Positions 1 to 64,000 of a stretch of 64,000 bases of DNA are shown here, in pieces. The stretch is from Cytophagaceae bacterium (GTDB lineage: Bacteria; Bacteroidota; Bacteroidia; Cytophagales; Spirosomataceae). The stretch lies in the NCBI GenBank assembly GCA_027491315.1, contig JAIXWL010000003.1:124001-188000 (forward strand). The letters run 5' to 3'. Within the stretch, counting starts at the first letter, position 1. Every line of letters starts with the position of its first letter. Under the pieces are notes generated by a model, which did no database searches, had not been told where the DNA came from, and worked only from the letters and a program-made list of their open reading frames with translations. The translations under genes were made by a program, and so were the position numbers.

Positions 1-205
1 TGAAATCGATGGAAAAGCAAGCTTAGCTTTAGCCATTTCAAAAGAACTGGTGGCAGCAAAATCTTTGGATGCAGGTAAAATCATTCGAGAATTAGCCAAG
101 GAAGTACAAGGTGGCGGAGGTGGTCAAGCCTTTTTAGCTACTGCAGGTGGACAAAAACCGGAGGGTATCCCACAGGTAATTCAAGCAGCGCAACAATACA
201 TTTAA
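1..205 (+). CDS. alaS: Alanyl-tRNA synthetase, C-terminal end (partial)
   Basis: The window opens inside this gene; the frame starting at base 2 gives 67 residues and stops at 205. The tail contains the glycine-rich DHHA1 signature GGGGGQAFLATAGG that closes alanyl-tRNA synthetases, followed by a short helix (IPQVIQAAQQYI). AlaS charges tRNA-Ala in the cytoplasm, and the DHHA1/C-Ala part helps oligomerisation and tRNA docking. Catalytic and editing domains lie upstream of the window. The pabB start follows after 8 bases, so the two may be co-transcribed. It is absent from the ORF track because it has no start here. Confidence 0.93.
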   Translation, partial: EIDGKASLALAISKELVAAKSLDAGKIIRELAKEVQGGGGGQAFLATAGGQKPEGIPQVIQAAQQYI

Positions 206-213
206 TAAAGATT

Positions 214-1188
214 ATGAAGGATATTCCTTTTACCTCACTTGATCAAGCTGTCTCGGGCATGGATCAATGGAGCATGGAAGGGCGTCCTTTTGTCTTTATA
301 TGTGATTATAAAGGAGAAAAAGTATGGTGGGGAACTGAAGAAGAAGCTCTTCAATTGGGCATAAGATTGGAAATCAACCAAATCCCCTCAAGTACTTTCA
401 CAGGTGATGTATATTTTGAGAAATTTCCAATCAGTTATAAAGAGTATTTAGCTAAATTTTACCAGGTTCAAGCGGGTTTAAAACGAGGGGATTCATTTTT
501 GGTCAATTTAACTTGTCCTACCCCCATTCAAACCAACCTGAGTTTAAAGGATATTTATTCATACGCACATGCTAAGTATAAATTACTGATCAGGGATCAA
601 TTAGTGGTCTTCTCTCCCGAACCATTTATTCAAATTCATCAGCATAAAATTCAATGTTTCCCCATGAAGGGAACTTTGGCAGTGAATGAAAATAACCAAG
701 CCGAAGACCTGCGGATAGATGCCAAGGAAAAAGCTGAACATGCCACCATTGTGGATTTAATTCGCAATGATATTAGCCGAGTAGCCCACCCAATTCAAGT
801 GGAAAAATTTCAGTACATAGAACAAGTAAAGACACATAGTGAAGATTTATGGCAAATGTCCTCCTTGATTTCTGGTGAATTGATGCCCGCATTTCAGCAT
901 AAAATTGGTAGTATTTTAAAAGCCATGTTACCCGCTGGCTCCATTACAGGCGCTCCCAAAATGGCCACCATGGAAATTATTGAAAAATCTGAAGGATACC
1001 CTCGAGGATTTTATACGGGAATTATGGGGAAATTTGATGGAAGTTCCTTAGATTCAGGAGTTTTAATCAGATTTATTGAACAAATTGATGAGAAGCTAAT
1101 TTTTAAAAGTGGAGGAGGAATTACGATCTTCTCCGACCCTGAAAAGGAATATTTGGAATTAATCCAAAAAGTTTACCTACCCATTTAA
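214..1188 (+). CDS. pabB: Aminodeoxychorismate synthase component I (PabB), short form
   Basis: This is a chorismate-binding enzyme that adds ammonia to chorismate to make 4-amino-4-deoxychorismate, the first step to p-aminobenzoate and folate. The 324-residue protein is essentially only the catalytic chorismate-binding domain. Family hallmarks are KAEHATIVDLIRND and PAGSITGAPK followed by EGYPRGFYTGIMG. The N-terminal tryptophan-binding-like domain of longer PabB/TrpE proteins is missing, as is common in Bacteroidota. The next gene begins three bases after the stop and encodes the next pathway enzyme, which supports PabB over anthranilate or isochorismate synthase. The glutamine amidotransferase partner (PabA) is not in the window. 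Confidence 0.93.
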   Translation: MKDIPFTSLDQAVSGMDQWSMEGRPFVFICDYKGEKVWWGTEEEALQLGIRLEINQIPSSTFTGDVYFEKFPISYKEYLAKFYQVQAGLKRGDSFLVNLTCPTPIQTNLSLKDIYSYAHAKYKLLIRDQLVVFSPEPFIQIHQHKIQCFPMKGTLAVNENNQAEDLRIDAKEKAEHATIVDLIRNDISRVAHPIQVEKFQYIEQVKTHSEDLWQMSSLISGELMPAFQHKIGSILKAMLPAGSITGAPKMATMEIIEKSEGYPRGFYTGIMGKFDGSSLDSGVLIRFIEQIDEKLIFKSGGGITIFSDPEKEYLELIQKVYLPI

Positions 1189-1191
1189 ACA

Positions 1192-1791
1192 ATGCCTACA
1201 TTTTTAGAGACCGTTCATGTATTGAACGGAGAAGCCCTACATCTAAATTATCATCAAAAAAGGATCAATGATGTCTTTCAGCATTACTATCCTAACTCAC
1301 CCGTATTAAACATAGCAGAATATTTTACTCATTTAGAAATTCCCCAACTTGGTAGTTATAGAACTAGAATCGTTTATCGAACGGAATGGGAATTTCACGA
1401 ATTCCTAAAATATCAGCCAAAGCATATCAAAAAATTGGCCATCGTGAACACTGGAGATTTCGAATACGATTTTAAATATGCCGATAGATCTCATATTCTA
1501 AAAAAAGTAGCTGAGCATCCTGAAGCTGATGATATCATTTTTTCGAAAAATGGGAAATTGCAAGACAGCAGCATCGCTAATTTAGCTTTTAAACAAGGTG
1601 ATCAATGGTATACCCCGAAGGAACCTTTACATTGGGGAACCACCAGAAGGAGATTGATAGAAGAAAATATTCTAATAGAAAGAGATATTTGGGAAACCGA
1701 TTTAAAGGATTACAGCCTAATATGCCTCATCAATGTTTTTAGGCCTCTTTCAGAAGAACATGCGCTTTTGCTTCCCGATTCAATTGTGTAA
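1192..1791 (+). CDS. pabC: Aminodeoxychorismate lyase (PabC), class IV aminotransferase fold
   Basis: Likely the PLP enzyme that splits 4-amino-4-deoxychorismate into p-aminobenzoate and pyruvate. The 199-residue protein is shorter than typical fold-type IV proteins (about 270). It keeps the probable PLP lysine (K95 in FKYADRSHILKK) and the DSSIANLAF...TPKEPLHWGTTRRRLIEE region that matches the class IV 'SN.F...TP....L.G.tR' pattern. It starts three bases after pabB, a two-gene pab unit. The sequence is divergent, so the assignment rests partly on context; a branched-chain or D-amino-acid aminotransferase is less likely because of the short N-terminus. Confidence 0.85.
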   Translation: MPTFLETVHVLNGEALHLNYHQKRINDVFQHYYPNSPVLNIAEYFTHLEIPQLGSYRTRIVYRTEWEFHEFLKYQPKHIKKLAIVNTGDFEYDFKYADRSHILKKVAEHPEADDIIFSKNGKLQDSSIANLAFKQGDQWYTPKEPLHWGTTRRRLIEENILIERDIWETDLKDYSLICLINVFRPLSEEHALLLPDSIV

Positions 1792-1810
1792 ATTGTGTCT
1801 TCTTTAAGAC

Positions 1811-3244
1811 ATGAATCCTTCCAAAAGTCCTTCTTTTCTCTTACATCAAAAGTTCCCCTTTGAGCCAACGCCCTCACAGACAGCTTTATTTCAGAAATTG
1901 AATGATTTTATAGTTAATAAAGATGAATGGGGAGCGCTTACTTTTATCATCAAAGGTTATGCTGGGACGGGTAAAACCACCGTCATATCGACCTTGATTA
2001 AAATTTTATCCAGCTTCGGATATAAAACTCAATTATTAGCTCCTACGGGCCGCGCAGCCAAGGTTATGGCCAATTATGCCAAGAAAAAAGCCTTTACGAT
2101 CCATAAAAAAATTTACCGGCAAGTCAGCCATCCAAATTCTGGTGCATTGGTATTCCAACGAATGAATAACTACGCTACCAATACCGTATTCATCGTGGAT
2201 GAAGCTTCCATGATTACGGATGAATCAGATTTTGGTACAAATAGTTTATTGACAGATTTAATTGAATACGTTTTTACGAATCCAGAAAATGGCCATACAG
2301 GGAATAAATTAATATTTGTAGGAGATACAGCCCAATTACCTCCCGTGGGAAAAAGTCTGTCACCTGCCCTATCGAAAGAATACATCAGCAGTGAATTTCA
2401 CATGGAGGTCTTGGACCATGAGTTGACTGATGTCATGCGACAAGACATACATTCAGGAATATTATATAATGCCACCAACCTGAGAGAACTACTAAATCAG
2501 TCTTCCCCAAAAATTCAATTTAATACCAAATCATTTAAAGACTTTTTCAAGATGTCGGGTGAAAAGGTGGAAGATGGAATGCAATATGCCTATCGGAAGT
2601 TTGGAAAAGAAGAAACCATTCTCCTCACCAGATCCAATAAAAGTGCTGTCCAATTCAATGAATTCGTTCGGAGAACTATACTTTATCAAGAAGATGAAAT
2701 CAGTAGTGGTGATTTATTAATGATTGTTCGAAATAATTACCATTGGTTAGATGAAGATTCGCCAGCAGGATTTTTGGCCAATGGAGATTTCGTGGAAGTT
2801 ATGAAAATTAAAAGGCAAGAAGATATGCATGGTTTTCGATTTCTCCAGGTTAGCCTTCGTTTGTGTGACTATGAGGATCACCCGGAAGTTGAAGCTAAAA
2901 TCTTATTAGATACCCTTCACTCGGCTGAATCAGCCTTGGGAAAAGAGGCCAACAAAAAACTCTATGATTCTGTATGTGAAGATTATGCTCATATCACAAA
3001 GAAAAAGGAAAGAATGGAGGCCATTCGCAAAGACCCTTTTTTAAATGCCTTACAAGTGAAGTTTGCTTATGCATTAACTTGCCATAAATCTCAAGGTGGA
3101 CAATGGAAGGCCGTATTTGTGGATCAGGGATACTTGAAAGAAGAACAAATAGACGCAGAATACATTCGCTGGCTATACACGGCTATTACTAGAGCCACCC
3201 ACGAATTATTTTTAGTTAATTTTCACGATCGCTTCTTTCCATAA
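1811..3244 (+). CDS. RecD-like SF1B DNA helicase
   Basis: A 477-residue superfamily 1 helicase of the RecD/Dda-like type. Visible motifs are Walker A GYAGTGKTT (about residues 48-56), Walker B FIVDEASM, motif III FVGDTAQLPPVG, the UvrD-like C-terminal HKSQGGQWKAVFVD, and RWLYTAITRAT near the end. These proteins unwind DNA 5' to 3' in repair or recombination. It lacks the long N-terminal region of RecD2 and no RecB/RecC neighbour is present, so it is probably a stand-alone helicase. An AddB-like nuclease lies elsewhere in the window (36419-39334). It converges on marR with one base between the stop codons. Confidence 0.88.
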   Translation: MNPSKSPSFLLHQKFPFEPTPSQTALFQKLNDFIVNKDEWGALTFIIKGYAGTGKTTVISTLIKILSSFGYKTQLLAPTGRAAKVMANYAKKKAFTIHKKIYRQVSHPNSGALVFQRMNNYATNTVFIVDEASMITDESDFGTNSLLTDLIEYVFTNPENGHTGNKLIFVGDTAQLPPVGKSLSPALSKEYISSEFHMEVLDHELTDVMRQDIHSGILYNATNLRELLNQSSPKIQFNTKSFKDFFKMSGEKVEDGMQYAYRKFGKEETILLTRSNKSAVQFNEFVRRTILYQEDEISSGDLLMIVRNNYHWLDEDSPAGFLANGDFVEVMKIKRQEDMHGFRFLQVSLRLCDYEDHPEVEAKILLDTLHSAESALGKEANKKLYDSVCEDYAHITKKKERMEAIRKDPFLNALQVKFAYALTCHKSQGGQWKAVFVDQGYLKEEQIDAEYIRWLYTAITRATHELFLVNFHDRFFP

Positions 3245-3245
3245 A

Positions 3246-3728
3246 TTAGATTTTAGTGCCGGCTATTTTATCATTGATAGTATCCGTATTTTCCAATTCA
3301 TCATAATGAGCCACAATCTCTGATAAGGCCAAATTTAATTGCTTCAAACGCTCTTCTCCTATAATAACAGCAAACTTTTGCTCAATATGAGCCCTAGATT
3401 TCATTAAATCTTCTAAAAAATGATTACCTTTCTCTGTACAAAATAAAAGAGTAGAACGTAAGTCTTGATGATTAGTTTTTGAAATGAGGTAACCTTCTTG
3501 AATCAATTCATTCACTAATTTACTCATAGCTTGCTTACTTACTTTCGCTTTTTTGGCCAAATCAGTAGTAGTAACTCCCTGTTCAGAAAGATTCATTAAT
3601 ACGATAATGTGCCCTATTTTGAAGTTTTCATAACCTAAACTTCGTAAGAAAGTGCCATTCATAGACTGAACTATACGGTAAGACTTAACCAAAAGTCTCG
3701 ATAAAAACATGTGATTTGAATTTTCCAT
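3246..3728 (-). CDS. MarR-family transcriptional regulator
   Basis: Winged-helix regulator, 160 residues from the ATG at 3728 (MENSNHMF). The track's start at 3797 is rejected because it would lie in the promoter/operator region. The recognition-helix segment reads TTDLAKKAKVSKQAMSKLVNELIQEGYL, followed by the wing with DLRSTLLFCTEKG. Long amphipathic helices at both ends fit MarR dimerisation. It is divergent from an emrA-emrB-tolC efflux operon, and MarR proteins in this position usually repress the pump and themselves until a toxic ligand binds. A perfect inverted repeat in the intergenic region is a candidate operator. The ligand cannot be predicted from sequence. Confidence 0.93.
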   Translation of the reverse strand: MENSNHMFLSRLLVKSYRIVQSMNGTFLRSLGYENFKIGHIIVLMNLSEQGVTTTDLAKKAKVSKQAMSKLVNELIQEGYLISKTNHQDLRSTLLFCTEKGNHFLEDLMKSRAHIEQKFAVIIGEERLKQLNLALSEIVAHYDELENTDTINDKIAGTKI

Positions 3729-3766
3729 TGGTGTAAAATGATCTATACAGGATTTTATCTTTCGTG

Positions 3767-3797
3767 CAAAAATATACAAAATCAAGTATTTAGTCAA
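3767..3797 (-). promoter_or_regulatory. Predicted marR promoter (TTG-N20-TATTTTTG)
   Basis: On the minus strand a Bacteroidota-type -7 box TATTTTTG (3767-3774, all six fixed positions of TAnnTTTG match) lies 20 bases after a TTG (3795-3797). The TTG is inside the left arm of the inverted repeat at 3792-3808, so a bound regulator would cover the -33 element. The predicted transcript starts about 30 bases upstream of the chosen marR ATG. Confidence 0.55.
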
Positions 3798-3808
3798 CTA
3801 ACTTGACT
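3792..3808. promoter_or_regulatory. Candidate MarR operator between marR and emrA
   Basis: AGTCAA-N5-TTGACT is a perfect 6-bp-arm inverted repeat (17 bp overall) in the 124-bp divergent intergenic region. Its two TTG ends coincide with the putative -33 elements of both promoters: leftward TATTTTTG at 3767-3774, and rightward TTTCTTTG at 3826-3833, a 5/6 match, each 20 bases from its TTG. One dimer bound here could silence both directions. Size and position are typical of MarR sites; the assignment to this MarR is inference. Confidence 0.55.
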
Positions 3809-3852
3809 TTATTGCCAATACTACCTTTCTTTGCAACACTAATCAATGTACC

Positions 3853-4890
3853 ATGTCTACTCAACAAAAACCTAAATCTCATCTCCCCAAAATCATATTA
3901 GCACTTGTTTTACTCATTGGGGGATTTTTTGGCTTCAAAAAATACCGCTATGCGACTACCCATGAAGATACCGACAATGCGCAGATTGAGGCATATTTTA
4001 TTCCGGTATTACCTAGAATGGCGGGCTTTGTAAAAAAGGTTTATGTAAATGATTACGATCAGGTAAAAAAGGGGCAAATCATTTTGGAAATTGATTCAGA
4101 TGAAGCCGCATTAGCCCTAGAAGAGATGAAAGTGGAAGTTGAGCAAGCCACATCCGACATTGAAAGTGCAAAAGCAAATTTAACTAATCTAAAGAAAAGT
4201 ATTGAAGCTCAACAAAGTGTGGTCAAATCCGCTGAGTTGGCCTATAATAAATATAACCGAGATGTTGCTAGAAATACTTCACTTGAATCAGCAAAAGCTA
4301 TAACGCGTCAGCAATTAATTGATAGTCAAGATTTAGCAGAACAAGCTGGCGTTAAATTCCAAGGTGCGAAAGCAGAGTTAGTAAGTACACAATCTAGAAT
4401 AGGGATTTTGCAAGCTACCTTGCACAAGGCTGAAATAGCCTTAAAACTGAAGAAAGTAAAGGTAGAACAACAGAAATTAAAGTTAAGTTATAATAAAGTC
4501 TATGCTCCAGCTGATGGAAAAATTGGAAAGAAATCCGTAGAGCCAGGTCAATTCATTCAAGTTTCACAACCTTTAATGACCATCATGGATGATAGCAGGT
4601 ATTGGGTAGTTGCCAATTACAAAGAAACTCAAGTGGAGCATTTACGTGTAGGTATGGAATCGGAAATAAAAATCGATGCATATCCCAATATTAAGTTAAC
4701 GGGTAGAATTTTATCGATTTCAGAATCCACAGGAGCTAAAACAACTTTATTACCTCCCGATAATGCCTCTGGTAACTTTGTGAAGGTAACTCAACGAATT
4801 CCTGTTAAGATTGAGATACTAAATGCCGATAAATACAAAGATATATTACGTGCTGGACTATCTCTTGATGTATCAGTTCCCATAAACTAA
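3853..4890 (+). CDS. emrA: EmrA-like membrane fusion protein (HlyD family)
   Basis: Periplasmic adaptor of a tripartite drug efflux pump, 345 residues. It has a basic N-terminus, one inner-membrane segment (about 13-28, IILALVLLIGGFFGF), then the EmrA hallmark EDTDNAQIEAYFIPV. A lipoyl/barrel-sandwich half (VKKVYVNDYDQVKKGQIILEID), a long coiled-coil hairpin (roughly 85-205) and the second half-motif (KLSYNKVYAPADGKIGKKSVEPGQ) follow. It links EmrB in the inner membrane to the TolC-type channel. emrB starts four bases after the stop, giving one operon of pump, adaptor and channel. It is probably controlled by the divergent MarR protein. Confidence 0.93.
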   Translation: MSTQQKPKSHLPKIILALVLLIGGFFGFKKYRYATTHEDTDNAQIEAYFIPVLPRMAGFVKKVYVNDYDQVKKGQIILEIDSDEAALALEEMKVEVEQATSDIESAKANLTNLKKSIEAQQSVVKSAELAYNKYNRDVARNTSLESAKAITRQQLIDSQDLAEQAGVKFQGAKAELVSTQSRIGILQATLHKAEIALKLKKVKVEQQKLKLSYNKVYAPADGKIGKKSVEPGQFIQVSQPLMTIMDDSRYWVVANYKETQVEHLRVGMESEIKIDAYPNIKLTGRILSISESTGAKTTLLPPDNASGNFVKVTQRIPVKIEILNADKYKDILRAGLSLDVSVPIN

Positions 4891-4894
4891 TACC

Positions 4895-6478
4895 ATGCAA
4901 AGGCCCCAGGGATTCGCTAAAATAATCATTGTACTAACAACGATCACCGCAGCTGTGATGGAGTTGTTGGATACTACGATTGTGAACGTGGCTCTCAACC
5001 AAATTGCTGGAAACCTTGGAGCTACCATTGAAGATATTGCTTGGGTAATCACCAGTTATGCGATTGCCAATGTAATCATTATCCCAATGACAGGTTTTTT
5101 GGGAGAATACTTTGGTAGAAAAAATTACTACCTAGGCTCGATGATTCTCTTTGGGATAGCCTCATATTTCTGTGGAATGAGTGATAGCCTTTGGGAATTA
5201 GTCTTTTGGCGATTTTTACAAGGCATTGGTGGAGGAGCATTACTTTCTACTTCTCAAGCCATCTTATTTGATGCTTTTGAAGTAAAAGACCGACCAATTG
5301 CCTCTGGATTTTTTGGAATGGGTATCATCTTAGGTCCTTCCTTAGGACCCGTTTTAGGAGGATATTTGGTGGATAATTACGAGTGGAATGATATTTTTTA
5401 TGTCAACATCCCTGTTTGTATTTTGGCTACCATTTTAACCATTCTTTTCATTGATAGAAAAGAGGGTGAAGGCCAACATCGAAAAACGATGGAAATTGAT
5501 TACATCGGCATTTCTTTATTAACCCTGGGTATAGGGAACCTGCAATATATTTTAGAAAAAGGCGAATCGGAAAATTGGTTTGAATCCAGAACCATCAATA
5601 CCATGGCTGGATTATCGGCCATAGGACTGATTGGATTTATTTGGCGAGAGTTAACGACAGAACATCCTGTAATTAATTTAAAAATCTTCAAAAACAAGGT
5701 CTTTGCCATGAGCACGGTATTTAACCTAGTTAGCGGATTTGGTTTATTTACATCTGTTTTCATTTATCCCATCATGGTGCAACGCATCAATGGCCTAAGT
5801 TCAACGGAAACTGGACTTTCCTTGATGTACCCAACTTTACTCGGTGTCATATTATTCCCCATGATAGCCAAATACCTGTCCTTGGGAGGAAAACCCATTC
5901 CAGTCATGGGGCTTGGAATTTGTATTTTTATCATTTTCGGATTTATTGGTGGATCGGCTACTCCTGAAATGGGTCGCTGGGATTTCTTTCCGATGCACCT
6001 ATTACGTATGATGGGGGTGGCCATGTTACAAATGCCCTTAATTAATCAAGCTGTGGCGGGTTTACAACCATCTGAATATCCCGCAGGAATTGCCTTGAGC
6101 AACATGATTCGACAGTTAGGTGGAGCCTTTGGTATTGCCGTTGCGAACAATTATGCAACACATCGCGCTGCCCAACATAGGACAGATTTACTAGCTAATA
6201 TTCAAGTAGAAAATCCTTTATTTCAACAAAGAATTCAAGGATTGACACAAAATATGATGCAAAAAACGGGGGATTTAGTTCGGAGTGGAGAAGCTGCCTA
6301 TCGCCAATTAGATGCCATGGTCAATAAGCAAGCTTACTATTTGGCTTACTTAGACACTTTCCGTTTAGTTTCCATTTTATTTATGTGTATACTACCCTTC
6401 TTATGGTTATTGCGGACACCTAAGAAAACCAAAGCAGAAATAGAAAAAATCATGAAAGCCAGTGAAGAGGCTCATTAA
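4895..6478 (+). CDS. emrB: EmrB-like MFS drug:H+ antiporter (DHA2 family, 14 TM)
   Basis: Inner-membrane proton-driven drug exporter of 527 residues. It shows the DHA2 pattern: TM1 motif ELLDTTIVNVALNQIAGNLGA, motif A-like GFLGEYFGRKNYY between TM2 and TM3, and antiporter motif C (GPSLGPVLGGYLVDNYEW) in TM5. About 14 hydrophobic segments can be traced, with a long loop before the last helix. It follows emrA by four bases and precedes a TolC-like channel by four bases, so the full envelope-spanning pump is encoded here. Substrates cannot be read from sequence; the MarR neighbour suggests lipophilic or phenolic toxins. Confidence 0.93.
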   Translation: MQRPQGFAKIIIVLTTITAAVMELLDTTIVNVALNQIAGNLGATIEDIAWVITSYAIANVIIIPMTGFLGEYFGRKNYYLGSMILFGIASYFCGMSDSLWELVFWRFLQGIGGGALLSTSQAILFDAFEVKDRPIASGFFGMGIILGPSLGPVLGGYLVDNYEWNDIFYVNIPVCILATILTILFIDRKEGEGQHRKTMEIDYIGISLLTLGIGNLQYILEKGESENWFESRTINTMAGLSAIGLIGFIWRELTTEHPVINLKIFKNKVFAMSTVFNLVSGFGLFTSVFIYPIMVQRINGLSSTETGLSLMYPTLLGVILFPMIAKYLSLGGKPIPVMGLGICIFIIFGFIGGSATPEMGRWDFFPMHLLRMMGVAMLQMPLINQAVAGLQPSEYPAGIALSNMIRQLGGAFGIAVANNYATHRAAQHRTDLLANIQVENPLFQQRIQGLTQNMMQKTGDLVRSGEAAYRQLDAMVNKQAYYLAYLDTFRLVSILFMCILPFLWLLRTPKKTKAEIEKIMKASEEAH

Positions 6479-6482
6479 ACAT

Positions 6483-7784
6483 ATGAAAAAATACATCTTA
6501 CTCTTATCCATTAGTTTTTTGAGCAATGTTATTTTTGCTCAAACCAAGGGCCTTCCTGAATTAATTCAAGGTATTTTACAACATTCACCTGCCTTGAAAG
6601 GACAAAGAAACCTGATAAAAATGGGGCAAATAAAAACCCAAATTCAGGAGTCGTATGCTAAACCGGTGATTGGTGCTGAAATTGGACTTACGAGAATCGA
6701 CCCAGTTGCCCAGGCTAGTTTTAACTTCGGGGGAGCGAATTCAACTTTACAATTTCAACCTAACATGAATTATAATTCGCAATTTGTGGCCAACCATGTA
6801 TTATATGATTGGGGAAGGAATGCGATGGCCATTGAGAAAACAAGATTAGAAACTCAATTAAGCCAAGCACAGATAGAGCAACAAGAATTCCAAATGGGCT
6901 TTCAAATCGCTAATTTATATCAACAAATTATCTTCAATAAGAAAGCCATACAAGTGCAAAAGTCACAATTGAAGCGATTAGAAAATAATTTACAGGTTAT
7001 TCAAAAGCAACTAGCCCTAGGAGAAGCCATTGAATATGATAAAATCAGCCAACAGGTAAAAATAGCAAACCAAGAGAGTAAAATCCTTGAATCTGAGAAT
7101 CAAGTAGCACGCATGTTGGATTATTTAAGTACTCTATTAGGAGCTAATGCAGAGGCCTTTTTGGTTGAAAATCCTCAAAATTGGCAAGCCCAAACAGCCA
7201 AACCCATTGAGTCATTTTCCAATCCAGAGATTAATCAAATCAAAGCCCAAGAAGAAATTGTTAACAAAAGTATTGAGTTAGCTAAATCGGAAAATACCCC
7301 TACCTTAGCAGGATTAGCCACACTAGGACTAAAAAATGGTTATGTTCCTAGAATCAATGGCGAAACACCTGCCTTTGCAGATGATTTTAAAGTAAATAGT
7401 GTTTTGGGTATTAAATTAAGTATTCCTATTTATTCTGGAAAAAGAGGGGCTTATCAAACAGAATTAGCCACCATTCAAAAGGAACGTGTTGCATTTCAAT
7501 TGGAGGATGCACAAGAAAAGTTAGGTACCGAATGGAGGCAAGCTCAATTGAATCATCAAAATTACCTGAAAAAATCAGCGACACAGAAAGAGGTTGTGGC
7601 TCAAGCGCAATATGCCTTAGATTTAGCCAATACCCGCTTCAAACAAGGATTAATTCGTAGAATTGAATTAGATCAAGTAGAATCCATGTTGGAAGAATCC
7701 CAATTGATGCAAGCTCAATTTGATTATCAAGTGAACTTACAACAATTGGAATTATATAGAATACAAGGAATAAAAATCTGGTAA
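6483..7784 (+). CDS. TolC-family outer-membrane efflux channel
   Basis: Outer-membrane factor, 433 residues. The start at 6483 (MKKYILLL) is preferred over the track start at 6462. It leaves four bases after emrB and gives a clean Sec signal peptide ending in VIFAQ. Two long helical repeats (around 110-210 and 310-430) with the ARFKQGL-like segment ANTRFKQGLIRRIELDQVESML match the OEP repeats of TolC. It provides the exit duct for the EmrAB pump. Its stop abuts the stop of the convergent ald gene with no intervening base, so no terminator can sit between them. Confidence 0.9.
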   Translation: MKKYILLLSISFLSNVIFAQTKGLPELIQGILQHSPALKGQRNLIKMGQIKTQIQESYAKPVIGAEIGLTRIDPVAQASFNFGGANSTLQFQPNMNYNSQFVANHVLYDWGRNAMAIEKTRLETQLSQAQIEQQEFQMGFQIANLYQQIIFNKKAIQVQKSQLKRLENNLQVIQKQLALGEAIEYDKISQQVKIANQESKILESENQVARMLDYLSTLLGANAEAFLVENPQNWQAQTAKPIESFSNPEINQIKAQEEIVNKSIELAKSENTPTLAGLATLGLKNGYVPRINGETPAFADDFKVNSVLGIKLSIPIYSGKRGAYQTELATIQKERVAFQLEDAQEKLGTEWRQAQLNHQNYLKKSATQKEVVAQAQYALDLANTRFKQGLIRRIELDQVESMLEESQLMQAQFDYQVNLQQLELYRIQGIKIW

Positions 7785-8870
7785 TTATAAATCAAATAAA
7801 ATAGCTAAGCCCGGGTTTTGTAATTTACCCTCGAAAATCGTCAGTCCATTAGCTAAGGCTTGGTTATTTGTACAGGCTAAATTCCAACCTTCTTTGGCCA
7901 ATTGCTGGACATAAGGAAGTGTTGCTTGGGTCAAAGCCAATGTAGAGGTTTGTGGAACTGCCCCTGGCATATTTGCCACACAATAATGAAGTATCCCATC
8001 AATTTCATAAACCGGATTTTCGTGGGTGGTAGGTCGACAAGTTTCGATACAACCACCTTGATCGACAGCCACATCGACTAGAACCGTTCCGGGACTCATT
8101 CGCTTTAAATCTTCCTTCTTTATGAGATGAGGAGCTTTGGCGCCGTGTAATAGCACCGCTCCAACGATCAAATCAACTTGAGCTAAGCTCTCTTGAATAG
8201 CTAATGAAGTAGAAAACTGGGTGGACACATTGGCAGGCAAAATATCTTCCAAATATCGCAACCTACCTAGATTGGTATCCATGATGGTAACATTAGCGCC
8301 CAAACCTGCCGCCATTTTGGCCGCCTGGGTTCCTACAACTCCACCCCCTAAAATGAGCACATTTGCAGGTTTTACTCCTGGAACCCCACCTAACATTTTA
8401 CCTTTTCCACCTTGAGCTTTACCTAAAAAATAGGCCCCCACTTGAATAGCCATTCGACCAGCAACTTCAGACATCGGGGTTAATAAAGGTAAACTGCGAT
8501 CAGGTAATTCTACCGTTTCGTACGCTATACAAATAGCCTTACTAGCTATCATTGCTTGGGTCAACTCTTTAGACGCTGCAAAATGAAAATAAGTAAAGAG
8601 TATTTGACCCGCTTGAATCAAGGGATATTCTTGAGCCAAGGGTTCTTTCACCTTGACAATCATTTGAGAAATTTCATAAACCGACTTCGCATCAGGAAGT
8701 ATTTTAGCTCCTGTTTGCATGTACAATTCATCTGAAAAACCAGAACCTAAACCGGCCTGAGTTTGTACATAAACTTGGTGACCTTGAGACACCAACGATT
8801 GAACCCCAGCAGGCGTTAAGCCTACTCTAAATTCTTGATTTTTAATTTCCTTAGGGACGCCAATGATCAT
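7785..8870 (-). CDS. ald: Alanine dehydrogenase
   Basis: NAD-dependent enzyme interconverting L-alanine with pyruvate and ammonia, 361 residues from the ATG at 8870 (MIIGVPKEIK). The longer ORF to a GTG at 8957 reads through a terminator hairpin and is rejected. Residues R15, K75 (VKVKEP) and H96 (FTYFHFA) sit at the positions known for substrate binding and catalysis in Ald. The NAD-binding stretch VLILGGGVVGTQAAKMAAGLGA follows. Length matches the family (about 370). It is divergent from an Lrp/AsnC regulator, a common arrangement in which that regulator senses amino acids and controls ald. The leader contains an intrinsic terminator described separately. Confidence 0.95.
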   Translation of the reverse strand: MIIGVPKEIKNQEFRVGLTPAGVQSLVSQGHQVYVQTQAGLGSGFSDELYMQTGAKILPDAKSVYEISQMIVKVKEPLAQEYPLIQAGQILFTYFHFAASKELTQAMIASKAICIAYETVELPDRSLPLLTPMSEVAGRMAIQVGAYFLGKAQGGKGKMLGGVPGVKPANVLILGGGVVGTQAAKMAAGLGANVTIMDTNLGRLRYLEDILPANVSTQFSTSLAIQESLAQVDLIVGAVLLHGAKAPHLIKKEDLKRMSPGTVLVDVAVDQGGCIETCRPTTHENPVYEIDGILHYCVANMPGAVPQTSTLALTQATLPYVQQLAKEGWNLACTNNQALANGLTIFEGKLQNPGLAILFDL

Positions 8871-8893
8871 GATAATAGATTTTAGCTTGTTTG

Positions 8894-8931
8894 AAAAAAA
8901 GAACGGCCAACGAAAAATTTCGCTGGCCGTT
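8894..8931 (-). terminator. Intrinsic terminator inside the ald leader (possible attenuator)
   Basis: On the minus strand a 14-bp stem (arms at 8918-8931 and 8902-8915, one G-U pair, core AACGGCCAGCGAAA) closes a tiny loop and is followed by C and seven U (8900-8894). It lies 24 bases upstream of the ald ATG and is oriented the same way as ald. A TATATTTG -7 box is just upstream. A terminator in this position would stop ald transcription unless it is relieved. The plus strand lacks a T-run after the stem, so it is not a terminator for anything reading rightward. Confidence 0.7.
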
Positions 8932-8957
8932 ACCTTTGATGAAGTATAATACTCCAC

Positions 8958-9084
8958 AAATATAAAAAAGACAAAAATTATTTAGGCATATCCCTTATAA
9001 ATAAGGAAATATTACTGCAAAATTAGATTGAAAAGGAAATAATTCTATATATTAACATTCTGTTAACAAAAATCCGAAAAAATT
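8958..9084. promoter_or_regulatory. Divergent ald / lrp control region with two palindromes
   Basis: The ald/lrp intergenic DNA contains two perfect palindromes: CCTTAT-AA-ATAAGG (8993-9006) and TTAACA-TTC-TGTTAA (9052-9066). The second ends 18 bases before the lrp ATG. A minus-strand TATATTTG box (around 8957-8964) probably serves ald, though no convincing -33 element accompanies it. Lrp/AsnC proteins bind dyad sites of about 15 bp in such regions, so these are candidate operators. Which protein binds is inference. Confidence 0.4.
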
Positions 9085-9558
9085 ATGGCTTCCAAACTCA
9101 ACTTAGATGCGCTAGATTTAAAGATTTTGAAAATCATTCAAGGCAAAGGGCAAAAAAAACTCAAAGATGTAGCCGCCCAAGTCAATTTATCCCTCTCTCC
9201 TACGCATGATCGAATTCGGAAACTGGAGAAAGATGGATATATCATGTCCTACGTAGGATTACTTAACCGTAAAATGTTGGATTTAGGTTTATTGGTGCAC
9301 TGCCAAGTTACGCTAGAAAAGCAAAACCGTAAAAATTTCAAAGAGTTTGAACAAGCAGTTCAAGCTTTTCCTGAGGTTTTATCATGCCATTTAGTTTCAG
9401 GGAACTTTGATTATTATTTGATGGTTGTTAGCTCGGATGTAGAAAGTTATAACCGTTTTTACCAAGAGAAATTGGCTGTACTCCCCACAGTAGCCCATAT
9501 CAATAGTTTATTTGTGATGGATGAAATTAAACAAAGTACAGAATTACCAATTCCTTGA
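9085..9558 (+). CDS. Lrp/AsnC-family transcriptional regulator
   Basis: 157-residue regulator. The N-terminal winged HTH (LDLKILKIIQGKGQKKLKDVAAQVNLSLSPTHDRIRKLEKDGYI) is followed by a RAM ligand/oligomerisation domain (ALAVHCQVTLEK-like beta strand, then VLSCHLVSGNFDYYLMVVSSDVESY). Proteins of this family form octamers and respond to amino acids. Divergence from alanine dehydrogenase suggests alanine or another amino acid as effector and ald as target, as with known ald-linked Lrp proteins such as AldR. The ssrA promoter begins within the last few codons of this gene. Confidence 0.93.
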   Translation: MASKLNLDALDLKILKIIQGKGQKKLKDVAAQVNLSLSPTHDRIRKLEKDGYIMSYVGLLNRKMLDLGLLVHCQVTLEKQNRKNFKEFEQAVQAFPEVLSCHLVSGNFDYYLMVVSSDVESYNRFYQEKLAVLPTVAHINSLFVMDEIKQSTELPIP

Positions 9559-9586
9559 CAAAGGCCTATTTAATGTTGTACCTTTG
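9555..9586 (+). promoter_or_regulatory. Predicted ssrA promoter (TTG-N21-TACCTTTG)
   Basis: TTG at 9555-9557 and a perfect Bacteroidota -7 box TACCTTTG at 9579-9586 are separated by 21 bases. The mature tmRNA 5' end is 14 bases downstream, leaving a very short precursor leader. The TTG overlaps the last codon of the upstream Lrp gene. Confidence 0.65.
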
Positions 9587-9599
9587 CATCTCAAATAAT

Positions 9600-9971
9600 G
9601 GGGTCGACCGGTTTTGACAGCTTATGTCGGTCGGTGGTAAGCACGTCGGGAGTTGTAGGCATTTCCTGTTAAAAAAACCTTCGAATTATAACTGGCAATA
9701 CACAGTATGCCATGGCTGCTTAATCTTAGAGATTAATCAATTTGCCATCGTTCAGCCTTCTCCAAACTCTGCCGAGGAGGGCATCTGAGCGTCGACATGC
9801 AGAGTCGATAAGTTCGAATTTCTCTACGGACTTGTTAGTATCCAGAGGATAAGTTGAAAGTTTGGGTCTGATGTGAACCCGCTTTTGATCGAAAAATAAT
9901 CACAGCTAAACGTGTAGAAAGCTATTGTTCGCTAGGTTTGGACGAGGGTTCGAATCCCTCCGACTCCACCA
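9600..9971 (+). ncRNA. ssrA: tmRNA (transfer-messenger RNA)
   Basis: Rescues stalled ribosomes by acting first as tRNA-Ala and then as a short mRNA. The 5' GGGGTCG pairs with the 3' CGACTCC, giving the G3-U70 wobble recognised by AlaRS. The T arm is GAGGGTTCGAATCCCTC and CCA is encoded. The resume frame most likely begins at GGC (9694) and reads GNTQYAMAA before TAA at 9721-9723, matching the G...YA.AA tags of Bacteroidota. A strong hairpin terminator follows 33 bases later. Confidence 0.95.
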
Positions 9972-10003
9972 GGGTTTTATTCTTCCCAACAATTCAAGTA
10001 CTT

Positions 10004-10030
10004 GGCCCGGTTTTTAACCGGGCCTTTTTT
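10004..10030 (+). terminator. Intrinsic terminator of ssrA
   Basis: A perfect 9-bp stem (GGCCCGGTT / AACCGGGCC) with loop TTT is followed by six T. It lies 32 bases after the tmRNA CCA end. Confidence 0.88.
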
Positions 10031-10083
10031 AATCAAATATAAATGAAGGACTATTTATATATATTTGATAAAAAGTAATTTAT

Positions 10084-11391
10084 ATGACGAAAGTATGTGT
10101 AATTGGTGCTGGTCCTTCTGGAATAACTGCCTTGAAAAACATGATAGACCAAGGTCTAGATACGGTTTGTTATGAATTTAATACCCAAGTAGGAGGAAAC
10201 TGGATTTATAATGAGCAATTGGGGCACTCGAGTGTCTTCGAAACTACCCATATAATTAGTTCCAAAACCCTTTCACAATATGAAGACTTTAGCTTCGATG
10301 ATTTCGAAAAAGGGATGCCTGATTACCCTTCGCATAATCAATTAAGACGCTATTTTCAAGCTTATGCTGAACATTTTAATCTATACCCACACATTCAATT
10401 CCAAACTTTGGTAAAATCCTGCGAATTAGATGAAGCTAATAATTGGGTTATAAAAACAGAGAAGAACGGCATTGAAAAAACAGAACACTTTACCCATTTA
10501 GTTGTTTGCAATGGGCATCACTGGCTACCTAGAATGCCTCAATATCCAGGTGAGTTCACCGGTAAATTCATGCATTCACATGAATTCAAAAAGGCGGAAC
10601 CATTCAGAGATCAACGTATACTTGTCATAGGTGGCGGAAATTCAGCCTGCGACGTGGCGGTAGAAACATCTCGGGTGAGCAAGAAAACGAGCATTAGCTG
10701 GAGAAGAGGCTACCGAATTGTACCCAAATTTTTGTTTGGCAAACCGAGTGATGTAGTAGCATCTAAGTTGACATTTTTGCCCACTAAGTTGAAATTTTTC
10801 TTATCAGAATTATCCGTCAAAATAATCTCTGGTTCTAATAGGCACTATGGCCTTCAAGAGCCAGAACATGCCATCACAGGAACGCATCCCACCATCAACG
10901 AGGAACTATTGTACAAAGTAAGGCATGGCAAAGTATTCCCCAAAGGAGATATTGATCACTTTGAAGGGCAGCATGTCCATTTCAAGGATGGTACCGTGGA
11001 AGAGTTTGATACAATCATCGCTTGCACAGGCTATATTTTAGAACACCCATTTTTTCGAAAAGACTTCATAAATTATAGCGAGGGGGACGTCCCACTTTAC
11101 TTAAAAATGCTACATGAAAAATACGATAATCTATTTTTTGTAGGTATGTTTCAACCGCTTGGTTGCATTTGGCCAGGGGCTGAATTGCAAAGTAAGATAG
11201 CGGCAAGGGCCATTAAGGGACTTTGGCATAGACCCAAGAACATCGCCGAATTATGCCAAAGAGAAGTCACTCATCCTCATTTGCATCAAATAAAAACACC
11301 TCGGCATACGATTACGGTGGACTTCCATTTATTTGTCAAGGAACTGAAGAAACACCTTCCCTCAAATTACATCAGTAAATCCCCCGCTTAA
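10084..11391 (+). CDS. Flavin-containing monooxygenase (class B flavoprotein)
   Basis: FAD/NADPH monooxygenase of 435 residues. It has the FAD Rossmann motif GAGPSG (8-13), the FMO signature FTGKFMHSHEFK (F-x-G-x3-H-x3-F, about 158-169) and the NADPH Rossmann motif GGGNSA (about 182). An ATG motif-like stretch DTIIACTGYILEHPFF comes later. Such enzymes oxygenate soft nucleophiles (N or S) or perform Baeyer-Villiger oxidation of ketones. Stop and next start overlap as TAATG, so it is translationally coupled to an alpha/beta hydrolase. This pairing resembles Baeyer-Villiger monooxygenase plus esterase modules. The natural substrate is unknown. Confidence 0.88.
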   Translation: MTKVCVIGAGPSGITALKNMIDQGLDTVCYEFNTQVGGNWIYNEQLGHSSVFETTHIISSKTLSQYEDFSFDDFEKGMPDYPSHNQLRRYFQAYAEHFNLYPHIQFQTLVKSCELDEANNWVIKTEKNGIEKTEHFTHLVVCNGHHWLPRMPQYPGEFTGKFMHSHEFKKAEPFRDQRILVIGGGNSACDVAVETSRVSKKTSISWRRGYRIVPKFLFGKPSDVVASKLTFLPTKLKFFLSELSVKIISGSNRHYGLQEPEHAITGTHPTINEELLYKVRHGKVFPKGDIDHFEGQHVHFKDGTVEEFDTIIACTGYILEHPFFRKDFINYSEGDVPLYLKMLHEKYDNLFFVGMFQPLGCIWPGAELQSKIAARAIKGLWHRPKNIAELCQREVTHPHLHQIKTPRHTITVDFHLFVKELKKHLPSNYISKSPA

Positions 11392-12089
11392 TGAAAGAAA
11401 CGATAGTTTTTGTTCATGGTATGTGTCACGGATCTTGGTGCTGGGAGGAGCAATTTATCCCATATTTCGAGAAACTGGGTTATAATTGTATTGGGTTCAA
11501 TCTTCCTGGGCATGAAACAGAAGGAAGAACCAGGCCTATTTCCTATTCGCTTAGCGATTATGTCCAAGCACTTCGCAAGCAAGTAGAAAACTTACAGGAA
11601 CCTCCTATCATTGTTGGACATTCCATGGGTGGAATGATACTACAACATTTTCTAAAGACAAGATTATGTAAAAAGGCTGTTTTAATGTCATCGGTTCCTC
11701 CCTCGGGTGTGTTATTAGCCAGCCTTCGTGTGATATTTCGTTACCCGGGTGTGATACCCCATTTACTACTTGGAAATCTGTTAGGTGCCTTTAAAAAATA
11801 TCCCCATTTGATATTAAATAAGGCTACACTGACAGCGCGATATTCGCCTCGAATGTGTGCTGAATCATTTAGAGCGTATGTAGATTTGTTAATACCCATA
11901 TCACACAGATCTTCTTTACCTATATTAGTTTTAGGTGGTTCAAAAGATGGACTCATCACCGTTCGTGAATTTGAAAGCACTGCAAATCACTACCATGCTA
12001 AACTTAGCATCATAGAAGGCGGGTCACATGACCTAATGCTAGATGAAGATTATGAAAAATCAGCAAGAGCCATAGAAGAGTGGATTTGA
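11391..12089 (+). CDS. Alpha/beta hydrolase, coupled to the flavin monooxygenase
   Basis: 232-residue hydrolase of the alpha/beta fold. It has the oxyanion region FVHGMCHGSWCWEEQFIPYFEKLG, nucleophile elbow GHSMGGM with Ser78, a probable acid in GGSKDGLI and the C-terminal histidine in EGGSHDLMLDED. No signal peptide is present, so it is cytoplasmic. It shares the TAATG junction with the monooxygenase, and a linked function is likely: hydrolysing an ester or lactone made by that enzyme is a reasonable inference. Sequence alone does not separate esterase from C-C hydrolase or lactonase. Confidence 0.85.
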   Translation: MKETIVFVHGMCHGSWCWEEQFIPYFEKLGYNCIGFNLPGHETEGRTRPISYSLSDYVQALRKQVENLQEPPIIVGHSMGGMILQHFLKTRLCKKAVLMSSVPPSGVLLASLRVIFRYPGVIPHLLLGNLLGAFKKYPHLILNKATLTARYSPRMCAESFRAYVDLLIPISHRSSLPILVLGGSKDGLITVREFESTANHYHAKLSIIEGGSHDLMLDEDYEKSARAIEEWI

Positions 12090-12568
12090 TTATATTCCAT
12101 TTGACCAATACTTCTACTTTAAATGAGGATCAACTCCATTCTTACAAGACCAGCAAGATTTTTTTTCAGAAACTATTATATATTTAAACTGAGCTTTACA
12201 TATGTGAAAAACACCAAGAAAAAAAGACGCGGACTTCTATGTTTTGTTTAAGCAAAGAATACTTGCAAAGTCGAAAGACCTTACATGTTTTAATTATTAT
12301 TTAACATATTAAATCTAAGGTTAGCCTCAAAAAATATATTAGAATGAGCAATTTAATTGTTCAATGGAAACTATTGAACTTTTGGAAATTAAAATTCAAA
12401 AATAAAGGCTTTAGTTGTTACAATCTGAAATTTTTAGAGATAAACAATTTAAAATTTAAACTAGTGGTGTTCAGTAAGGCCCCACCGAAAGCCTAACTGT
12501 TGATTTTCAATTAATTAGATGTACTTTTAATTTAAAATAGGCCAACTTTATTAAAGATTTCAAATAAC
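12090..12568. other. AT-rich intergenic stretch, no gene recognised
   Basis: 479 bases between the hydrolase and the convergent zinc-module gene. No ORF of convincing length is seen, only scattered short frames. One perfect inverted repeat, GTTCAAT-N7-ATTGAAC, lies at 12359-12379 and has no T-run, so its role is unclear. Base composition is more AT-rich than the neighbouring housekeeping genes. Confidence 0.6.
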
Positions 12569-13903
12569 TTATTTTAAAAAATCTAAAATTAAGGTTTCAA
12601 TTTCTTGAGCAAAATAAGGTATTTCAATTAGGGTTATATTTGATTTTTCAAAAAATTTCCTTTTGATTAAATCCCTTTTAACAGTACTTAAAAATGCCTT
12701 TTCTCCTCCAAAAATTTCTAATGGTACATAATGTTGGATCCCATTATATTCAATAACTAAGTTTTGTGCTGGTAAATAAAAATCACATCTCAAATTATTT
12801 ATATACCTAAGACCTAAGAAAGTTTTTTGCTCCTCAAATTCAATATTATTTCTTTTTAAAATTTCTCTAATAATTGCTTCGCCTTTACTTGAATTACAAA
12901 TGGGGCAGCCAGAACCCTTGTAATGATTTACTGGCACTTGTAAAAATATCCCATGCCTAGAACAACTTATTTCAATTGGGGTAAATATATTAATGAAATT
13001 TTCCTCTTTGTAGGAATATTTATCTCCATGTTTGTTTTTTGCTCTTTTCTCAAAATCTTTAAAATTAATTTTTTGTCCTTCGTGAACTTCTTCAATAGCA
13101 CATTTCCTGCAACCTCTACCTGAATAATGTAGATATGGTGCTTGTTCAAACCAACCATGTTTTTCGCATTTTATTTTAGTCTTTGAGGTAACATTAACAT
13201 ATGATTTCTCATCATATTTATATCTGTCACCATGGGCCACTTTAAAAAGGTTTAAAACAACATTCCAAGCCTTCTGATTTGATTCACCTGCTTGTATATT
13301 TCCACAAATCGGACAACCTGACTTCATAGAAATATGAGAATGAGGGGTTTGACTATACTCTCCGTGAATTTTGCATCTAATTTTAATTTTAGTAGTGTAA
13401 TTTTTATAGGAATCTTTGAAATACTCATATTTATTTCCATGAATATCATTTGCTCTTTTTAAAAAGGTATTCCAGTCTAAGGAGATATTTTTATTAGCCA
13501 TTAACCTACCACATTTAGGGCAACCTTGTTTTCCCGCAATATGTGAATTCGGTTTCATTGAAAAAATCCCATGAATAGGGCAAATGATATCGATTTTTGT
13601 TTGGCTATTATGATAATTAGCCTGCTCGTAACTATACTTTTTTCCATGAATTGCTTCTGCTGAAAAAATGAATTGATCTTTGCTAAATCTTTGTGTTTTT
13701 GCCCTTGAATTTTGACCACATGAAGGACAATTTTGACCTTTAAGGTGATTATTTACGGATTGAAAAAAAATGCCATGCTTTGGGCAAATTATTTGTACTT
13801 TATCTTTTGTTTTTCTCAATTCTACTAATGAATAATCATACGTATTCCCGTGCTTTTCAAAAGCTCTTAATTTAAAATTTTCAATATTCAGTTTAATTCT
13901 CAT
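12569..13903 (-). CDS. Five-module CxxH/CxxC zinc-binding protein fused to a Vsr/DUF559-like nuclease domain
   Basis: 444 residues from the ATG at 13903 (ATG at 13930 is also possible; the track start at 13951 is TTG). Five copies of a module of about 60 residues occupy roughly 6-66, 74-136, 142-205, 212-274 and 280-340. Each reads F...A..HG.KY.Y...Y.N...KI.I.C..HG.F.Q.P..H..G..GCP.C, so each keeps CxxHG and CxxC as zinc ligands. The last 100 residues contain RCDFYLPAQNLVIEYNGIQHY, with D374 and E385 arranged as in PD-(D/E)XK nucleases of the Vsr/DUF559 group. The modules resemble phage and viral DUF723-type repeats thought to bind DNA. A site-specific or modification-sensitive endonuclease is inference. 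It stands alone in AT-rich DNA. Confidence 0.8.
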   Translation of the reverse strand: MRIKLNIENFKLRAFEKHGNTYDYSLVELRKTKDKVQIICPKHGIFFQSVNNHLKGQNCPSCGQNSRAKTQRFSKDQFIFSAEAIHGKKYSYEQANYHNSQTKIDIICPIHGIFSMKPNSHIAGKQGCPKCGRLMANKNISLDWNTFLKRANDIHGNKYEYFKDSYKNYTTKIKIRCKIHGEYSQTPHSHISMKSGCPICGNIQAGESNQKAWNVVLNLFKVAHGDRYKYDEKSYVNVTSKTKIKCEKHGWFEQAPYLHYSGRGCRKCAIEEVHEGQKINFKDFEKRAKNKHGDKYSYKEENFINIFTPIEISCSRHGIFLQVPVNHYKGSGCPICNSSKGEAIIREILKRNNIEFEEQKTFLGLRYINNLRCDFYLPAQNLVIEYNGIQHYVPLEIFGGEKAFLSTVKRDLIKRKFFEKSNITLIEIPYFAQEIETLILDFLK

Positions 13904-14304
13904 TCTAAAAATTGTTTTTAAAACAACCATATTCGATTTACAATCAACCAATTTTTAAATTAGTCTAGCATTCCAGTTTTGAATATATAAAAAACAAATG
14001 CTTGATAATTATCAAACAATAGTAATTTTTCAAAATAGTAAAATCAACAATTTACTTCTCCGTAAAGGTACTCTATCCATAACACTACCCAGAACTCGGC
14101 AAGCGTTTTTACATCCCCACCATTATATCGTCAAAACCTTTAAAATTTTTACTAAGGAATGGTACATCGCATGATTAATCTACCCGTGAGCTATTGAAAT
14201 ATAATAAATCACAAGTTGGGAAACCTTATTAACAATTGTTGGTTTTAGTTATGGTTAAGCTTTAATTAACCCAAATAAATTCGCCCTAATTAAAATTTAA
14301 TGGT
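13904..14304. other. AT-rich intergenic stretch, possible decayed coding remnant
   Basis: 401 bases without a supported gene. Most is AT-rich. The segment 14086-14177 is less so and reads as 30 sense codons (YPELGKRFYIP...), but it has a stop just upstream and no start, so it may be a relic of a lost gene or chance. No ssrA 3'-end duplicate, tRNA or transposase relic was found. Confidence 0.4.
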
Positions 14305-15315
14305 ATGAACATAATTCGTATACTCGTTTTTTTTCTTTGTCCAATCCTCATTTATGCGCAAACTGATACCACGGACACTTTCGACTATAATAATTTTGGA
14401 GATGCCGATGGGGTAAAAAGGTACTGTACGGTTAAAGTGTTAAATCAAACACCCCAACGAATCTTCCATATAGGCTTTGAGAACTATGGACATTTTCCCA
14501 TGCCAGGAGTTAGATTTAATGCAGCAGATTTACCCAGTACCATACATGTTGACCAAGTTAATGCCATACGCGCTCAGGTGAATATTCCCGTATTGTCAAC
14601 TAATAAAATTATTTGGCAAATGGGGTTCAACTATTGGGGAAGTAATTTTAAGGTAGCTAATCCAAACATTAATTCCTTTGCGAACTCATTAAACAACAAC
14701 ACTTTAGTTACTGCTGGAATAAATACAACGGTGTTTAAGCCATTGAATGAAAAGAATTTTATGATTTTTCAAGCAAGCTATGATGTAAATGGGCTTTTTA
14801 ATGGAACCAAGGATATAAGTTCGCAGGCCTTTACTACCAGTCTAACACTCATCTATGGTTGGAAAACATCTGAAAAAAATATGATAGGAACTGGCTTGGC
14901 AAGAACCTACCGTGCTGGTCAGCCTATTTTTGCACCCGCATTATTTTGGAATAAAACCTTCAATGAAAAATGGGGAATGGAACTTTTATTGCCTGCACGA
15001 GCTCATGTGAGATATAACATTTCTGTCTCCAACATATTACAAGCGGGATTCGAAGTAGAAGGGAATCAATATTGGGCGAATGTTCCAGGAATAGAAAATG
15101 TCTACCTACAGCGAGGGGAAATTAAGCCTCGGATTAGTTGGGATAAAAAGCTATTTGGCTTTCTTTGGCTTAACCTACAAGCAGGATTGCGCTACAATTT
15201 CCGCTTTGATGTAGCCAATGCTTATAATGCTAAGGAAGAAAGCCAAAAATATTTTACAAGTAATTTAGGAAACCCATTATTCTTCAATGTATCATTGAAT
15301 TTTGTATCTCCCTAA
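14305..15315 (+). CDS. Predicted outer-membrane beta-barrel protein (DUF6268-like)
   Basis: 336 residues with a signal peptide (MNIIRILVFFLCPILIYA, cut before QTDT). Alternating hydrophobic/polar strands run throughout, with aromatic-rich segments such as IIWQMGFNYWGSNF, MIFQASYDVNG, LTLIYGWKTSEKNMIG and LFWNKTFNEKWGMELLLPA, ending in FNVSLNFVSP. This pattern fits a 12- to 14-strand outer-membrane barrel and resembles DUF6268 proteins. Substrate and role are unknown. Its stop codon abuts that of the convergent DUF2147 gene. Confidence 0.7.
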   Translation: MNIIRILVFFLCPILIYAQTDTTDTFDYNNFGDADGVKRYCTVKVLNQTPQRIFHIGFENYGHFPMPGVRFNAADLPSTIHVDQVNAIRAQVNIPVLSTNKIIWQMGFNYWGSNFKVANPNINSFANSLNNNTLVTAGINTTVFKPLNEKNFMIFQASYDVNGLFNGTKDISSQAFTTSLTLIYGWKTSEKNMIGTGLARTYRAGQPIFAPALFWNKTFNEKWGMELLLPARAHVRYNISVSNILQAGFEVEGNQYWANVPGIENVYLQRGEIKPRISWDKKLFGFLWLNLQAGLRYNFRFDVANAYNAKEESQKYFTSNLGNPLFFNVSLNFVSP

Positions 15316-15780
15316 TCACTGTTTAGCTTGTTGCCTTGTCCAATTATCTGTTCTACCAATCAAGGAAACTCCGATGTATCCTCTAACTTCCAGCGTATTG
15401 GCAGAAGTCAACTTGATGGTACAAGAATAGGTATTTCCATTTTTAGGATCATAAATATTCCCTCCCTCCCAGGTATTATTTTCCTTGAATTGAAATCCCC
15501 AAATATTGATTAAGCCCAAAATAGGTCTTTTTCTGGAAGCCTCTTCTGGATGATTTTTATCCACTTTGGGATTACCCGTTTCAGGATCTACGGGTTCTTT
15601 TAACCAAACTATTTTACCTTGGTACTTATCACCATTCTTATAAATACGGACCATAGCGGTTCCTTCACCCGTTTTCCATACCCCTACTATCGCATCAGGA
15701 TTATCGAAAGCAGATACAAAACTTGAGCACAATGAAAAAATAATCGTTAATAACAGGGAATAAATAAATGCATGTTTCAT
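15316..15780 (-). CDS. Secreted DUF2147 protein
   Basis: 154 residues: a signal peptide (about 1-24, ending FVSAFD) followed by one DUF2147 domain. Typical features are the opening AIVGVWKTGEGTAMVRIYKNGDKYQGKIVWLKEP, the middle LGLINIWGFQF and the end LEVRGYIGVSLIGRTDNWTR. DUF2147 proteins are small lipocalin-like beta-barrels in the periplasm with no firm function. It is monocistronic and faces the beta-barrel gene tail to tail with no gap. Confidence 0.85.
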   Translation of the reverse strand: MKHAFIYSLLLTIIFSLCSSFVSAFDNPDAIVGVWKTGEGTAMVRIYKNGDKYQGKIVWLKEPVDPETGNPKVDKNHPEEASRKRPILGLINIWGFQFKENNTWEGGNIYDPKNGNTYSCTIKLTSANTLEVRGYIGVSLIGRTDNWTRQQAKQ

Positions 15781-16084
15781 GGTAAGTAGTTTTTTGTGTT
15801 TAAATAATATGGTATAATATCAAATTTTAACGATAACTATTGAACTGTCACTAATGTTATTTTATTGCAATAAAACTTTTAGGGGATAAAAAAATCAAGC
15901 TATTCAATGGCATAAACTTTTGAGATTTCTTTGATTTATGAAAATTAAATAAGGTCTTTAAATAAGATTCATACACAATTCCAATTACAGGATAAGACCC
16001 GCCTTATTTCAATTTTATTGTAATTCTGGATTAAAACAATGAAAAAATCGTAAATTCATTGTTCAAACAATACTCAATTTTACT
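15781..16084. other. Divergent intergenic region between the DUF2147 and DUF1080 genes
   Basis: 304 bases separating two divergent genes that must hold both promoters. No clean TTG-N19/21-TAnnTTTG pair was found in either direction and no strong hairpin is present. Confidence 0.4.
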
Positions 16085-17038
16085 ATGAAACAAAGATTCA
16101 TTCAAAGCATTAAAACGACTTTCATACTATCTATGCTAAGTTTGTCTTTTGGAACATTCGCACAAGTTCCTGCAGGACATTCAGTAGTTGAAGGCAGATG
16201 GGATATCACTATTACCAAGAGAAATGTAACTACTCCTGCCTGGTTAGAGGTAACACATTCAGGCTTAAAGACCTTAACTGGCCATTTCGTTGGTGATGGG
16301 GGAAGTTCAAGACCTATTTCAAAAGTAAATTTTGTTAATAATGTCCTTTCCTTCAGCATTCCTCCACAATGGGAAAATTCTGATAAGGATTTGTCCTTAG
16401 AAGCTGAATTAAAAGATGATAAATTAATGGGTACCTTAACTACTCCATTAGGAGAAAAATTTCGTATTCTAGGAGTTAGAGCCCCTAAATTATGGAGAGA
16501 AAAAGCACCTGTTTGGGGAACCCCGATTAGCCTTTTTAATGGCAAAAACATGGATGGATGGCAAACACTAGGACCAGACAATCAATGGGTAGCTGAAAAC
16601 GGAATCATGAAAAGTCCAAGAACGGGAGCGAATATACGTACGGTTCAAACATTCCAAGACTTTAAACTACATGCAGAATTCCGCGTTCCAAAAGAAAGTA
16701 ATAGCGGACTTTATTTACGTGGTCGTTATGAAATCCAAGTGGCGGACAGCAAAGGTTTAGAGCCTGCCAAAGACCAATTAGGCGCTGTTTATGGATTTAT
16801 TGCTCCCCTAGAAAATGTGGCTAAAGAGGCTGGTGAATGGCAGACCTATGATATTGAATTAGTAGGTCGTAATATCACCGTTACTTTAAATGGAAAAACC
16901 GTCATCTACAAAGCAGAAATTCCAGGAATCACTGGTGGTGCTTTAGATAGCAATGAAGGAGAAGCTGGTCCAATTATGATTCAAGGAGACCACGGTCCAG
17001 TTGAATATAGAAATTTGATTATTACTCCAGCGAAGTAA
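16085..17038 (+). CDS. Secreted DUF1080 (3-keto-disaccharide hydrolase-like) protein
   Basis: 317 residues with a signal peptide ending in FGTFAQ. Residues about 25-140 form a beta-rich N-terminal region. From about 148 comes the DUF1080 concanavalin-like fold, with its opening SLFNGKNMDGWQ, the core HAEFRVPKESNSGLYLRGRYEIQVADS and the terminal GPIMIQGDHGPVEYRNLIITP. Members bind or hydrolyse sugars; several have been assigned as 3-keto-disaccharide or 3-keto-glucoside hydrolases. It probably acts in the periplasm or at the surface, consistent with the nearby polysaccharide genes. The exact activity cannot be read from sequence. Confidence 0.85.
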   Translation: MKQRFIQSIKTTFILSMLSLSFGTFAQVPAGHSVVEGRWDITITKRNVTTPAWLEVTHSGLKTLTGHFVGDGGSSRPISKVNFVNNVLSFSIPPQWENSDKDLSLEAELKDDKLMGTLTTPLGEKFRILGVRAPKLWREKAPVWGTPISLFNGKNMDGWQTLGPDNQWVAENGIMKSPRTGANIRTVQTFQDFKLHAEFRVPKESNSGLYLRGRYEIQVADSKGLEPAKDQLGAVYGFIAPLENVAKEAGEWQTYDIELVGRNITVTLNGKTVIYKAEIPGITGGALDSNEGEAGPIMIQGDHGPVEYRNLIITPAK

Positions 17039-17044
17039 TTGAAT

Positions 17045-17166
17045 AATGTAGAATGAAGAATGTAGAATGAAGAATTGATAATGGTCATTAATTCCTAATT
17101 CTACATTCTTCATTCTACATTCCTAATTCTACATTCTTCATTCTTCATTCTTCATTCTTCATTCTA
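17045..17166. repeat. Intergenic inverted repeat plus CATTCTT heptamer array
   Basis: A perfect 24-bp inverted repeat (17045-17068 with 17098-17121), itself built of GTAGAAT/GAAGAAT heptamers, is followed by five tandem heptamers (four CATTCTT and one CATTCTA, 17132-17166). It fills the space between two convergent genes and could fold into a long hairpin that ends transcription from both sides. Similar simple heptamer repeats are known between genes of other Bacteroidota. Slippage should make the length variable between strains. Confidence 0.85.
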
Positions 17167-17171
17167 CAACA

Positions 17172-17723
17172 TTAAGCCTTTCTTCTAGGTAAGTACCACC
17201 CTAACCACAATCCACATAAAGCCCAAGATACGAGTAAATCAATCAACTCAGCTCTAAGATCAAATACAGGGTACCAAATATGCTGCGTATAAGGTGAGTT
17301 AGTAAATACTAATAGGCCAATCACTAAACAAAGGCCTAAAATATCTCGCATTTTAGCTGTTTTCAACTGTTTGATTAGGTAAATCACTAATAAAACTAAA
17401 AAAATATCTACGATCAAACCTCGAATCATATTATCCTGCATTGATATTTGATAATTGGTATAATATTGAACTCGAGCCCAAGGTTTACCAGTTACTTTTT
17501 TGGCAAATTCCTCTGCTTGAGCCATATCTTGCTCATTTTCCATTCGAGGTAAAATATAACCACCCTCTTTTTTAAGATGCTTATTCAAAGAAATCAAAAT
17601 ACTATCTTGATTGGCCGAATACATTTGAGAAGGTTCATGTAGGTTAAAAGCTACATGCGAGGCTGCTTGCCAAAAGAATAGAATTAATCCACCAACTATT
17701 GCCCCAATAATTGTCTTTTTCAT
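17172..17723 (-). CDS. Four-helix membrane protein of unknown function
   Basis: 183 residues. One hydrophobic segment lies at the N-terminus (about 5-27, IIGAIVGGLILFFWQAASHVAF), followed by a soluble loop of about 70 residues (DSILISLNKHLKKEGGYILPR...). Three further membrane segments fall near 105-122, 128-145 and 160-180. I do not recognise the family. The soluble loop between TM1 and TM2 is probably periplasmic. The gene is separated from its downstream neighbour by the repeat element and appears monocistronic. Confidence 0.6.
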   Translation of the reverse strand: MKKTIIGAIVGGLILFFWQAASHVAFNLHEPSQMYSANQDSILISLNKHLKKEGGYILPRMENEQDMAQAEEFAKKVTGKPWARVQYYTNYQISMQDNMIRGLIVDIFLVLLVIYLIKQLKTAKMRDILGLCLVIGLLVFTNSPYTQHIWYPVFDLRAELIDLLVSWALCGLWLGWYLPRRKA

Positions 17724-17778
17724 GATTGATATAATTTAGTATTCGGTAAAATTATAAAAAAAATCAGAAAACATAGAA

Positions 17779-18903
17779 TTAATTTGATTTTAACATTTCA
17801 GAGCCTGCCAGCAAAAAGCAGCCCAATCCAAAATCCTCAAAATTGGGAACAGAATTAAAAGTTACGGGTTGTGAATCTTTAGGTTCCTTTCCTGTACCTT
17901 GAACAAATCCAAGGAAACCATTCGGGTGCACGCATTTACTCATGGCTTGCCATGCTTTATCCGATACTTTTTGATACTTTTTGTCTTTCAAAATACCATG
18001 CCGCAATGCCCACTTCATTCCATAAACAAACAAAGCCGTTCCGGTTAACTCAGGACCTCCAAAATTACTTTCGTCTTTTAAACTCACATTCCAAAAGCCA
18101 TCCTTACGCTGTAATGGGACTAATGCCTCCGACATGGCTATAAAATCTTGTAGGTATTCTTCGCGATGAGGAGCATTGGCTGGCATAACATCTAGGGTTC
18201 TAATTAAAGCCGCATACACCCAAGCATTTCCCCTTGACCAATAACAATTTTCTCCATTGGGTTCTTTATAAGGTGGAACAAAATCCTTATCTCGCCACCA
18301 AAGATGCTCTTTGGGATTATAAAGACCATTTCCCCCGTGTTTGTATTTGGTAAAAGCATACAAATCATACATTTTCTCATAATAGCGCATATCATGAAAG
18401 CGAGTTCCTAGGCGCGCAAAAACAGGCATACTCATTTGAAGGCAATCTACCCATGACCAATCGTCGGCTTTTTGTGTAGCCAGCATATTATCTATGTTCG
18501 CTTTAATGGGTTTGATTCGAGCAGAATCTCCCTGTAAATCAAACAAATCCAAGTACACTTGACCACATGCCTGATTATCTGCATTTCTTGTTTTTAAGCC
18601 ATCACGTAAACCCCATTGATGAAATGTGCCCCAATCTGTCATATAGGTTAAATCAGAAGGACGGGGATCCAGCTTATAAAGTTCCATTAGTCCTTCATAA
18701 TAAACAGCTCTTGTCCAGATATTAGATGGACGTGTTCTATCAGGGCTAACAATCACTTGTCCTACGTTTGGCCATTTTTGCTTAAAATAGCTATTCGCCA
18801 AGTGCATTTGAGCTAAAATCTCCTTTTTATTGGGTTTTGCGTTAGCTGAAAATAATACAAGAACAGCTAACATTAAGCTAGAAACAATCGATCTGATTTT
18901 CAT
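17779..18903 (-). CDS. Unsaturated rhamnogalacturonyl hydrolase (GH105, YteR/RhiN-like), secreted
   Basis: 374 residues with a signal peptide ending in LFSANA. The rest is an (alpha/alpha)6 barrel typical of GH88/GH105, with the motifs SWVDCLQMSMPVFARLG, CYWSRGNAWVYAAL (SRGN-W) and GGPELTGTALFVYGM. It removes the unsaturated galacturonic acid left at the end of lyase-cut rhamnogalacturonan, exposing rhamnose. rhaM lies nine bases upstream in the same operon, which fits release of L-rhamnose. The catalytic aspartate is presumably in the SWVD motif. It acts in the periplasm. Confidence 0.9.
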   Translation of the reverse strand: MKIRSIVSSLMLAVLVLFSANAKPNKKEILAQMHLANSYFKQKWPNVGQVIVSPDRTRPSNIWTRAVYYEGLMELYKLDPRPSDLTYMTDWGTFHQWGLRDGLKTRNADNQACGQVYLDLFDLQGDSARIKPIKANIDNMLATQKADDWSWVDCLQMSMPVFARLGTRFHDMRYYEKMYDLYAFTKYKHGGNGLYNPKEHLWWRDKDFVPPYKEPNGENCYWSRGNAWVYAALIRTLDVMPANAPHREEYLQDFIAMSEALVPLQRKDGFWNVSLKDESNFGGPELTGTALFVYGMKWALRHGILKDKKYQKVSDKAWQAMSKCVHPNGFLGFVQGTGKEPKDSQPVTFNSVPNFEDFGLGCFLLAGSEMLKSN

Positions 18904-18912
18904 TTGAGAAGA

Positions 18913-19227
18913 TTAGGCTAAATAAAACACGGAAGGAATTTCAACGGCTTTGGGAGAATTATCAGGATTACTCTCCATAATATCAGCCATATAGGCCCAC
19001 CACTTCTGCATGATGGGCAATTGAGGAAGAGTATCTACTAAACTTAAATCCTCTGCTTCCAAATAAGCAAATAGAACCCTAGTTTCAGGATCCAGAAAAA
19101 TAGAATAATTTTGAACGCCTACTGACTTCAATAATTCAGCTAATTCTGGCCAAATTTCATCGTGTCTTTTTTTGTATTCAGCCTCTTTTCCCGGGTGAAG
19201 AAACATTTTTAGGGCTTTTCTTTGCAT
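18913..19227 (-). CDS. rhaM: L-rhamnose mutarotase
   Basis: 104-residue enzyme that interconverts the alpha and beta anomers of L-rhamnose. Diagnostic features are the N-terminal KALKMFLHPGKEAEYKKRHDEIWPEL (His22 at the known catalytic position), NYSIFLDPETRVLFAYLE and the conserved MQKWWAYMADIME. Length equals the family norm. It is the first gene of a unit with the GH105 hydrolase. No rhamnose isomerase or kinase is in the window, so the rest of the pathway must be elsewhere. Confidence 0.95.
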   Translation of the reverse strand: MQRKALKMFLHPGKEAEYKKRHDEIWPELAELLKSVGVQNYSIFLDPETRVLFAYLEAEDLSLVDTLPQLPIMQKWWAYMADIMESNPDNSPKAVEIPSVFYLA

Positions 19228-19301
19228 AATTACCGCATTTTAAATTTTTAAAAAAAGCCCTAAACTTAAATATTCTACTCAAACAAGAGACCTTATTTAA
19301 C

Positions 19302-20330
19302 TTAAGAAATAATCGATGATTTTATTCTTTGCTCAAAAAGATTCAAGTCATCATCATCAAAACCTAAATGGGTAACGAAGCGAATGTATTCAGCACCAAA
19401 TGGTGCACATTTAATTCCTTTTTGGGCTAATAATGCCACTTGAGAGGAAGAATTTAAACCAGGCTGTATTTTCACAATCACGATATTGGTTACCACCGGC
19501 AATGTATTTTGTACCCAATCAAGTTTTTCGCAAATCTCCGCTATTGCTTTCGCTCGTTGATGATCTTCTTTTAATCTATCCACTTGATAATCAAGCGCAT
19601 AAATCCCAGCAACTGCCAGCATACCCGCTTGTCGCCATCCTCCACCTAGTCTTTTTCTTACTCTTTTAGCTTTTTTGATAAAGCTAGTATCTCCCACCAA
19701 AACTGAACCCACGGGAGCACCTAAACCTTTGGACAAACAAATGGAGATAGAATCAAACCAGCCACCAAAATCGGCCGGACTTTGTCCTGTTACTGCCATA
19801 GCATTGAAGATGCGAGCTCCATCTAAGTGAAGTGGAATGGCATTAGCTCGACAAAAACTTGAGATTTCGTCCAAACTTTCACTACTATACACACTTCCTC
19901 CACCTTTATTCACCGTATTTTCCAAACTCACCATGGCACTCTCACAAGCATGTATATCATCAGGAGAAATAGCTGCTTCAATTTGTGATTTTGTCAAACG
20001 GCCTAAATCACCTTTCAATAATTTCACCGAAGCTCCGGCATTCGCCATAATACCCCCTCCTTCATACAAATAAATATGTGACAGTTCATCGCAAATCACT
20101 TCTTGTCCTTTAGAAACGGTGGCTGAAATGGCCATTTGGTTACTCATGGTACCAGAAGGGCAAAACAGTGCCGCCTCCTTTTGAAACATTTTAGCTAATT
20201 TTTCTTCAAGCGCTAAAACACTTGGATCCTCCCCAAAAACATCATCGCCCAAAGGAGCAGCCAACATGGCGTCTCTCATTCCGGCTGTGGGCAATGTAAA
20301 AGTATCGCTTCTTAATTCAATGAATTTCAT
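19302..20330 (-). CDS. ltaE: Low-specificity L-threonine aldolase
   Basis: PLP enzyme splitting L-threonine or allo-threonine into glycine and acetaldehyde, 342 residues. Fold-type I motifs are RSDTFTLPTAGMRDAM, the loop GDDVFGEDPSV, CPSGTMSNQMAI, HLDGARIFNA (PLP-binding Asp) and the Schiff-base lysine in CLSKGLGAPVGS. It lies five bases downstream of the DUF4105/Lnb gene and probably belongs to the same rsmI-lnb-ltaE transcript, with no obvious shared pathway. Confidence 0.93.
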   Translation of the reverse strand: MKFIELRSDTFTLPTAGMRDAMLAAPLGDDVFGEDPSVLALEEKLAKMFQKEAALFCPSGTMSNQMAISATVSKGQEVICDELSHIYLYEGGGIMANAGASVKLLKGDLGRLTKSQIEAAISPDDIHACESAMVSLENTVNKGGGSVYSSESLDEISSFCRANAIPLHLDGARIFNAMAVTGQSPADFGGWFDSISICLSKGLGAPVGSVLVGDTSFIKKAKRVRKRLGGGWRQAGMLAVAGIYALDYQVDRLKEDHQRAKAIAEICEKLDWVQNTLPVVTNIVIVKIQPGLNSSSQVALLAQKGIKCAPFGAEYIRFVTHLGFDDDDLNLFEQRIKSSIIS

Positions 20331-20335
20331 GGTGC

Positions 20336-21484
20336 TTATTTGGTAGAAAAACGGGATAGAAAAAATAAACGAACCAAGATAGGCAAGGCAATGATGAACA
20401 AGCCATAAAAGAGATACGCCGAAACTAAACTGGCTATTAATGCAAAAATAAAAGCTATTCTAACATAATTTAGCCAAAAACCAGTGCCTCGATTTTTGGC
20501 AAACCAAAATACCAAAGGAAAATGTAAGGGCCATAAAACCAAACAGCTCAAATTGTATGACATAACTTCATGGTCTGTGGCTGTTGCTAAAAAGAAAATC
20601 AATATGCCGAAAAGTCCATAAACCAAGAAAAGAGCAATATCAATTCCATATAATAGTTTATGCTTATGCGCTAATCGCCAGGATACCAACCATAAAATTA
20701 AAGATAAAGCTAATAATACAGGAATGGGTCCAAAAGGATCAAAGCCTTCCATTGGGTTTGCTTGAGCCTCAAATAAGGTCAAGGAAGCTTCAACCAATTT
20801 AGTTTGATTCATACTTGCTTGAGCCGTAGCAATCTCTAGATTATCCGGTAAATAACAAGATTGAGAAGCACTTGCAGTGACATCTGAAGGTAAACCCAAG
20901 GCCAGGTTCATACCAAAAGTTACCCAAGCAGTGGCAGGTAAATAGCGATTCATCCAATCTCGGTAGGAAAGCCCTTCCAATCGCTTCATTTTACTCCAAG
21001 GATAGGCGCCTGGTGCTGCCTTTTCAAATATATCGCGAATACGCGTAGCGCAATTATCGTAGAAAAATTTATATTGATAATAACGATTCTCCGGTAAATA
21101 ATTTGTTTCCAAAGCCTGAAAAATCTGATTGCGCTGGGCATTACTTAATGCCAATACTTGCTCCCTCAAAGTTCTGTTCTCATATTGAGAATAATAATTG
21201 AGCACGTCTGACATATTATTATATGACAAGGAATAGGGCAAGGTTCCTTTCAAAAATTTCCAATAAAAGTTTTCCGTTTGAAAGTCGAACGTTCCATAAC
21301 TATAGGCTCTATCTAAACCTGTTTGGGGATCATACACACGAATTAGGGTATGACCAAAAAAGGAGTACAATTCTTTCCCTGGGGCAATGGTCACTAAAGA
21401 CACACGGGATTGAGGACTTAGGCTACTTTGAGCAAGAGCTGGCCAAAACAAGCCACTGAAAATCAAAACAAACAAATACTTCAT
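20336..21484 (-). CDS. lnb: DUF4105 membrane protein, probable lipoprotein N-acyltransferase (Lnb)
   Basis: 382 residues. A signal peptide (ending FWPALA) precedes a periplasmic DUF4105 domain. It contains GKELYSFFGHTLIRVYD (candidate His), RAYSYGTFDFQTENFYWKFLKG and YKFFYDNCATRIRDIFE (candidate nucleophilic Cys). Four or five membrane segments follow from about residue 245. The family was recently described in Bacteroides as Lnb, which transfers an acyl chain to the N-terminus of lipoproteins through a Cys/His thiol mechanism. By homology this would complete lipoprotein maturation, if no Lnt is present. It sits six bases after rsmI. Confidence 0.8.
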   Translation of the reverse strand: MKYLFVLIFSGLFWPALAQSSLSPQSRVSLVTIAPGKELYSFFGHTLIRVYDPQTGLDRAYSYGTFDFQTENFYWKFLKGTLPYSLSYNNMSDVLNYYSQYENRTLREQVLALSNAQRNQIFQALETNYLPENRYYQYKFFYDNCATRIRDIFEKAAPGAYPWSKMKRLEGLSYRDWMNRYLPATAWVTFGMNLALGLPSDVTASASQSCYLPDNLEIATAQASMNQTKLVEASLTLFEAQANPMEGFDPFGPIPVLLALSLILWLVSWRLAHKHKLLYGIDIALFLVYGLFGILIFFLATATDHEVMSYNLSCLVLWPLHFPLVFWFAKNRGTGFWLNYVRIAFIFALIASLVSAYLFYGLFIIALPILVRLFFLSRFSTK

Positions 21485-21490
21485 AAAACC

Positions 21491-22162
21491 TTATTTACCT
21501 GCTATTATTAAGACCATTTCACCTCGTACTTTATCAGGATGTTGATTTAAATACTGTAGAACTTCAGCTACTGAACCACGAATCATTTGCTCGTGCAATT
21601 TAGATAATTCTCTAGCCAGCATCACCTGCCTGGTTTCTCCCAAAAACTCCAGCGCTTGCTCCATGGTTTTTACAATTCGGTGCGGGGATTCATATAAAAC
21701 AACCGTTTTATCTTCTTCAGCTATGGCTTTCCAACGGGTTTGACGACCTTTTTTATGGGGCAAAAATCCTTCAAAGATAAATCGATCACAAGGGAAACCC
21801 GAATTGACCAAGGCGGGCACAAAGGCTGTTGCTCCAGGTAAAGTTTCAACTTCAATACCTTGTTCTACACAAGATTTAACCAATAAAAAACCTGGATCTG
21901 AAATACCTGGGGTACCTGCATCTGACACCAATGCCAAAGTCTTACCAGCCAATAACATCTTGATAACACCTGGTACGCCCGCATGTTCATTGTGGGCATG
22001 ATGGGCAAATAATGGTTTATTGATTTGTAAATGCTTCAATAACTGCCCCGTATTACGCGTGTCTTCCGCCAAAATACCGTCTACTTCCCCTAAAATTCGA
22101 ATTGCTCGTAAGGTAATATCCTCTAAGTTTCCAATGGGCGTTGGTACAATGTATAATTTCAT
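21491..22162 (-). CDS. rsmI: 16S rRNA (cytidine1402-2'-O)-methyltransferase
   Basis: SAM-dependent tetrapyrrole-methylase-fold enzyme that 2'-O-methylates C1402 in the ribosomal P site. The 223 residues include YIVPTPIGNLEDITLRAIRIL, AEDTRNTGQLLKHL, LVSDAGTPGISDPGFLLV and the later LYESPHRI. It ends soon after the catalytic fold, slightly shorter than E. coli RsmI. It heads a tight three-gene run with lnb and ltaE. Confidence 0.95.
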   Translation of the reverse strand: MKLYIVPTPIGNLEDITLRAIRILGEVDGILAEDTRNTGQLLKHLQINKPLFAHHAHNEHAGVPGVIKMLLAGKTLALVSDAGTPGISDPGFLLVKSCVEQGIEVETLPGATAFVPALVNSGFPCDRFIFEGFLPHKKGRQTRWKAIAEEDKTVVLYESPHRIVKTMEQALEFLGETRQVMLARELSKLHEQMIRGSVAEVLQYLNQHPDKVRGEMVLIIAGK

Positions 22163-22317
22163 GCAATGAAAATACTACATAAATATGAATTTGTTGGGTG
22201 TGTACGTGATTATGAAAAATAATTTACCTACTTCTTAACACGGCGCCATCATGATGATACATGAATTTTAGTAGAATGAACTCAAGCTGGTTATTGAGAA
22301 AATTGATGCTTGATAAA

Positions 22318-22348
22318 ACAAAAAAAGCGCAAATTTCTTTGCGCTTTT
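22318..22348 (-). terminator. Intrinsic terminator after tRNA-Ser
   Basis: On the minus strand an 11-bp stem (AAAAGCGCAAA / TTTGCGCTTTT) with loop GAAA follows directly after the encoded CCA and continues into a short T tract. It would end transcription coming from miaA or from a tRNA promoter. Confidence 0.75.
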
Positions 22349-22435
22349 GGTAGAGGGTGAGGGATTCGAACCCCCGGGCCTGTAACAGCCAACAGTTTTC
22401 AAGACTGCCTCGATCGACCACTCTGACAACCCTCT
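22348..22435 (-). tRNA. tRNA-Ser (anticodon UGA)
   Basis: Acceptor stem AGAGGGT / ACCCTCT with encoded CCA, a T arm with GGTTCGAAT, and the long variable arm of serine tRNAs. The anticodon loop is CTTGAAA, giving anticodon TGA followed by A37 and A38. The A36-A37-A38 run is the recognition feature of MiaA, whose gene ends 21 bases upstream on the same strand. The ORF-track entry 22224-22442 is a shadow of this gene. Confidence 0.93.
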
Positions 22436-22452
22436 GTCTCAAATTGAGAATG

Positions 22453-22483
22453 CAAATTAAGGCCTTTTTTCGATTTTAAGCAA
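22453..22483 (-). promoter_or_regulatory. Possible tRNA-Ser promoter at the end of miaA
   Basis: TTG (22481-22483) and TTAATTTG (22453-22460, five of six fixed positions) are 20 bases apart on the minus strand. They overlap the miaA stop codon, and the tRNA 5' end is 18 bases downstream. The tRNA may therefore have its own start as well as read-through from miaA. Confidence 0.35.
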
Positions 22484-23263
22484 GTCCTTTGTCAAAAAAT
22501 CCTTGAAAATTAATTGAGAAATCATCCAATCGACTGCTTCTGACCGCATTAAATTTTCAGGAATCCACAGGATTTTAATACCTGACCTTTCCATTTTCCG
22601 GAAAAAGGTCATCTGCCTTTTAGCAAATTGATGAATCGCTACTTCCAAACCTTTTTCTAATTCTTCCCGAGTGATTTTATTCTCCACAAAATCGGTTAAC
22701 CACTTGTATTCCAATCCTAACCATCTCAAATCAGCTGGTTTTAAGCCTTTTGCCAGTAAATTTTCAACTTCTTCTACCATACCCTCATTCAATCGTTGAA
22801 ATAAGCGATTGGAACAATTCCTTCTTCTGTCATCCCAAGAAGGTTGTAAACCAAAGACGATCGTCGGACGATCCAATTCCAAAGGTGATTCCAAAAAGGG
22901 AGGTAATTTAGAAAATTGATAACTTGATAAAACAGCATCGATATACAAGCCTGTACCTCCACATAAAATGGGAAATTTATGATGAAGGTCTATTTTTTTC
23001 ATCGCCTCAAAAGCATCTTTCTGAAAATGGGCCACCGAATAGCTTTCTCCTACCTCCAAGATATCGATCAAATGATAAGGAACTGCATGCTCTCCTTGTC
23101 CATATTCCCCTATATCCTTTCCTGTTCCAATATCCAAACTTCTGTACAATTGCCTAGAATCGGCGGAAATGATTTCTCCTCCAATTTTCCTTGCTAATTC
23201 TACTGCCAAAGCCGTTTTTCCACTGGCTGTAGGTCCAAGAATGGTAATAAACGGTAGTGACAT
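22457..23263 (-). CDS. miaA: tRNA dimethylallyltransferase, short form without the insertion domain
   Basis: 268 residues from the ATG at 23263 (MSLPFITILGPTASGKT); the track start lies in an upstream extension. MiaA attaches a dimethylallyl group to A37 of tRNAs that read UNN codons. P-loop GPTASGKT, catalytic loop SADSRQLYRSLDIGTGKD and CGGTGLYIDAVL are intact, as is HQFAKRQMTFFRKM. Between GLYIDAVL and the later helices the usual insertion of about 60 residues, including the D...R..RALE segment, is missing. The usual GYRE/GYKE motif reads LGLEYKWL. Bacteroidota often carry two MiaA paralogues, and this may be the divergent one. tRNA-Ser(UGA), a MiaA substrate, follows directly. Confidence 0.88.
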   Translation of the reverse strand: MSLPFITILGPTASGKTALAVELARKIGGEIISADSRQLYRSLDIGTGKDIGEYGQGEHAVPYHLIDILEVGESYSVAHFQKDAFEAMKKIDLHHKFPILCGGTGLYIDAVLSSYQFSKLPPFLESPLELDRPTIVFGLQPSWDDRRRNCSNRLFQRLNEGMVEEVENLLAKGLKPADLRWLGLEYKWLTDFVENKITREELEKGLEVAIHQFAKRQMTFFRKMERSGIKILWIPENLMRSEAVDWMISQLIFKDFLTKDLLKIEKRP

Positions 23264-23301
23264 GAAAAATATGATTAAATAAACCGAGCTACAAAAATGC
23301 G

Positions 23302-24156
23302 TCAATTTTTCGAATAATATAAACGCAGTTTCTTATTTCCAACAGTACAAACTTGGGCCTCTTCCCAGGTTTTACAAATTTTCCTTTTACCTGCTTCATT
23401 CAGCGTATATAAAATGGGAGGTGTTATTTGAATTTCTTGAAAGCCAATGGACTGATACCCTTCCCCCCTATTCCATTCCATATCAATGTAAGTCATGATA
23501 TTGTCAACCTTTTCCTCTAGTTGATAGTAGTGAAGTACCTTACTTAAGCCTCCGACAATCTGAGTGCCTAAGGTGGAACAAAAACGAATTAATTCGCCTG
23601 AAATATGTCCTTCAAATTCCTTTTCTTTCATGCGCATGGGTTTAGCCAATGTAGCCACTCCCACTAATTTTTGATCTCCCATCCAATATGGACTACTAAT
23701 ATTCCGAAATTGCCTGTGTGGTGGAACCACTAATCCCCAATAGCTCTTTGCTTGTGCTGAACCTAAGAGATGTTCATTTTCTAAAAAAGAATCAGCTATT
23801 TCTTTAGAAATAGGCACAACACGTAAATCTCGAGCAAAAATGGAACTATTACCCAATTTACGAAACTGAAAATACCGCTTAATCCAAGTGGACTGTTTTA
23901 ACCAAATATCTTCCCAAATTCTAATCAAAGGTGTAGAAGTACTAATCTGTTCCAAATACTGCTTTTGCCAAGCAGCAGGATCAGAAAAATCCTTCTGGCT
24001 TTGAAAATCTTTTATTGAAATACATTGTACATATAATGAAAGCTCAGGCAAAAAAATAGTAGAAAAAGCATGATTGGGACATAATTCTACCTTTATTTCC
24101 ATTTCCTTTAAAAAAGAAATTACTTCATCAAAGAAATTAATAGGATATACGGACAT
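23302..24156 (-). CDS. Uncharacterised protein with a phage-type GNAT-like domain, upstream of miaA
   Basis: 284 residues from the ATG at 24156 (the track start at 24177 is TTG). The N-terminal 110 residues are not recognised. From about 120 the protein reads IADSFLENEHLLGSAQAKSYWGLV, then LVGVATLAKPM, ELIRFCSTLGTQIVGGLSKVLHYY and IMTYIDMEWNRGEGYQSIGF. This order matches the C-terminal domain of many phage and homing-endonuclease-associated proteins (FLE..H..G...A....GL, R.C...G..V.GG.SKL...., SY.D.RWS.G..Y..LGF), which looks like an acetyltransferase fold. It is 38 bases upstream of miaA on the same strand, so a role in RNA modification is possible but unproven. Confidence 0.6.
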   Translation of the reverse strand: MSVYPINFFDEVISFLKEMEIKVELCPNHAFSTIFLPELSLYVQCISIKDFQSQKDFSDPAAWQKQYLEQISTSTPLIRIWEDIWLKQSTWIKRYFQFRKLGNSSIFARDLRVVPISKEIADSFLENEHLLGSAQAKSYWGLVVPPHRQFRNISSPYWMGDQKLVGVATLAKPMRMKEKEFEGHISGELIRFCSTLGTQIVGGLSKVLHYYQLEEKVDNIMTYIDMEWNRGEGYQSIGFQEIQITPPILYTLNEAGKRKICKTWEEAQVCTVGNKKLRLYYSKN

Positions 24157-24190
24157 GCCATGAGAAATTGCATTCAAAGATACGTGTATA

Positions 24191-24220
24191 TTGAGTAGAA
24201 TATCTCCTAATCTAACTTTG
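24191..24220 (+). promoter_or_regulatory. Predicted kduI promoter (TTG-N19-TAACTTTG)
   Basis: TTG at 24191-24193 and TAACTTTG at 24213-24220 are 19 bases apart, an exact match to the Bacteroidota housekeeping promoter. The kduI ATG is 20 bases after the box. Confidence 0.7.
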
Positions 24221-24239
24221 TAAACTAAAAATTAATCAC

Positions 24240-25070
24240 ATGAACTATCGATTTGAGGCGAGTAGAAAAGAAGTATCCACCTTTACGAATCAAGAATTAA
24301 GGGATCAGTTTTTGATTGAAAATATATTTGAACCCAATCAAATTCACTTAACCTATACCATATACGATCGGATGATCATAGGCGGTGCTATGCCCGTTTT
24401 AGGTGAAATAAAATTACCCAATCCAGAAAAATTAAAAGCTGATTATTTTTTAGAGCGAAGAGAGCTGGGTATCATCAATGTGGGTGGCCCCGGAGTAATT
24501 AAGGCCGATGGACAAAGCTTTGAAATTTCGAAATTGAGTGCTGTTTACTTAGGAATAGGAACACAAGACGTTAGTTTTCAATCAGTTTCAGCTAATGAAC
24601 CCGCCCAATTCTATTTACTCTCTTCACCAGCTCATGCTACCTATCCAAATGAGAAACTAGATAGAGAAAATGTAATTACTGTCAATGTTGGTTCATTGGA
24701 AAATTCCAATCACCGAACTATCTATAAATACATTCATAAGGAAGGAATACAGTCATGTCAATTGGTCATGGGACTAACTATATTAGAACCAGGATCTATT
24801 TGGAATACCATGCCAGCTCACGTGCATGACCGAAGAATGGAAGCCTATCTGTATTTCGATGTAAAACCAGGTCAAGCGGTTTTACACTTAATGGGCGAAG
24901 CTCAAGAGACCAAACACATTTGGGTACATAATCATCAAGCTGTAATTTCTCCACCTTGGTCCATTCACAGTGGTGCAGGAACTCAAAACTATTCTTTTAT
25001 TTGGGGAATGGCGGGTGAAAACAAAGACTACACCGACATGGATTTTTCTGAAATTTCTGAACTACGTTAA
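24240..25070 (+). CDS. kduI: 5-dehydro-4-deoxy-D-glucuronate isomerase
   Basis: Isomerises 4-deoxy-L-threo-5-hexosulose uronate, which forms spontaneously from unsaturated galacturonate, to 3-deoxy-D-glycero-2,5-hexodiulosonate during pectin breakdown. 276 residues, cupin fold. The zinc ligands H194, H196 and E201 (PAHVHDRRMEAYLYF) and H243 (SIHSGAGT) match those of E. coli KduI. GGPGVIKADGQSF marks the first cupin half. It is followed after two bases by a GH105 hydrolase that would produce its substrate. KduD is not in the window. Confidence 0.96.
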   Translation: MNYRFEASRKEVSTFTNQELRDQFLIENIFEPNQIHLTYTIYDRMIIGGAMPVLGEIKLPNPEKLKADYFLERRELGIINVGGPGVIKADGQSFEISKLSAVYLGIGTQDVSFQSVSANEPAQFYLLSSPAHATYPNEKLDRENVITVNVGSLENSNHRTIYKYIHKEGIQSCQLVMGLTILEPGSIWNTMPAHVHDRRMEAYLYFDVKPGQAVLHLMGEAQETKHIWVHNHQAVISPPWSIHSGAGTQNYSFIWGMAGENKDYTDMDFSEISELR

Positions 25071-25072
25071 TT

Positions 25073-26968
25073 ATGAAAAAAGCGCTTTTAGGTTTACTTA
25101 GCTATTGTTTATTAGCTCCAGTTTTGGGCCAAAATACCCCCTATTCTATCCAAATGGCTCAATCTTTGATGCATACGCATCCAGATTCCATTCAAGTTAA
25201 AATTGGGAAGCCTGCTACTTGGGATTATGAACAAGGCTTATTCTTAAAAGCCCTTGAACATGTTCATCAAAGAACCGGAGACGCTACTTATTTTCAATAC
25301 ATTCAGAAAAACATCAACAGTTTCATTTCTGAAAAAGGGGATATTCGAACCTATAAGTTTTCAGAATTTAACTCGGACAATATCACCACAGGTCGCCTTT
25401 TGCTTTCTCTTTATCAAGAAATAGGCGATGACAAATACAGATTAGCTGCCGAACAATTACGCTTACAAATCAAAAAACAACCTAGAACAAAAGAAGGTGG
25501 ATTTTGGCATAAAGACCGATATCCCGATCAAATGTGGTTAGACGGTTTATACATGTTAGAACCCTTTTATGCTGAATACAGTCAGGTATTTCATGAAAAT
25601 AATTGGGATGACATTGCGCTACAGTTTCAATTGATGTATAAAAATGCCCGAGATCCTAAAACGGGATTGTTGTACCATGCTTATGATCATGAACGCAAAC
25701 AAGCTTGGGCTAGTAAACAAACTGGACTTTCACCTAATTTTTGGGGAAGAGCTATGGGTTGGTATGCTATGGCTTTAGTGGATGTTTTGGACTATTTTCC
25801 TCAGCAGCATCCCAAAAGAAGTATGTTGATTAAGCAATTAAATGAATTAAGCACTGCTTTAGTTAAAGTACAAGATACATCCACTAGACTTTGGTACCAA
25901 TTACCCACTTTAGGTACTCAAAAAGGGAATTACTTAGAGGCTTCATGTGCCAATATGTATGTATATGCTTTTGCGAAAGGGGTTCGTAAGGGCTATCTGC
26001 CTGCCAATTTCTTGACAGCGGCACAAAAAGCCTATGTATCCATTTTAGATAAATTCATCACCAAAGACGCACAAGGCTATATTCATTTAGAAAAAACGGT
26101 AAGCGTAGGTGGATTAGGTGGAACACCTTATCGAGATGGAAGTTTCGCCTATTATATGTCAGAACCTCTCAAAACAGATGATTTAAAAGGTGCTGGTCCC
26201 TTTATCTTGGCTTCTTTAGAAATGGAAATAGCTAAGGAATTGGGTATAGGAAAAGGTAAAAAAGTGGTATTGGATTATTATTTTAACCATGAGTTCCGTA
26301 AAAATAAGCAAGGAAACATGGAGCGATTCCATTATACTTGGGAAGATAGAAAGGATTCTGGATTTCAGTTATTAGGAGTACAAATTGAGCAGTTAGGAGC
26401 TACATTGGACAGCTTAGCTCAAGCCCCTACAAGCAAAAATTTGGCAGGAGCTTCCGTGTACATTATAGTAGATCCAGATAGTCAAAAAGAAACCACCAAA
26501 CCTAATTACATGCGTGTGCAGGATGCGGATGAAATCGAAAAATGGGTAAAGGCTGGTGGAACTTTAATTTTATTGGCCAATGATACAACCAATTGCGAAA
26601 TACCCAAATTTAATACTTTGGCAAAAAGGTTTGGAATGGAATTCATGGGGCCTAATTTAAATATGGTTCAAGGAAAGAATTGGCATCAAGGAACATTGAA
26701 CATTTCATCCAATAATCCCATTTTCAAAGGATTGAAAAAAATCTATATCAAAGAAATTTCAACCATTAAACTTTCAGGAACGGCTAAATCCTTAGAGGAT
26801 TTAAATGGCCATTGTGTGATGGCCATGGCCCAGGTGGGTAAAGGGCGAGTGTTCGCTTTGGGAGATCCATGGATTTACAATGAATACACCAATAACCGCC
26901 GAATTCCTTTGGAATATGAAAACTTCCCAGCTGCCAAGAAATTGATAGAATGGGCGTTAAAACCTTAA
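25073..26968 (+). CDS. GH105 unsaturated uronyl hydrolase with C-terminal DUF4350-like domain
   Basis: 631 residues with a signal peptide ending in APVLGQ. Residues about 25-390 form a GH88/GH105 (alpha/alpha)6 barrel (QMWLDGLYMLEPFYAEYS, NFWGRAMGWYAMALVDVLDYFP, ASCANMYVYAFAKGVRKGYL, GTPYRDGSFAYYMSEP). Residues about 405-631 resemble DUF4350/GATase-like domains (VYIIVDPDSQ, VKAGGTLILLANDTTN, GKGRVFALGDPWIYNEY). It strips unsaturated uronic acid from rhamnogalacturonan or similar oligosaccharides in the periplasm. kduI precedes it by two bases. Its stop overlaps the stop of the convergent nuclease gene through a shared TTAA. Confidence 0.9.
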   Translation: MKKALLGLLSYCLLAPVLGQNTPYSIQMAQSLMHTHPDSIQVKIGKPATWDYEQGLFLKALEHVHQRTGDATYFQYIQKNINSFISEKGDIRTYKFSEFNSDNITTGRLLLSLYQEIGDDKYRLAAEQLRLQIKKQPRTKEGGFWHKDRYPDQMWLDGLYMLEPFYAEYSQVFHENNWDDIALQFQLMYKNARDPKTGLLYHAYDHERKQAWASKQTGLSPNFWGRAMGWYAMALVDVLDYFPQQHPKRSMLIKQLNELSTALVKVQDTSTRLWYQLPTLGTQKGNYLEASCANMYVYAFAKGVRKGYLPANFLTAAQKAYVSILDKFITKDAQGYIHLEKTVSVGGLGGTPYRDGSFAYYMSEPLKTDDLKGAGPFILASLEMEIAKELGIGKGKKVVLDYYFNHEFRKNKQGNMERFHYTWEDRKDSGFQLLGVQIEQLGATLDSLAQAPTSKNLAGASVYIIVDPDSQKETTKPNYMRVQDADEIEKWVKAGGTLILLANDTTNCEIPKFNTLAKRFGMEFMGPNLNMVQGKNWHQGTLNISSNNPIFKGLKKIYIKEISTIKLSGTAKSLEDLNGHCVMAMAQVGKGRVFALGDPWIYNEYTNNRRIPLEYENFPAAKKLIEWALKP

Positions 26969-27618
26969 GGAAAGCGTAAACCCGTCATTTTTTCTAAGGT
27001 ATTTTTCGTCACAGCAAATGTTTGCCAGTTAGGATGCAAATCATGCTGGTTTGGGAAAAGTAAATACCAAGATTTTTCGGGACCAATCACCACCTTCCAA
27101 CAATATTTTGGAATGATCACGTCATTTCCAATTTTATCCAAAACCCCAAAACCGCCGGCATAAATCGTTAATTTTTGTCCCCTTTTGGCCAATTTTCTAC
27201 AATAAGATTCTAGGCGTTCCCAAGGTCCTCGATTCAGTTCAGGAGTCTGTGGAATCATGTTGGACATGTAGAAAGTTTCCGCATTTAGAAAGGAACTGGA
27301 AGATCGATCTTCTGAATTACACAGATGCCCCCGATCATATCCGCTGTATTTATAATCATTAGCATCATTTTTTTTAAAACTTCTTGGTAAATCATCATCT
27401 TCTCTAAACCGATTCGAACGAGGTGTATCTCCTAAATCGGAAGCCGATAGCGTCCAAGCCACCCAATTAGCTTTTCCTTGAACTCCATCATAGGACATTA
27501 CATATCCCCTTTTTATTTCTAAGTAATTAGAAGTAGAGGCCGTAGAAGCCCCTGATATATTAAAAATACCTCCAGGTAATAAGGCCACCTGGAGGTATAA
27601 TAGAATGCCTAACAGCAT
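26965..27618 (-). CDS. Secreted DNA/RNA non-specific endonuclease (NUC family)
   Basis: 217 residues with an N-terminal signal segment (MLLGILLYLQVALLPGG). It belongs to the beta-beta-alpha metal nucleases: the DRGH motif is at YSGYDRGHLCNSED (His98 general base) and the metal-binding asparagine lies in MIPQTPELNRGPWERLE. The downstream region LTIYAGGFG...IPKYCWKVVI is also typical. It probably degrades extracellular nucleic acids for nutrients. It follows the esterase gene by ten bases and the GH20 gene further upstream, all on the minus strand, so the three may form one operon. Confidence 0.92.
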   Translation of the reverse strand: MLLGILLYLQVALLPGGIFNISGASTASTSNYLEIKRGYVMSYDGVQGKANWVAWTLSASDLGDTPRSNRFREDDDLPRSFKKNDANDYKYSGYDRGHLCNSEDRSSSSFLNAETFYMSNMIPQTPELNRGPWERLESYCRKLAKRGQKLTIYAGGFGVLDKIGNDVIIPKYCWKVVIGPEKSWYLLFPNQHDLHPNWQTFAVTKNTLEKMTGLRFP

Positions 27619-27628
27619 AGGTTATCGT

Positions 27629-28408
27629 TTATTTTTTGTGTGAAAACATCCAAGAGAATAATTCAGGTTCTTTAAATGCATTATCCCATGAGTTGTGGTT
27701 GACACCTGGGTATTCGGTATATTTTGGATTGGCCCCCACTTCCTTTAAAGCAGCTACAGCCTCTCTAGAATGTTTTACAGGCACCACGGCATCTGCATCA
27801 CCATGAAATATCCAAAGCGGTAGTTTTTTAGCATACTTTTTAACAAAATGCAAGTCGGCACCACCGCAAATAGGTGCAGCTGCTGCAAACATTTTAGGGT
27901 TTCTGGAAATGGCTTCAAAAGTCCCCATTCCACCCATAGAAAGTCCCATGATATATAAACGCTTTTTATCAGCAGCTTTTTCCTTCACTAAATCTTTGAC
28001 TATACTAAGCGCCGCTGCTAAAGGCCAATTAGGCTCTTTGGGATATTCAAAAACAAAAGTTGTTGGCTTTGTATTTCGATCAATTTTCACCGTGGACCAA
28101 TAGGAATTGGCAGGGCATTGAGGAAAAATAACTATGGCAGGAAATTTAGATTGATTACTAGGATCCAAAAACAACTTGGAACCATGGGTCAACTGTTTTT
28201 CATTGTCGTTTCCTCGCTCACCCGCCCCATGCAAAAATAGAATTACGGGGTATTTCTTTCCCTTGACATAATTTTCAGGATAAAGAATTTGGTAAGGTAG
28301 GTTTTGATCGGGACCAAAAGCTAATTCCCTTTTTTCGAATTTAGCTTGAGAAAATGCAGAGAGGCTTACACATAAAGCTAGCCATAAAAAAAGAAGTTTT
28401 TTCATCAT
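27629..28408 (-). CDS. Secreted carboxylesterase-like alpha/beta hydrolase
   Basis: 259 residues with a signal peptide ending in LSAFSQ. It has the alpha/beta fold of the prolyl-oligopeptidase/phospholipase-carboxylesterase group: LFLHGAGERGNDNEKQLTHG (oxyanion loop), GLSMGGMGT (Ser157), IFHGDADAVVPVKHS (Asp) and PGVNHNSWDNAF (His). Many such Bacteroidota proteins, often next to glycoside hydrolases, are polysaccharide esterases (CE1-like). Context with GH20 and GH105 supports a role in removing ester groups from sugars, but the substrate is unknown. Confidence 0.85.
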   Translation of the reverse strand: MMKKLLFLWLALCVSLSAFSQAKFEKRELAFGPDQNLPYQILYPENYVKGKKYPVILFLHGAGERGNDNEKQLTHGSKLFLDPSNQSKFPAIVIFPQCPANSYWSTVKIDRNTKPTTFVFEYPKEPNWPLAAALSIVKDLVKEKAADKKRLYIMGLSMGGMGTFEAISRNPKMFAAAAPICGGADLHFVKKYAKKLPLWIFHGDADAVVPVKHSREAVAALKEVGANPKYTEYPGVNHNSWDNAFKEPELFSWMFSHKK

Positions 28409-28409
28409 T

Positions 28410-30332
28410 TTATTTCTTTAAACGTTTTTTCAAATCTTCAATAGAAACCGTCATCATTCGACCCACCTTTTCTTTACCCCTGTAGGAAATCATGCGCATC
28501 ACTAAGGCATCTTTAGGGACTATAATTTTACCAGAAGCAGCAGGATAGAAATTATCAGGATAAGAAAAATCAAAACTGTAATGAATAGATAGCGGGTTAA
28601 CTTCCGTGCTTAATTCAACCCATAATTGACCTTGCTCATTTTTACCTACCTGAATGATAGCATCATACATACTCGGCGCATATTTGCGTTCAGCCTGATC
28701 AAAACGACCAAAGTGATGCTCCACACGGCTTACGAAATTATCCCAATTTCTGTTTTCTTGAGGAGACCATAAAGCCTCTGAAACAGCCCAAGCACGCGGG
28801 AATAACATGTATTGCAAATGACGGTAGGTAAACAATTGTTCTGACCATAAGTTGGCCTGCCCACCTTTCACTAATTTGGCATCCACTCCATCAGGAACAG
28901 GATTGAATGCATAAGAATCTTTTAGTCGAACCGTTTCATATACTGGAGGCTCTATGGCAGCGTCACCCTGCATTAAATCCACGTACACGTGATTATTAGG
29001 AGTCATTACCACTTCATGACCATCTTTAGCTGCCTGTACTCCTCCAGCAATACCCCTCCAAGACATCACAGCTGTATTTTTAGGTAAACCACCACCTTCT
29101 AAAATCTCATCCCATCCCATCATTTTCTTACCTTTGGAAGTAATGATTTTTTCTAATCGACGGGTAAAAAAGGCTTGTACTTCTTGTGGGGTTTTCAAAT
29201 TTTCTTTCTGCATCATGGCTAAAATCTGAGGATTTTTTTCCCAATAATTTTTAGGGCACTCATCTCCTCCCATATGAATGTATTCGAATGGAAACATTTC
29301 AGCCACTTCCGTAAATACTTTGTCCAGAAAGATGTATACTTTTTCATTGGCTGGACAAAGCGTATTGTCTTGCAGAGCTACTGCATGACCATGAGACCAA
29401 TCAATAAAAGGTTCGCCTGAGATCACTTGATAATTTAAAGCCTCAGGTGTACAAGATAATTCAGGATAAGAAGCAACAGCTGCCATGGAATGACCAGGAA
29501 CATCAATTTCAGGCATGACATTCACAAAGCGTCCTTTGGCATAAGCTACGATTTCTTGGATATCCTCTTTGGTAAAAAATCCACCTTGAGTTCTAGGCTC
29601 ATTAGGTTCAGGCTTAGAAAATTCTGTAAAACGGCCTACTTTAGGTACATTCCATGCCCCTTTTTTGGTCAAATTAGGGAATGATTTAATTTCCACTCTC
29701 CAACCTTCATCATCAGTTAAGTGAAAATGCAAGATATTGTATTTATAAGCTACCATTTCATCGATGAACTGCTTCACTTGATTTTTATTAAAGAAATGTC
29801 GAGCTACATCCAGCATCAAACCTCTCCAAGCAAAACGAGGATAATCTGTTATCTGAGCAAAAGGAATTTTCCAAGCAGCTTTTATAACCGTCTGATTGGA
29901 TTCTATTTCTTTGGGCATCAGCTGAATTAAGCTTTGAATGCCATAAAATATACCAGCTGGCTTATTAGCTGTAATGACAACTCCTTTCGCATTAACCACT
30001 AAAGTATATCCTTCATTTCCCAAATTAGCGATAGGCTGTTTAGATAATACCAAACGAATTTGTGCCAAATCAGCTTGAGAACTAGCATCCCAAAGCATTT
30101 GAACCTTGCGCATGGCCGTTCTTTCCAAACGCTCCGTTAAATTTTTAACAGCGGCTTGTAAGGCCTCCGATTTAGGAGCAGCTATAATGACGCGAGTCGG
30201 TAAATGATAAAAGCCTTGTGGATAATCTGCTTTGACAGGTATGGGAATTAAGTGAGCTTGCTGGGCCGAAAGTGTCATGCTTATGCCTTGTAGAACAAAA
30301 ACTACAAACGCAACGAATTTTAATTTGAACAT
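28410..30332 (-). CDS. Beta-N-acetylhexosaminidase (GH20), secreted
   Basis: 640 residues with a signal peptide ending in TLSAQ. A GH20b N-terminal domain (about 28-150) is followed by the catalytic barrel. Markers are DVARHFFNKNQVKQFIDEMVAYKYN, LHFHLTDDEGWRVEIKSFP and the catalytic pair D357-E358 in HMGGDECPKNYW, plus WDEILEGG and NLWSEQ later. It cleaves terminal N-acetylglucosamine or N-acetylgalactosamine from glycans or chitin oligomers by a substrate-assisted mechanism. The downstream esterase starts one base after its stop. Confidence 0.95.
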   Translation of the reverse strand: MFKLKFVAFVVFVLQGISMTLSAQQAHLIPIPVKADYPQGFYHLPTRVIIAAPKSEALQAAVKNLTERLERTAMRKVQMLWDASSQADLAQIRLVLSKQPIANLGNEGYTLVVNAKGVVITANKPAGIFYGIQSLIQLMPKEIESNQTVIKAAWKIPFAQITDYPRFAWRGLMLDVARHFFNKNQVKQFIDEMVAYKYNILHFHLTDDEGWRVEIKSFPNLTKKGAWNVPKVGRFTEFSKPEPNEPRTQGGFFTKEDIQEIVAYAKGRFVNVMPEIDVPGHSMAAVASYPELSCTPEALNYQVISGEPFIDWSHGHAVALQDNTLCPANEKVYIFLDKVFTEVAEMFPFEYIHMGGDECPKNYWEKNPQILAMMQKENLKTPQEVQAFFTRRLEKIITSKGKKMMGWDEILEGGGLPKNTAVMSWRGIAGGVQAAKDGHEVVMTPNNHVYVDLMQGDAAIEPPVYETVRLKDSYAFNPVPDGVDAKLVKGGQANLWSEQLFTYRHLQYMLFPRAWAVSEALWSPQENRNWDNFVSRVEHHFGRFDQAERKYAPSMYDAIIQVGKNEQGQLWVELSTEVNPLSIHYSFDFSYPDNFYPAASGKIIVPKDALVMRMISYRGKEKVGRMMTVSIEDLKKRLKK

Positions 30333-30455
30333 AATTTTGAAATAGATTTTAGGTAGAAAATGTAATTTTTTTGTTTTATAGGTTAAAAAATAAAGTCATT
30401 TTGGAAATTTTAATATAATTTCACAAAATTAAGGTTAAAAAACAGAAACAAAACC

Positions 30456-31697
30456 ATGAATAACACCATTTCCCTTGCGGCTCAGCAAGTCGAACTTACA
30501 CATGCTATTGATACTGTCTGGGTGGCCCTTTGTGGAGCGCTCATTTTTCAAATGGAAGGAGGCTTTGCTCTATTGGAAGCTGGCTTTGTCCGTTCAAAAA
30601 ACGCAGTTAGTATCATTGCCAAAGTCATGATTGACATCATGTTTGGCGGAATAGCCTTTTATGTAGTAGGGTTTGGTATTGCCTACGGAACAGGTTTATT
30701 CGATTTCGGAATCAATTTAGGAGATTTAGGATTAGGTCTCACCATTTCCAATAAATTATTTTGGTTTATTCAGATGGGATTTGCCATTGCGGCTATTTCC
30801 ATTGTTTCAGGAGGTGTAGCCGAAAGAATGAAAATGTGGGCTTATGCCATTTATGTGACTATTTTTTGTGCGTTTTTATATCCTGTTGTTGCCCATTGGG
30901 TTTGGAACCCACATGGATGGTTTGCCTTAAAGGGATTTAATGATTTTGCCGGTTCGGCCGCCGTTCATGCCGTGGGAGGTTTCGCCGCTTTGGCTGGTGC
31001 TATTGTTTTAGGACCAAGAATAGGAAAATACAATGAGGATGGAAGTATCAATGCCATTCCAGGTCATAATTTAACGCTTTCAGCAGTAGGTGCCTTTTTA
31101 CTTTGGTTTGGCTGGTTTGGATTTAATCCAGGCTCCACCCTAGCTGCAGTAGGAAAATGGGATTTAATTGGTTCCGTAGCCACCAATACCTTTTTAGCAT
31201 CGGCCATGGGAGGTATTTCTACCATGCTGTATACCTTTCTACGCTATAAAAAAGTAGATATTACCATGGTCATCAATGGCGTATTAGCTGGTCTAGTTGC
31301 TGTTACGGCAGGATGCAATGTCGTGAGTCCTGAAAGCGCTTTAGTCATTGGATTTGTCGCAGGAATCTTAGTAGATGTGGCAGTCGTTCTTATAGATAAA
31401 ATGCAAATTGATGATCCTGTGGGAGCCATTGCGGTACATGGAATCAATGGATTTTTTGGTACCGTAGCGGTTGGCCTATTTTCTGAGAAGAATGGTTTAT
31501 TTACGACGGGTCAAAGTGAGCAATTGATGATTCAATTGATGGGTGTAGGAATCATCAGCATCTTTTCTTTTAGCGCTACATTCGCGATATTTAAGTTATT
31601 AAAGAGTACCATTGGTATCCGATTAAGTTATAAAGCGGAATCGGCAGGTATTGACGCCGTTGAATTTGGAGTTGAATCCTATACCACATTTGAATAA
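30456..31697 (+). CDS. amt: Ammonium transporter (Amt family)
   Basis: 413-residue channel-type ammonium transporter with about 11 membrane helices. The first is GALIFQMEGGFALLEAGFVRSKN, and the pore signature DFAGSAAVHAVGGFAALAGA contains the conserved His of the twin-His motif. The second His lies in GAIAVHGINGFFGTVAVG. It is followed after 18 bases by a PII gene, the classic amt-glnK pair in which PII blocks the channel when nitrogen is sufficient. Confidence 0.96.
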   Translation: MNNTISLAAQQVELTHAIDTVWVALCGALIFQMEGGFALLEAGFVRSKNAVSIIAKVMIDIMFGGIAFYVVGFGIAYGTGLFDFGINLGDLGLGLTISNKLFWFIQMGFAIAAISIVSGGVAERMKMWAYAIYVTIFCAFLYPVVAHWVWNPHGWFALKGFNDFAGSAAVHAVGGFAALAGAIVLGPRIGKYNEDGSINAIPGHNLTLSAVGAFLLWFGWFGFNPGSTLAAVGKWDLIGSVATNTFLASAMGGISTMLYTFLRYKKVDITMVINGVLAGLVAVTAGCNVVSPESALVIGFVAGILVDVAVVLIDKMQIDDPVGAIAVHGINGFFGTVAVGLFSEKNGLFTTGQSEQLMIQLMGVGIISIFSFSATFAIFKLLKSTIGIRLSYKAESAGIDAVEFGVESYTTFE

Positions 31698-31715
31698 GCT
31701 GAAAGGGAAAAACAC

Positions 31716-32057
31716 ATGAAAAAAGTAGAAGCCATAGTTAAGCCATCCAAATTAAAAGCCATACAAAAAGGGCTTATTGATGCCAACATCCCTTGTATGA
31801 CAGTTGTACCCGTACGTGGAGCAGGATTACAACAAGGCTATTCTGAAATTTACCGGGGTACGGAAAAATCGCTCATCTTATTACCCAAAGTGATGATCAT
31901 TTGCGTGGTAAGTGATGAAAACCTAGAAAAATGCATTGATGTCATTCTGGATAATGCTTCTGAAGGAAATACAGGTGATGGTAAAATATTCATCTATGAT
32001 GTCCAAGACGCCATTCGTATTCGTACGAGAACAAGAGGTGTGGAAGCGATAAGGTAA
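31716..32057 (+). CDS. glnK: PII nitrogen regulatory protein, lacking the uridylylation tyrosine
   Basis: 113 residues; PII trimer protein that senses ATP/ADP and 2-oxoglutarate and gates AmtB. The opening MKKVEAIVKPSKLKAIQKGL and the T-loop GYSEIYRGTEKSLILLPKV are clear. Y46 is kept, but position 51, uridylylated in enteric GlnB/GlnK, is lysine. The C-terminal GDGKIFIYDVQDAIRIRTRTRG matches. It therefore probably works without uridylylation, by ligand binding alone. It is linked to amt as expected. Confidence 0.95.
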   Translation: MKKVEAIVKPSKLKAIQKGLIDANIPCMTVVPVRGAGLQQGYSEIYRGTEKSLILLPKVMIICVVSDENLEKCIDVILDNASEGNTGDGKIFIYDVQDAIRIRTRTRGVEAIR

Positions 32058-32069
32058 TTGTAAATGGCA

Positions 32070-32111
32070 AATGGTGAATGGTTTACTATTTATAATTTAC
32101 CATTTACCATT
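32070..32111. repeat. Inverted repeat of AATGGT/ACCATT units between glnK and the crtA-like gene
   Basis: Arms 32070-32082 (AATGGTGAATGGT) and 32099-32111 (ACCATTTACCATT) pair with one mismatch and are followed on the plus strand by A and seven T, so it can act as a terminator for amt-glnK. It overlaps the last six codons of the convergent gene (MVNGKL plus stop), so that protein's tail is encoded by the repeat. Confidence 0.75.
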
Positions 32112-32770
32112 ATTTTTTTCACTTTCATTCTCACAAACATCTCTTCTGTATACCATTGATATTGCCGTGTTTTTTTGATCATTGGAGCATGAGATCTAGA
32201 ACGGTAAGCAAAGGCATCTAAGGCCTGCACATTTTCCCAGAGGCTGAAAGTTGCCTGTTCCAATAAGGGAATCTCTCCTACTCCCTTGGCAAATAGTAAA
32301 CCCGCTTGATTTTCTATGCCACGACTTGAAGAAGGAACATTCAGCCAAAATCGCAATGCTTGAGAACGTCGAATGCTAGCCCGAGTGATAACGGCTACTG
32401 GGCCATCCCAAGGCTCATTGGATTCATCAAATACAAAGGGTTGTAAATGATTCCAAGTCCCATGTCCTTTCCAAGGAGTGGCATCCCAGCCAGAAATCGA
32501 TTGACATAAACCTGAAAATTCAAGCCATCGTTTATCATGCTTGAAAAAATGTTGCGCGGCTTCTTCATTCTCCCAAAGCCCTAAAAAAGCATAAGTGCCC
32601 CAATCAGGCCAAATAGAAAAGCCTTTTCCAGCTCCCGTGCCTAATTGTTTGACAAATTGCAAACCATCAGCTTTCCAAGATTGATTCCTCAATTTCCCCA
32701 TCCAGGAAAATGCTTTGAGCTTTTGACCAAAACCTGCAACATGAAGAAATCGAATGGTGATGAATGGCAT
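32090..32770 (-). CDS. crtA: Spheroidene monooxygenase (CrtA)-like protein
   Basis: 226 residues resembling the haem-dependent carotenoid C-2 oxygenases. Conserved blocks are IWPDWGTYAFLGLWENEEAA, GHGTWNHLQPF, GPVAVITRASIRRSQALRFW, GLLFAKGVGEIPLLEQATFSLWE and FAYRSRSHAPMIKKTRQYQWYTEEMFVRM. In phototrophs CrtA makes spheroidenone; in Bacteroidota the homologues probably oxidise acyclic carotenoids or xanthophylls. No other carotenoid gene is nearby. The last residues (MVNGKL) come from an intergenic repeat and may not be ancestral. Confidence 0.8.
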   Translation of the reverse strand: MPFITIRFLHVAGFGQKLKAFSWMGKLRNQSWKADGLQFVKQLGTGAGKGFSIWPDWGTYAFLGLWENEEAAQHFFKHDKRWLEFSGLCQSISGWDATPWKGHGTWNHLQPFVFDESNEPWDGPVAVITRASIRRSQALRFWLNVPSSSRGIENQAGLLFAKGVGEIPLLEQATFSLWENVQALDAFAYRSRSHAPMIKKTRQYQWYTEEMFVRMKVKKIMVNGKL

Positions 32771-32810
32771 GGATATATTATCTAAGAATCGATAAAGTGT
32801 TGTTCAATGG

Positions 32811-33245
32811 CTATTTAGCTGTAAACGTAATCATCCAATTGATTCCAAATTGATCGGTTAAGGTACCATAATAGGCTCCCCAATACATATCTTGAATGGG
32901 CATGGTAATGACTGCTTCCACGGATAAGCCGTTAAAAATCCGTTGGGCTTCTTCTTTACTATCTGGTTCCACGCAAATGTGCATATTATTACCTGTAGTC
33001 ACGGTAAAACCGAGCTCCGCAGGTGCGTCACTGGCCATTAAAATATGATTCCCCAGCAGGGGCAATTCGATGTGCAAAACTAAATTTTTAACCGATTCAG
33101 GCATTGGAGGCATACTTGGATCTACAGGCATTTCACTGAATCGTTGAATTCCATTAACAAATTCCGTTTTGAAAATCGATTGATAAAAAAGAAATGCCTC
33201 TTCTGCATTTCCAGGAAAATTGACGTAGGTACTGATTTTTGACAT
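32811..33245 (-). CDS. VOC superfamily protein (PhnB-like)
   Basis: 144 residues with two beta-alpha-beta-beta-beta units of the vicinal oxygen chelate fold. ISTYVNFPGNAEEAFLFYQSIFKTEF, GNHILMASDAP, CVEPDSKEEAQRIFNGL and the closing YWGAYYGTLTDQFGINWMI are all typical of PhnB/glyoxalase-like proteins of unknown role. It is cytoplasmic. No partner gene suggests a substrate. Confidence 0.9.
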   Translation of the reverse strand: MSKISTYVNFPGNAEEAFLFYQSIFKTEFVNGIQRFSEMPVDPSMPPMPESVKNLVLHIELPLLGNHILMASDAPAELGFTVTTGNNMHICVEPDSKEEAQRIFNGLSVEAVITMPIQDMYWGAYYGTLTDQFGINWMITFTAK

Positions 33246-33319
33246 GAAAATGAGGTTTAATTACCTATTCAAAATATTCAATTTGAAAGATGGCTAGTTT
33301 CTTATCAATAAAGTAATAT

Positions 33320-34693
33320 TTATTTCTTTATTGGCATATTTGCATGAACTTTTTCCCGCCAATCGATCAATAGGCGATGTAATTCATCTCGTTTGGCAGG
33401 AAATTGCTTTGCCACATCGTGGCGCTCGCCAACATCTTCCTTTAAATTATACAGCTCCAATTGCGCTAATTCGAAATTATCTACGAGTTTCCAATCGCCT
33501 ACGCGAACAGCACCGGCAGGCCGACCCAATTGGTTCGAAAAATGTGGATAATGCCAAAACAGAGGCCTATTTTGATCTTTTGCCGAAGGTTTATTAATCA
33601 TGGGCCAAATACTGATTCCATCGGTGAGGTCGGGGGCTTTTTGGCCCAATAAATCTAAAATGGTCGCTGTATAATCCGTATTCATGAAATAGGTATCATT
33701 TACCTGTTTAGGCAGAATTTTACCTTCCCAAAACATAAGGGTAGGAATTCGAATACCTCCTTCATACACATGCCCTTTCCATTTTCGAAGGCTATCGTTT
33801 TGGGTGGGTGTCGGCCCTAATTCCGGCAAGCCCACGCCGCCATTGTCCGAAGCAAAAATCACCAAAGTGTTTTTCAGTAGCCCCTGTTTCTTCAATGATT
33901 CTATGATGCGCCCTATCCCATCATCCATGCTTTCGACCATCGTGGCGTAATAGGGATTATACTGGCCTTTAAATTTCTCGTATTTCATGAAATACTTGTT
34001 CAATTTGGTAGCTTTGGGCACGATGAACACATGAGGAGCTGAATAGCACATATACAAGAAAAAGGGGTTGGCATCTGTTTGTTTACCTATGAACTCAACG
34101 GCAAAATCGCTTAATTTATCGGTCAAGTAGCGTTCTCCCTTATCTTCGAAAACCTGTTGGAAACTATCTTGAAAGATCCCATAATTATAATAATCAAGGC
34201 CATTTTTCCCAATCATTCGTGCATAATCAAAGCCTCTATTCCAGGGAGCAAGGCTATCTCCTGAACCTAAATGCCATTTTCCAATCATTCCGGTCTGATA
34301 ACCTAAAGCCTTTAGTCGTTGTGATAAGGTAATTTCCTTGGAGGGCAAATAAGTTTTCCAATTCGCGGGCAATAAAGGGGAATCCGCTTCTGTTCGATTA
34401 CCCACTAAGAAATTTGTTAATTTTAATCGAGCCGGATGAAGGCCAGTCATGATGGCTGCACGTGAGGGAGAACAAACGGTACTCGCCGCATATGCCTGCG
34501 TAAATCGAACACCATTCTGGGCTAATGCGTTTAAATGTGGGGTTTCATTGTAAGGATTTCCATAACAAGCTAAATCCATATAACCTAAATCATCCGCAAG
34601 AATGAAAATGATATTGGGTTTTTTAGGGGTATCTAAGGCGTAAATTTGTAAACTCAAGAGGCTTAAAAGCAAAATAGAAAAGACCTTTTTCAT
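33320..34693 (-). CDS. Secreted sulfatase (S1 family, formylglycine type)
   Basis: 457 residues with a signal peptide ending in LQIYA. The metal-binding start PNIIFILADDLGYMDL (D34, D35) and the modification site TVCSPSRAAIMTG (C74, converted to formylglycine) are intact. Other markers are GYQTGMIGKWHLG and IFASDNGG. It belongs to the arylsulfatase A-type S1 group that removes sulfate from polysaccharides or glycans. A maturase for the cysteine is not in the window. It fits the dispersed polysaccharide-degrading set here. Confidence 0.93.
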   Translation of the reverse strand: MKKVFSILLLSLLSLQIYALDTPKKPNIIFILADDLGYMDLACYGNPYNETPHLNALAQNGVRFTQAYAASTVCSPSRAAIMTGLHPARLKLTNFLVGNRTEADSPLLPANWKTYLPSKEITLSQRLKALGYQTGMIGKWHLGSGDSLAPWNRGFDYARMIGKNGLDYYNYGIFQDSFQQVFEDKGERYLTDKLSDFAVEFIGKQTDANPFFLYMCYSAPHVFIVPKATKLNKYFMKYEKFKGQYNPYYATMVESMDDGIGRIIESLKKQGLLKNTLVIFASDNGGVGLPELGPTPTQNDSLRKWKGHVYEGGIRIPTLMFWEGKILPKQVNDTYFMNTDYTATILDLLGQKAPDLTDGISIWPMINKPSAKDQNRPLFWHYPHFSNQLGRPAGAVRVGDWKLVDNFELAQLELYNLKEDVGERHDVAKQFPAKRDELHRLLIDWREKVHANMPIKK

Positions 34694-34705
34694 AGGTATA
34701 AAGAT

Positions 34706-36070
34706 TTATTTTCCGATACAAAACTTCCCAAAGATATTTTTCAATAAATCGTCATTGGAAATGGCTCCTGTGATTTCACCTAAATGATGTAAGGCATAAC
34801 GAAGATCCTGAGCGATTAAATCTCCCGTTAAATTTGATTTCAATGCATGCAAAACCTCCTCCAAAGTCTCTTGGGTTTGTTTTAACTTTTCATAATGCCG
34901 CAAATTGGTCACTAAGGTTCCTGAGTTAGACACCTGATTCAATCCCACAACATCCAATAATTTTTGTTCAAAATCCGCTAATCCCTGACCAAATTTAGCT
35001 GAGATAGCGACCGTAGGAAAGCCGAAAGATTCCCACTGGGAAATGTCTGGTTGAGCTTCATCTACTTTATTTAAAATCAATATTAAAGCGATTTCCAAAT
35101 TGGCCATCTCCTCAACCGTAGCTTGAATATCTTTTTTGGTATCCTTGGTCACATCCACTACATACAAAATTACTTGGGCCTTTTTAACCCAAGCCTGGGT
35201 TCTTTGTACCCCTTGTGCCTCAATGACATCTGCAGTATCTCGTAGTCCGGCTGTATCCACCAATCGAAATCGAATACCTCCTAAAACCCATTCATCTTCC
35301 AAACTATCACGGGTGGTACCAGCAATATCCGAAACAATAGCCCTCTCTTCTTTCAATAAGGCATTGAGTAGCGTAGATTTACCCGCATTGGGCTTACCCA
35401 CAATAACCGTTGCAACTCCATTCTTAATGGCGTTACCGGCTTTAAAACTTGCCACCAAGGGCCTGACTTTTTCCAATAACTTATTGACCAAATCCTCCAA
35501 ATCTTGTCGGTCAGCAAACTCAACATCTTCTTCACCAAAATCCAATTCTAATTCTATCAATGAGGCAAAATGAATCAATTCCTCACGTAAGGCCGCCAAT
35601 TCCTGAGAAAATCCACCCCGTAATTGATGTAAAGCCGCCGAGGTAGCTGCTGCAGAATCCGCTGCAATAACATCAGCCACCGCCTCTGCTTGGGCTAAGT
35701 CAAAGGCACCATTTAAAAATGCTCTTTGTGTAAATTCACCAGCCCGAGCCAATCGAGCCCCCTTTTCAACGAATAATTGAATGATACTTTCTTGAATGTA
35801 TGGCGAGCCATGGCAAGATATTTCAATCACATCTTCTTTGGTATAAGATTTGGGGCCTTTGTACAAACTAATCACCACTTCATCAAATACCCTTCCGCCC
35901 GACTCAATACGCCCATAATGTAAAGTATGGGGCGCTTGCTTACTTAAATCTTTGTTGGGAAACACATCATTAACCCATTCAATTGCCTGGTCTCCCGACA
36001 ATCGAATGACACCAATTGCGCCCACACCCAAAGGCGTGGCTAGGGCAATGATCGTATCCTTAAAATCCAT
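34706..36070 (-). CDS. mnmE: tRNA modification GTPase MnmE
   Basis: 454 residues. The N-terminal folate-binding domain (DTIIALATPLGVGAIGVIRLSG), a helical domain and an inserted G domain with GKPNAGKST (225-233), DTAGL and NKVD are all visible, as is the invariant C-terminal CIGK. With MnmG it installs carboxymethylaminomethyl at U34 of certain tRNAs, complementing MnmA (51492-52631), which thiolates the same base. Its start overlaps the stop of the SCP2 gene by one base (TAATG). Confidence 0.97.
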   Translation of the reverse strand: MDFKDTIIALATPLGVGAIGVIRLSGDQAIEWVNDVFPNKDLSKQAPHTLHYGRIESGGRVFDEVVISLYKGPKSYTKEDVIEISCHGSPYIQESIIQLFVEKGARLARAGEFTQRAFLNGAFDLAQAEAVADVIAADSAAATSAALHQLRGGFSQELAALREELIHFASLIELELDFGEEDVEFADRQDLEDLVNKLLEKVRPLVASFKAGNAIKNGVATVIVGKPNAGKSTLLNALLKEERAIVSDIAGTTRDSLEDEWVLGGIRFRLVDTAGLRDTADVIEAQGVQRTQAWVKKAQVILYVVDVTKDTKKDIQATVEEMANLEIALILILNKVDEAQPDISQWESFGFPTVAISAKFGQGLADFEQKLLDVVGLNQVSNSGTLVTNLRHYEKLKQTQETLEEVLHALKSNLTGDLIAQDLRYALHHLGEITGAISNDDLLKNIFGKFCIGK

Positions 36071-36354
36071 TATAACAAGTTTTGTAATTTCATGGCCACG
36101 GACATATCGCCTGAAATCTTGATTTTTCCAGTCATTACTGCCATCATCGGATTTAAATCACCCGACATTACCTTACTGAAATTTTCTACTGTTGCCGAAA
36201 TAGTACAATCCGCTTCCTCATTTTCATTAGTAACCGTTCCATCATTTTTTACCACGATGATTCCTTCTGGGAAAGCAAATTTAAATGAAACTCCTAAGCC
36301 GCCTTTCTGTGCAGCCATGGTAGCAATACGATCATTGATGTCTTGAAATGTCAT
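36070..36354 (-). CDS. SCP2 sterol-carrier-like domain protein
   Basis: 94 residues consisting of a single SCP2 domain: VSFKFAFPEGIIVVKNDGTV, then EADCTISATVENFSKVMSGDLNPMMAVMTGKIKISGDMSVAMKLQNLL. SCP2 domains bind lipids in a hydrophobic tunnel. In bacteria stand-alone copies are common and their cargo is unknown. It is translationally coupled to mnmE by a one-base overlap, likely without functional meaning. Confidence 0.9.
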   Translation of the reverse strand: MTFQDINDRIATMAAQKGGLGVSFKFAFPEGIIVVKNDGTVTNENEEADCTISATVENFSKVMSGDLNPMMAVMTGKIKISGDMSVAMKLQNLL

Positions 36355-36418
36355 GTTATTTTTATAAATGTGTCAATAAAAAGCAAATTTAAGGCATTTA
36401 ATTCCTTAATAAAATACA

Positions 36419-39334
36419 CTATACCTCACGCCGACAAATACCCTTGAAGTCGCAATACTGGCAATCCTCCAAATTACTTGTTTTCTCAAATGCTTGGGTA
36501 GGATCTAGTAAACGTTGAACCCAATGCTCCACCAATTGTTCTGATTCTTTTAAAAATGATAACAAAGGTTGACGTTCTTGAAATTCAATATTCTCAGTTA
36601 ATACTTTTGAACCCAAATTCCTGAATGATATGATGCCAGGCTGTATTTGAATATGGTCAGCTTGGAATTGTTTCAAATATCCTACTCGATCTTCTTTGGA
36701 TTTAGTTAACTCAGTTCCTAATAAAAACTTATATAACCACAATTGAAACAGTTTTTCCTTTATTTCATCGGATGTTAATTCCGACATCAAATCCTCTGCT
36801 ATCTTTAAATCCTTGGCTTCTACTTTACCTGTTTTGTAATCTAAAATCCTAATGGTATTCTCCCCCAAAAGATCCATGCGATCTATCCTACCTTTCAACT
36901 TAACTGGCCAAATATCTCCATCTACTGGAACATTTACCATGGTTTCTAAACTTCCTTCTACCACCAAAAGTTCAATGTTTTCCTTTTCCCATTGTGGAGA
37001 AGATTCTAAATAATTTTGTAAAATGGTTTTGGCAACTTCTTTTAACACATAATTAAAGCCCTTTTCTAGTTCAAATACCCCTTTTTCTTTCTCTATTTCT
37101 CGTATGGCCACATGTAAATAATCATCCAAATGGTTGATTTTATCGTTCCAATCCACTAGCTCTAATTTACCCGCATACTTTTCAATGATCTCGGCATCAA
37201 TAATTTCTAATACCTTATGAATCCAGGTACCAAAAACATCCGCTCCCATCTCGTCATCACTCTGCTTATCATCTCGTAAACCCACTATTTGAGAGAAATA
37301 ATATTTCATGGAGCAGGTAACCAACATGGATACGGAAGATGCAGACAAGCCCCTTTTTTGCAACACATCCTTTATCTTTTGTCGCATCTCACTCGTTTTT
37401 TCAATTCGAGTAATGTGTTCTTCCTGTTGTTGTTGAGTTTGCCCCAAATGCAAAATGGGTTCTTCCAAAATCAAGTTAGGATTCTTCTTTTGCCAATCAA
37501 ATTGTATCTGTTTAATGAATCGACTCATTTCTTTGATACTTGATTTTTCAGAAGGTTGAACATAACAGAGTATGACCTCTTGTGCACGTTGCATCAAGCG
37601 ATAAAAGTGATAAGCTGTTACCGCATCTGCTTGGGTAAAAGTAGGTAATGAAAAATACGACATATTGGCGATGTCGGTAGGAATTAGACTTTCGCGCTTT
37701 CTTGTCCCTGGTAATGAACCTTCATTCAAAGACAATACAATCACACGATCAAAGTCTAGGGTTCTAGTTTCCAATAAACCCATGACATGCAAGGTTCTAG
37801 AAATATGATCAGGTCCCTCAAATGTCAGCTTTTGCTGCTGCAATAATTGCATCAACAATATTTTTCCACTTTTATAAGATATTGGAAAACGACCTTTTAT
37901 AGCGGATTCTAAGGTTTCACAAACATCAAAAGCCTGTTGAATGGCTTGCGCTTCTTCATCCCATTCATTTTTAGGGTAGGCCCTTAAAATTTGTTCGACA
38001 AAACCCTTAATTTGACTTAGAATAATAGAAAATTCATCGTCTAATTGAACTACAATATGCTGAAGTAAAGGAATTTGAAGTTCCTTTATTTGTTCAAATG
38101 AAAGATATAAACTTTCCTCACCTAGCTTGGAAAGTAGATTTTGGGCAGGAACTTGTCTTTTTTTAGACTCCGAGTCAGCATAAATTTGAACCAATGGGTG
38201 ATTCCAAAGTTTCAAGAAATGCGACATAGGATAGCGTTCATCTACACCTCTTTTGGTTAATTCCCACCATAAATTCAGTAAGGAATAAATCTGTGTTTTT
38301 TTGATGGAAAAACCCATCGTGATATTTAATCGATCCTTGAATTCACCAATATATTGTGTCAAAGAGTCCAATAGGGATTCATCCCCTAATACCAATGCCA
38401 CCTGTTCATGATCTCCATGATTTTTTGCCCAATTCCTAATGGCCTCCATGGCCACATAAACTTGAGCAGAGGGATTGGCCACTCCTAAAATTTGGACTTT
38501 TTTGGGTGATTCCATTAGGTTTTTACCCATCCAAAGGAAAGGTCCACGAGATAAATATTCTTGAGAAGCAGGATGAGAATAATTTCTTAACCAATTGCCT
38601 GCTCGATGAAATTTATTTTTCACATAATATTCATCCGCATCCCAAAGCGTGTCAGCCAATCCTTGTTTCAAAAGTAGGCGAATGATATCTTCTTCAGCTT
38701 TTGACAAAGCATTAAAACCAACAAAATAAATCTTTTTGAAGGCTTTAGGAAGAGCAATACCTTTTTCTAAATTCTCCACCAAGCGCCGATAGGCCATTCC
38801 CCGATAAACCAATCCCAAAGAATCTAAACGATTTTTGAGGCGAATATAAACCTCTAATAAATGATCATAAAGCTGAAAATATGCCTTGGTATGTTCGGTA
38901 ATGAATTTTTCTGGATGTTCTTCACCATAATCTTTTCCCCAACGCTCTAGAGATTTTGCCTCAGAAAGAAAAGAAAATAATTGAACGGGATCTACCATAT
39001 AAAGGTCGAGCACATCAAAATCCTTTAACATCAATTGTCCCCAGGAAACAAATCGATCAAAATCTACCTGAGGATCAACCTCTTTAAAGCAAGTAAATGC
39101 TTCTGACAATAAAGAAATGGGGTCAATGAGCTCGGAAGTTGTCATTTGCAGAGCAAATTCCTCAATGGTCATAATTTTAGGAGAAAGAAATGGTCTTTCT
39201 CCTAATTGAGCTAATTGTGTTTTAAGGTAAAGCGCACCACGTTGGGATGGCATGACGATAGCCACCTCCCTTATTTCATCAAAGCCATGCTGAGCAATGA
39301 GGTGTTCCGCTGTTTGCCTTAAAAATGATTTCAT
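36419..39334 (-). CDS. AddB/RexB-like PD-(D/E)XK nuclease
   Basis: 971 residues. The N-terminal two thirds resemble an inactivated helicase (VIMPSQRGALYLKTQL, VLSLNEGSLPG). The C-terminus is a RecB-type nuclease with GRIDRMD and RILDYKTGK. The closing cysteines CQYCDFKGIC, with the upstream Cys in SASSVSMLVTCSMKYYF, suggest an AddB-type iron-sulfur cluster. It would process double-strand breaks with an AddA helicase, which is not in the window. It follows the GMC gene by six bases. Confidence 0.88.
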   Translation of the reverse strand: MKSFLRQTAEHLIAQHGFDEIREVAIVMPSQRGALYLKTQLAQLGERPFLSPKIMTIEEFALQMTTSELIDPISLLSEAFTCFKEVDPQVDFDRFVSWGQLMLKDFDVLDLYMVDPVQLFSFLSEAKSLERWGKDYGEEHPEKFITEHTKAYFQLYDHLLEVYIRLKNRLDSLGLVYRGMAYRRLVENLEKGIALPKAFKKIYFVGFNALSKAEEDIIRLLLKQGLADTLWDADEYYVKNKFHRAGNWLRNYSHPASQEYLSRGPFLWMGKNLMESPKKVQILGVANPSAQVYVAMEAIRNWAKNHGDHEQVALVLGDESLLDSLTQYIGEFKDRLNITMGFSIKKTQIYSLLNLWWELTKRGVDERYPMSHFLKLWNHPLVQIYADSESKKRQVPAQNLLSKLGEESLYLSFEQIKELQIPLLQHIVVQLDDEFSIILSQIKGFVEQILRAYPKNEWDEEAQAIQQAFDVCETLESAIKGRFPISYKSGKILLMQLLQQQKLTFEGPDHISRTLHVMGLLETRTLDFDRVIVLSLNEGSLPGTRKRESLIPTDIANMSYFSLPTFTQADAVTAYHFYRLMQRAQEVILCYVQPSEKSSIKEMSRFIKQIQFDWQKKNPNLILEEPILHLGQTQQQQEEHITRIEKTSEMRQKIKDVLQKRGLSASSVSMLVTCSMKYYFSQIVGLRDDKQSDDEMGADVFGTWIHKVLEIIDAEIIEKYAGKLELVDWNDKINHLDDYLHVAIREIEKEKGVFELEKGFNYVLKEVAKTILQNYLESSPQWEKENIELLVVEGSLETMVNVPVDGDIWPVKLKGRIDRMDLLGENTIRILDYKTGKVEAKDLKIAEDLMSELTSDEIKEKLFQLWLYKFLLGTELTKSKEDRVGYLKQFQADHIQIQPGIISFRNLGSKVLTENIEFQERQPLLSFLKESEQLVEHWVQRLLDPTQAFEKTSNLEDCQYCDFKGICRREV

Positions 39335-39340
39335 CCTCGC

Positions 39341-41050
39341 TTATAAATTCCCCTTTTTCATCTCCTTAACGGCATAATCTACGGCTCTAGCCGTAAATGC
39401 CATATAGGTTAAAGAAGGATTTTGTGTGGATGTAGAAGTCATACATGCTCCATCTGTGACGAAAACGTTTTTCACATGGTGCATTTGATTCCACTTATTC
39501 AACAAGGAAGTTTTAGGATCTGCTCCCATGCGAACCCCTCCCATTTCGTGAATATCCAATCCTGGAGCTTGTTTAGTATCCCGATGGCGTATATTTTTAA
39601 AGCCTGCTTTGGTGTACATTTCGGTAAATTGGTCAATAAAATCCTGAACCATTTTATCGTCATTGTCATCATAAGCCACATTGACATGCAAGATAGGCAT
39701 ACCATTTTCATCCTTTTTTAGCTTATCCAAAGTAACTTTATTGGATTCTTTTGGAATGGTTTCACCCATCATATGTGATCCAGCATACCACATTTGATTC
39801 ATTTTGGGATTAAGCAAGGAATTCTTCAAGCTTTCTCCTAAACCTTCGCGGTCAGTACTTGAACCCCTTCCTGCGTTCATACCGGCGGCATAACCTCTCA
39901 AGAAATTGGTTTCTTGCTTGTACAAATTACGGAAGCGAGGAATGTATCCCGAATTTGGACGGCCTCCTTCCGTTTTATAATCTAAATATCCTTCATAATC
40001 TGCTGAAATGGATGCTCTATAATTATGAAATGCAATGTGTGTACCTAAAAGCCCTGAGTCATTTCCTAATCCATTGGGGAATCGATGTGAAGTCGAATTC
40101 AATAAAATCAGATTGGTATTTAATGCTGCAGCAGTGACAAAAATCACTTTAGCGTAATATTCCACCATTTCCTTAGTATGTGCATCAACCACCCGAACAC
40201 CTACGGCCTTTTGTTTTTTCTCATCATAAATGATGGAATGAACCACAGAATCTGGCCGTAAAGTCATATTTCCAGTTTTAGCTGCCCAAGGTAAAGTAGA
40301 AGCATTCGCGGAAAAATATCCCCCAAAAGGGCAACCCCGTTGACATAAATTACGACCTAAACATTGAGCTCTGCCTTGTTGGTAATGAATTTCCTTAGGC
40401 TCGGTTAGATGAGCACAACGACCGATAATCACATGTCGATCATTGTATAATCTTTTAATTTCTTTTTGAAAGTGTTTTTCTACACAAGTCAATTCATGTG
40501 GCGGTAAAAATTCCCCATCTGGCAATGCATCCAAGCCATCCTTATTACCCGAAATACCAGCAAATTTTTCTACATGAGAATACCAGGGGTCTAATTCTTT
40601 ATAGGTAATGGGCCAAGGTGTGGCAAAGCCATCTCGAGCAGGACCATCAAAATCCAATTGAGACCAACGTTGGGTTTGTCTGGCCCATAAAAGGGACTTG
40701 CCTCCTACTTGATATCCTCGAATCCAATCAAAAGGCTTGTCTTGTTCATAAGGATGTTCTTTATCCTTTACAAAGAAATGTTTTGCATCCTCTCTAAATG
40801 CGTAGCACTTGGATATAATGGGATTTTCAGCTAATTCTTCCTCTGTCAAACGACCACGGTGAGGAAACTCCCAAGGAGACATTAATGTAGTAGGATAATC
40901 TTCATTGTGGGTTACCTTTCTCCCTCTTTCTAAAACCAATGTTTTAATTCCTTTCTCACAAAACTCTTTGGCAGCCCAGCCTCCTGCCATTCCCGACCCG
41001 ATTACGATAGCACCATAAGTGCGTTTTTCAGCGTTTGTTAAATAGTTCAT
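39341..41050 (-). CDS. GMC-family FAD dehydrogenase, large subunit
   Basis: 569 residues from the ATG at 41050 (MNYLTNAEKRTYGAIV); the longer track start overlaps the upstream gene. FAD-binding GSGMAGG is near the start, and QVGGKSLLWARQTQRW, QRGCPFGGYFSA and the C-terminal TDGACMTSTSTQNPSLTYMAFTARA are GMC hallmarks. It pairs with the gluconate 2-dehydrogenase subunit-3-like gene ten bases upstream, so it probably oxidises a sugar or sugar acid in the periplasm. It has no signal peptide of its own and may be carried by the Tat partner. A cytochrome c subunit is not nearby. Confidence 0.9.
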   Translation of the reverse strand: MNYLTNAEKRTYGAIVIGSGMAGGWAAKEFCEKGIKTLVLERGRKVTHNEDYPTTLMSPWEFPHRGRLTEEELAENPIISKCYAFREDAKHFFVKDKEHPYEQDKPFDWIRGYQVGGKSLLWARQTQRWSQLDFDGPARDGFATPWPITYKELDPWYSHVEKFAGISGNKDGLDALPDGEFLPPHELTCVEKHFQKEIKRLYNDRHVIIGRCAHLTEPKEIHYQQGRAQCLGRNLCQRGCPFGGYFSANASTLPWAAKTGNMTLRPDSVVHSIIYDEKKQKAVGVRVVDAHTKEMVEYYAKVIFVTAAALNTNLILLNSTSHRFPNGLGNDSGLLGTHIAFHNYRASISADYEGYLDYKTEGGRPNSGYIPRFRNLYKQETNFLRGYAAGMNAGRGSSTDREGLGESLKNSLLNPKMNQMWYAGSHMMGETIPKESNKVTLDKLKKDENGMPILHVNVAYDDNDDKMVQDFIDQFTEMYTKAGFKNIRHRDTKQAPGLDIHEMGGVRMGADPKTSLLNKWNQMHHVKNVFVTDGACMTSTSTQNPSLTYMAFTARAVDYAVKEMKKGNL

Positions 41051-41060
41051 TGAGTTTACC

Positions 41061-41600
41061 TTATGATTTTTTGACAGGAGCACAGCCATTAAAAAAACCT
41101 GGCGCCATGACGTAATTGTAATATTTGACCATAATTTCTTCCGAAGTAGTATAACCTTGTATCGTTAAACCTTTCAAGGTTGACATGGCTTTTTGAGCAC
41201 CAGAACCTACATTACCTTTGGCCATAGCAAAAAGAAATTCCTCTTTTTCGGCTTGATTAGCTTGTGACCAAGCTTTTTTAACATAGGATTCAAAAGAACT
41301 AGGGAAAGCATCTAAAACTTGACGGAAAGTTTCTTGAGCAGAAAGCTCATAACAATCATCTAACATGGTTTTTACAAATTTAGGAACTCCTAAACTTACT
41401 GCCCCAGGAATGGATGACTCTGGAATTATAACTCCTATCCATTCATTCAGTATTTGTTCTTGTTTGGCTGTCCAGGCTGGTGCTTTTTTAGAAACAGGAA
41501 AATTAGGTTTGGCTTGGGCGGAAAGGTCATAAAAAGCGACAGTACCCAATGTGGCTAATGTCATTCCTTTTACCCACTCACGACGAGAAATTGTTGTCAT
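41061..41600 (-). CDS. Gluconate 2-dehydrogenase subunit 3-like protein with Tat signal
   Basis: 179 residues. The N-terminus MTTISRREWVKGMTLATLG carries a twin-arginine motif before a hydrophobic stretch that ends in LSAQA. The rest matches the small subunit family (LNEWIGVIIPESSIPGAVSLGVPKFV, and MVKYYNYVMAPGFFNGCAPV at the end). It escorts and stabilises the GMC flavoprotein encoded ten bases downstream and likely takes it across the inner membrane by Tat. Confidence 0.9.
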   Translation of the reverse strand: MTTISRREWVKGMTLATLGTVAFYDLSAQAKPNFPVSKKAPAWTAKQEQILNEWIGVIIPESSIPGAVSLGVPKFVKTMLDDCYELSAQETFRQVLDAFPSSFESYVKKAWSQANQAEKEEFLFAMAKGNVGSGAQKAMSTLKGLTIQGYTTSEEIMVKYYNYVMAPGFFNGCAPVKKS

Positions 41601-41701
41601 TAGTAATAGATTTAAAACATGGTAAATCTAATGAAAAATTGGGAGCTTATTGTGCTGAAATTTGGGTAAAAGTAAATGGCTATCTTTTATTTTAAAGCAT
41701 T

Positions 41702-42354
41702 TTACAATGGAGATTTCTTCTTTCCCCAATTTTTGGGATTATTGAGCGTATAGCGCTGCATGTTATCAAATGACCTTTTATTTAAAACTACATAATCATG
41801 ATAATTGGAATGCCAGCCAAAATCTGGAGTAATCTTATGAGCAAATTTAGATACAGCAGATTTATAGGAACGAACTATGGATGATATGGAACCATATTTG
41901 GGTGAAATAGAAGACATATAAGCATTTGGTATACGTTTTTTGGTCCTTTTAAATGAATTAGAATCTCGAACGGAATCTGCATTCATTTCATTGGAAGTAT
42001 TTAAAATTTCCTTACCTAAGATTGATTGAATTGTGAAGTTGAAACGGGGTAATTTTTGATTATCAACATACCATGCAAATGATCAGGCATGATGACAAAA
42101 TTGCCTAATTCCACAAAAGGGAAATGTGAAGGTATTTCTCTCCAAAACTTTTCAGCCAATTTTCCTAATTCACTTAATTGCATTTTTGAGTCAGAAGCAT
42201 CTTGACTTTTTATTATGGACCCAAAGAATGGAATTCTATTTTTGGTTAGAATGGTAATATAATAGGCTGCTGGTCTTCGATAATCCCAGTCTCGTTTTCT
42301 TGTTGTATCTACCCTATATTTATTGCGGAATTTTCTTGGTTTTATTGGTGGCAT
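41702..42354 (-). pseudogene. Frameshifted REP-associated tyrosine transposase (RAYT)
   Basis: Two adjacent minus-strand ORFs in different frames make one RAYT/IS200-like HUH transposase. The first (42354-42016) has YYITILTKNRIPFFG and the metal-binding MPDHLHGMLII (HxH). The second (41986-41702, open upstream to at least 42052) has GSISSIVRSYKSAVSKFA and FGWHSNYHDYVVLNKRSFDNMQRY with the catalytic tyrosine region. A one-base indel in the variable linker (about 42016-42080) separates them. All catalytic parts survive, so decay is recent, or the shift is a sequencing error or recoding. A pair of REP-like palindromes lies about 100 bases upstream, the usual setting for RAYTs. Confidence 0.8.
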
Positions 42355-42454
42355 AGGTATATTTTTTTGATGCTAATCCGAGTAAATCGGAAATCAACTA
42401 CAAAAAAAATACCCTAAATGCTCAAAAAAAATCCTAATCCCAAAATATCAAAAA

Positions 42455-42515
42455 GCTGATGCAGTGCATCGGATCTGTAAACCCTCCAACCAAAAAGCAG
42501 ATGCACTGCATCTGC
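42455..42515. repeat. REP-like palindrome pair next to the RAYT
   Basis: Two near-identical palindromes, GATGCAGTGCATC (42458-42470) and GCAGATGCACTGCATCTGC (42497-42515), lie 26 bases apart and share the GATGCAnTGCATC core. They sit between the RAYT start and the porin stop. Pairs of hairpins like this (BIME type) are substrates of RAYT proteins. They may also end porin transcription. Confidence 0.7.
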
Positions 42516-42520
42516 TCTTG

Positions 42521-44512
42521 TTAATCAAACAAAAGCCATTTCACACCATAGCCAAAAACGCGTGACATGGCGGGATGTAAATATGCGGTGTAATAATTAT
42601 TGTTCAACAAGCCAAAGTTGGCATGGGACATTTTAAAAAATAATCGCACGCGATTAATACGCAGAGATACATAAGGATCTACTTGTACAAAAGCAGGTAC
42701 TTGATACTTATTTTGAATATGATATTGCTGTAAAGCAGGCTGATAGGCATCCGCAAAATAGGCCGATTGATGGTGAACATCTATTCCAAATTGAACATAA
42801 AGCAACTTCTTATATTGAACATCTAGAGCTAAATTAGCATCTATCAATAAATTAGGCATCCTAATAACATCGGGGCCAGTTTGCGTATTGGCATATACTT
42901 TAGTAAACCAAGAGAATTTCCGCCATTGTCCTCCAATGTCTACACTAGTTCTAAATACACCAATATCCGCTTTTACTTGAGTTGATGTGGCTAGTGTATC
43001 AAAATAAATCCAATCTGAAATTCGCTGGATGGTTAAACCTGGTTTAAAATAAATCGATTTAGATTTTAAGCTAATGCCTCCATAAATTTCATCAATGGAG
43101 ATATTGGCAAAATCATTTTTCCAACGATAGGAGGTATTATACACCCAGTTATGGGAAATACTCGGACTATACGATATACGTTGAGCAGTGACTTGAAAGA
43201 ATGGGGATTGAAAATTAGCTTTCAATCGATAATCTGAACCTAATAAATATTCCCCTTCGGCTGTGAAATCAATATTTTTATTGAATGATTGATTTAACCA
43301 TATACCTACATAATTTTCAAATCGATCTAGACTACTATTATTCATGGGATTATACACAGACCAATACCTTTGTTTCAGGTAGGTTCGGTATACAAATTGC
43401 TTATAAATACCCTTAAAACCTGTTTGATGGCTATAGGAAGACCATTGATTTTCATTGTAAAGAGAATCTTCACTCGGAGCCTGAATGTATTGAATATAAG
43501 TTCTAGGATAAAAACCATCGGCTAATGATTGTTGAAATGCTTTATCACGAAACTTAACGGTCCTATTTTCAACATGTAAGGTTTGAAATAATTGTAAACC
43601 TTTCCAGCCAATATATTCATGGTATAAATGGAATTTGATGAATTTATCATTGGATTGGGAAAGTGAATTGGATAAAAAAGCTGTATTATCTACATATTTT
43701 AGAGCTTCATCTGCCGTTAAGGTTTTTGATAATTTAACCCCACCTTGGTCATTTGTACCTTGATCAAAATAATTAATATGCCCAAGTAAACGGTATTTAC
43801 CATTTTTTGATTGATAATTAGTATGTAATAAAAGGCCCCATTGACCTAATAAACTTTGTTCTCCAGATTTAAATGCCGCATCCGTTAATACTTTGTCGGC
43901 CACCATTCGTTGAAGTGAAATACCAATATTCCACAAGGAATCTACGTTTCTAGCGAAATTAAAATTCAAACGCGTTTGTCCTCCTCCGCCCAAATTATAT
44001 TCCACTTCAGAATAAGGAGATTTAGAATTGAAATACCGCACTTGATCCGTTTGGAAGGCATAAGGAGCATAAACTGAGTAACCAAGTTGCGTACCTAGGC
44101 TAGCTGGAGATTGATAAAACACATTTCTAACGGCCGTTCCATCGTTACCTAAATTAGCCGTCAAAAAGCCGCTTTTTTCTTGAAATAAATAGCGCTGAAA
44201 AAGAGTTAGTGTCGTGTCAATTCTTCGTTTAATGTCCTTAGAATTAACCATATCTGATTCGTACAGATAATACATGGTATTAGGACCATAAATCAATTTA
44301 GTGGAATCATCCAGAGCAGCTCTACCACTTTTTTGTGGACCTTTACTTTTAGAAGGAGTCGTAGGATTGGCAGGATTGGGGAAACTATTTCGATCATTGG
44401 GATTTTGTGTTCCTGGAAAACCCGAAGATGTACCAGGTGTTAATACTTGCGCCCAAATAGAAATCGGCAACAAAAATAAAAGTAAAAAAAGTACGGCTAA
44501 GCGATGTTTCAT
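42521..44512 (-). CDS. Putative outer-membrane porin (Porin_10 family)
   Basis: 663 residues from the ATG at 44512 (the track start is GTG). A signal peptide ends in ISIWAQ, followed by a Pro/Asn/Ser-rich linker (about 25-60) and then a large beta-barrel. Family features include YYLYESDMVN, PYSEVEYNLGGGGQTRLNF, QRMVADKVLTDAAFKSGEQ and aromatic strand ends. These proteins are abundant in Bacteroidota outer membranes; substrate and gating are unknown. It lies downstream of lpxK with a short gap, a natural pairing in envelope biogenesis. Confidence 0.88.
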   Translation of the reverse strand: MKHRLAVLFLLLFLLPISIWAQVLTPGTSSGFPGTQNPNDRNSFPNPANPTTPSKSKGPQKSGRAALDDSTKLIYGPNTMYYLYESDMVNSKDIKRRIDTTLTLFQRYLFQEKSGFLTANLGNDGTAVRNVFYQSPASLGTQLGYSVYAPYAFQTDQVRYFNSKSPYSEVEYNLGGGGQTRLNFNFARNVDSLWNIGISLQRMVADKVLTDAAFKSGEQSLLGQWGLLLHTNYQSKNGKYRLLGHINYFDQGTNDQGGVKLSKTLTADEALKYVDNTAFLSNSLSQSNDKFIKFHLYHEYIGWKGLQLFQTLHVENRTVKFRDKAFQQSLADGFYPRTYIQYIQAPSEDSLYNENQWSSYSHQTGFKGIYKQFVYRTYLKQRYWSVYNPMNNSSLDRFENYVGIWLNQSFNKNIDFTAEGEYLLGSDYRLKANFQSPFFQVTAQRISYSPSISHNWVYNTSYRWKNDFANISIDEIYGGISLKSKSIYFKPGLTIQRISDWIYFDTLATSTQVKADIGVFRTSVDIGGQWRKFSWFTKVYANTQTGPDVIRMPNLLIDANLALDVQYKKLLYVQFGIDVHHQSAYFADAYQPALQQYHIQNKYQVPAFVQVDPYVSLRINRVRLFFKMSHANFGLLNNNYYTAYLHPAMSRVFGYGVKWLLFD

Positions 44513-44541
44513 CCCCACAAAGGTAGCTTAATTTAAGGAAA

Positions 44542-45549
44542 TTATATTGCTAAGCTCTGTTTCAATACATTCCAAAACTCAGCCTCTTTCTCTAAAAAAT
44601 ACATCTCCATAGGCAAATAGAGCAGTTTTTGTTTCAAGAAAGGATAGTCGTTAGCGACAGATTGTAAACGAACAAAATCCTTGTGCGTAGTAATAAATGC
44701 TTCATGTGATGCCATATTCTTGGCTAGGTTGTTCATTTCTTCAAGCTCTGCCGACTTAAAACGGTGGTGATCAGGGAAAGATTGTGTCCTTTTTAACTCA
44801 CCTAAGGTGGCAACTTGTTGAAAAAACAATGTCGGGTCAGCAATACCGGCTATGGCAAACCAGGTGGTAATGGATTCCGAATTCAGACCTAAGGGTTTAG
44901 CATAGCGAATAGATGCAAAATATACGGGTTTAGGAATTTGGGATTGAAACCATTGCATTTCTTGTCTGCTTAGGTGAGAAGGACAGCGTGTAAGCACAAC
45001 CACATCCGCCCTATGAATACCTTCTCTCCATTCCCGGAGCCGGCCCATGGGCATTAAATGGTCTTTAAAATAGGGCTGATCAAAAGTTGTACAAACGATA
45101 TTAAAATCTGCTTTCAAGGCACGGTGCTGAAAAGCATCATCTAGAATCACTGTGCTTATTTCTGGGTACTCGGCATACATTTGATGAATTCCTTGAACCC
45201 GATTTTCACAAACAGCTACATGGATATTGGGAAATGAGGTTTTATAGCTAAGGGGCTCATCTCCTACCTCACTGGCTGTCGAACTAGTCTGAACCCATTT
45301 GAAGCCATGGCTAAGTCGTCCATATCCCCTACTCAAAATACCTAAAGCCGATTGCCAAGGAGCGTGTTGAATCAAATAGGCCACTAAAGGACTTTTGCCA
45401 GTACCGCCCACTGCTAGATTTCCTACTACAATGGTTTTGGGTTTTTCAAAATGATGTGATTTGAACCAAGCCCAATCATAACATGTATTCCGCAAGAATA
45501 TGATTATTCCATAAAGTAATGCTGGAAGCCAAGTCAATAATTTTTTCAT
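44542..45549 (-). CDS. lpxK: Tetraacyldisaccharide 4'-kinase
   Basis: 335 residues from the ATG at 45549 (MKKLLTWLPALLYG); the ORF-track extension overlaps the divergent menC start. An N-terminal membrane-associated helix is followed by the Walker A loop VGNLAVGGTGKSPLV, then LGILSRGYGR, ILDDAFQHRALKADFNIV and the later FPDHHRF. LpxK phosphorylates the 4' position of the lipid A disaccharide at the inner membrane. It is divergent from menC with 67 bases between the starts. Confidence 0.95.
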   Translation of the reverse strand: MKKLLTWLPALLYGIIIFLRNTCYDWAWFKSHHFEKPKTIVVGNLAVGGTGKSPLVAYLIQHAPWQSALGILSRGYGRLSHGFKWVQTSSTASEVGDEPLSYKTSFPNIHVAVCENRVQGIHQMYAEYPEISTVILDDAFQHRALKADFNIVCTTFDQPYFKDHLMPMGRLREWREGIHRADVVVLTRCPSHLSRQEMQWFQSQIPKPVYFASIRYAKPLGLNSESITTWFAIAGIADPTLFFQQVATLGELKRTQSFPDHHRFKSAELEEMNNLAKNMASHEAFITTHKDFVRLQSVANDYPFLKQKLLYLPMEMYFLEKEAEFWNVLKQSLAI

Positions 45550-45616
45550 ATCAAGTTTAAAGCTAAAAAGAATCGTCGAGGCGGCAAAACAGCCAAGAAA
45601 ATAATAACTTGCATAC

Positions 45617-46711
45617 ATGTTTGATATATCTGTTTCTTACCAAAAACATGCTTTAAAATTTCATTTTGAAGCCGGCACTTCTCGGGGTGTGCTGACTGAA
45701 AAAAATTCATATTTCATTCAGATAAAGAATAAAAAAAATCCTCTTCAAGTGGGTTTAGGTGAAGCTGGACCGTTGCGGGGATTAAGCCCCGAATTTGAAG
45801 AAGAGGGATTGGCGGGCTTTGAAAAATATATTAAAAGCGCCAATTGGGAGTTATTTCCGGAAAGCCTGGATGAAATTCCCTTATTTGTCAAGGAGCTACC
45901 TCTTGGTTACCCTTCCTATAAATTCGCCATTGAAATGGCAGTTTTCGACTATATCATAGGCAAAAATGGACAATATTTTGATAATGATTTTAGCCAAGGA
46001 AATCAGTCAATTCCCATCAATGGACTCATTTGGATGGGAAAACCAGATTTCATGGAAGATCAAATCGAAGAAAAAATAGCTCAAGGATATACCTGTTTAA
46101 AATTAAAAATTGGGGCTATCGATTTTGAACAGGAATTAGCCATTTTAAAGAACATTAGAGGTCAGTTTTCGAAAGAACAATTGACTATTCGTGTAGATGC
46201 TAACGGGGCTTTTAAAACAGAGGAGGCCGCTCATAAATTGGAAAAATTAGCCAAACTTGATATTCATAGCATAGAACAACCCATCGCAGCAGGTTTATGG
46301 AATGCGATGGCCGATTTATGTAAAGAAAATATTTTACCCATTGCGCTCGATGAAGAGCTGATAGGCTTAGAGTCTGAATATCAACAAAATCAATTACTAG
46401 ATAAAATTCCCGCCCAATACCTTATTTTAAAACCGAGTTTATTAGGTGGATTTTCAGCAAGTCATGATTGGATTCAAGCTGCGGAATCTAGGGAAATGGA
46501 TTGGTGGATTACTTCGGCTTTGGAATCAAATATTGGTCTTCAAGCCATTGCGCAATTCACAGCAGATTATTCCCCTAATCTACCTCAAGGTTTAGGGACA
46601 GGAAGTTTGTATACCAATAATTTTGCCTCAGGCTTATCCATACAAAAAGGAAATTTACATTTCAACCCAAATTTTAATCGGATCAATCCATTTCATGAAA
46701 ATCATGTTTAG
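45617..46711 (+). CDS. menC: o-Succinylbenzoate synthase-like enolase-superfamily enzyme
   Basis: 364 residues of the enolase superfamily. Catalytic features are KLKIG (base lysine), RVDANGAF and SIEQP (metal ligands), ALDEEL and YLILKPSLLGG (second lysine). The end SALESNIGLQAIAQFTA matches MenC of Bacteroidota rather than dipeptide epimerases. MenC dehydrates SHCHC to o-succinylbenzoate in menaquinone synthesis. No other men gene is adjacent, so a dipeptide epimerase or related activity is the main alternative. Confidence 0.85.
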   Translation: MFDISVSYQKHALKFHFEAGTSRGVLTEKNSYFIQIKNKKNPLQVGLGEAGPLRGLSPEFEEEGLAGFEKYIKSANWELFPESLDEIPLFVKELPLGYPSYKFAIEMAVFDYIIGKNGQYFDNDFSQGNQSIPINGLIWMGKPDFMEDQIEEKIAQGYTCLKLKIGAIDFEQELAILKNIRGQFSKEQLTIRVDANGAFKTEEAAHKLEKLAKLDIHSIEQPIAAGLWNAMADLCKENILPIALDEELIGLESEYQQNQLLDKIPAQYLILKPSLLGGFSASHDWIQAAESREMDWWITSALESNIGLQAIAQFTADYSPNLPQGLGTGSLYTNNFASGLSIQKGNLHFNPNFNRINPFHENHV

Positions 46712-46759
46712 GAAATACATTTTAAGGCCTATCTTTACAAAAAATTAGAAAAATACTTC

Positions 46760-47161
46760 ATGAATACGATTGACGCGGCAATGATTGCCATCCTTGAAAA
46801 ACGTTTAGAACTCTCTAAATTGAACTATTCAGATGAAAGCTATGATGATGTAGAAGAAATCTTACACGATTTAGAAGATGATTTTAATGAGAAATATGGT
46901 GATCAATTAGAAGAAATTCTCGAAAAGGTTCATATCAAACATTGTCCAGAATCTGATGTGCTCCTACCTACCGCTTACCTAGCCAAAAAATTTGTTGAAA
47001 CAGAAGATGGAGAAATTGAGATAGGCAAAAAAGAGGGTGTAGAGGTTGAATGGATTGAAAATCCAGCGGTGGGTGCAAGATTAGTACTTTTGCCTTCACC
47101 TACGCGAATTTTATTAATGACTCCCAAAGGTATCTCTGTAGTTTGGGAAAAAGAAAGCTAA
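46760..47161 (+). CDS. Small acidic conserved protein of unknown function
   Basis: 133 residues, strongly acidic in the first half (DDVEEILHDLEDDFNEKYGDQLEEIL), then a beta-rich second half (GVEVEWIENPAVGARLVLLPSPTRILLM, ending ISVVWEKES). I do not recognise a named family; it looks cytoplasmic. The ATG is 48 bases after menC and a bidirectional terminator follows, so it may share the menC transcript. Clean codon structure supports a real gene. Confidence 0.75.
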   Translation: MNTIDAAMIAILEKRLELSKLNYSDESYDDVEEILHDLEDDFNEKYGDQLEEILEKVHIKHCPESDVLLPTAYLAKKFVETEDGEIEIGKKEGVEVEWIENPAVGARLVLLPSPTRILLMTPKGISVVWEKES

Positions 47162-47191
47162 TCATTCCAACGAGTATCGTTAACACAACAT

Positions 47192-47230
47192 AAAAAAGCC
47201 ACTAGATTTATTTCTAGTGGCTTTTCTTTT
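47192..47230. terminator. Bidirectional intrinsic terminator
   Basis: A perfect 13-bp stem (AAAAGCCACTAGA / TCTAGTGGCTTTT, loop TTTATT, 47194-47225) has a T-run on the right and an A-run on the left. It lies between the convergent acidic-protein gene and hemF and can serve both. Confidence 0.88.
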
Positions 47231-47248
47231 AATCAAATGGGAATAAAA

Positions 47249-48145
47249 TTAATATACCCAATCAATACCTTTGACTAATAATTTCTGCGTTTCAATTCCC
47301 AAAGGGTAATCAGAATAATCGTGCATATAGTCCCAGCTAGCTAATGGAGGCAAACTCATCAATATTGATTCTGTTCTACCATTCGTTTCTAAACCGAATT
47401 TTGTACCCCTGTCATGTACCAAATTAAACTCTACATACCTTCCACGACGCAAAAGCTGAAACGCTTTTTCTTTCTCTCCAAAGGGCCTGATAGCATTTTC
47501 TTCCATCAAATGACTGTAAATTGGCACAAAAGCTTCTCCTACCGCTTTAACAAAGTCAAAATGGGCTAATTTTTCTTCAAGATTCTTTGATTTGACATAA
47601 TCAAAAAATATCCCTCCTATTCCTCGTGTTTCTTCTCGGTGAGTATTAAAAAAATAATCATCTGCCCAAGTTTTATAGCTAGGATAATAGGATTTATCAA
47701 AGCGGTCACAAACTGATTTTATTTGTTCATGAAACCATTTGGCTTGTTCAGGTATGATGATATGAGGCGTTAAATCTATACCTCCACCAAACCAGTTTTC
47801 GCCATTGCTTAATTCAAAATACCGAACATTCATATGAATAATCGGTACCCAAGGATTGATTGGGTGCATAACAATAGAAACTCCAGAGGCAAAAAAATCT
47901 ACCTCTTCCTTTAAATCTAGACTTTTCACCATTTTAGGGTGCAATGGTCCAAATACAGCTGAAAAATTCACGCCAGCCTTTTCTAAGATATTCCCGTTCA
48001 CAATCACTCGAGAGCGACCACCTCCGCCTTCCTTCCGCTTCCAATTATCTTCCTTAAATCTACTACCCCCATCTACGGCTTCTATGCCCTTACAGATAGA
48101 ATCTTGCAAACCTTTAAAATATTCGGCTATAACTTCCTTACGCAT
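47249..48145 (-). CDS. hemF: Oxygen-dependent coproporphyrinogen III oxidase
   Basis: 298 residues. HemF uses oxygen to decarboxylate coproporphyrinogen III to protoporphyrinogen IX in haem synthesis. Strong motifs are WKRKEGGGGRSRVIVNGNILEKAGVNFSAVFG, HPINPWVPIIHMNVRYFE, WFGGGIDLTPHI and YVEFNLVHDRGTKFGLETNGRTESILMSLPPLASW. Its presence indicates an aerobic lifestyle. It follows the PBP1A gene by two bases. Confidence 0.97.
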   Translation of the reverse strand: MRKEVIAEYFKGLQDSICKGIEAVDGGSRFKEDNWKRKEGGGGRSRVIVNGNILEKAGVNFSAVFGPLHPKMVKSLDLKEEVDFFASGVSIVMHPINPWVPIIHMNVRYFELSNGENWFGGGIDLTPHIIIPEQAKWFHEQIKSVCDRFDKSYYPSYKTWADDYFFNTHREETRGIGGIFFDYVKSKNLEEKLAHFDFVKAVGEAFVPIYSHLMEENAIRPFGEKEKAFQLLRRGRYVEFNLVHDRGTKFGLETNGRTESILMSLPPLASWDYMHDYSDYPLGIETQKLLVKGIDWVY

Positions 48146-48147
48146 AT

Positions 48148-50760
48148 TTATTGAGGGGAATGTTGATTGGTATCAGGCGTTTCAGTAGGACTTCCTAATA
48201 AAGAATTGAGTGAATCCAATTCCGAATCACTGACTTGAAGTGAATCTGGTAGGGTACTGTATGAACTTTGACAGTTAAAATCCTTTTTAACCACTCGTTT
48301 ATCTAATTTGTCAAAAGGTACGGGCTTATAATTAGCCAAAAGAGGGTCATTGACAACTTTTATCATAAAGCGCTTGTAAATCGGCAAGGCTGTTTTAGAA
48401 CCTTCACCCAAAGCACCCGTTCGGAAGTGAATTGAACGGTCATCCCCACCAACCCAAACACCGGATATTAAATTATGAGTCATACCTATAAACCAACCAT
48501 CTGAATGATTGGATGTTGTACCGGTTTTAGCTGCAAATGCAGGTGCATATCGATTATTGGCCGGTAATAAAACTTCTCCCTCGTTCCATAATAATGAACT
48601 ACCTGTTCCACCTTCATAAACCACCCCTTCCAACATGGAGCGAACTAATTGAGCTGATTCTTTTTTGATGACACGGTAAGAAACAGGGTCAAAACGTTGT
48701 AAAACCTTGCCATTTTGATCCTTAATTTCTTGAACTATCATTGGCTCCACATGGATACCTTCATTGACAAAAGCGGAATAGGCACCAATCATTTCGTACA
48801 AGGAAACATCAAAAGAGCCTAATCCTATGGAAGGAACTGCTTTTAATGGACTCTTGATTCCCATTTTCTGCGCATAATACATAACAGTGTCCGCTCCTAC
48901 CTCATTGGTTAAACGGGCAGTAATTGAGTTAATGGATTTAGCCAATGCCCTACGTATGGGCATAGCCGAATAGGAAAAAGTCCCATCAGCATTGGATGGC
49001 CTCCAAATTTTCTTTTCGCCCTTTTCTTCTACTTCCAGTTCAAATGGCTCATCGGTCATCATGTAACATGGCGACAAATCTTTAGGTCCATCAATCGCGG
49101 CCGTATAAACAAAGGGTTTAAATGTAGATCCGGGTTGACGCTTCGATTGCTTTACGTGATCGTACTTAAAATACTTAAAATCCAATCCACCTACCCAAGC
49201 TTTAATATGCCCTGTGTATGGATCCAAGGTCATCATTCCTGACTGTAAGAATCGCTTATAATATTGGATCGAGTCATAGGCACTCATGGTCATTTGTTCT
49301 TCACCCATGGTAGACCTAGAATACACCCACATTTTCCGCTTGACAATCTTCATGTAATGCATGACAGAATCGGGATTATTGGGATATTTATGTACTAATG
49401 CCTTATAGTATTCCGTACGTTTAGCCACTGTATCAATGAAACCAGGAATTTCTTTACCATGTTCATCTACCCAAGGATTTTGCCCAGTCCAGTGATTATC
49501 AAATGTTTTTTGAATGGAACGCATACCTGACTCCACGGCTTGTTCAGCATGAATCTGCATTCTAGAATCAATGGTCGTGTAGATTTTCAAACCATCACGA
49601 TATAAATCAATTTCCATATCGTTGGCTTTAGCCCATTCATTCAAATATTTAGCAATGGCCACTTTGAAATAATTGCCAGTACCGTCATAGGGTGATTCTT
49701 CATTAGAATGTAATTCAATAGGCATTTTAGCTAATGAATCGAAGGCGTTTTTCTTGAGATAACCAGCCTTTACCATTTGGGCTAAGACTACATTACGACG
49801 TTTCCAAGCTTTATTTTGTTCCAATGGTTTACCTTCATAACGCTTAGGATTATAGGTCGTAGTAGCTTTCTGAAGTCCCACTAAAATAGCAGCCTCTTGG
49901 ATATTTAAAGAATCTGGGGAAGTATTGAAATAGGTTTTAGATGCTACTTTAATACCGTAGGCATTATTTCCATAGTCAACCGTATTTAAGTACCAAAGGA
50001 TGATTTCATCTTTGGTATAAAAACGTTCTAGTTTAATGGCGGTCACCCACTCTTTGGATTTATATATCAACTTACTTAAACCTGGAATATAGCCAAATAA
50101 ACCTGTTTTGGTAAATCCTTTTTTAGTCCTTGTTTTAAATAAATTCTTAGCCAATTGCTGAGAAATGGTACTTCCGCCCCCACGATCACCGCCTTTTACT
50201 AATCCCACAGCCACTCCTGCCCAAGCTTGAAAGTCTATACCGGTATGTTCGTAAAAACGGGCATCTTCGGTTGCCACTAGGGCTTGAACAAGGTAAGGCG
50301 AAAGCAATTTATAATCGCGTATTGGAGTTCTATTTTCTGCAAAGTATTTTCCTAATAAAACACCATCAGCAGAATAAATTTCAGAAGCTTGAGATAATTT
50401 AGGATTTTGCAATTCATCTACTCCTGGCATTTCACCCGTCAACCAAAAGATATTGGTCTCAATCACAAACAGGTAGATTAGCACATACATGACTACTTTA
50501 CCCGCTACTTTCCACATGGTGACAATGGGACGATAATAAGGAGAATTTCGGTCTACTCGGGCTTCATAATAAGCCTCGATTAATCTCCATTTTGTCCGTA
50601 GAAAAAAACTGGTCATTGCCACTTGGCCTACCAGCCAAGAATACTTCTTTTCTCCTAGGACACGAGCTAATAAGGACAAGAACAAAACCGTTAAACGCTC
50701 CAATCCTGTCCAGAAAAGGCTTTTAAGCTGTTGAACGATTGCGCGAATTCGTTGTAGCAT
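48148..50760 (-). CDS. mrcA: Class A penicillin-binding protein (PBP1A)
   Basis: 870 residues. A membrane anchor near 90-110 is preceded by an unusually long N-terminal region with further hydrophobic parts. The GT51 glycosyltransferase follows (VATEDARFYEHTGIDFQAW, GGSTISQQLAKNLF), then the transpeptidase with SxxK in RQPGSTFKPFVYT, the SxN-type KSINS and KTGTTSNHSDGW. It polymerises and cross-links peptidoglycan in the periplasm. The C-terminus is a flexible Ser/Asp/Thr-rich tail (DSELDSLNSLLGSPTETPDTN). Confidence 0.96.
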   Translation of the reverse strand: MLQRIRAIVQQLKSLFWTGLERLTVLFLSLLARVLGEKKYSWLVGQVAMTSFFLRTKWRLIEAYYEARVDRNSPYYRPIVTMWKVAGKVVMYVLIYLFVIETNIFWLTGEMPGVDELQNPKLSQASEIYSADGVLLGKYFAENRTPIRDYKLLSPYLVQALVATEDARFYEHTGIDFQAWAGVAVGLVKGGDRGGGSTISQQLAKNLFKTRTKKGFTKTGLFGYIPGLSKLIYKSKEWVTAIKLERFYTKDEIILWYLNTVDYGNNAYGIKVASKTYFNTSPDSLNIQEAAILVGLQKATTTYNPKRYEGKPLEQNKAWKRRNVVLAQMVKAGYLKKNAFDSLAKMPIELHSNEESPYDGTGNYFKVAIAKYLNEWAKANDMEIDLYRDGLKIYTTIDSRMQIHAEQAVESGMRSIQKTFDNHWTGQNPWVDEHGKEIPGFIDTVAKRTEYYKALVHKYPNNPDSVMHYMKIVKRKMWVYSRSTMGEEQMTMSAYDSIQYYKRFLQSGMMTLDPYTGHIKAWVGGLDFKYFKYDHVKQSKRQPGSTFKPFVYTAAIDGPKDLSPCYMMTDEPFELEVEEKGEKKIWRPSNADGTFSYSAMPIRRALAKSINSITARLTNEVGADTVMYYAQKMGIKSPLKAVPSIGLGSFDVSLYEMIGAYSAFVNEGIHVEPMIVQEIKDQNGKVLQRFDPVSYRVIKKESAQLVRSMLEGVVYEGGTGSSLLWNEGEVLLPANNRYAPAFAAKTGTTSNHSDGWFIGMTHNLISGVWVGGDDRSIHFRTGALGEGSKTALPIYKRFMIKVVNDPLLANYKPVPFDKLDKRVVKKDFNCQSSYSTLPDSLQVSDSELDSLNSLLGSPTETPDTNQHSPQ

Positions 50761-50772
50761 AAATGGATTGAA

Positions 50773-51366
50773 TTATTCCGTTTCTAATTTTTCTAAGATA
50801 CTCATTAAATCCGTAAAATCCCTAAATCCTGGTCTATCCTCATGCCCAGCCATAAGTCCTATTCCTTGGATTGAACTTTGCTCCACCCATTCCTCTAAAT
50901 CTTCTTCTGGAAGTTCTAAGCCCAAGATGACAGGATACTGAGCTGCCCAGGTTTCTATCTGAGCTTCCATACCCACCAAAGAATCCGGAGAATCTGCCAC
51001 TAATAAAAAATAAGCCACATAAGGTGCAGCTGTAGCAAATAAGGCAGGTAAATTATCTGAATCAATATTGACCCGCATCATTTTTGGAATATCTAATTCT
51101 AATAAACGCGGTAATTGCACCCGGGAATCCACTTCAATCCAATCAGGTGCATAGTTTTGAACGATTTCTTTAATTTGATCTGACGAAAGTCCTGAAAGTT
51201 CTGCCACAATTTCTACTCCACTTAACCAATTTCTAATTTCCTTAAACTTATCTAATGGCATTTCATGCAAGGCAAACCCTAACCAATCAACCCCCATGCC
51301 GGCACAATATCGAGCATCCGAAAGGTTATCAATGGAGGAAACCTTCACCCGTGTTTTTAACATCAT
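50773..51366 (-). CDS. Degenerate TrpF-like (phosphoribosylanthranilate isomerase-fold) protein
   Basis: 197 residues with the order of a TrpF barrel: RVKVSSIDNLSDARYCAGMGVDWLGFALH at the start and GIGLMAGHEDRPGFRDFTDLMSIL at the end. The catalytic KICG motif reads KVSS, so the general-base cysteine is replaced by serine. The usual aspartate in LLLDS is not recognisable (FLLVADSP). It is therefore unlikely to be an active isomerase and may have another role. No other trp gene is adjacent. It lies 12 bases before the PBP1A start on the same strand and is divergent from mnmA. Confidence 0.7.
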   Translation of the reverse strand: MMLKTRVKVSSIDNLSDARYCAGMGVDWLGFALHEMPLDKFKEIRNWLSGVEIVAELSGLSSDQIKEIVQNYAPDWIEVDSRVQLPRLLELDIPKMMRVNIDSDNLPALFATAAPYVAYFLLVADSPDSLVGMEAQIETWAAQYPVILGLELPEEDLEEWVEQSSIQGIGLMAGHEDRPGFRDFTDLMSILEKLETE

Positions 51367-51491
51367 ATTTTATTCTAAAACAATTGGCAAAACTACTGCA
51401 TAGGACGTGAATTACAAATAAAAATGACTTATTGGAGAAATAAATCATTAAATTGCAGAAAATTTCTGCAGGCTTTGAACCTGAATTGAAT

Positions 51492-52631
51492 ATGGAAACA
51501 AAAGGACGCGTTCTCGTCGCTATGAGCGGCGGCATTGACAGCTCGGTCGCAGCTGTATTATTACACGAACAAGGGTACGAAGTGATAGGCATGACCATGA
51601 AAACATGGGACTATGCTAGCTCAGGTGGAACGAAAAAAGAAACAGGCTGCTGTTCTCTAGATTCCATCAATGATGCTCGGCACATAGCCGTTTCATTGGG
51701 ATTCCCGCATTACATTTTAGACATTCGGGAAGAATTCGGTGATTCAGTTATCGATTATTTTACCAATGAATATGTAGAAGGTAGAACTCCTAACCCCTGT
51801 GTCATGTGCAATACCCACATCAAATGGGATGCCTTATTACGTAGAGCAGACCAGTTGGGATGTGATTTTATCGCAACAGGACATTATGCCCAAATCCGAC
51901 AAGAAAATAATCGATATATTATTTCAAAGGGGGTAGATGCCTTAAAAGATCAAAGCTACGTGCTTTGGGGAGTATCTCAGGAGAGTCTTGCTAGGACCAT
52001 TTTGCCTTTGGGACATTTAACCAAACAACGCATCCGTGAAATGGCCACTGAAAGAGGCTTTGTGGATTTAGTGAATAAATCAGAAAGCTATGAAATTTGT
52101 TTCGTGCCAGACAACGACTACCGAGGCTTTTTAAAAAGACGTTTACCTGATTTAGAAGAAGCAGTACAAGGAGGAAATTTCGTGGATCAGTCGGGAAAAA
52201 TCATTGGGAAACATGAGGGCTACCCATTTTATACCATTGGTCAAAGAAAAGGACTAGGAAAAGCCTTTGGTTTTCCTGCTTTTGTCACGGAAATTCGGAA
52301 AGAAACGAATGAGGTGGTAATTGGAAAATTAGAGGATTTGAATCGTACAGGTATGTATGTGGGACAATTAAATCTTCAGAAATATGCTGAAATACCAGCC
52401 GGAGGCCTAGAAACCAATACAAAAGTTCGATACAAGGATCCGGGAACGGAAGGGTTAATTGAACAAATAGCTGATAAAATCAAAGTAACTTTTCATGATG
52501 AAGTTTCAGGTATAGCACCGGGGCAAGCAGCTGTATTTTATGAAGGGGATGACGTGATTGGCGGAGGATGGATTTTAAAATCATTCCAAAAAGGTAGTGT
52601 ATTTGAAAATATTCAATCATTTGCTGTATGA
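51492..52631 (+). CDS. mnmA: tRNA-specific 2-thiouridylase MnmA
   Basis: 379 residues from the ATG at 51492 (METKGRVLVAMSGG); the track start is 13 codons upstream. ATP PP-loop SGGIDSS, catalytic cysteine in NPCVMCNTHIKW, persulfide cysteine in SYEICFVPDNDYRGFL, and FYTIGQRKGLG are all present. It thiolates U34 of tRNA-Lys, -Glu and -Gln, the same position modified by MnmE/MnmG. The stop overlaps the start of the next gene (ATGA). Confidence 0.97.
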   Translation: METKGRVLVAMSGGIDSSVAAVLLHEQGYEVIGMTMKTWDYASSGGTKKETGCCSLDSINDARHIAVSLGFPHYILDIREEFGDSVIDYFTNEYVEGRTPNPCVMCNTHIKWDALLRRADQLGCDFIATGHYAQIRQENNRYIISKGVDALKDQSYVLWGVSQESLARTILPLGHLTKQRIREMATERGFVDLVNKSESYEICFVPDNDYRGFLKRRLPDLEEAVQGGNFVDQSGKIIGKHEGYPFYTIGQRKGLGKAFGFPAFVTEIRKETNEVVIGKLEDLNRTGMYVGQLNLQKYAEIPAGGLETNTKVRYKDPGTEGLIEQIADKIKVTFHDEVSGIAPGQAAVFYEGDDVIGGGWILKSFQKGSVFENIQSFAV

Positions 52632-53560
52632 AATCAACCTTCTTGATAGCCTTCTTGATGTGGGTAGGCCTTCATCAAAATTGGGCCCAACAAGCTAAAA
52701 ATTACCCCAAATCAGACATCAGCTTTTTGCTTATGGGTGATTTTGGTCGTCATGGCGAATTCCACCAAAAAGACGTAGCCAAACAAATGGCTTTGACTGC
52801 CGCCGAGGCAGATATAGACTTTATCATTACTACAGGAGATAATATTTACCCCAAAGGAGTAGCAAGTGCCCAAGATCCGGCATGGAAAAGTAGTTTTGAA
52901 GATATTTATACGGCACATAGTCTGCATGTCAACTGGTACCCCGTTTTAGGAAACCACGATTATGCAGGTAATCCTCAGGCTGAAATAGACTATTCAAAAG
53001 TGAGTCGGAGATGGAATTTACCTGCCAGATACTATTCTAAAACCTACAAATTAGGCGATGGTGCTACCTTATTAATGGCATTTTTGGATACTTCTCCCTT
53101 TGAACTAGGATATTATAGCGATGCAGAGGAACCTTTTAGATCGAATGTAGCTGCACAGGATACTAGTGCTCAAAAAAAATGGTTTACCGAATTAATGAGT
53201 CAATCCAAAGCCACTTGGAAAATCGTAATAGGACATCATCCCCTATTTACTTCTGGCCCACGTATGGGGAGAATAAATCATGTAGCGAATTCCTGGCAAA
53301 AACTATTTGAAAAAATGGGAGTAGACTTTTATTTAGCAGGCCATGAACACCATTTGGAATACAACCATTTAAATCAAAAACTACATCATGTGATTTCTGG
53401 AGCGGGCAGTAAAATTACTCCGTTACAAACAAAAGATAAATCCATTTTCGCCCAATCGGTCAATGGATTTGCTGCCTTTTTTATACAATCCAAAGCCTTA
53501 GAATTTCAATTTATAGATGAATCTGGAAACACCATCTTTAGCCAAAAAATTAAGAAATAA
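52628..53560 (+). CDS. Secreted purple-acid-phosphatase-like metallophosphoesterase
   Basis: 310 residues with a signal peptide ending in HQNWAQ. Metallophosphatase motifs are LMGDFGRHGEFHQ, TTGDNIYPKGV, PVLGNHDYAGN, VIGHHPLFTSG and YLAGHEHHLEY. The pattern fits tartrate-resistant (ACP5-like) purple acid phosphatases, which release phosphate from organic esters in the periplasm. It overlaps mnmA by four bases, probably by chance of operon packing. Confidence 0.9.
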   Translation: MKSTFLIAFLMWVGLHQNWAQQAKNYPKSDISFLLMGDFGRHGEFHQKDVAKQMALTAAEADIDFIITTGDNIYPKGVASAQDPAWKSSFEDIYTAHSLHVNWYPVLGNHDYAGNPQAEIDYSKVSRRWNLPARYYSKTYKLGDGATLLMAFLDTSPFELGYYSDAEEPFRSNVAAQDTSAQKKWFTELMSQSKATWKIVIGHHPLFTSGPRMGRINHVANSWQKLFEKMGVDFYLAGHEHHLEYNHLNQKLHHVISGAGSKITPLQTKDKSIFAQSVNGFAAFFIQSKALEFQFIDESGNTIFSQKIKK

Positions 53561-53599
53561 GAAGATTGGGTATTCTAAACTTGCCCAAGCGCAAAATAT

Positions 53600-53712
53600 A
53601 AAATTGATATATGTCAATTTTCGCAAAGAATTTTTTGTTATTTGAAAATTTACATACATTTAGAAGATTGAACCAGTTCAGGTTCAATAATTACCATAAA
53701 CAATTGGTAATT
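53600..53712. promoter_or_regulatory. Three perfect 8-bp-arm inverted repeats upstream of the AraC regulator
   Basis: AAAATTGA-N6-TCAATTTT (53600-53621), ATTGAACC-N6-GGTTCAAT (53667-53688) and AATTACCA-N8-TGGTAATT (53689-53712). The last two are directly adjacent and end 38 bases before the TTG start. None has a T-run, so they look like operators or leader hairpins rather than terminators. Confidence 0.55.
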
Positions 53713-53750
53713 AACAATGAACATGTTTTACCATTTACTGTGTACTACCA

Positions 53751-54617
53751 TTGAAATTTATACCCAAAGTATCGTTTAAAGAAGACCTAAAATCAGAAGG
53801 TTTTGAATGCGTTGATTTACAAGAATTTTGTAATCGAGATTGGTCAAAATATGAACCGCATACCCCCTATTTCCCACATCGAGTAGATTTTTATGTACTC
53901 TTAATTATCACCAAAGGTTCGGTCAAACATAAGGTGGACTTTCAAGAATTTTTAGTCAATGAAAATGAGTGTTTAATCATTTCACCCAACCAAATACATG
54001 AGTTAAATGCTGAGTCTGACTACCATGGCTATTTCATTTTCTTTACCAAGGAATACCTATTAAACTACTTTACCCCCAATACATATTTTCATATTTCTCA
54101 ATTATTCAATTACCACATATTTAAGCCTATTTACCAATTAGATGAGTGCATGATGGATTATGCGAATAGAGTGGCAACTGAATATAGTAATAGCCGCTAT
54201 GTCCTGAAATATCAAATCATAGCTTCCTTATTTTCTATCATACTTTATAAACTCAACAATAGAAACCTTTTGTATTCAGAAGGAATTACCAAGCAAGGAT
54301 TTGAAGTGTTTGAAAAATTTAGAAATTTAATTGAAAGCAAATATTCCCAAAGCAGGAATGTCAATGATTATTCGGATATGATGAATATCTCTTACAAGCA
54401 TTTAAATGAAATCTGCAAGCGATTTACGCATCGAACGGCTAAGGAGTTTTTAGATGATTACATCATTTTGGAAATCAAAAGAAAATTAAGTTCTACAACA
54501 CTTTCCATTAAGGAAATTTGCTTTGATACAGGTTTTGATGAGCCTACTAATTTCAATAAATATTTCAAAAAATTAACTGGAATTACTCCACTAGAATTTA
54601 GAACTGAACTAAATTGA
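53751..54617 (+). CDS. AraC-family transcriptional regulator (TTG start)
   Basis: 288 residues. An N-terminal cupin-like sensing domain (VDFYVLLIITKGSVKHKVDFQEFLVNENECLIISPNQIHEL) precedes two HTH motifs (DYSDMMNISYKHLNEICKRFTHRTAKEFLDDYI and STTLSIKEICFDTGFDEPTNFNKYFKKLTGITPLEFR). The only usable start is TTG at 53751: an in-frame stop lies at 53718 and no ATG occurs before codon 120. It probably senses a small ligand, often a sugar, and activates a nearby or distant operon. Three palindromes lie upstream. The target is unknown. Confidence 0.9.
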   Translation: MKFIPKVSFKEDLKSEGFECVDLQEFCNRDWSKYEPHTPYFPHRVDFYVLLIITKGSVKHKVDFQEFLVNENECLIISPNQIHELNAESDYHGYFIFFTKEYLLNYFTPNTYFHISQLFNYHIFKPIYQLDECMMDYANRVATEYSNSRYVLKYQIIASLFSIILYKLNNRNLLYSEGITKQGFEVFEKFRNLIESKYSQSRNVNDYSDMMNISYKHLNEICKRFTHRTAKEFLDDYIILEIKRKLSSTTLSIKEICFDTGFDEPTNFNKYFKKLTGITPLEFRTELN

Positions 54618-54790
54618 GGTAACATATTTACCATCATCAGGCATAAATTAACCTTTTGCCACTAAGTAAATTTGTTGAATTTTGTCATACATAAAGTAAA
54701 ACAGACATAAACTCAAATTATAACAGATTTGTTTTTATAAAAATATTTAATTCCGCCTTTTTAATTACCAAATCCTGTGTTCATATAATA

Positions 54791-54828
54791 AGGTGTAAAC
54801 AATAAAATGTTTACACCTTTCTTTTTTT
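54791..54828 (+). terminator. Intrinsic terminator of the AraC gene
   Basis: Perfect 11-bp stem AGGTGTAAACA / TGTTTACACCT with loop ATAAAA, followed by TTCTTTTTTT. It lies 173 bases after the araC stop and 22 bases before the end of the convergent phosphoesterase gene. Confidence 0.85.
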
Positions 54829-54850
54829 AGGGCTTGAATAGCTATTTATC

Positions 54851-55387
54851 TTACATTCCTTCCTCTAGCATTTCTTTAGGAACCTTTCTATTCCGCTCCA
54901 TTTGAATGATTTCTACATCATAAATGCGCGTACCATCAATCTTCAATTGAATAGCTGTTTGAATGGGATGAAATCCATGCTGCCCTGCAGCGCCCGGATT
55001 AATAAATAGCATATTATTTCGTTTAATATCCCTCTTAACTTGAAGAATATGCGAATGCCCACAAACAAAAATCTGAGGTATTCCCTTTGAAAATGCCTCA
55101 TAGGCATCTGGCTTGTAAGAAGAGGGTGCTCCTGCAATATGCGTCATGGCTATATTAACTTCTTCACATCGAAAGCGCATGATTTTAGGGTACATATTAC
55201 GAATGGTCCTATCGTCAATATTGCCATAAACACCAGCTATCGGTTTTTTATAAGTCAAAAGTTGGTCTGCCAATTGAACTGACCCCCAGTCTCCCGCATG
55301 CCAAATTTGGTCGCAAGCTTGTAAATGAGGCTCCAACCTTGGATCTAAAAAGGAATGGGTATCTGAAATAATTAAAATTTTCTTCAC
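54851..55387 (-). CDS. YfcE/MJ0936-type metallophosphoesterase (GTG start)
   Basis: 178 residues beginning at GTG (55387), with no in-frame ATG nearby. Calcineurin-like motifs are IISDTHSFLD, IWHAGDWGS, GVYGNIDD, AMTHIAG and VCGHSHI. These small cytoplasmic enzymes cleave phosphodiesters; the physiological substrate is uncertain. The start is one base after the stop of the phospholipase-like gene, so translation is likely coupled. Confidence 0.9.
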   Translation of the reverse strand: MKKILIISDTHSFLDPRLEPHLQACDQIWHAGDWGSVQLADQLLTYKKPIAGVYGNIDDRTIRNMYPKIMRFRCEEVNIAMTHIAGAPSSYKPDAYEAFSKGIPQIFVCGHSHILQVKRDIKRNNMLFINPGAAGQHGFHPIQTAIQLKIDGTRIYDVEIIQMERNRKVPKEMLEEGM

Positions 55388-55388
55388 C

Positions 55389-56393
55389 TTACTCGGCCTT
55401 TTTATTCTTTACAGAGATTAATAATTTATCGCTAATCAACGTATTCGCTAACCAGGCTTTTTTCTCCGCCTGAAAGGCGCCCTTTAATTCCTGAGAAATT
55501 TTAGTATCATGATTCACCCAAGCAGGAGAACCAGCATCTTTATAGGCTGAATACCAAAAGGAAGCTACGCGGTGGGCTGATACCAACATACGGTCTTGCA
55601 CCTTTGCGCCCAGCTTATTTCCATAAGCTTGAATAAACTCCTTGGTATAATAATTTAAAGTTCTTCCGTTTCGAACTACTTGCATGTGCTTTTTATCTGC
55701 ACCCATAGCTAGCGTAACCTCTTTTTCCACTTGAAATAATTCAGGTAACATGGCATGTGATTCTAACAAAATTTCAAAAATAAAATCTTGGGGTTTAGAG
55801 ATATAAACCAAAGGTTTTGCCTGATAAGTAGCTAAATTATATTGAGATAGTTGTTCCTCCGGAACTAAGCTCTCCCACAAAGCATGCAATCCCTTTTGAC
55901 CCGTTAACTGACCATCATGGTTTTTGGTGGTATGTAAGGGTACGTGAGCATCAGCCACATAATGACCTAAATCTGCTGCATAAAATAATACAGAATCTTT
56001 CATTTCCCTTTTAAATGCATTCACCAGTCGGCCATAAACCCGGACAACCTCCCATGGCACTAAACCTTCCTTACGCAGTGAATCTAATCCATATTTAGCT
56101 ACAGCTGCTGAGAATTCATGAGGGATGTCTTTGGTATAATTTGGTCCAAAAATGGCCGCATCCATATCCAAATAATGTTTCACATCTTCCGTTTTATCTT
56201 CGTTTCTGCGAACATCTGGACGAATGGATTGATTAACCAAATAATCCTGATTTGCATAGAAATATGCTCCCAATGGATCAGGTAAAGCATAAATAGAAAC
56301 TTGCTGCAAGGTTTTATGCGCCAAAAACCCCCAGGATGAAATCATAAGAGTTAAGGGCACAATAATTAAGAAAACATACTTAGGATTTTTCAT
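55389..56393 (-). CDS. Zinc-dependent phospholipase C / S1-P1 nuclease-like protein
   Basis: 334 residues from the ATG at 56393 (MKNPKYVFLIIVPLTLM), overlapping the end of the hybrid sensor gene by 14 bases. After the signal segment comes WGFLAHKTLQ, then KHYLDMDAA, LGHYVADAHVPLHTTKNHDG and LHALWESLVPE. These His/Asp/Trp positions match the tri-zinc site of S1/P1 nucleases and phospholipase C. It probably acts in the periplasm on phospholipids or nucleic acids. The longer track start is not needed. Confidence 0.83.
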   Translation of the reverse strand: MKNPKYVFLIIVPLTLMISSWGFLAHKTLQQVSIYALPDPLGAYFYANQDYLVNQSIRPDVRRNEDKTEDVKHYLDMDAAIFGPNYTKDIPHEFSAAVAKYGLDSLRKEGLVPWEVVRVYGRLVNAFKREMKDSVLFYAADLGHYVADAHVPLHTTKNHDGQLTGQKGLHALWESLVPEEQLSQYNLATYQAKPLVYISKPQDFIFEILLESHAMLPELFQVEKEVTLAMGADKKHMQVVRNGRTLNYYTKEFIQAYGNKLGAKVQDRMLVSAHRVASFWYSAYKDAGSPAWVNHDTKISQELKGAFQAEKKAWLANTLISDKLLISVKNKKAE

Positions 56394-59300
56394 CTTGAAT
56401 TTGTTGAATGAATGATTTCGGGGATTTCCCATATTGTTTTTTAAAGGCTCGCGTAAAATAGGCAGGATCATTGAAGCCAACCTGATAGGCAATTTCGGAG
56501 ATATTAAATTCAGAATTTTCTAAAAGCAATTTGGCTTGTTGCAAACGGATGGAACGAATAAACTCATTTCCCGCCAATGATGTCAAGTTCTTAAGTTTTC
56601 GATACAATTGCATTTTGCTCATATCCAAGCCTTTTTCCAAGTCATCCACATCAAATTCTGCTTCAGCAAGATGGTCGATCACCAATTGAGTGGCTTTTTG
56701 CAAGAAGGGATCCTCATACACGGGTAATTTTCCTTCTGTTAAACCTTGCTGAATCATTTGTTTTTGCCAGTTTTTCCGCATCCTCTCCTTCGTTTCAAGC
56801 AATTTATTGACCCTGATTTCCAAAATATCGGCATTAAAAGGCTTGGAAACAAAATCATCAGCACCGGCTTGCATTCCTTCAATTTGACTTTCGTGCGAAC
56901 TTTTTGATGTTAAAATCAATAATGGAATATGGTTAGTCTTAGGATTTTGGCGTAAGGCTCGGCAAAGATTTACTCCACTCATGCCAGGCATCATCCAGTC
57001 GGTAATTAAGACATCAGGGATAAATTTCAAGGCCATTTCTAGGGCTTCTTCACCCCTTTCTGCTTGGATAATCTGAAACCTATTTTTAAAAATATCCGAA
57101 ATAAATTGACGCATTTCTGAATGATCGTCAACCACCATTAATATTTGCTTCTCTTGTTCTATTTCCAATTCATCCGCTTTCTTTAAAACAGAGCTAGGCT
57201 CGATTGCACTAAATACCGGTTTATTGAGTATCCAGGAAGGATCATAATCCTTTTGGGTTACCGGAAATTCGATACAAAAATCGCTGCCTTTACCTAATTC
57301 GCTACTAACCTCAATCTGCCCTAAATGAAGCTCCATCAATTCCTTGCAAAGAGATAAACCGACTCCAGTACCTACTCGACCAATGGAATCAGGAACTTGA
57401 TAAAATCGATTGAAAATATGAGGTAAATGAGTCGAATCAATCCCCTTACCCGTATCCATCACATGAATTTTAGCCACTTGAACTTCCTCAGATCCCGCTT
57501 TAAACTGCTTAATTAAATCCATTTTGACGGCTATGGTTCCATCTTCTGGAGTATGCTTAAATGCGTTGGAAAGTAAATTAGAAATACATTTTTCAATGAT
57601 GTCGGCATCGTAATATACAAATAGGGATTCCATGGGTGGAACCCATTTTAATTTAATTTGCTTTTGAACGGCATAGGCTTCAAATCCTTGCATGATACCA
57701 TTCAATTGTAAAATTAAATCATGTTGCGCTATGACAGGTTGTTGCTTCCCTGCTTCAATTTTAGATAAATCAAGCAATTGATTGATTAGGTGTAATAGTT
57801 TTTGTGCATTTTGGTAGATGGCCAATATCCTAGATTTCTGTTCTTTATTGGCCTGTGTATTATTTAAAAAATATTTCTCTAATGGACTGATTATCAATGT
57901 CAATGGAGTTCTTAACTCATGAGAGATATTTGTAAAGAAATGAGTTTTCACTTGCTCCAACTCTCGAATTCTCTCCTTCTCAATTTCCTTCATCCTAAGG
58001 TCCGTTTTAAATGCCTCGCGAATTCTCACCTCGCGCATAAAACCATAGATCAAACCAAATAAGATAAGAGAATAGAGACCATAGGCCCACCAGGTTCTAT
58101 ACCAAGGAGGCAAAACGGTAATATTTAATTCAAATGGTTTTTCACCCCAGACACCATCGGAATTAGTAGCTTTCACTTTAAAGGTATAATCCCCGGGGTT
58201 AAGGTTGGTATAAGTAGCCGTGCGTTGTGTTCCTACCTCATTCCACTCTTTATCAAAACCTTCCAAATAATACGCGTAGCGATTGTTCTTTGGCCTTTGA
58301 TATTCCAAAGCCACGAAATCCAAGCTAAAAACTGTCTGATTCGGCTGAAGTATTAAATGCTTAGTTTGAAGGATATCTCGCTCTAAAGGTGAATTTTCGT
58401 CCCCTACTTTAACGGGTTTATTGAAAATCTTTAAACCAGTTAAATAAATTGGCGGAATATCCATTTTCATCCTAAGGCTATCTGCCTTAATAAAATTAAG
58501 TCCATTTGCGCCGCCAAAAAACAACCAGTCTTTGTCGTTCTGACTATAAGCATTGGCCAAAAACTCCTTCCCTTGAAGTCCATCCAATTCATCAAAATTG
58601 ACAAATTTGAGTGTTTTAGGGTTCATTTTAGATATTCCTCCGTTGGTACTAATCCAGAGGTTTCCCTGTTTATCCTCCATCATACTTCTTAAAGTATTAG
58701 ATGCTAAACCATCTGCCACCGTAAGGTTCCTAAAACCTTTACCCGGTCCAAGAAATAAATGTAAACCTCCCCCATTCGTCAACACCCAAATTCGCTTATT
58801 CCGATCTTGAAATATTTTAGTAATATTATTGTATCGGATTCCGTTGGGAGCTCCATTTTTCTCAAAATGTGTCAATTGTTGACTAGCTATGTCGTACAGA
58901 TATAATCCAAAGCCAGTAGTTCCTATCCATATTTGCTTATTTTCAAGGACCATAAGACTGGAAATATTCTTACCAGAAAAATTCTTATACCCTAAGGCTG
59001 GGTAAGGAATACGGTATTTCTTTGTGGGAATATCAAATTCTAAAAGGCCTAAACCAACGGTCCCAAGCCAAAGTTTATTTCCCATTAAGCTCATGGCCGT
59101 CAAATTCGCAGCTCGGTTACCTAATTGATATGGATAGGCAATTTGCTTCTTTTGGGAAGTCAAATTAATCAAGCCATTTCCCCAAACGCCAATCCATAAA
59201 TTACCATCTTTATCCGATTGTAATAAACTGACGTCAAAATCTGAAACCTGATTTAATTTGTTGACTCCAGCATTATTAACTATATGCTCAATTTTCCCTG

Positions 59301-60480
59301 TTTTATAATTAAAGTAGGACAAACCCACATTCAAACCAATCCATACGCCATTGGGATCCGTTTTACTAACACTTATGGCCGTAACTTTATTACTTAAAAG
59401 CCCTTGCAAGGTGTTAGGTTTGTAACGCAGAATGGAAAAGCGAGGTTTTTGGTAAAAGGCAATGTTTAAGCCTGCTTCCCAAGTTCCTACCCAGGTATTT
59501 AGATTGGCATCAGTAAATAAACTGGTGACAGAAAAAGAACTAATACCAAGGTCAGGATCAGGATTCGATGAAATTTGATAATAAGAAGAAAAATCTTCCT
59601 TATTTAGTACATATACACCATTATCTGTTCCTATCCATAAATTCTGATAGGCATCTTTTGTCAGGCTAGTAACGATATTTTGACGACTTAAAGGACTTTG
59701 GGCATTGTAAAATACCCGAGTAAAATGTTGATTTTGTGGATTAAATCGAAATAACCCTCTTCCCTCCGTCCCCACAAGTATGTCACCATTAGCCGCCTCA
59801 TTAATAACCCGAATACGGTAATCCGGTGTTAAATTTTTTTCTGACAATTTGAATGGCATATAGGATCTAGGTCCAAGTCTGGAAATCAATAAACCTGTGC
59901 GCGTTCCAAACCAGATAGCCCCTTTAGAATGGCGATAAATACGCACCACATCTGCCATCATGGGGTTTTTTACGTCCGATTCTTTGGCTATTAATTTGTT
60001 TTCTCGTGTGTCATAAATTAAAATACCCAAGCCTGTGGCAGAAACCATGACCCGATGATTTCCCAAATTCAGAATGGAAGAAACGGTCATGGAAGAAAAA
60101 TCCTCTCCATTGGGGCCCTTAGAAAAACGATAAACCTTACCCGTAGATAGGTCAATTTTATTCAAACCAGCATTCCTGGTGCCCGCCCACATATTGCCTT
60201 CATCATCTTCACACATGGTAAAAATATCACTTCCACTAAGGGTTGTTGAGTCTGATGGGTCACTTCTAAAAACCACAAAATTATTCCCATCATAGCGGTT
60301 AAGTCCGTCTGAAGTGGCAAACCAAAGAAAGCCTTTTTTATCCTGAATAATTTTTGAAATGGTACTTTGAGATAATCCGGATGCCGTAGTCAAGCGTTCA
60401 TAACGCTGACTCTTTTGGGCAGAAAGTGGCCAACTGACACCCAAAAACAAAAGCAAGAAAAGTCCAAATAATCGTTTCAA
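56380..60480 (-). CDS. Hybrid two-component system sensor/regulator (HTCS)
   Basis: 1366 residues starting at TTG (60480): a stop lies shortly upstream, no ATG is available, and the signal peptide (MKRLFGLFLLLFLG...SAQ) begins here. Order: periplasmic Reg_prop beta-propellers (about 25-690), a Y_Y_Y domain (about 720-790), one TM (about 800-820), HisKA with FFTNISHELRTPLTL (His near 854), HATPase (NLLSNAFKHTPEDG, DTGKGID), REC with DVLITDWMMPGMSG (Asp near 1161) and AraC HTH (about 1260-1360). HTCSs sense oligosaccharides and activate glycan-use genes. No SusC/SusD pair is close, so the target locus is not obvious. Confidence 0.96.
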   Translation of the reverse strand: MKRLFGLFLLLFLGVSWPLSAQKSQRYERLTTASGLSQSTISKIIQDKKGFLWFATSDGLNRYDGNNFVVFRSDPSDSTTLSGSDIFTMCEDDEGNMWAGTRNAGLNKIDLSTGKVYRFSKGPNGEDFSSMTVSSILNLGNHRVMVSATGLGILIYDTRENKLIAKESDVKNPMMADVVRIYRHSKGAIWFGTRTGLLISRLGPRSYMPFKLSEKNLTPDYRIRVINEAANGDILVGTEGRGLFRFNPQNQHFTRVFYNAQSPLSRQNIVTSLTKDAYQNLWIGTDNGVYVLNKEDFSSYYQISSNPDPDLGISSFSVTSLFTDANLNTWVGTWEAGLNIAFYQKPRFSILRYKPNTLQGLLSNKVTAISVSKTDPNGVWIGLNVGLSYFNYKTGKIEHIVNNAGVNKLNQVSDFDVSLLQSDKDGNLWIGVWGNGLINLTSQKKQIAYPYQLGNRAANLTAMSLMGNKLWLGTVGLGLLEFDIPTKKYRIPYPALGYKNFSGKNISSLMVLENKQIWIGTTGFGLYLYDIASQQLTHFEKNGAPNGIRYNNITKIFQDRNKRIWVLTNGGGLHLFLGPGKGFRNLTVADGLASNTLRSMMEDKQGNLWISTNGGISKMNPKTLKFVNFDELDGLQGKEFLANAYSQNDKDWLFFGGANGLNFIKADSLRMKMDIPPIYLTGLKIFNKPVKVGDENSPLERDILQTKHLILQPNQTVFSLDFVALEYQRPKNNRYAYYLEGFDKEWNEVGTQRTATYTNLNPGDYTFKVKATNSDGVWGEKPFELNITVLPPWYRTWWAYGLYSLILFGLIYGFMREVRIREAFKTDLRMKEIEKERIRELEQVKTHFFTNISHELRTPLTLIISPLEKYFLNNTQANKEQKSRILAIYQNAQKLLHLINQLLDLSKIEAGKQQPVIAQHDLILQLNGIMQGFEAYAVQKQIKLKWVPPMESLFVYYDADIIEKCISNLLSNAFKHTPEDGTIAVKMDLIKQFKAGSEEVQVAKIHVMDTGKGIDSTHLPHIFNRFYQVPDSIGRVGTGVGLSLCKELMELHLGQIEVSSELGKGSDFCIEFPVTQKDYDPSWILNKPVFSAIEPSSVLKKADELEIEQEKQILMVVDDHSEMRQFISDIFKNRFQIIQAERGEEALEMALKFIPDVLITDWMMPGMSGVNLCRALRQNPKTNHIPLLILTSKSSHESQIEGMQAGADDFVSKPFNADILEIRVNKLLETKERMRKNWQKQMIQQGLTEGKLPVYEDPFLQKATQLVIDHLAEAEFDVDDLEKGLDMSKMQLYRKLKNLTSLAGNEFIRSIRLQQAKLLLENSEFNISEIAYQVGFNDPAYFTRAFKKQYGKSPKSFIQQIQDEKS

Positions 60481-60783
60481 AAGGTTTCTTTTATTAGGCT
60501 AATAAAAACTAAAATTAGAAAAATATTCCTGAATCCTGAGATGATTTATCCTACATAGAAATATTTAGCCAATGTCCTATTTCCCTAGAAAAGGTGATTA
60601 AAGGGTAAAAAATACCTTCAAATTCTTTCAAATGGGTGATTTTGCAAGATATATCCTTAAATATGAAAGATTTGTCCTAAAGTATCCAAGCTCTTGAACT
60701 TAATTTTGAACACGTTTTGAGACATAATAATTTAGTTTTTAACTCAAAGCTTTCTCCATTAGTAAATCTTTCAGAACCAAATT
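60481..60783. promoter_or_regulatory. Divergent control region between the hybrid sensor and the GntR gene
   Basis: 303 bases holding both promoters. TCCTA occurs three times (60549, 60575, 60675) with a TCCTT variant at 60654. No clear TAnnTTTG promoter or strong dyad was found. Confidence 0.35.
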
Positions 60784-61812
60784 ATGAATAAATCATTTGT
60801 TTCGTTTTCTGGCAAAAATTTTGATAATAAGTTGCCAAAATACCAGCAATTAATTAATTCACTTCTTCAAGATATTGAGATGGGAGAATTGAAGCCGGGG
60901 GAACGTCTGCCTTCCATCAATGAAGCCTCGGAAGAATGTTATTTATCGAGAGATACGGTAGAAAGAGCCTATACTGAGTTGCATAAGATGGGAGCCATCA
61001 CCTCCATTTTTAGAAAAGGGTATTTCATCTCCAACTCGTCGCTGAAGCTAAAAACCAAGGTGATGTTTTTAGTAGGCAAAATTACTGACACCAATAAAGC
61101 CATCTTTAATTCTTTTAATGAAGCTGTAGGCAAAAATGTATTGGTGGACATTTTTACTTATCAATACAAGACGCGTCAATTTCAAGAAATATTAGGTCAA
61201 CAATTGGGCAATTACCATTACTATGTAATTATGCCTCATTTGATTGAAGAGGAAGAGGAAAATATTAAATGCTTAAAAAAGATTGCTGGTGACCGATTAA
61301 TCTTGTTAGACCAGCATTTTGAAAGTATGCAAAATACTCATGCGAGTATAGTTTGCCATCCAAAATCACAAATCATTCAAGAATTTACCAACCATACAAA
61401 CCTGTTTCAAAAATACCGTTGTTTAAATCTCGTATTAACCGAAGAAGAATACTTCGATGCGGAATTTATCAATGGCTGTGGAGATTTCTGTGAGTCCATT
61501 AACATGGATTTTAAAGTATTAGATGGTCTGGAGGGAGAGGAATTAAACCAAGGCGAATTGTATTTCACCCTGGATGATTCAGACTTAATTCAGGCCATCA
61601 AATACGCAGATCAGCAAAAATGGAAATTAGGGAAAGACATCGGTATCATATCCTACAATGATCAAGGATACAAAGAAATATTATCAGGGGGTATTACTGT
61701 CCTTTCAAACCAACCTGAAAAAATTGGGCGACGTGCTGCAGCACTAATTGGCGAAAGCATTAAGACCACAGAAGAAATTGATCTACAATTGATCGTAAGA
61801 CTATCACTTTAG
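60784..61812 (+). CDS. GntR-family regulator with LacI-type periplasmic-binding-like sensor domain
   Basis: 342 residues. The N-terminal winged HTH (KYQQLINSLLQDIEMGELKPGERLPSINEASEECYLSRDTVERAYTELHKMGAI) is followed by a sugar-binding-protein-like domain (VMFLVGKITDTNKAIFNSF near 90, and LGKDIGIISYNDQGYKEILSGGITVLSNQPEKIGRRAAALI at the end). This combination is common in Bacteroidota regulators of sugar use, such as the fucose regulator FucR. It is divergent from the hybrid two-component sensor. Its ligand is unknown; a monosaccharide is likely. Confidence 0.9.
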   Translation: MNKSFVSFSGKNFDNKLPKYQQLINSLLQDIEMGELKPGERLPSINEASEECYLSRDTVERAYTELHKMGAITSIFRKGYFISNSSLKLKTKVMFLVGKITDTNKAIFNSFNEAVGKNVLVDIFTYQYKTRQFQEILGQQLGNYHYYVIMPHLIEEEEENIKCLKKIAGDRLILLDQHFESMQNTHASIVCHPKSQIIQEFTNHTNLFQKYRCLNLVLTEEEYFDAEFINGCGDFCESINMDFKVLDGLEGEELNQGELYFTLDDSDLIQAIKYADQQKWKLGKDIGIISYNDQGYKEILSGGITVLSNQPEKIGRRAAALIGESIKTTEEIDLQLIVRLSL

Positions 61813-61829
61813 GGTTTAATTTTGTGGAA

Positions 61830-61861
61830 ACGGGTCATGAATTTCATGACTCGTTTTTTTT
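61830..61861 (+). terminator. Intrinsic terminator of the GntR gene
   Basis: 11-bp stem ACGGGTCATGA / TCATGACTCGT (one G-U pair, loop ATT) followed by seven T. It overlaps the last codons of the convergent queG gene. Confidence 0.8.
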
Positions 61862-62785
61862 GTTTACGTATTGAATATTTCTTTGTAAGCCAGTTATTTT
61901 CGTGCGTTTAATAGCCGAATAGTGGAATAATTCTTTGAATACTTGTTCAGATAATGATTCCCAATCTCCCTTCTTCATTTCTAAAAAGGCAGGACTAGCT
62001 TCAAACCTAGGTTCTTGATGCGGCTTCGAAAAGCGGTTCCAAGGGCAAACATCTTGGCAAATATCACATCCAAAAATCCAATCATGAAAATCAGATTTCA
62101 TAGAAGCCGGAATGCCGTTTTTCAATTCAATCGTGAAATAGGAAATACATTTAGAACCATCCACCCAATAGGGGCTTAAAGCTTCCGTAGGACAGGCATC
62201 AATACACCTAGTGCATGTACCACAAAAATCCTTGATAGGACCATCTGGCTCGGCAGGAAGATCAATGAGCAGTTCGGCAATAAAGTAAAAGCTCCCCTGT
62301 TTGGGAATAATCAAATTTCCGTTTTTACCCAACCAGCCCAATCCTGATTTCTTTGCCCAGGCTTTTTCTAATACCGGAGCAGAGTCCACAAACATCCGTC
62401 CTGATATCTCCCCTATTTCATCTTGAAGAGCATCCCACAACACTTGCATCTTATCTTTCACTACCCGGTGGTAATCTTCTCCAAAAGCATATTTAGAGAC
62501 CTTAAAATGATGATTTAAAGGGCTTAAGCTAGGACTTGGAAAATAATTAAAAACCAATGAAACGACCGTTTGACACCCCTCCACCAATTTTCTAGGATCC
62601 AAACGTTTATCAAAATGGTTGGCCATATAAGCCATCTCACCATGCAAACCTTGGTTTAACCAAGCCTCCAAACGCGGAGCCTCTTCCTCCAAAAAATCTG
62701 CCTTAGATATTCCACAAAAAGAAAATCCAGCATCTAGGGCCTTTTTTTTGATGATTGCCGAAACTTGAAGTGGAGTTAGTGTCAT
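61844..62785 (-). CDS. queG: Epoxyqueuosine reductase
   Basis: 313 residues from the ATG at 62785 ([16 protein letters not shown]). QueG reduces epoxyqueuosine to queuosine in tRNA with cobalamin and two 4Fe-4S clusters. The cluster ligands are [16 protein letters not shown] and [11 protein letters not shown], and the catalytic region [28 protein letters not shown] is intact. The HEAT-like tail of longer QueG proteins is absent. The last codons overlap the terminator of the convergent GntR gene. Confidence 0.95.
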
Positions 62786-62850
62786 ATGCCTAAAATTACG
62801 AATATGGCTTATCTCTGCCAAACTGTCATAAAATACTTTTTGGCTTATGA

Positions 62851-62881
62851 TTTGTGTGGCTATAAAAGCGTATTAATTTTG
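62851..62881 (+). promoter_or_regulatory. Predicted grpE promoter (TTTG-N19-TAATTTTG)
   Basis: TTTG at 62851-62854 and TAATTTTG at 62874-62881 are exactly 19 bases apart, a full consensus match. The grpE ATG starts only four bases after the box, so transcription may begin at or next to the start codon. Confidence 0.6.
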
Positions 62882-62885
62882 CCTT

Positions 62886-63410
62886 ATGAAAAAGAAAGAA
62901 AACGAGAATAATTTAGAGGAAGAGAAAATCCAATCCGAAAATCAGGAAAATTTGACAGAAAACGAAGAGAGCGAGCAGCAGGAAACTCCTACGGATGAGT
63001 TAGCAGAAATGAAGGAAAAATACCTTCGCTTGTATTCAGACTTTGAAAATTTCAGAAAGCGTACCGCCAAAGAAAAAGTAGAATTAATCCAAACAGCATC
63101 TGCTGGTTTGATTGTTGATTTGCTACCCGTTATCGATGATTATGAGCGTGCCCTAGCGAATGCACCTGAAGGTGAAATTTCCGAAGGCATTCAATTGATT
63201 TTTGCTAAAATTAATTCAGTCCTACAATCTAAAGGCTTAAAAGAACTTCCTGCTAAAGGGGAAACATTTGATGCAGAAATACATGATTGCATAACTCAGT
63301 TTGCTGCGCCAACGGAAGCCGATAAAGGTAAAGTACTTGAGGTGATTGAAAAAGGATATACACTACATGAAAAGGTCATCCGCTTTGCGAAAGTGGTGGT
63401 TGGTAATTAA
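62886..63410 (+). CDS. grpE: GrpE nucleotide exchange factor
   Basis: 174 residues. An acidic, disordered N-terminus (about 1-38) and a long coiled coil ([25 protein letters not shown]) precede the beta-domain with the conserved end ([15 protein letters not shown]...[24 protein letters not shown]). GrpE exchanges ADP for ATP on DnaK. dnaJ follows after eight bases, the normal chaperone order. It may be heat-regulated, but no inverted repeat of the CIRCE type is visible. Confidence 0.97.
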
Positions 63411-63418
63411 TAAATACA

Positions 63419-64000
63419 ATGGCTCAAAAAAGAGATTATTACGAGGTATTAGGGGTAGCTAAAACGGCTTCAGAAGAGGAGATTAAGAAGGCATATCGTA
63501 AGATGGCCATTAAATACCATCCAGATAAAAACCCTGATAACAAGGAAGCAGAAGAGAAGTTCAAAGAAGCGGCAGAGGCTTATGAAGTTTTAAGCAATGC
63601 GCAGAAAAAGGCCCAATACGACCGATTCGGACATGCGGGTATGGGTGGAGCAGCAGGTGGTGGCTTTAATGGCGGTAACATGAACATGGAAGATATCTTC
63701 TCTCAATTTGGAGATATCTTTGGGGATGAAAGCCCATTTGGAAGCTTTTTCTCAGGTGGCCGAGGCGGTGGTGGAAGACGCCAGCGTAAAGGTTCTGATC
63801 TACGCATTAAGCTAAAACTTAATTTAGAGGAGATTGCCAATGGCGTTGAGAAAAAAATTAAAGTAAAACGCCATGTAGCTTGTAAAACTTGTTCTGGAAA
63901 TGGATCTAAAAATGGTACTGACCTAAAAACATGTCAAACATGCCAAGGTTCTGGTCAAGTACGTCGAGTACAGCAAACCATGCTAGGACAAATGGTAACG
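63419..64000 (+). CDS. dnaJ: Chaperone DnaJ (partial, runs off the window)
   Basis: Begins at ATG 63419 and stays open to the end of the window (194 codons), which is why the track omits it. J domain ([39 protein letters not shown] at 34-36), Gly/Phe-rich region ([25 protein letters not shown]) and the first zinc-finger CxxCxGxG repeats ([22 protein letters not shown]) are visible. It stimulates DnaK ATPase and delivers clients. It forms an operon with grpE. Confidence 0.97.

Follow-up and report, generated by a model that had tools for sequence, protein, structure and literature searches.

What is an intact nuclease gene, fused to a series of zinc-finger-like modules, doing alone and without a partner on the chromosome of Aquirufa, a freshwater bacterium? 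The gene occupies positions 12569–13903 on the minus strand of the 64 000-nucleotide stretch of DNA that was analysed as a whole (the window). It is an open reading frame of 444 residues, counted from an ATG, with five zinc modules and a C-terminal nuclease domain. A longer version (12569–13951, minus strand), starting with a TTG at 13951, is the less likely alternative. As the copy in Aquirufa antheringensis can be aligned from the ATG of the window gene onward (MRIKLNIENF in the window, MRQKLNLINF in A. antheringensis), the ATG start is preferred, and the coordinates of the initial annotation are correct. The same annotation had placed the gene in an AT-rich island, which agrees with a GC content of 28–31% at the gene as opposed to about 38% around it. 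The gene is unique in its own genome, where no second copy was found. A Bacteroidota-type promoter motif is absent near the gene and the motif frequency is not above chance; sigma-70-like sites are no more numerous there than in shuffled sequences. We consider it probable that this is a free-standing homing endonuclease gene of the EDxHD (Vsr-like) type.

The five homologous modules follow each other with a period of 68–69 residues (spacings of 68, 69, 69 and 69), and each contains the patterns CxxHG and CxxC, with the HG motifs at positions 16, 84, 153, 222 and 291 of the protein. All are encoded on the minus strand: module 1 (residues 5–72, 13688–13891) with CPKH and CPSC, module 2 (residues 73–141, 13481–13687) with CPIH and CPKC, module 3 (residues 142–210, 13274–13480) with CKIH and CPIC, module 4 (residues 211–279, 13067–13273) with CEKH and CRKC, and module 5 (residues 280–338, 12890–13066) with CSRH and CPIC. 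Pairwise identity among the modules is 28–48%. The pattern C..H-(10–20)-C..C occurs five times in the protein and at most once per shuffle (mean 0.01) when the protein is shuffled 2000 times. Pfam analysis revealed matches to DUF723 (1.7e-10, 41.1 bits, cut-off 20.9; best stretch residues 11–63, in module 1) and DUF4379 (1.3e-7, 32.1 bits, cut-off 24.5; best stretch residues 168–201, in module 3), while CapR with 18 bits stayed under its cut-off. The repeat structure reported initially is thus confirmed by spacing, identity, shuffling and Pfam, and the protein has the tandem modules of 60–70 residues with two Cys/His pairs that characterize a CapR/DUF723/DUF4379 array. The related CapR domain is known from the literature as a zinc-finger domain that binds DNA and represses transcription. 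The ligand pattern, together with the published work on CapR, makes the modules putative zinc binders, and by analogy they probably read DNA, perhaps module by module, as initially proposed.

The C-terminal domain (residues 339–444, about 106 amino acids; 12572–12889, minus strand) contains the sequence CDFYLP...VIEYNGIQHY. Conserved residues are E342, D374, E385, Q390, H391, D411 and K414. Among these, E342, D374, H391 and D411 are found in 90–100% of the nuclease domains of 66 relatives; in a set of 28 sequences the first three are invariant and D411 is conserved in at least 90%. Their order, E, D, H, D, is that of the family name EDxHD. An AlphaFold2 model of the domain, computed from an alignment of the 66 nuclease domains, has a pLDDT of 97.1. 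Its top Foldseek match is the catalytic domain of I-Bth0305I (3r3p; probability 1.00, TM 0.66/0.70), and the mismatch endonuclease Vsr (1cw0, 1vsr) is found at the second and fourth positions. The full-length model gives the same first match. Because the Foldseek E-values are only about 0.01 and no solved structure is matched at the sequence level, the relationship to I-Bth0305I and Vsr must be a distant one, and family membership is assigned by predicted fold and motif. The initial description as a Vsr/DUF559-like nuclease holds for the motif and for the predicted Vsr-like core; Pfam, however, gives neither a Vsr nor a DUF559 match at this domain. Long-stretch matches were obtained with phrog_559 (E = 3e-105, ‘HNH endonuclease’), phrog_9084 (E = 2e-28, ‘homing endonuclease’) and phrog_681, families annotated as endonuclease, HNH endonuclease or homing endonuclease. 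Phage annotations that use the term ‘HNH’ mislead here, since the predicted fold is Vsr-like and the residues stand in EDxHD order.

Relatives of the gene are held by 1067 of 50 697 phage records, none with more than 60% identity. Among records of Flavobacterium psychrophilum phages, 16 have a two-module relative immediately after the gene for the major head protein and 13 lack it. In an occupied/empty pair from these phages, for which one empty record was compared base by base, the flanks are 100% and 99.9% identical and the sequences start to differ at the head gene's stop codon. Phage FpV4 carries a relative of 260 residues; the site is empty in phage FPSV-D18, where an intergenic stretch of about 58 bp follows the major head gene. 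The pattern of presence and absence recurs in Mimasvirus phages: Cronobacter phage GAP32 has a three-module relative which Pectobacterium phage CBB lacks, and the flanks of the two are 89–90% identical. Such a pattern, shown for these phage relatives, is as expected of free-standing homing endonucleases. A further candidate pair, Klebsiella phage RCIP0047 (L155:3013–4779) and phage PCCM_KpPS2 (L158), was dropped, because its nuclease end gives no more than a partial match (E = 1.5e-5). The RCIP0047 gene has five modules and a different, partly matching nuclease end (‘Hef-like’ in related records); some phages carry a gene of this type next to the one for the major head protein, and PCCM_KpPS2 has none.

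In relatives taken from 69 viral contigs and 30 genome loci, the number of modules ahead of the nuclease ranges from two to six, and the genes lie in unrelated neighbourhoods; a constant number of modules in an unrelated conserved operon, one of the findings initially named as refuting, was not seen. In several copies on genome contigs, mostly of Bacillota, the nuclease is flanked by modules at both ends, with as many as five before and seven after it (L012:5920–8526, L010, L011, L016, L018, L021, L023 and L027). Modules of the same kind are also joined to other proteins in genomes of the same order. A 1296-residue protein (L179:3776–7666, genome G791), encoded among unrelated genes, combines about seven near-identical modules with a ResIII/DEAD helicase and a C-terminal Methyltransf_8 domain. 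Two proteins from genomes of the same order and family carry five (L180:2934–4298) and three (L181:3122–4081) modules in front of a GIY-YIG-like C-terminus, with a T5orf172 match in the former.

The tree of nuclease domains is based on 108 columns and its bootstrap did not settle, and only well-supported forks were used. One of these (support 97/91) unites the window copy with four others, namely that of A. antheringensis (66% identity), those of two Flavobacteriia/Flavobacteriales metagenome-assembled genomes (MAGs) and that of one Bacteroidetes MAG. All five lie on Bacteroidota contigs, with no phage copy inside the clade and no phage genes alongside. Their module counts are 5, 5, 6, 6 and 4. 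The nuclease gene is solitary in each, its neighbours being ordinary chromosomal genes which differ from locus to locus, and no flanking sequence past the open reading frame is common to the chromosomal copies. Between the two Aquirufa copies dN is 0.25 and dS is 2.9; as the latter is saturated, the exact ratio is not reliable, but it is far below 1. Judged by these substitutions, purifying selection has acted on the gene, at any rate from the time when it and the A. antheringensis copy diverged.

The window gene is situated in a region that varies within the genus. Its left edge is the tmRNA gene (9600–9971, plus strand), and the interval from there to the gene for a DUF6268 protein is filled by an insertion of 4.3 kb (9972–14291) which holds a gene for a flavin-containing monooxygenase (FMO; 10084–11391), an alpha/beta hydrolase gene (11391–12089) and the nuclease gene, the last 2.6 kb past the 3′ end of the tmRNA gene. 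Three congeners (G160, G115 and G122) have only 123–285 bp between the tmRNA and DUF6268 genes and lack the insertion. A fourth (G154) agrees as far as its contig, which begins near the tmRNA end, shows. In yet another genome (G203) other DNA lies in front of the DUF6268 gene, so that the stretch is variable in Aquirufa. The FMO and hydrolase genes are found at other places in congeners. No second copy of the tmRNA 3′ end, as an att repeat, is present at the far side of the insertion. Since 2.2 kb around the nuclease gene have no match in congeners, the window copy has no definable gene-precise empty site and no definable target. As two unrelated genes share the insertion, movement of the nuclease gene may have been due to something other than its own activity. 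No Rfam group I or II intron was detected around the gene, at E-values up to 1 in 11300–14600.

The named neighbours encode alanine dehydrogenase, an Lrp regulator, the FMO, the alpha/beta hydrolase, DUF6268 and DUF2147 proteins and a 3-keto-disaccharide hydrolase. There is no cognate methyltransferase among them, in line with the initial annotation. Its statement that no mobile-element genes are nearby is valid for transposases and phage genes, whereas the gene does sit in a genus-variable insertion. The A. antheringensis copy is located elsewhere, directly beyond a tRNA-Lys gene; G122 matches this locus at 95% identity as far as the end of the tRNA gene, and carries no copy at that place. 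The copy of the Bacteroidetes MAG (L005) is 0.75 kb from a tRNA-Arg gene. Three of the five clade copies are thus near tRNA or tmRNA genes, a count that is suggestive only.

Homing, restriction and anti-phage activity had all been proposed for the gene. The homing reading is well supported, because the predicted fold, the conserved EDxHD residues, the presence and absence in phages and the varying modules and neighbourhoods all point to it; restriction and anti-phage activity gain nothing from the lack of a methyltransferase and from weak PADLOC matches. Cleavage is predicted from fold and residues, and its target is putative. According to the mechanism that we propose, the five treble-clef-like modules would most likely lie end to end along the DNA and provide specificity, as CapR and the array suggest. 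The EDxHD domain would cut near the site by metal-dependent chemistry as in I-Bth0305I and Vsr. Once the break was repaired from an allele with the gene, the empty allele would carry it too, a step suggested by the gene-precise presence and absence shown for the phage relatives. The window bacterium would have acquired its copy by horizontal transfer, within the variable DNA that follows the tmRNA gene; since then it has been kept intact under purifying selection.

That last step could also be read as a sign of domestication. A nuclease used by the cell itself, for example a single-gene anti-phage or anti-plasmid enzyme cutting a long specific site on invading DNA, would be expected to stay under strong purifying selection and could form a purely chromosomal lineage such as the supported Bacteroidota clade. 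Genes gained horizontally collect at positions like those beside the tmRNA, tRNA-Lys and tRNA-Arg genes, and PADLOC reports weak matches to candidate defence nucleases (E = 2e-4 to 7e-4). These matches, however, span only about 50 residues of the nuclease core. Further, neither a partner gene nor defence neighbours were seen, and the distribution is very patchy: full-length copies occur in 2 of 38 Aquirufa genomes, and relatives at E < 1e-40 in four of 391 genomes of the order and one of 396 of the phylum. We regard domestication as unlikely. Unlikely as well is the idea that the clade on Bacteroidota contigs is a chromosome-adapted lineage, whose four to six modules would read a long site module by module, and whose members would settle beside tRNA and tmRNA genes or serve the host against incoming DNA.

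The gene might, on the other hand, have no present role at all, being a phage-derived homing endonuclease that was brought in with other DNA and is now without a target. The large reservoir in phages could have supplied it, and the FMO and hydrolase genes, located elsewhere in congeners, are in the same insertion. Without a use, a gene should decay with time, yet the catalytic and zinc residues and the open reading frame are intact and dN/dS is far below 1, which makes passive carriage quite improbable. The preferred reading remains that of a free-standing homing endonuclease gene.

Its architecture has already been published. In phage group II introns, three to five CapR/DUF4379/DUF723-like modules of about 60 residues are followed by a domain of about 100 residues distantly related to EDxHD/Vsr; the authors propose a DNA-binding role for the modules and call the architecture a large unrecognized outgroup of EDxHD homing endonucleases, with thousands of UniProt hits (PMC12350094; NAR 2025). 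Repeated CapR/DUF723 zinc fingers in varying number have been reported together with T5orf172 (GIY-YIG) homing endonucleases, and their modularity was proposed to help changes of specificity (PMC10448857; 2023). The window gene is a chromosomal example and no new system, and will be expected by specialists who know both papers. What we add is a supported clade of free-standing copies on Bacteroidota contigs, with the sites and module counts of its members, together with the occupied/empty phage pairs; the clade and the clean one of these pairs are useful. Free-standing genes with four to six modules show that the modular EDxHD design of phage introns occurs in chromosomes as well, and the same array is joined to effectors as different as GIY-YIG-like nucleases and a helicase-methyltransferase. 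If every module recognizes a few bases of its own, modular DNA readers could naturally be drawn from this family. Because Flavobacterium phages differ at a single site in having or lacking a two-module member, a target and a recognition rule can be sought there directly.

Among solved structures the nearest fold is that of I-Bth0305I (3r3p), which has the same order of E, D, H and D but no detectable sequence match, and its DNA-binding region is of another kind. Vsr, the second-best fold match, repairs T:G mismatches and is not known to have a module array. In the T5orf172 (GIY-YIG) enzymes the same kind of repeated module is joined to a nuclease of a different fold. The enzymes of PMC12350094 share both modules and nuclease with the window gene; theirs are located inside phage introns, whereas the window gene stands free in a chromosome.
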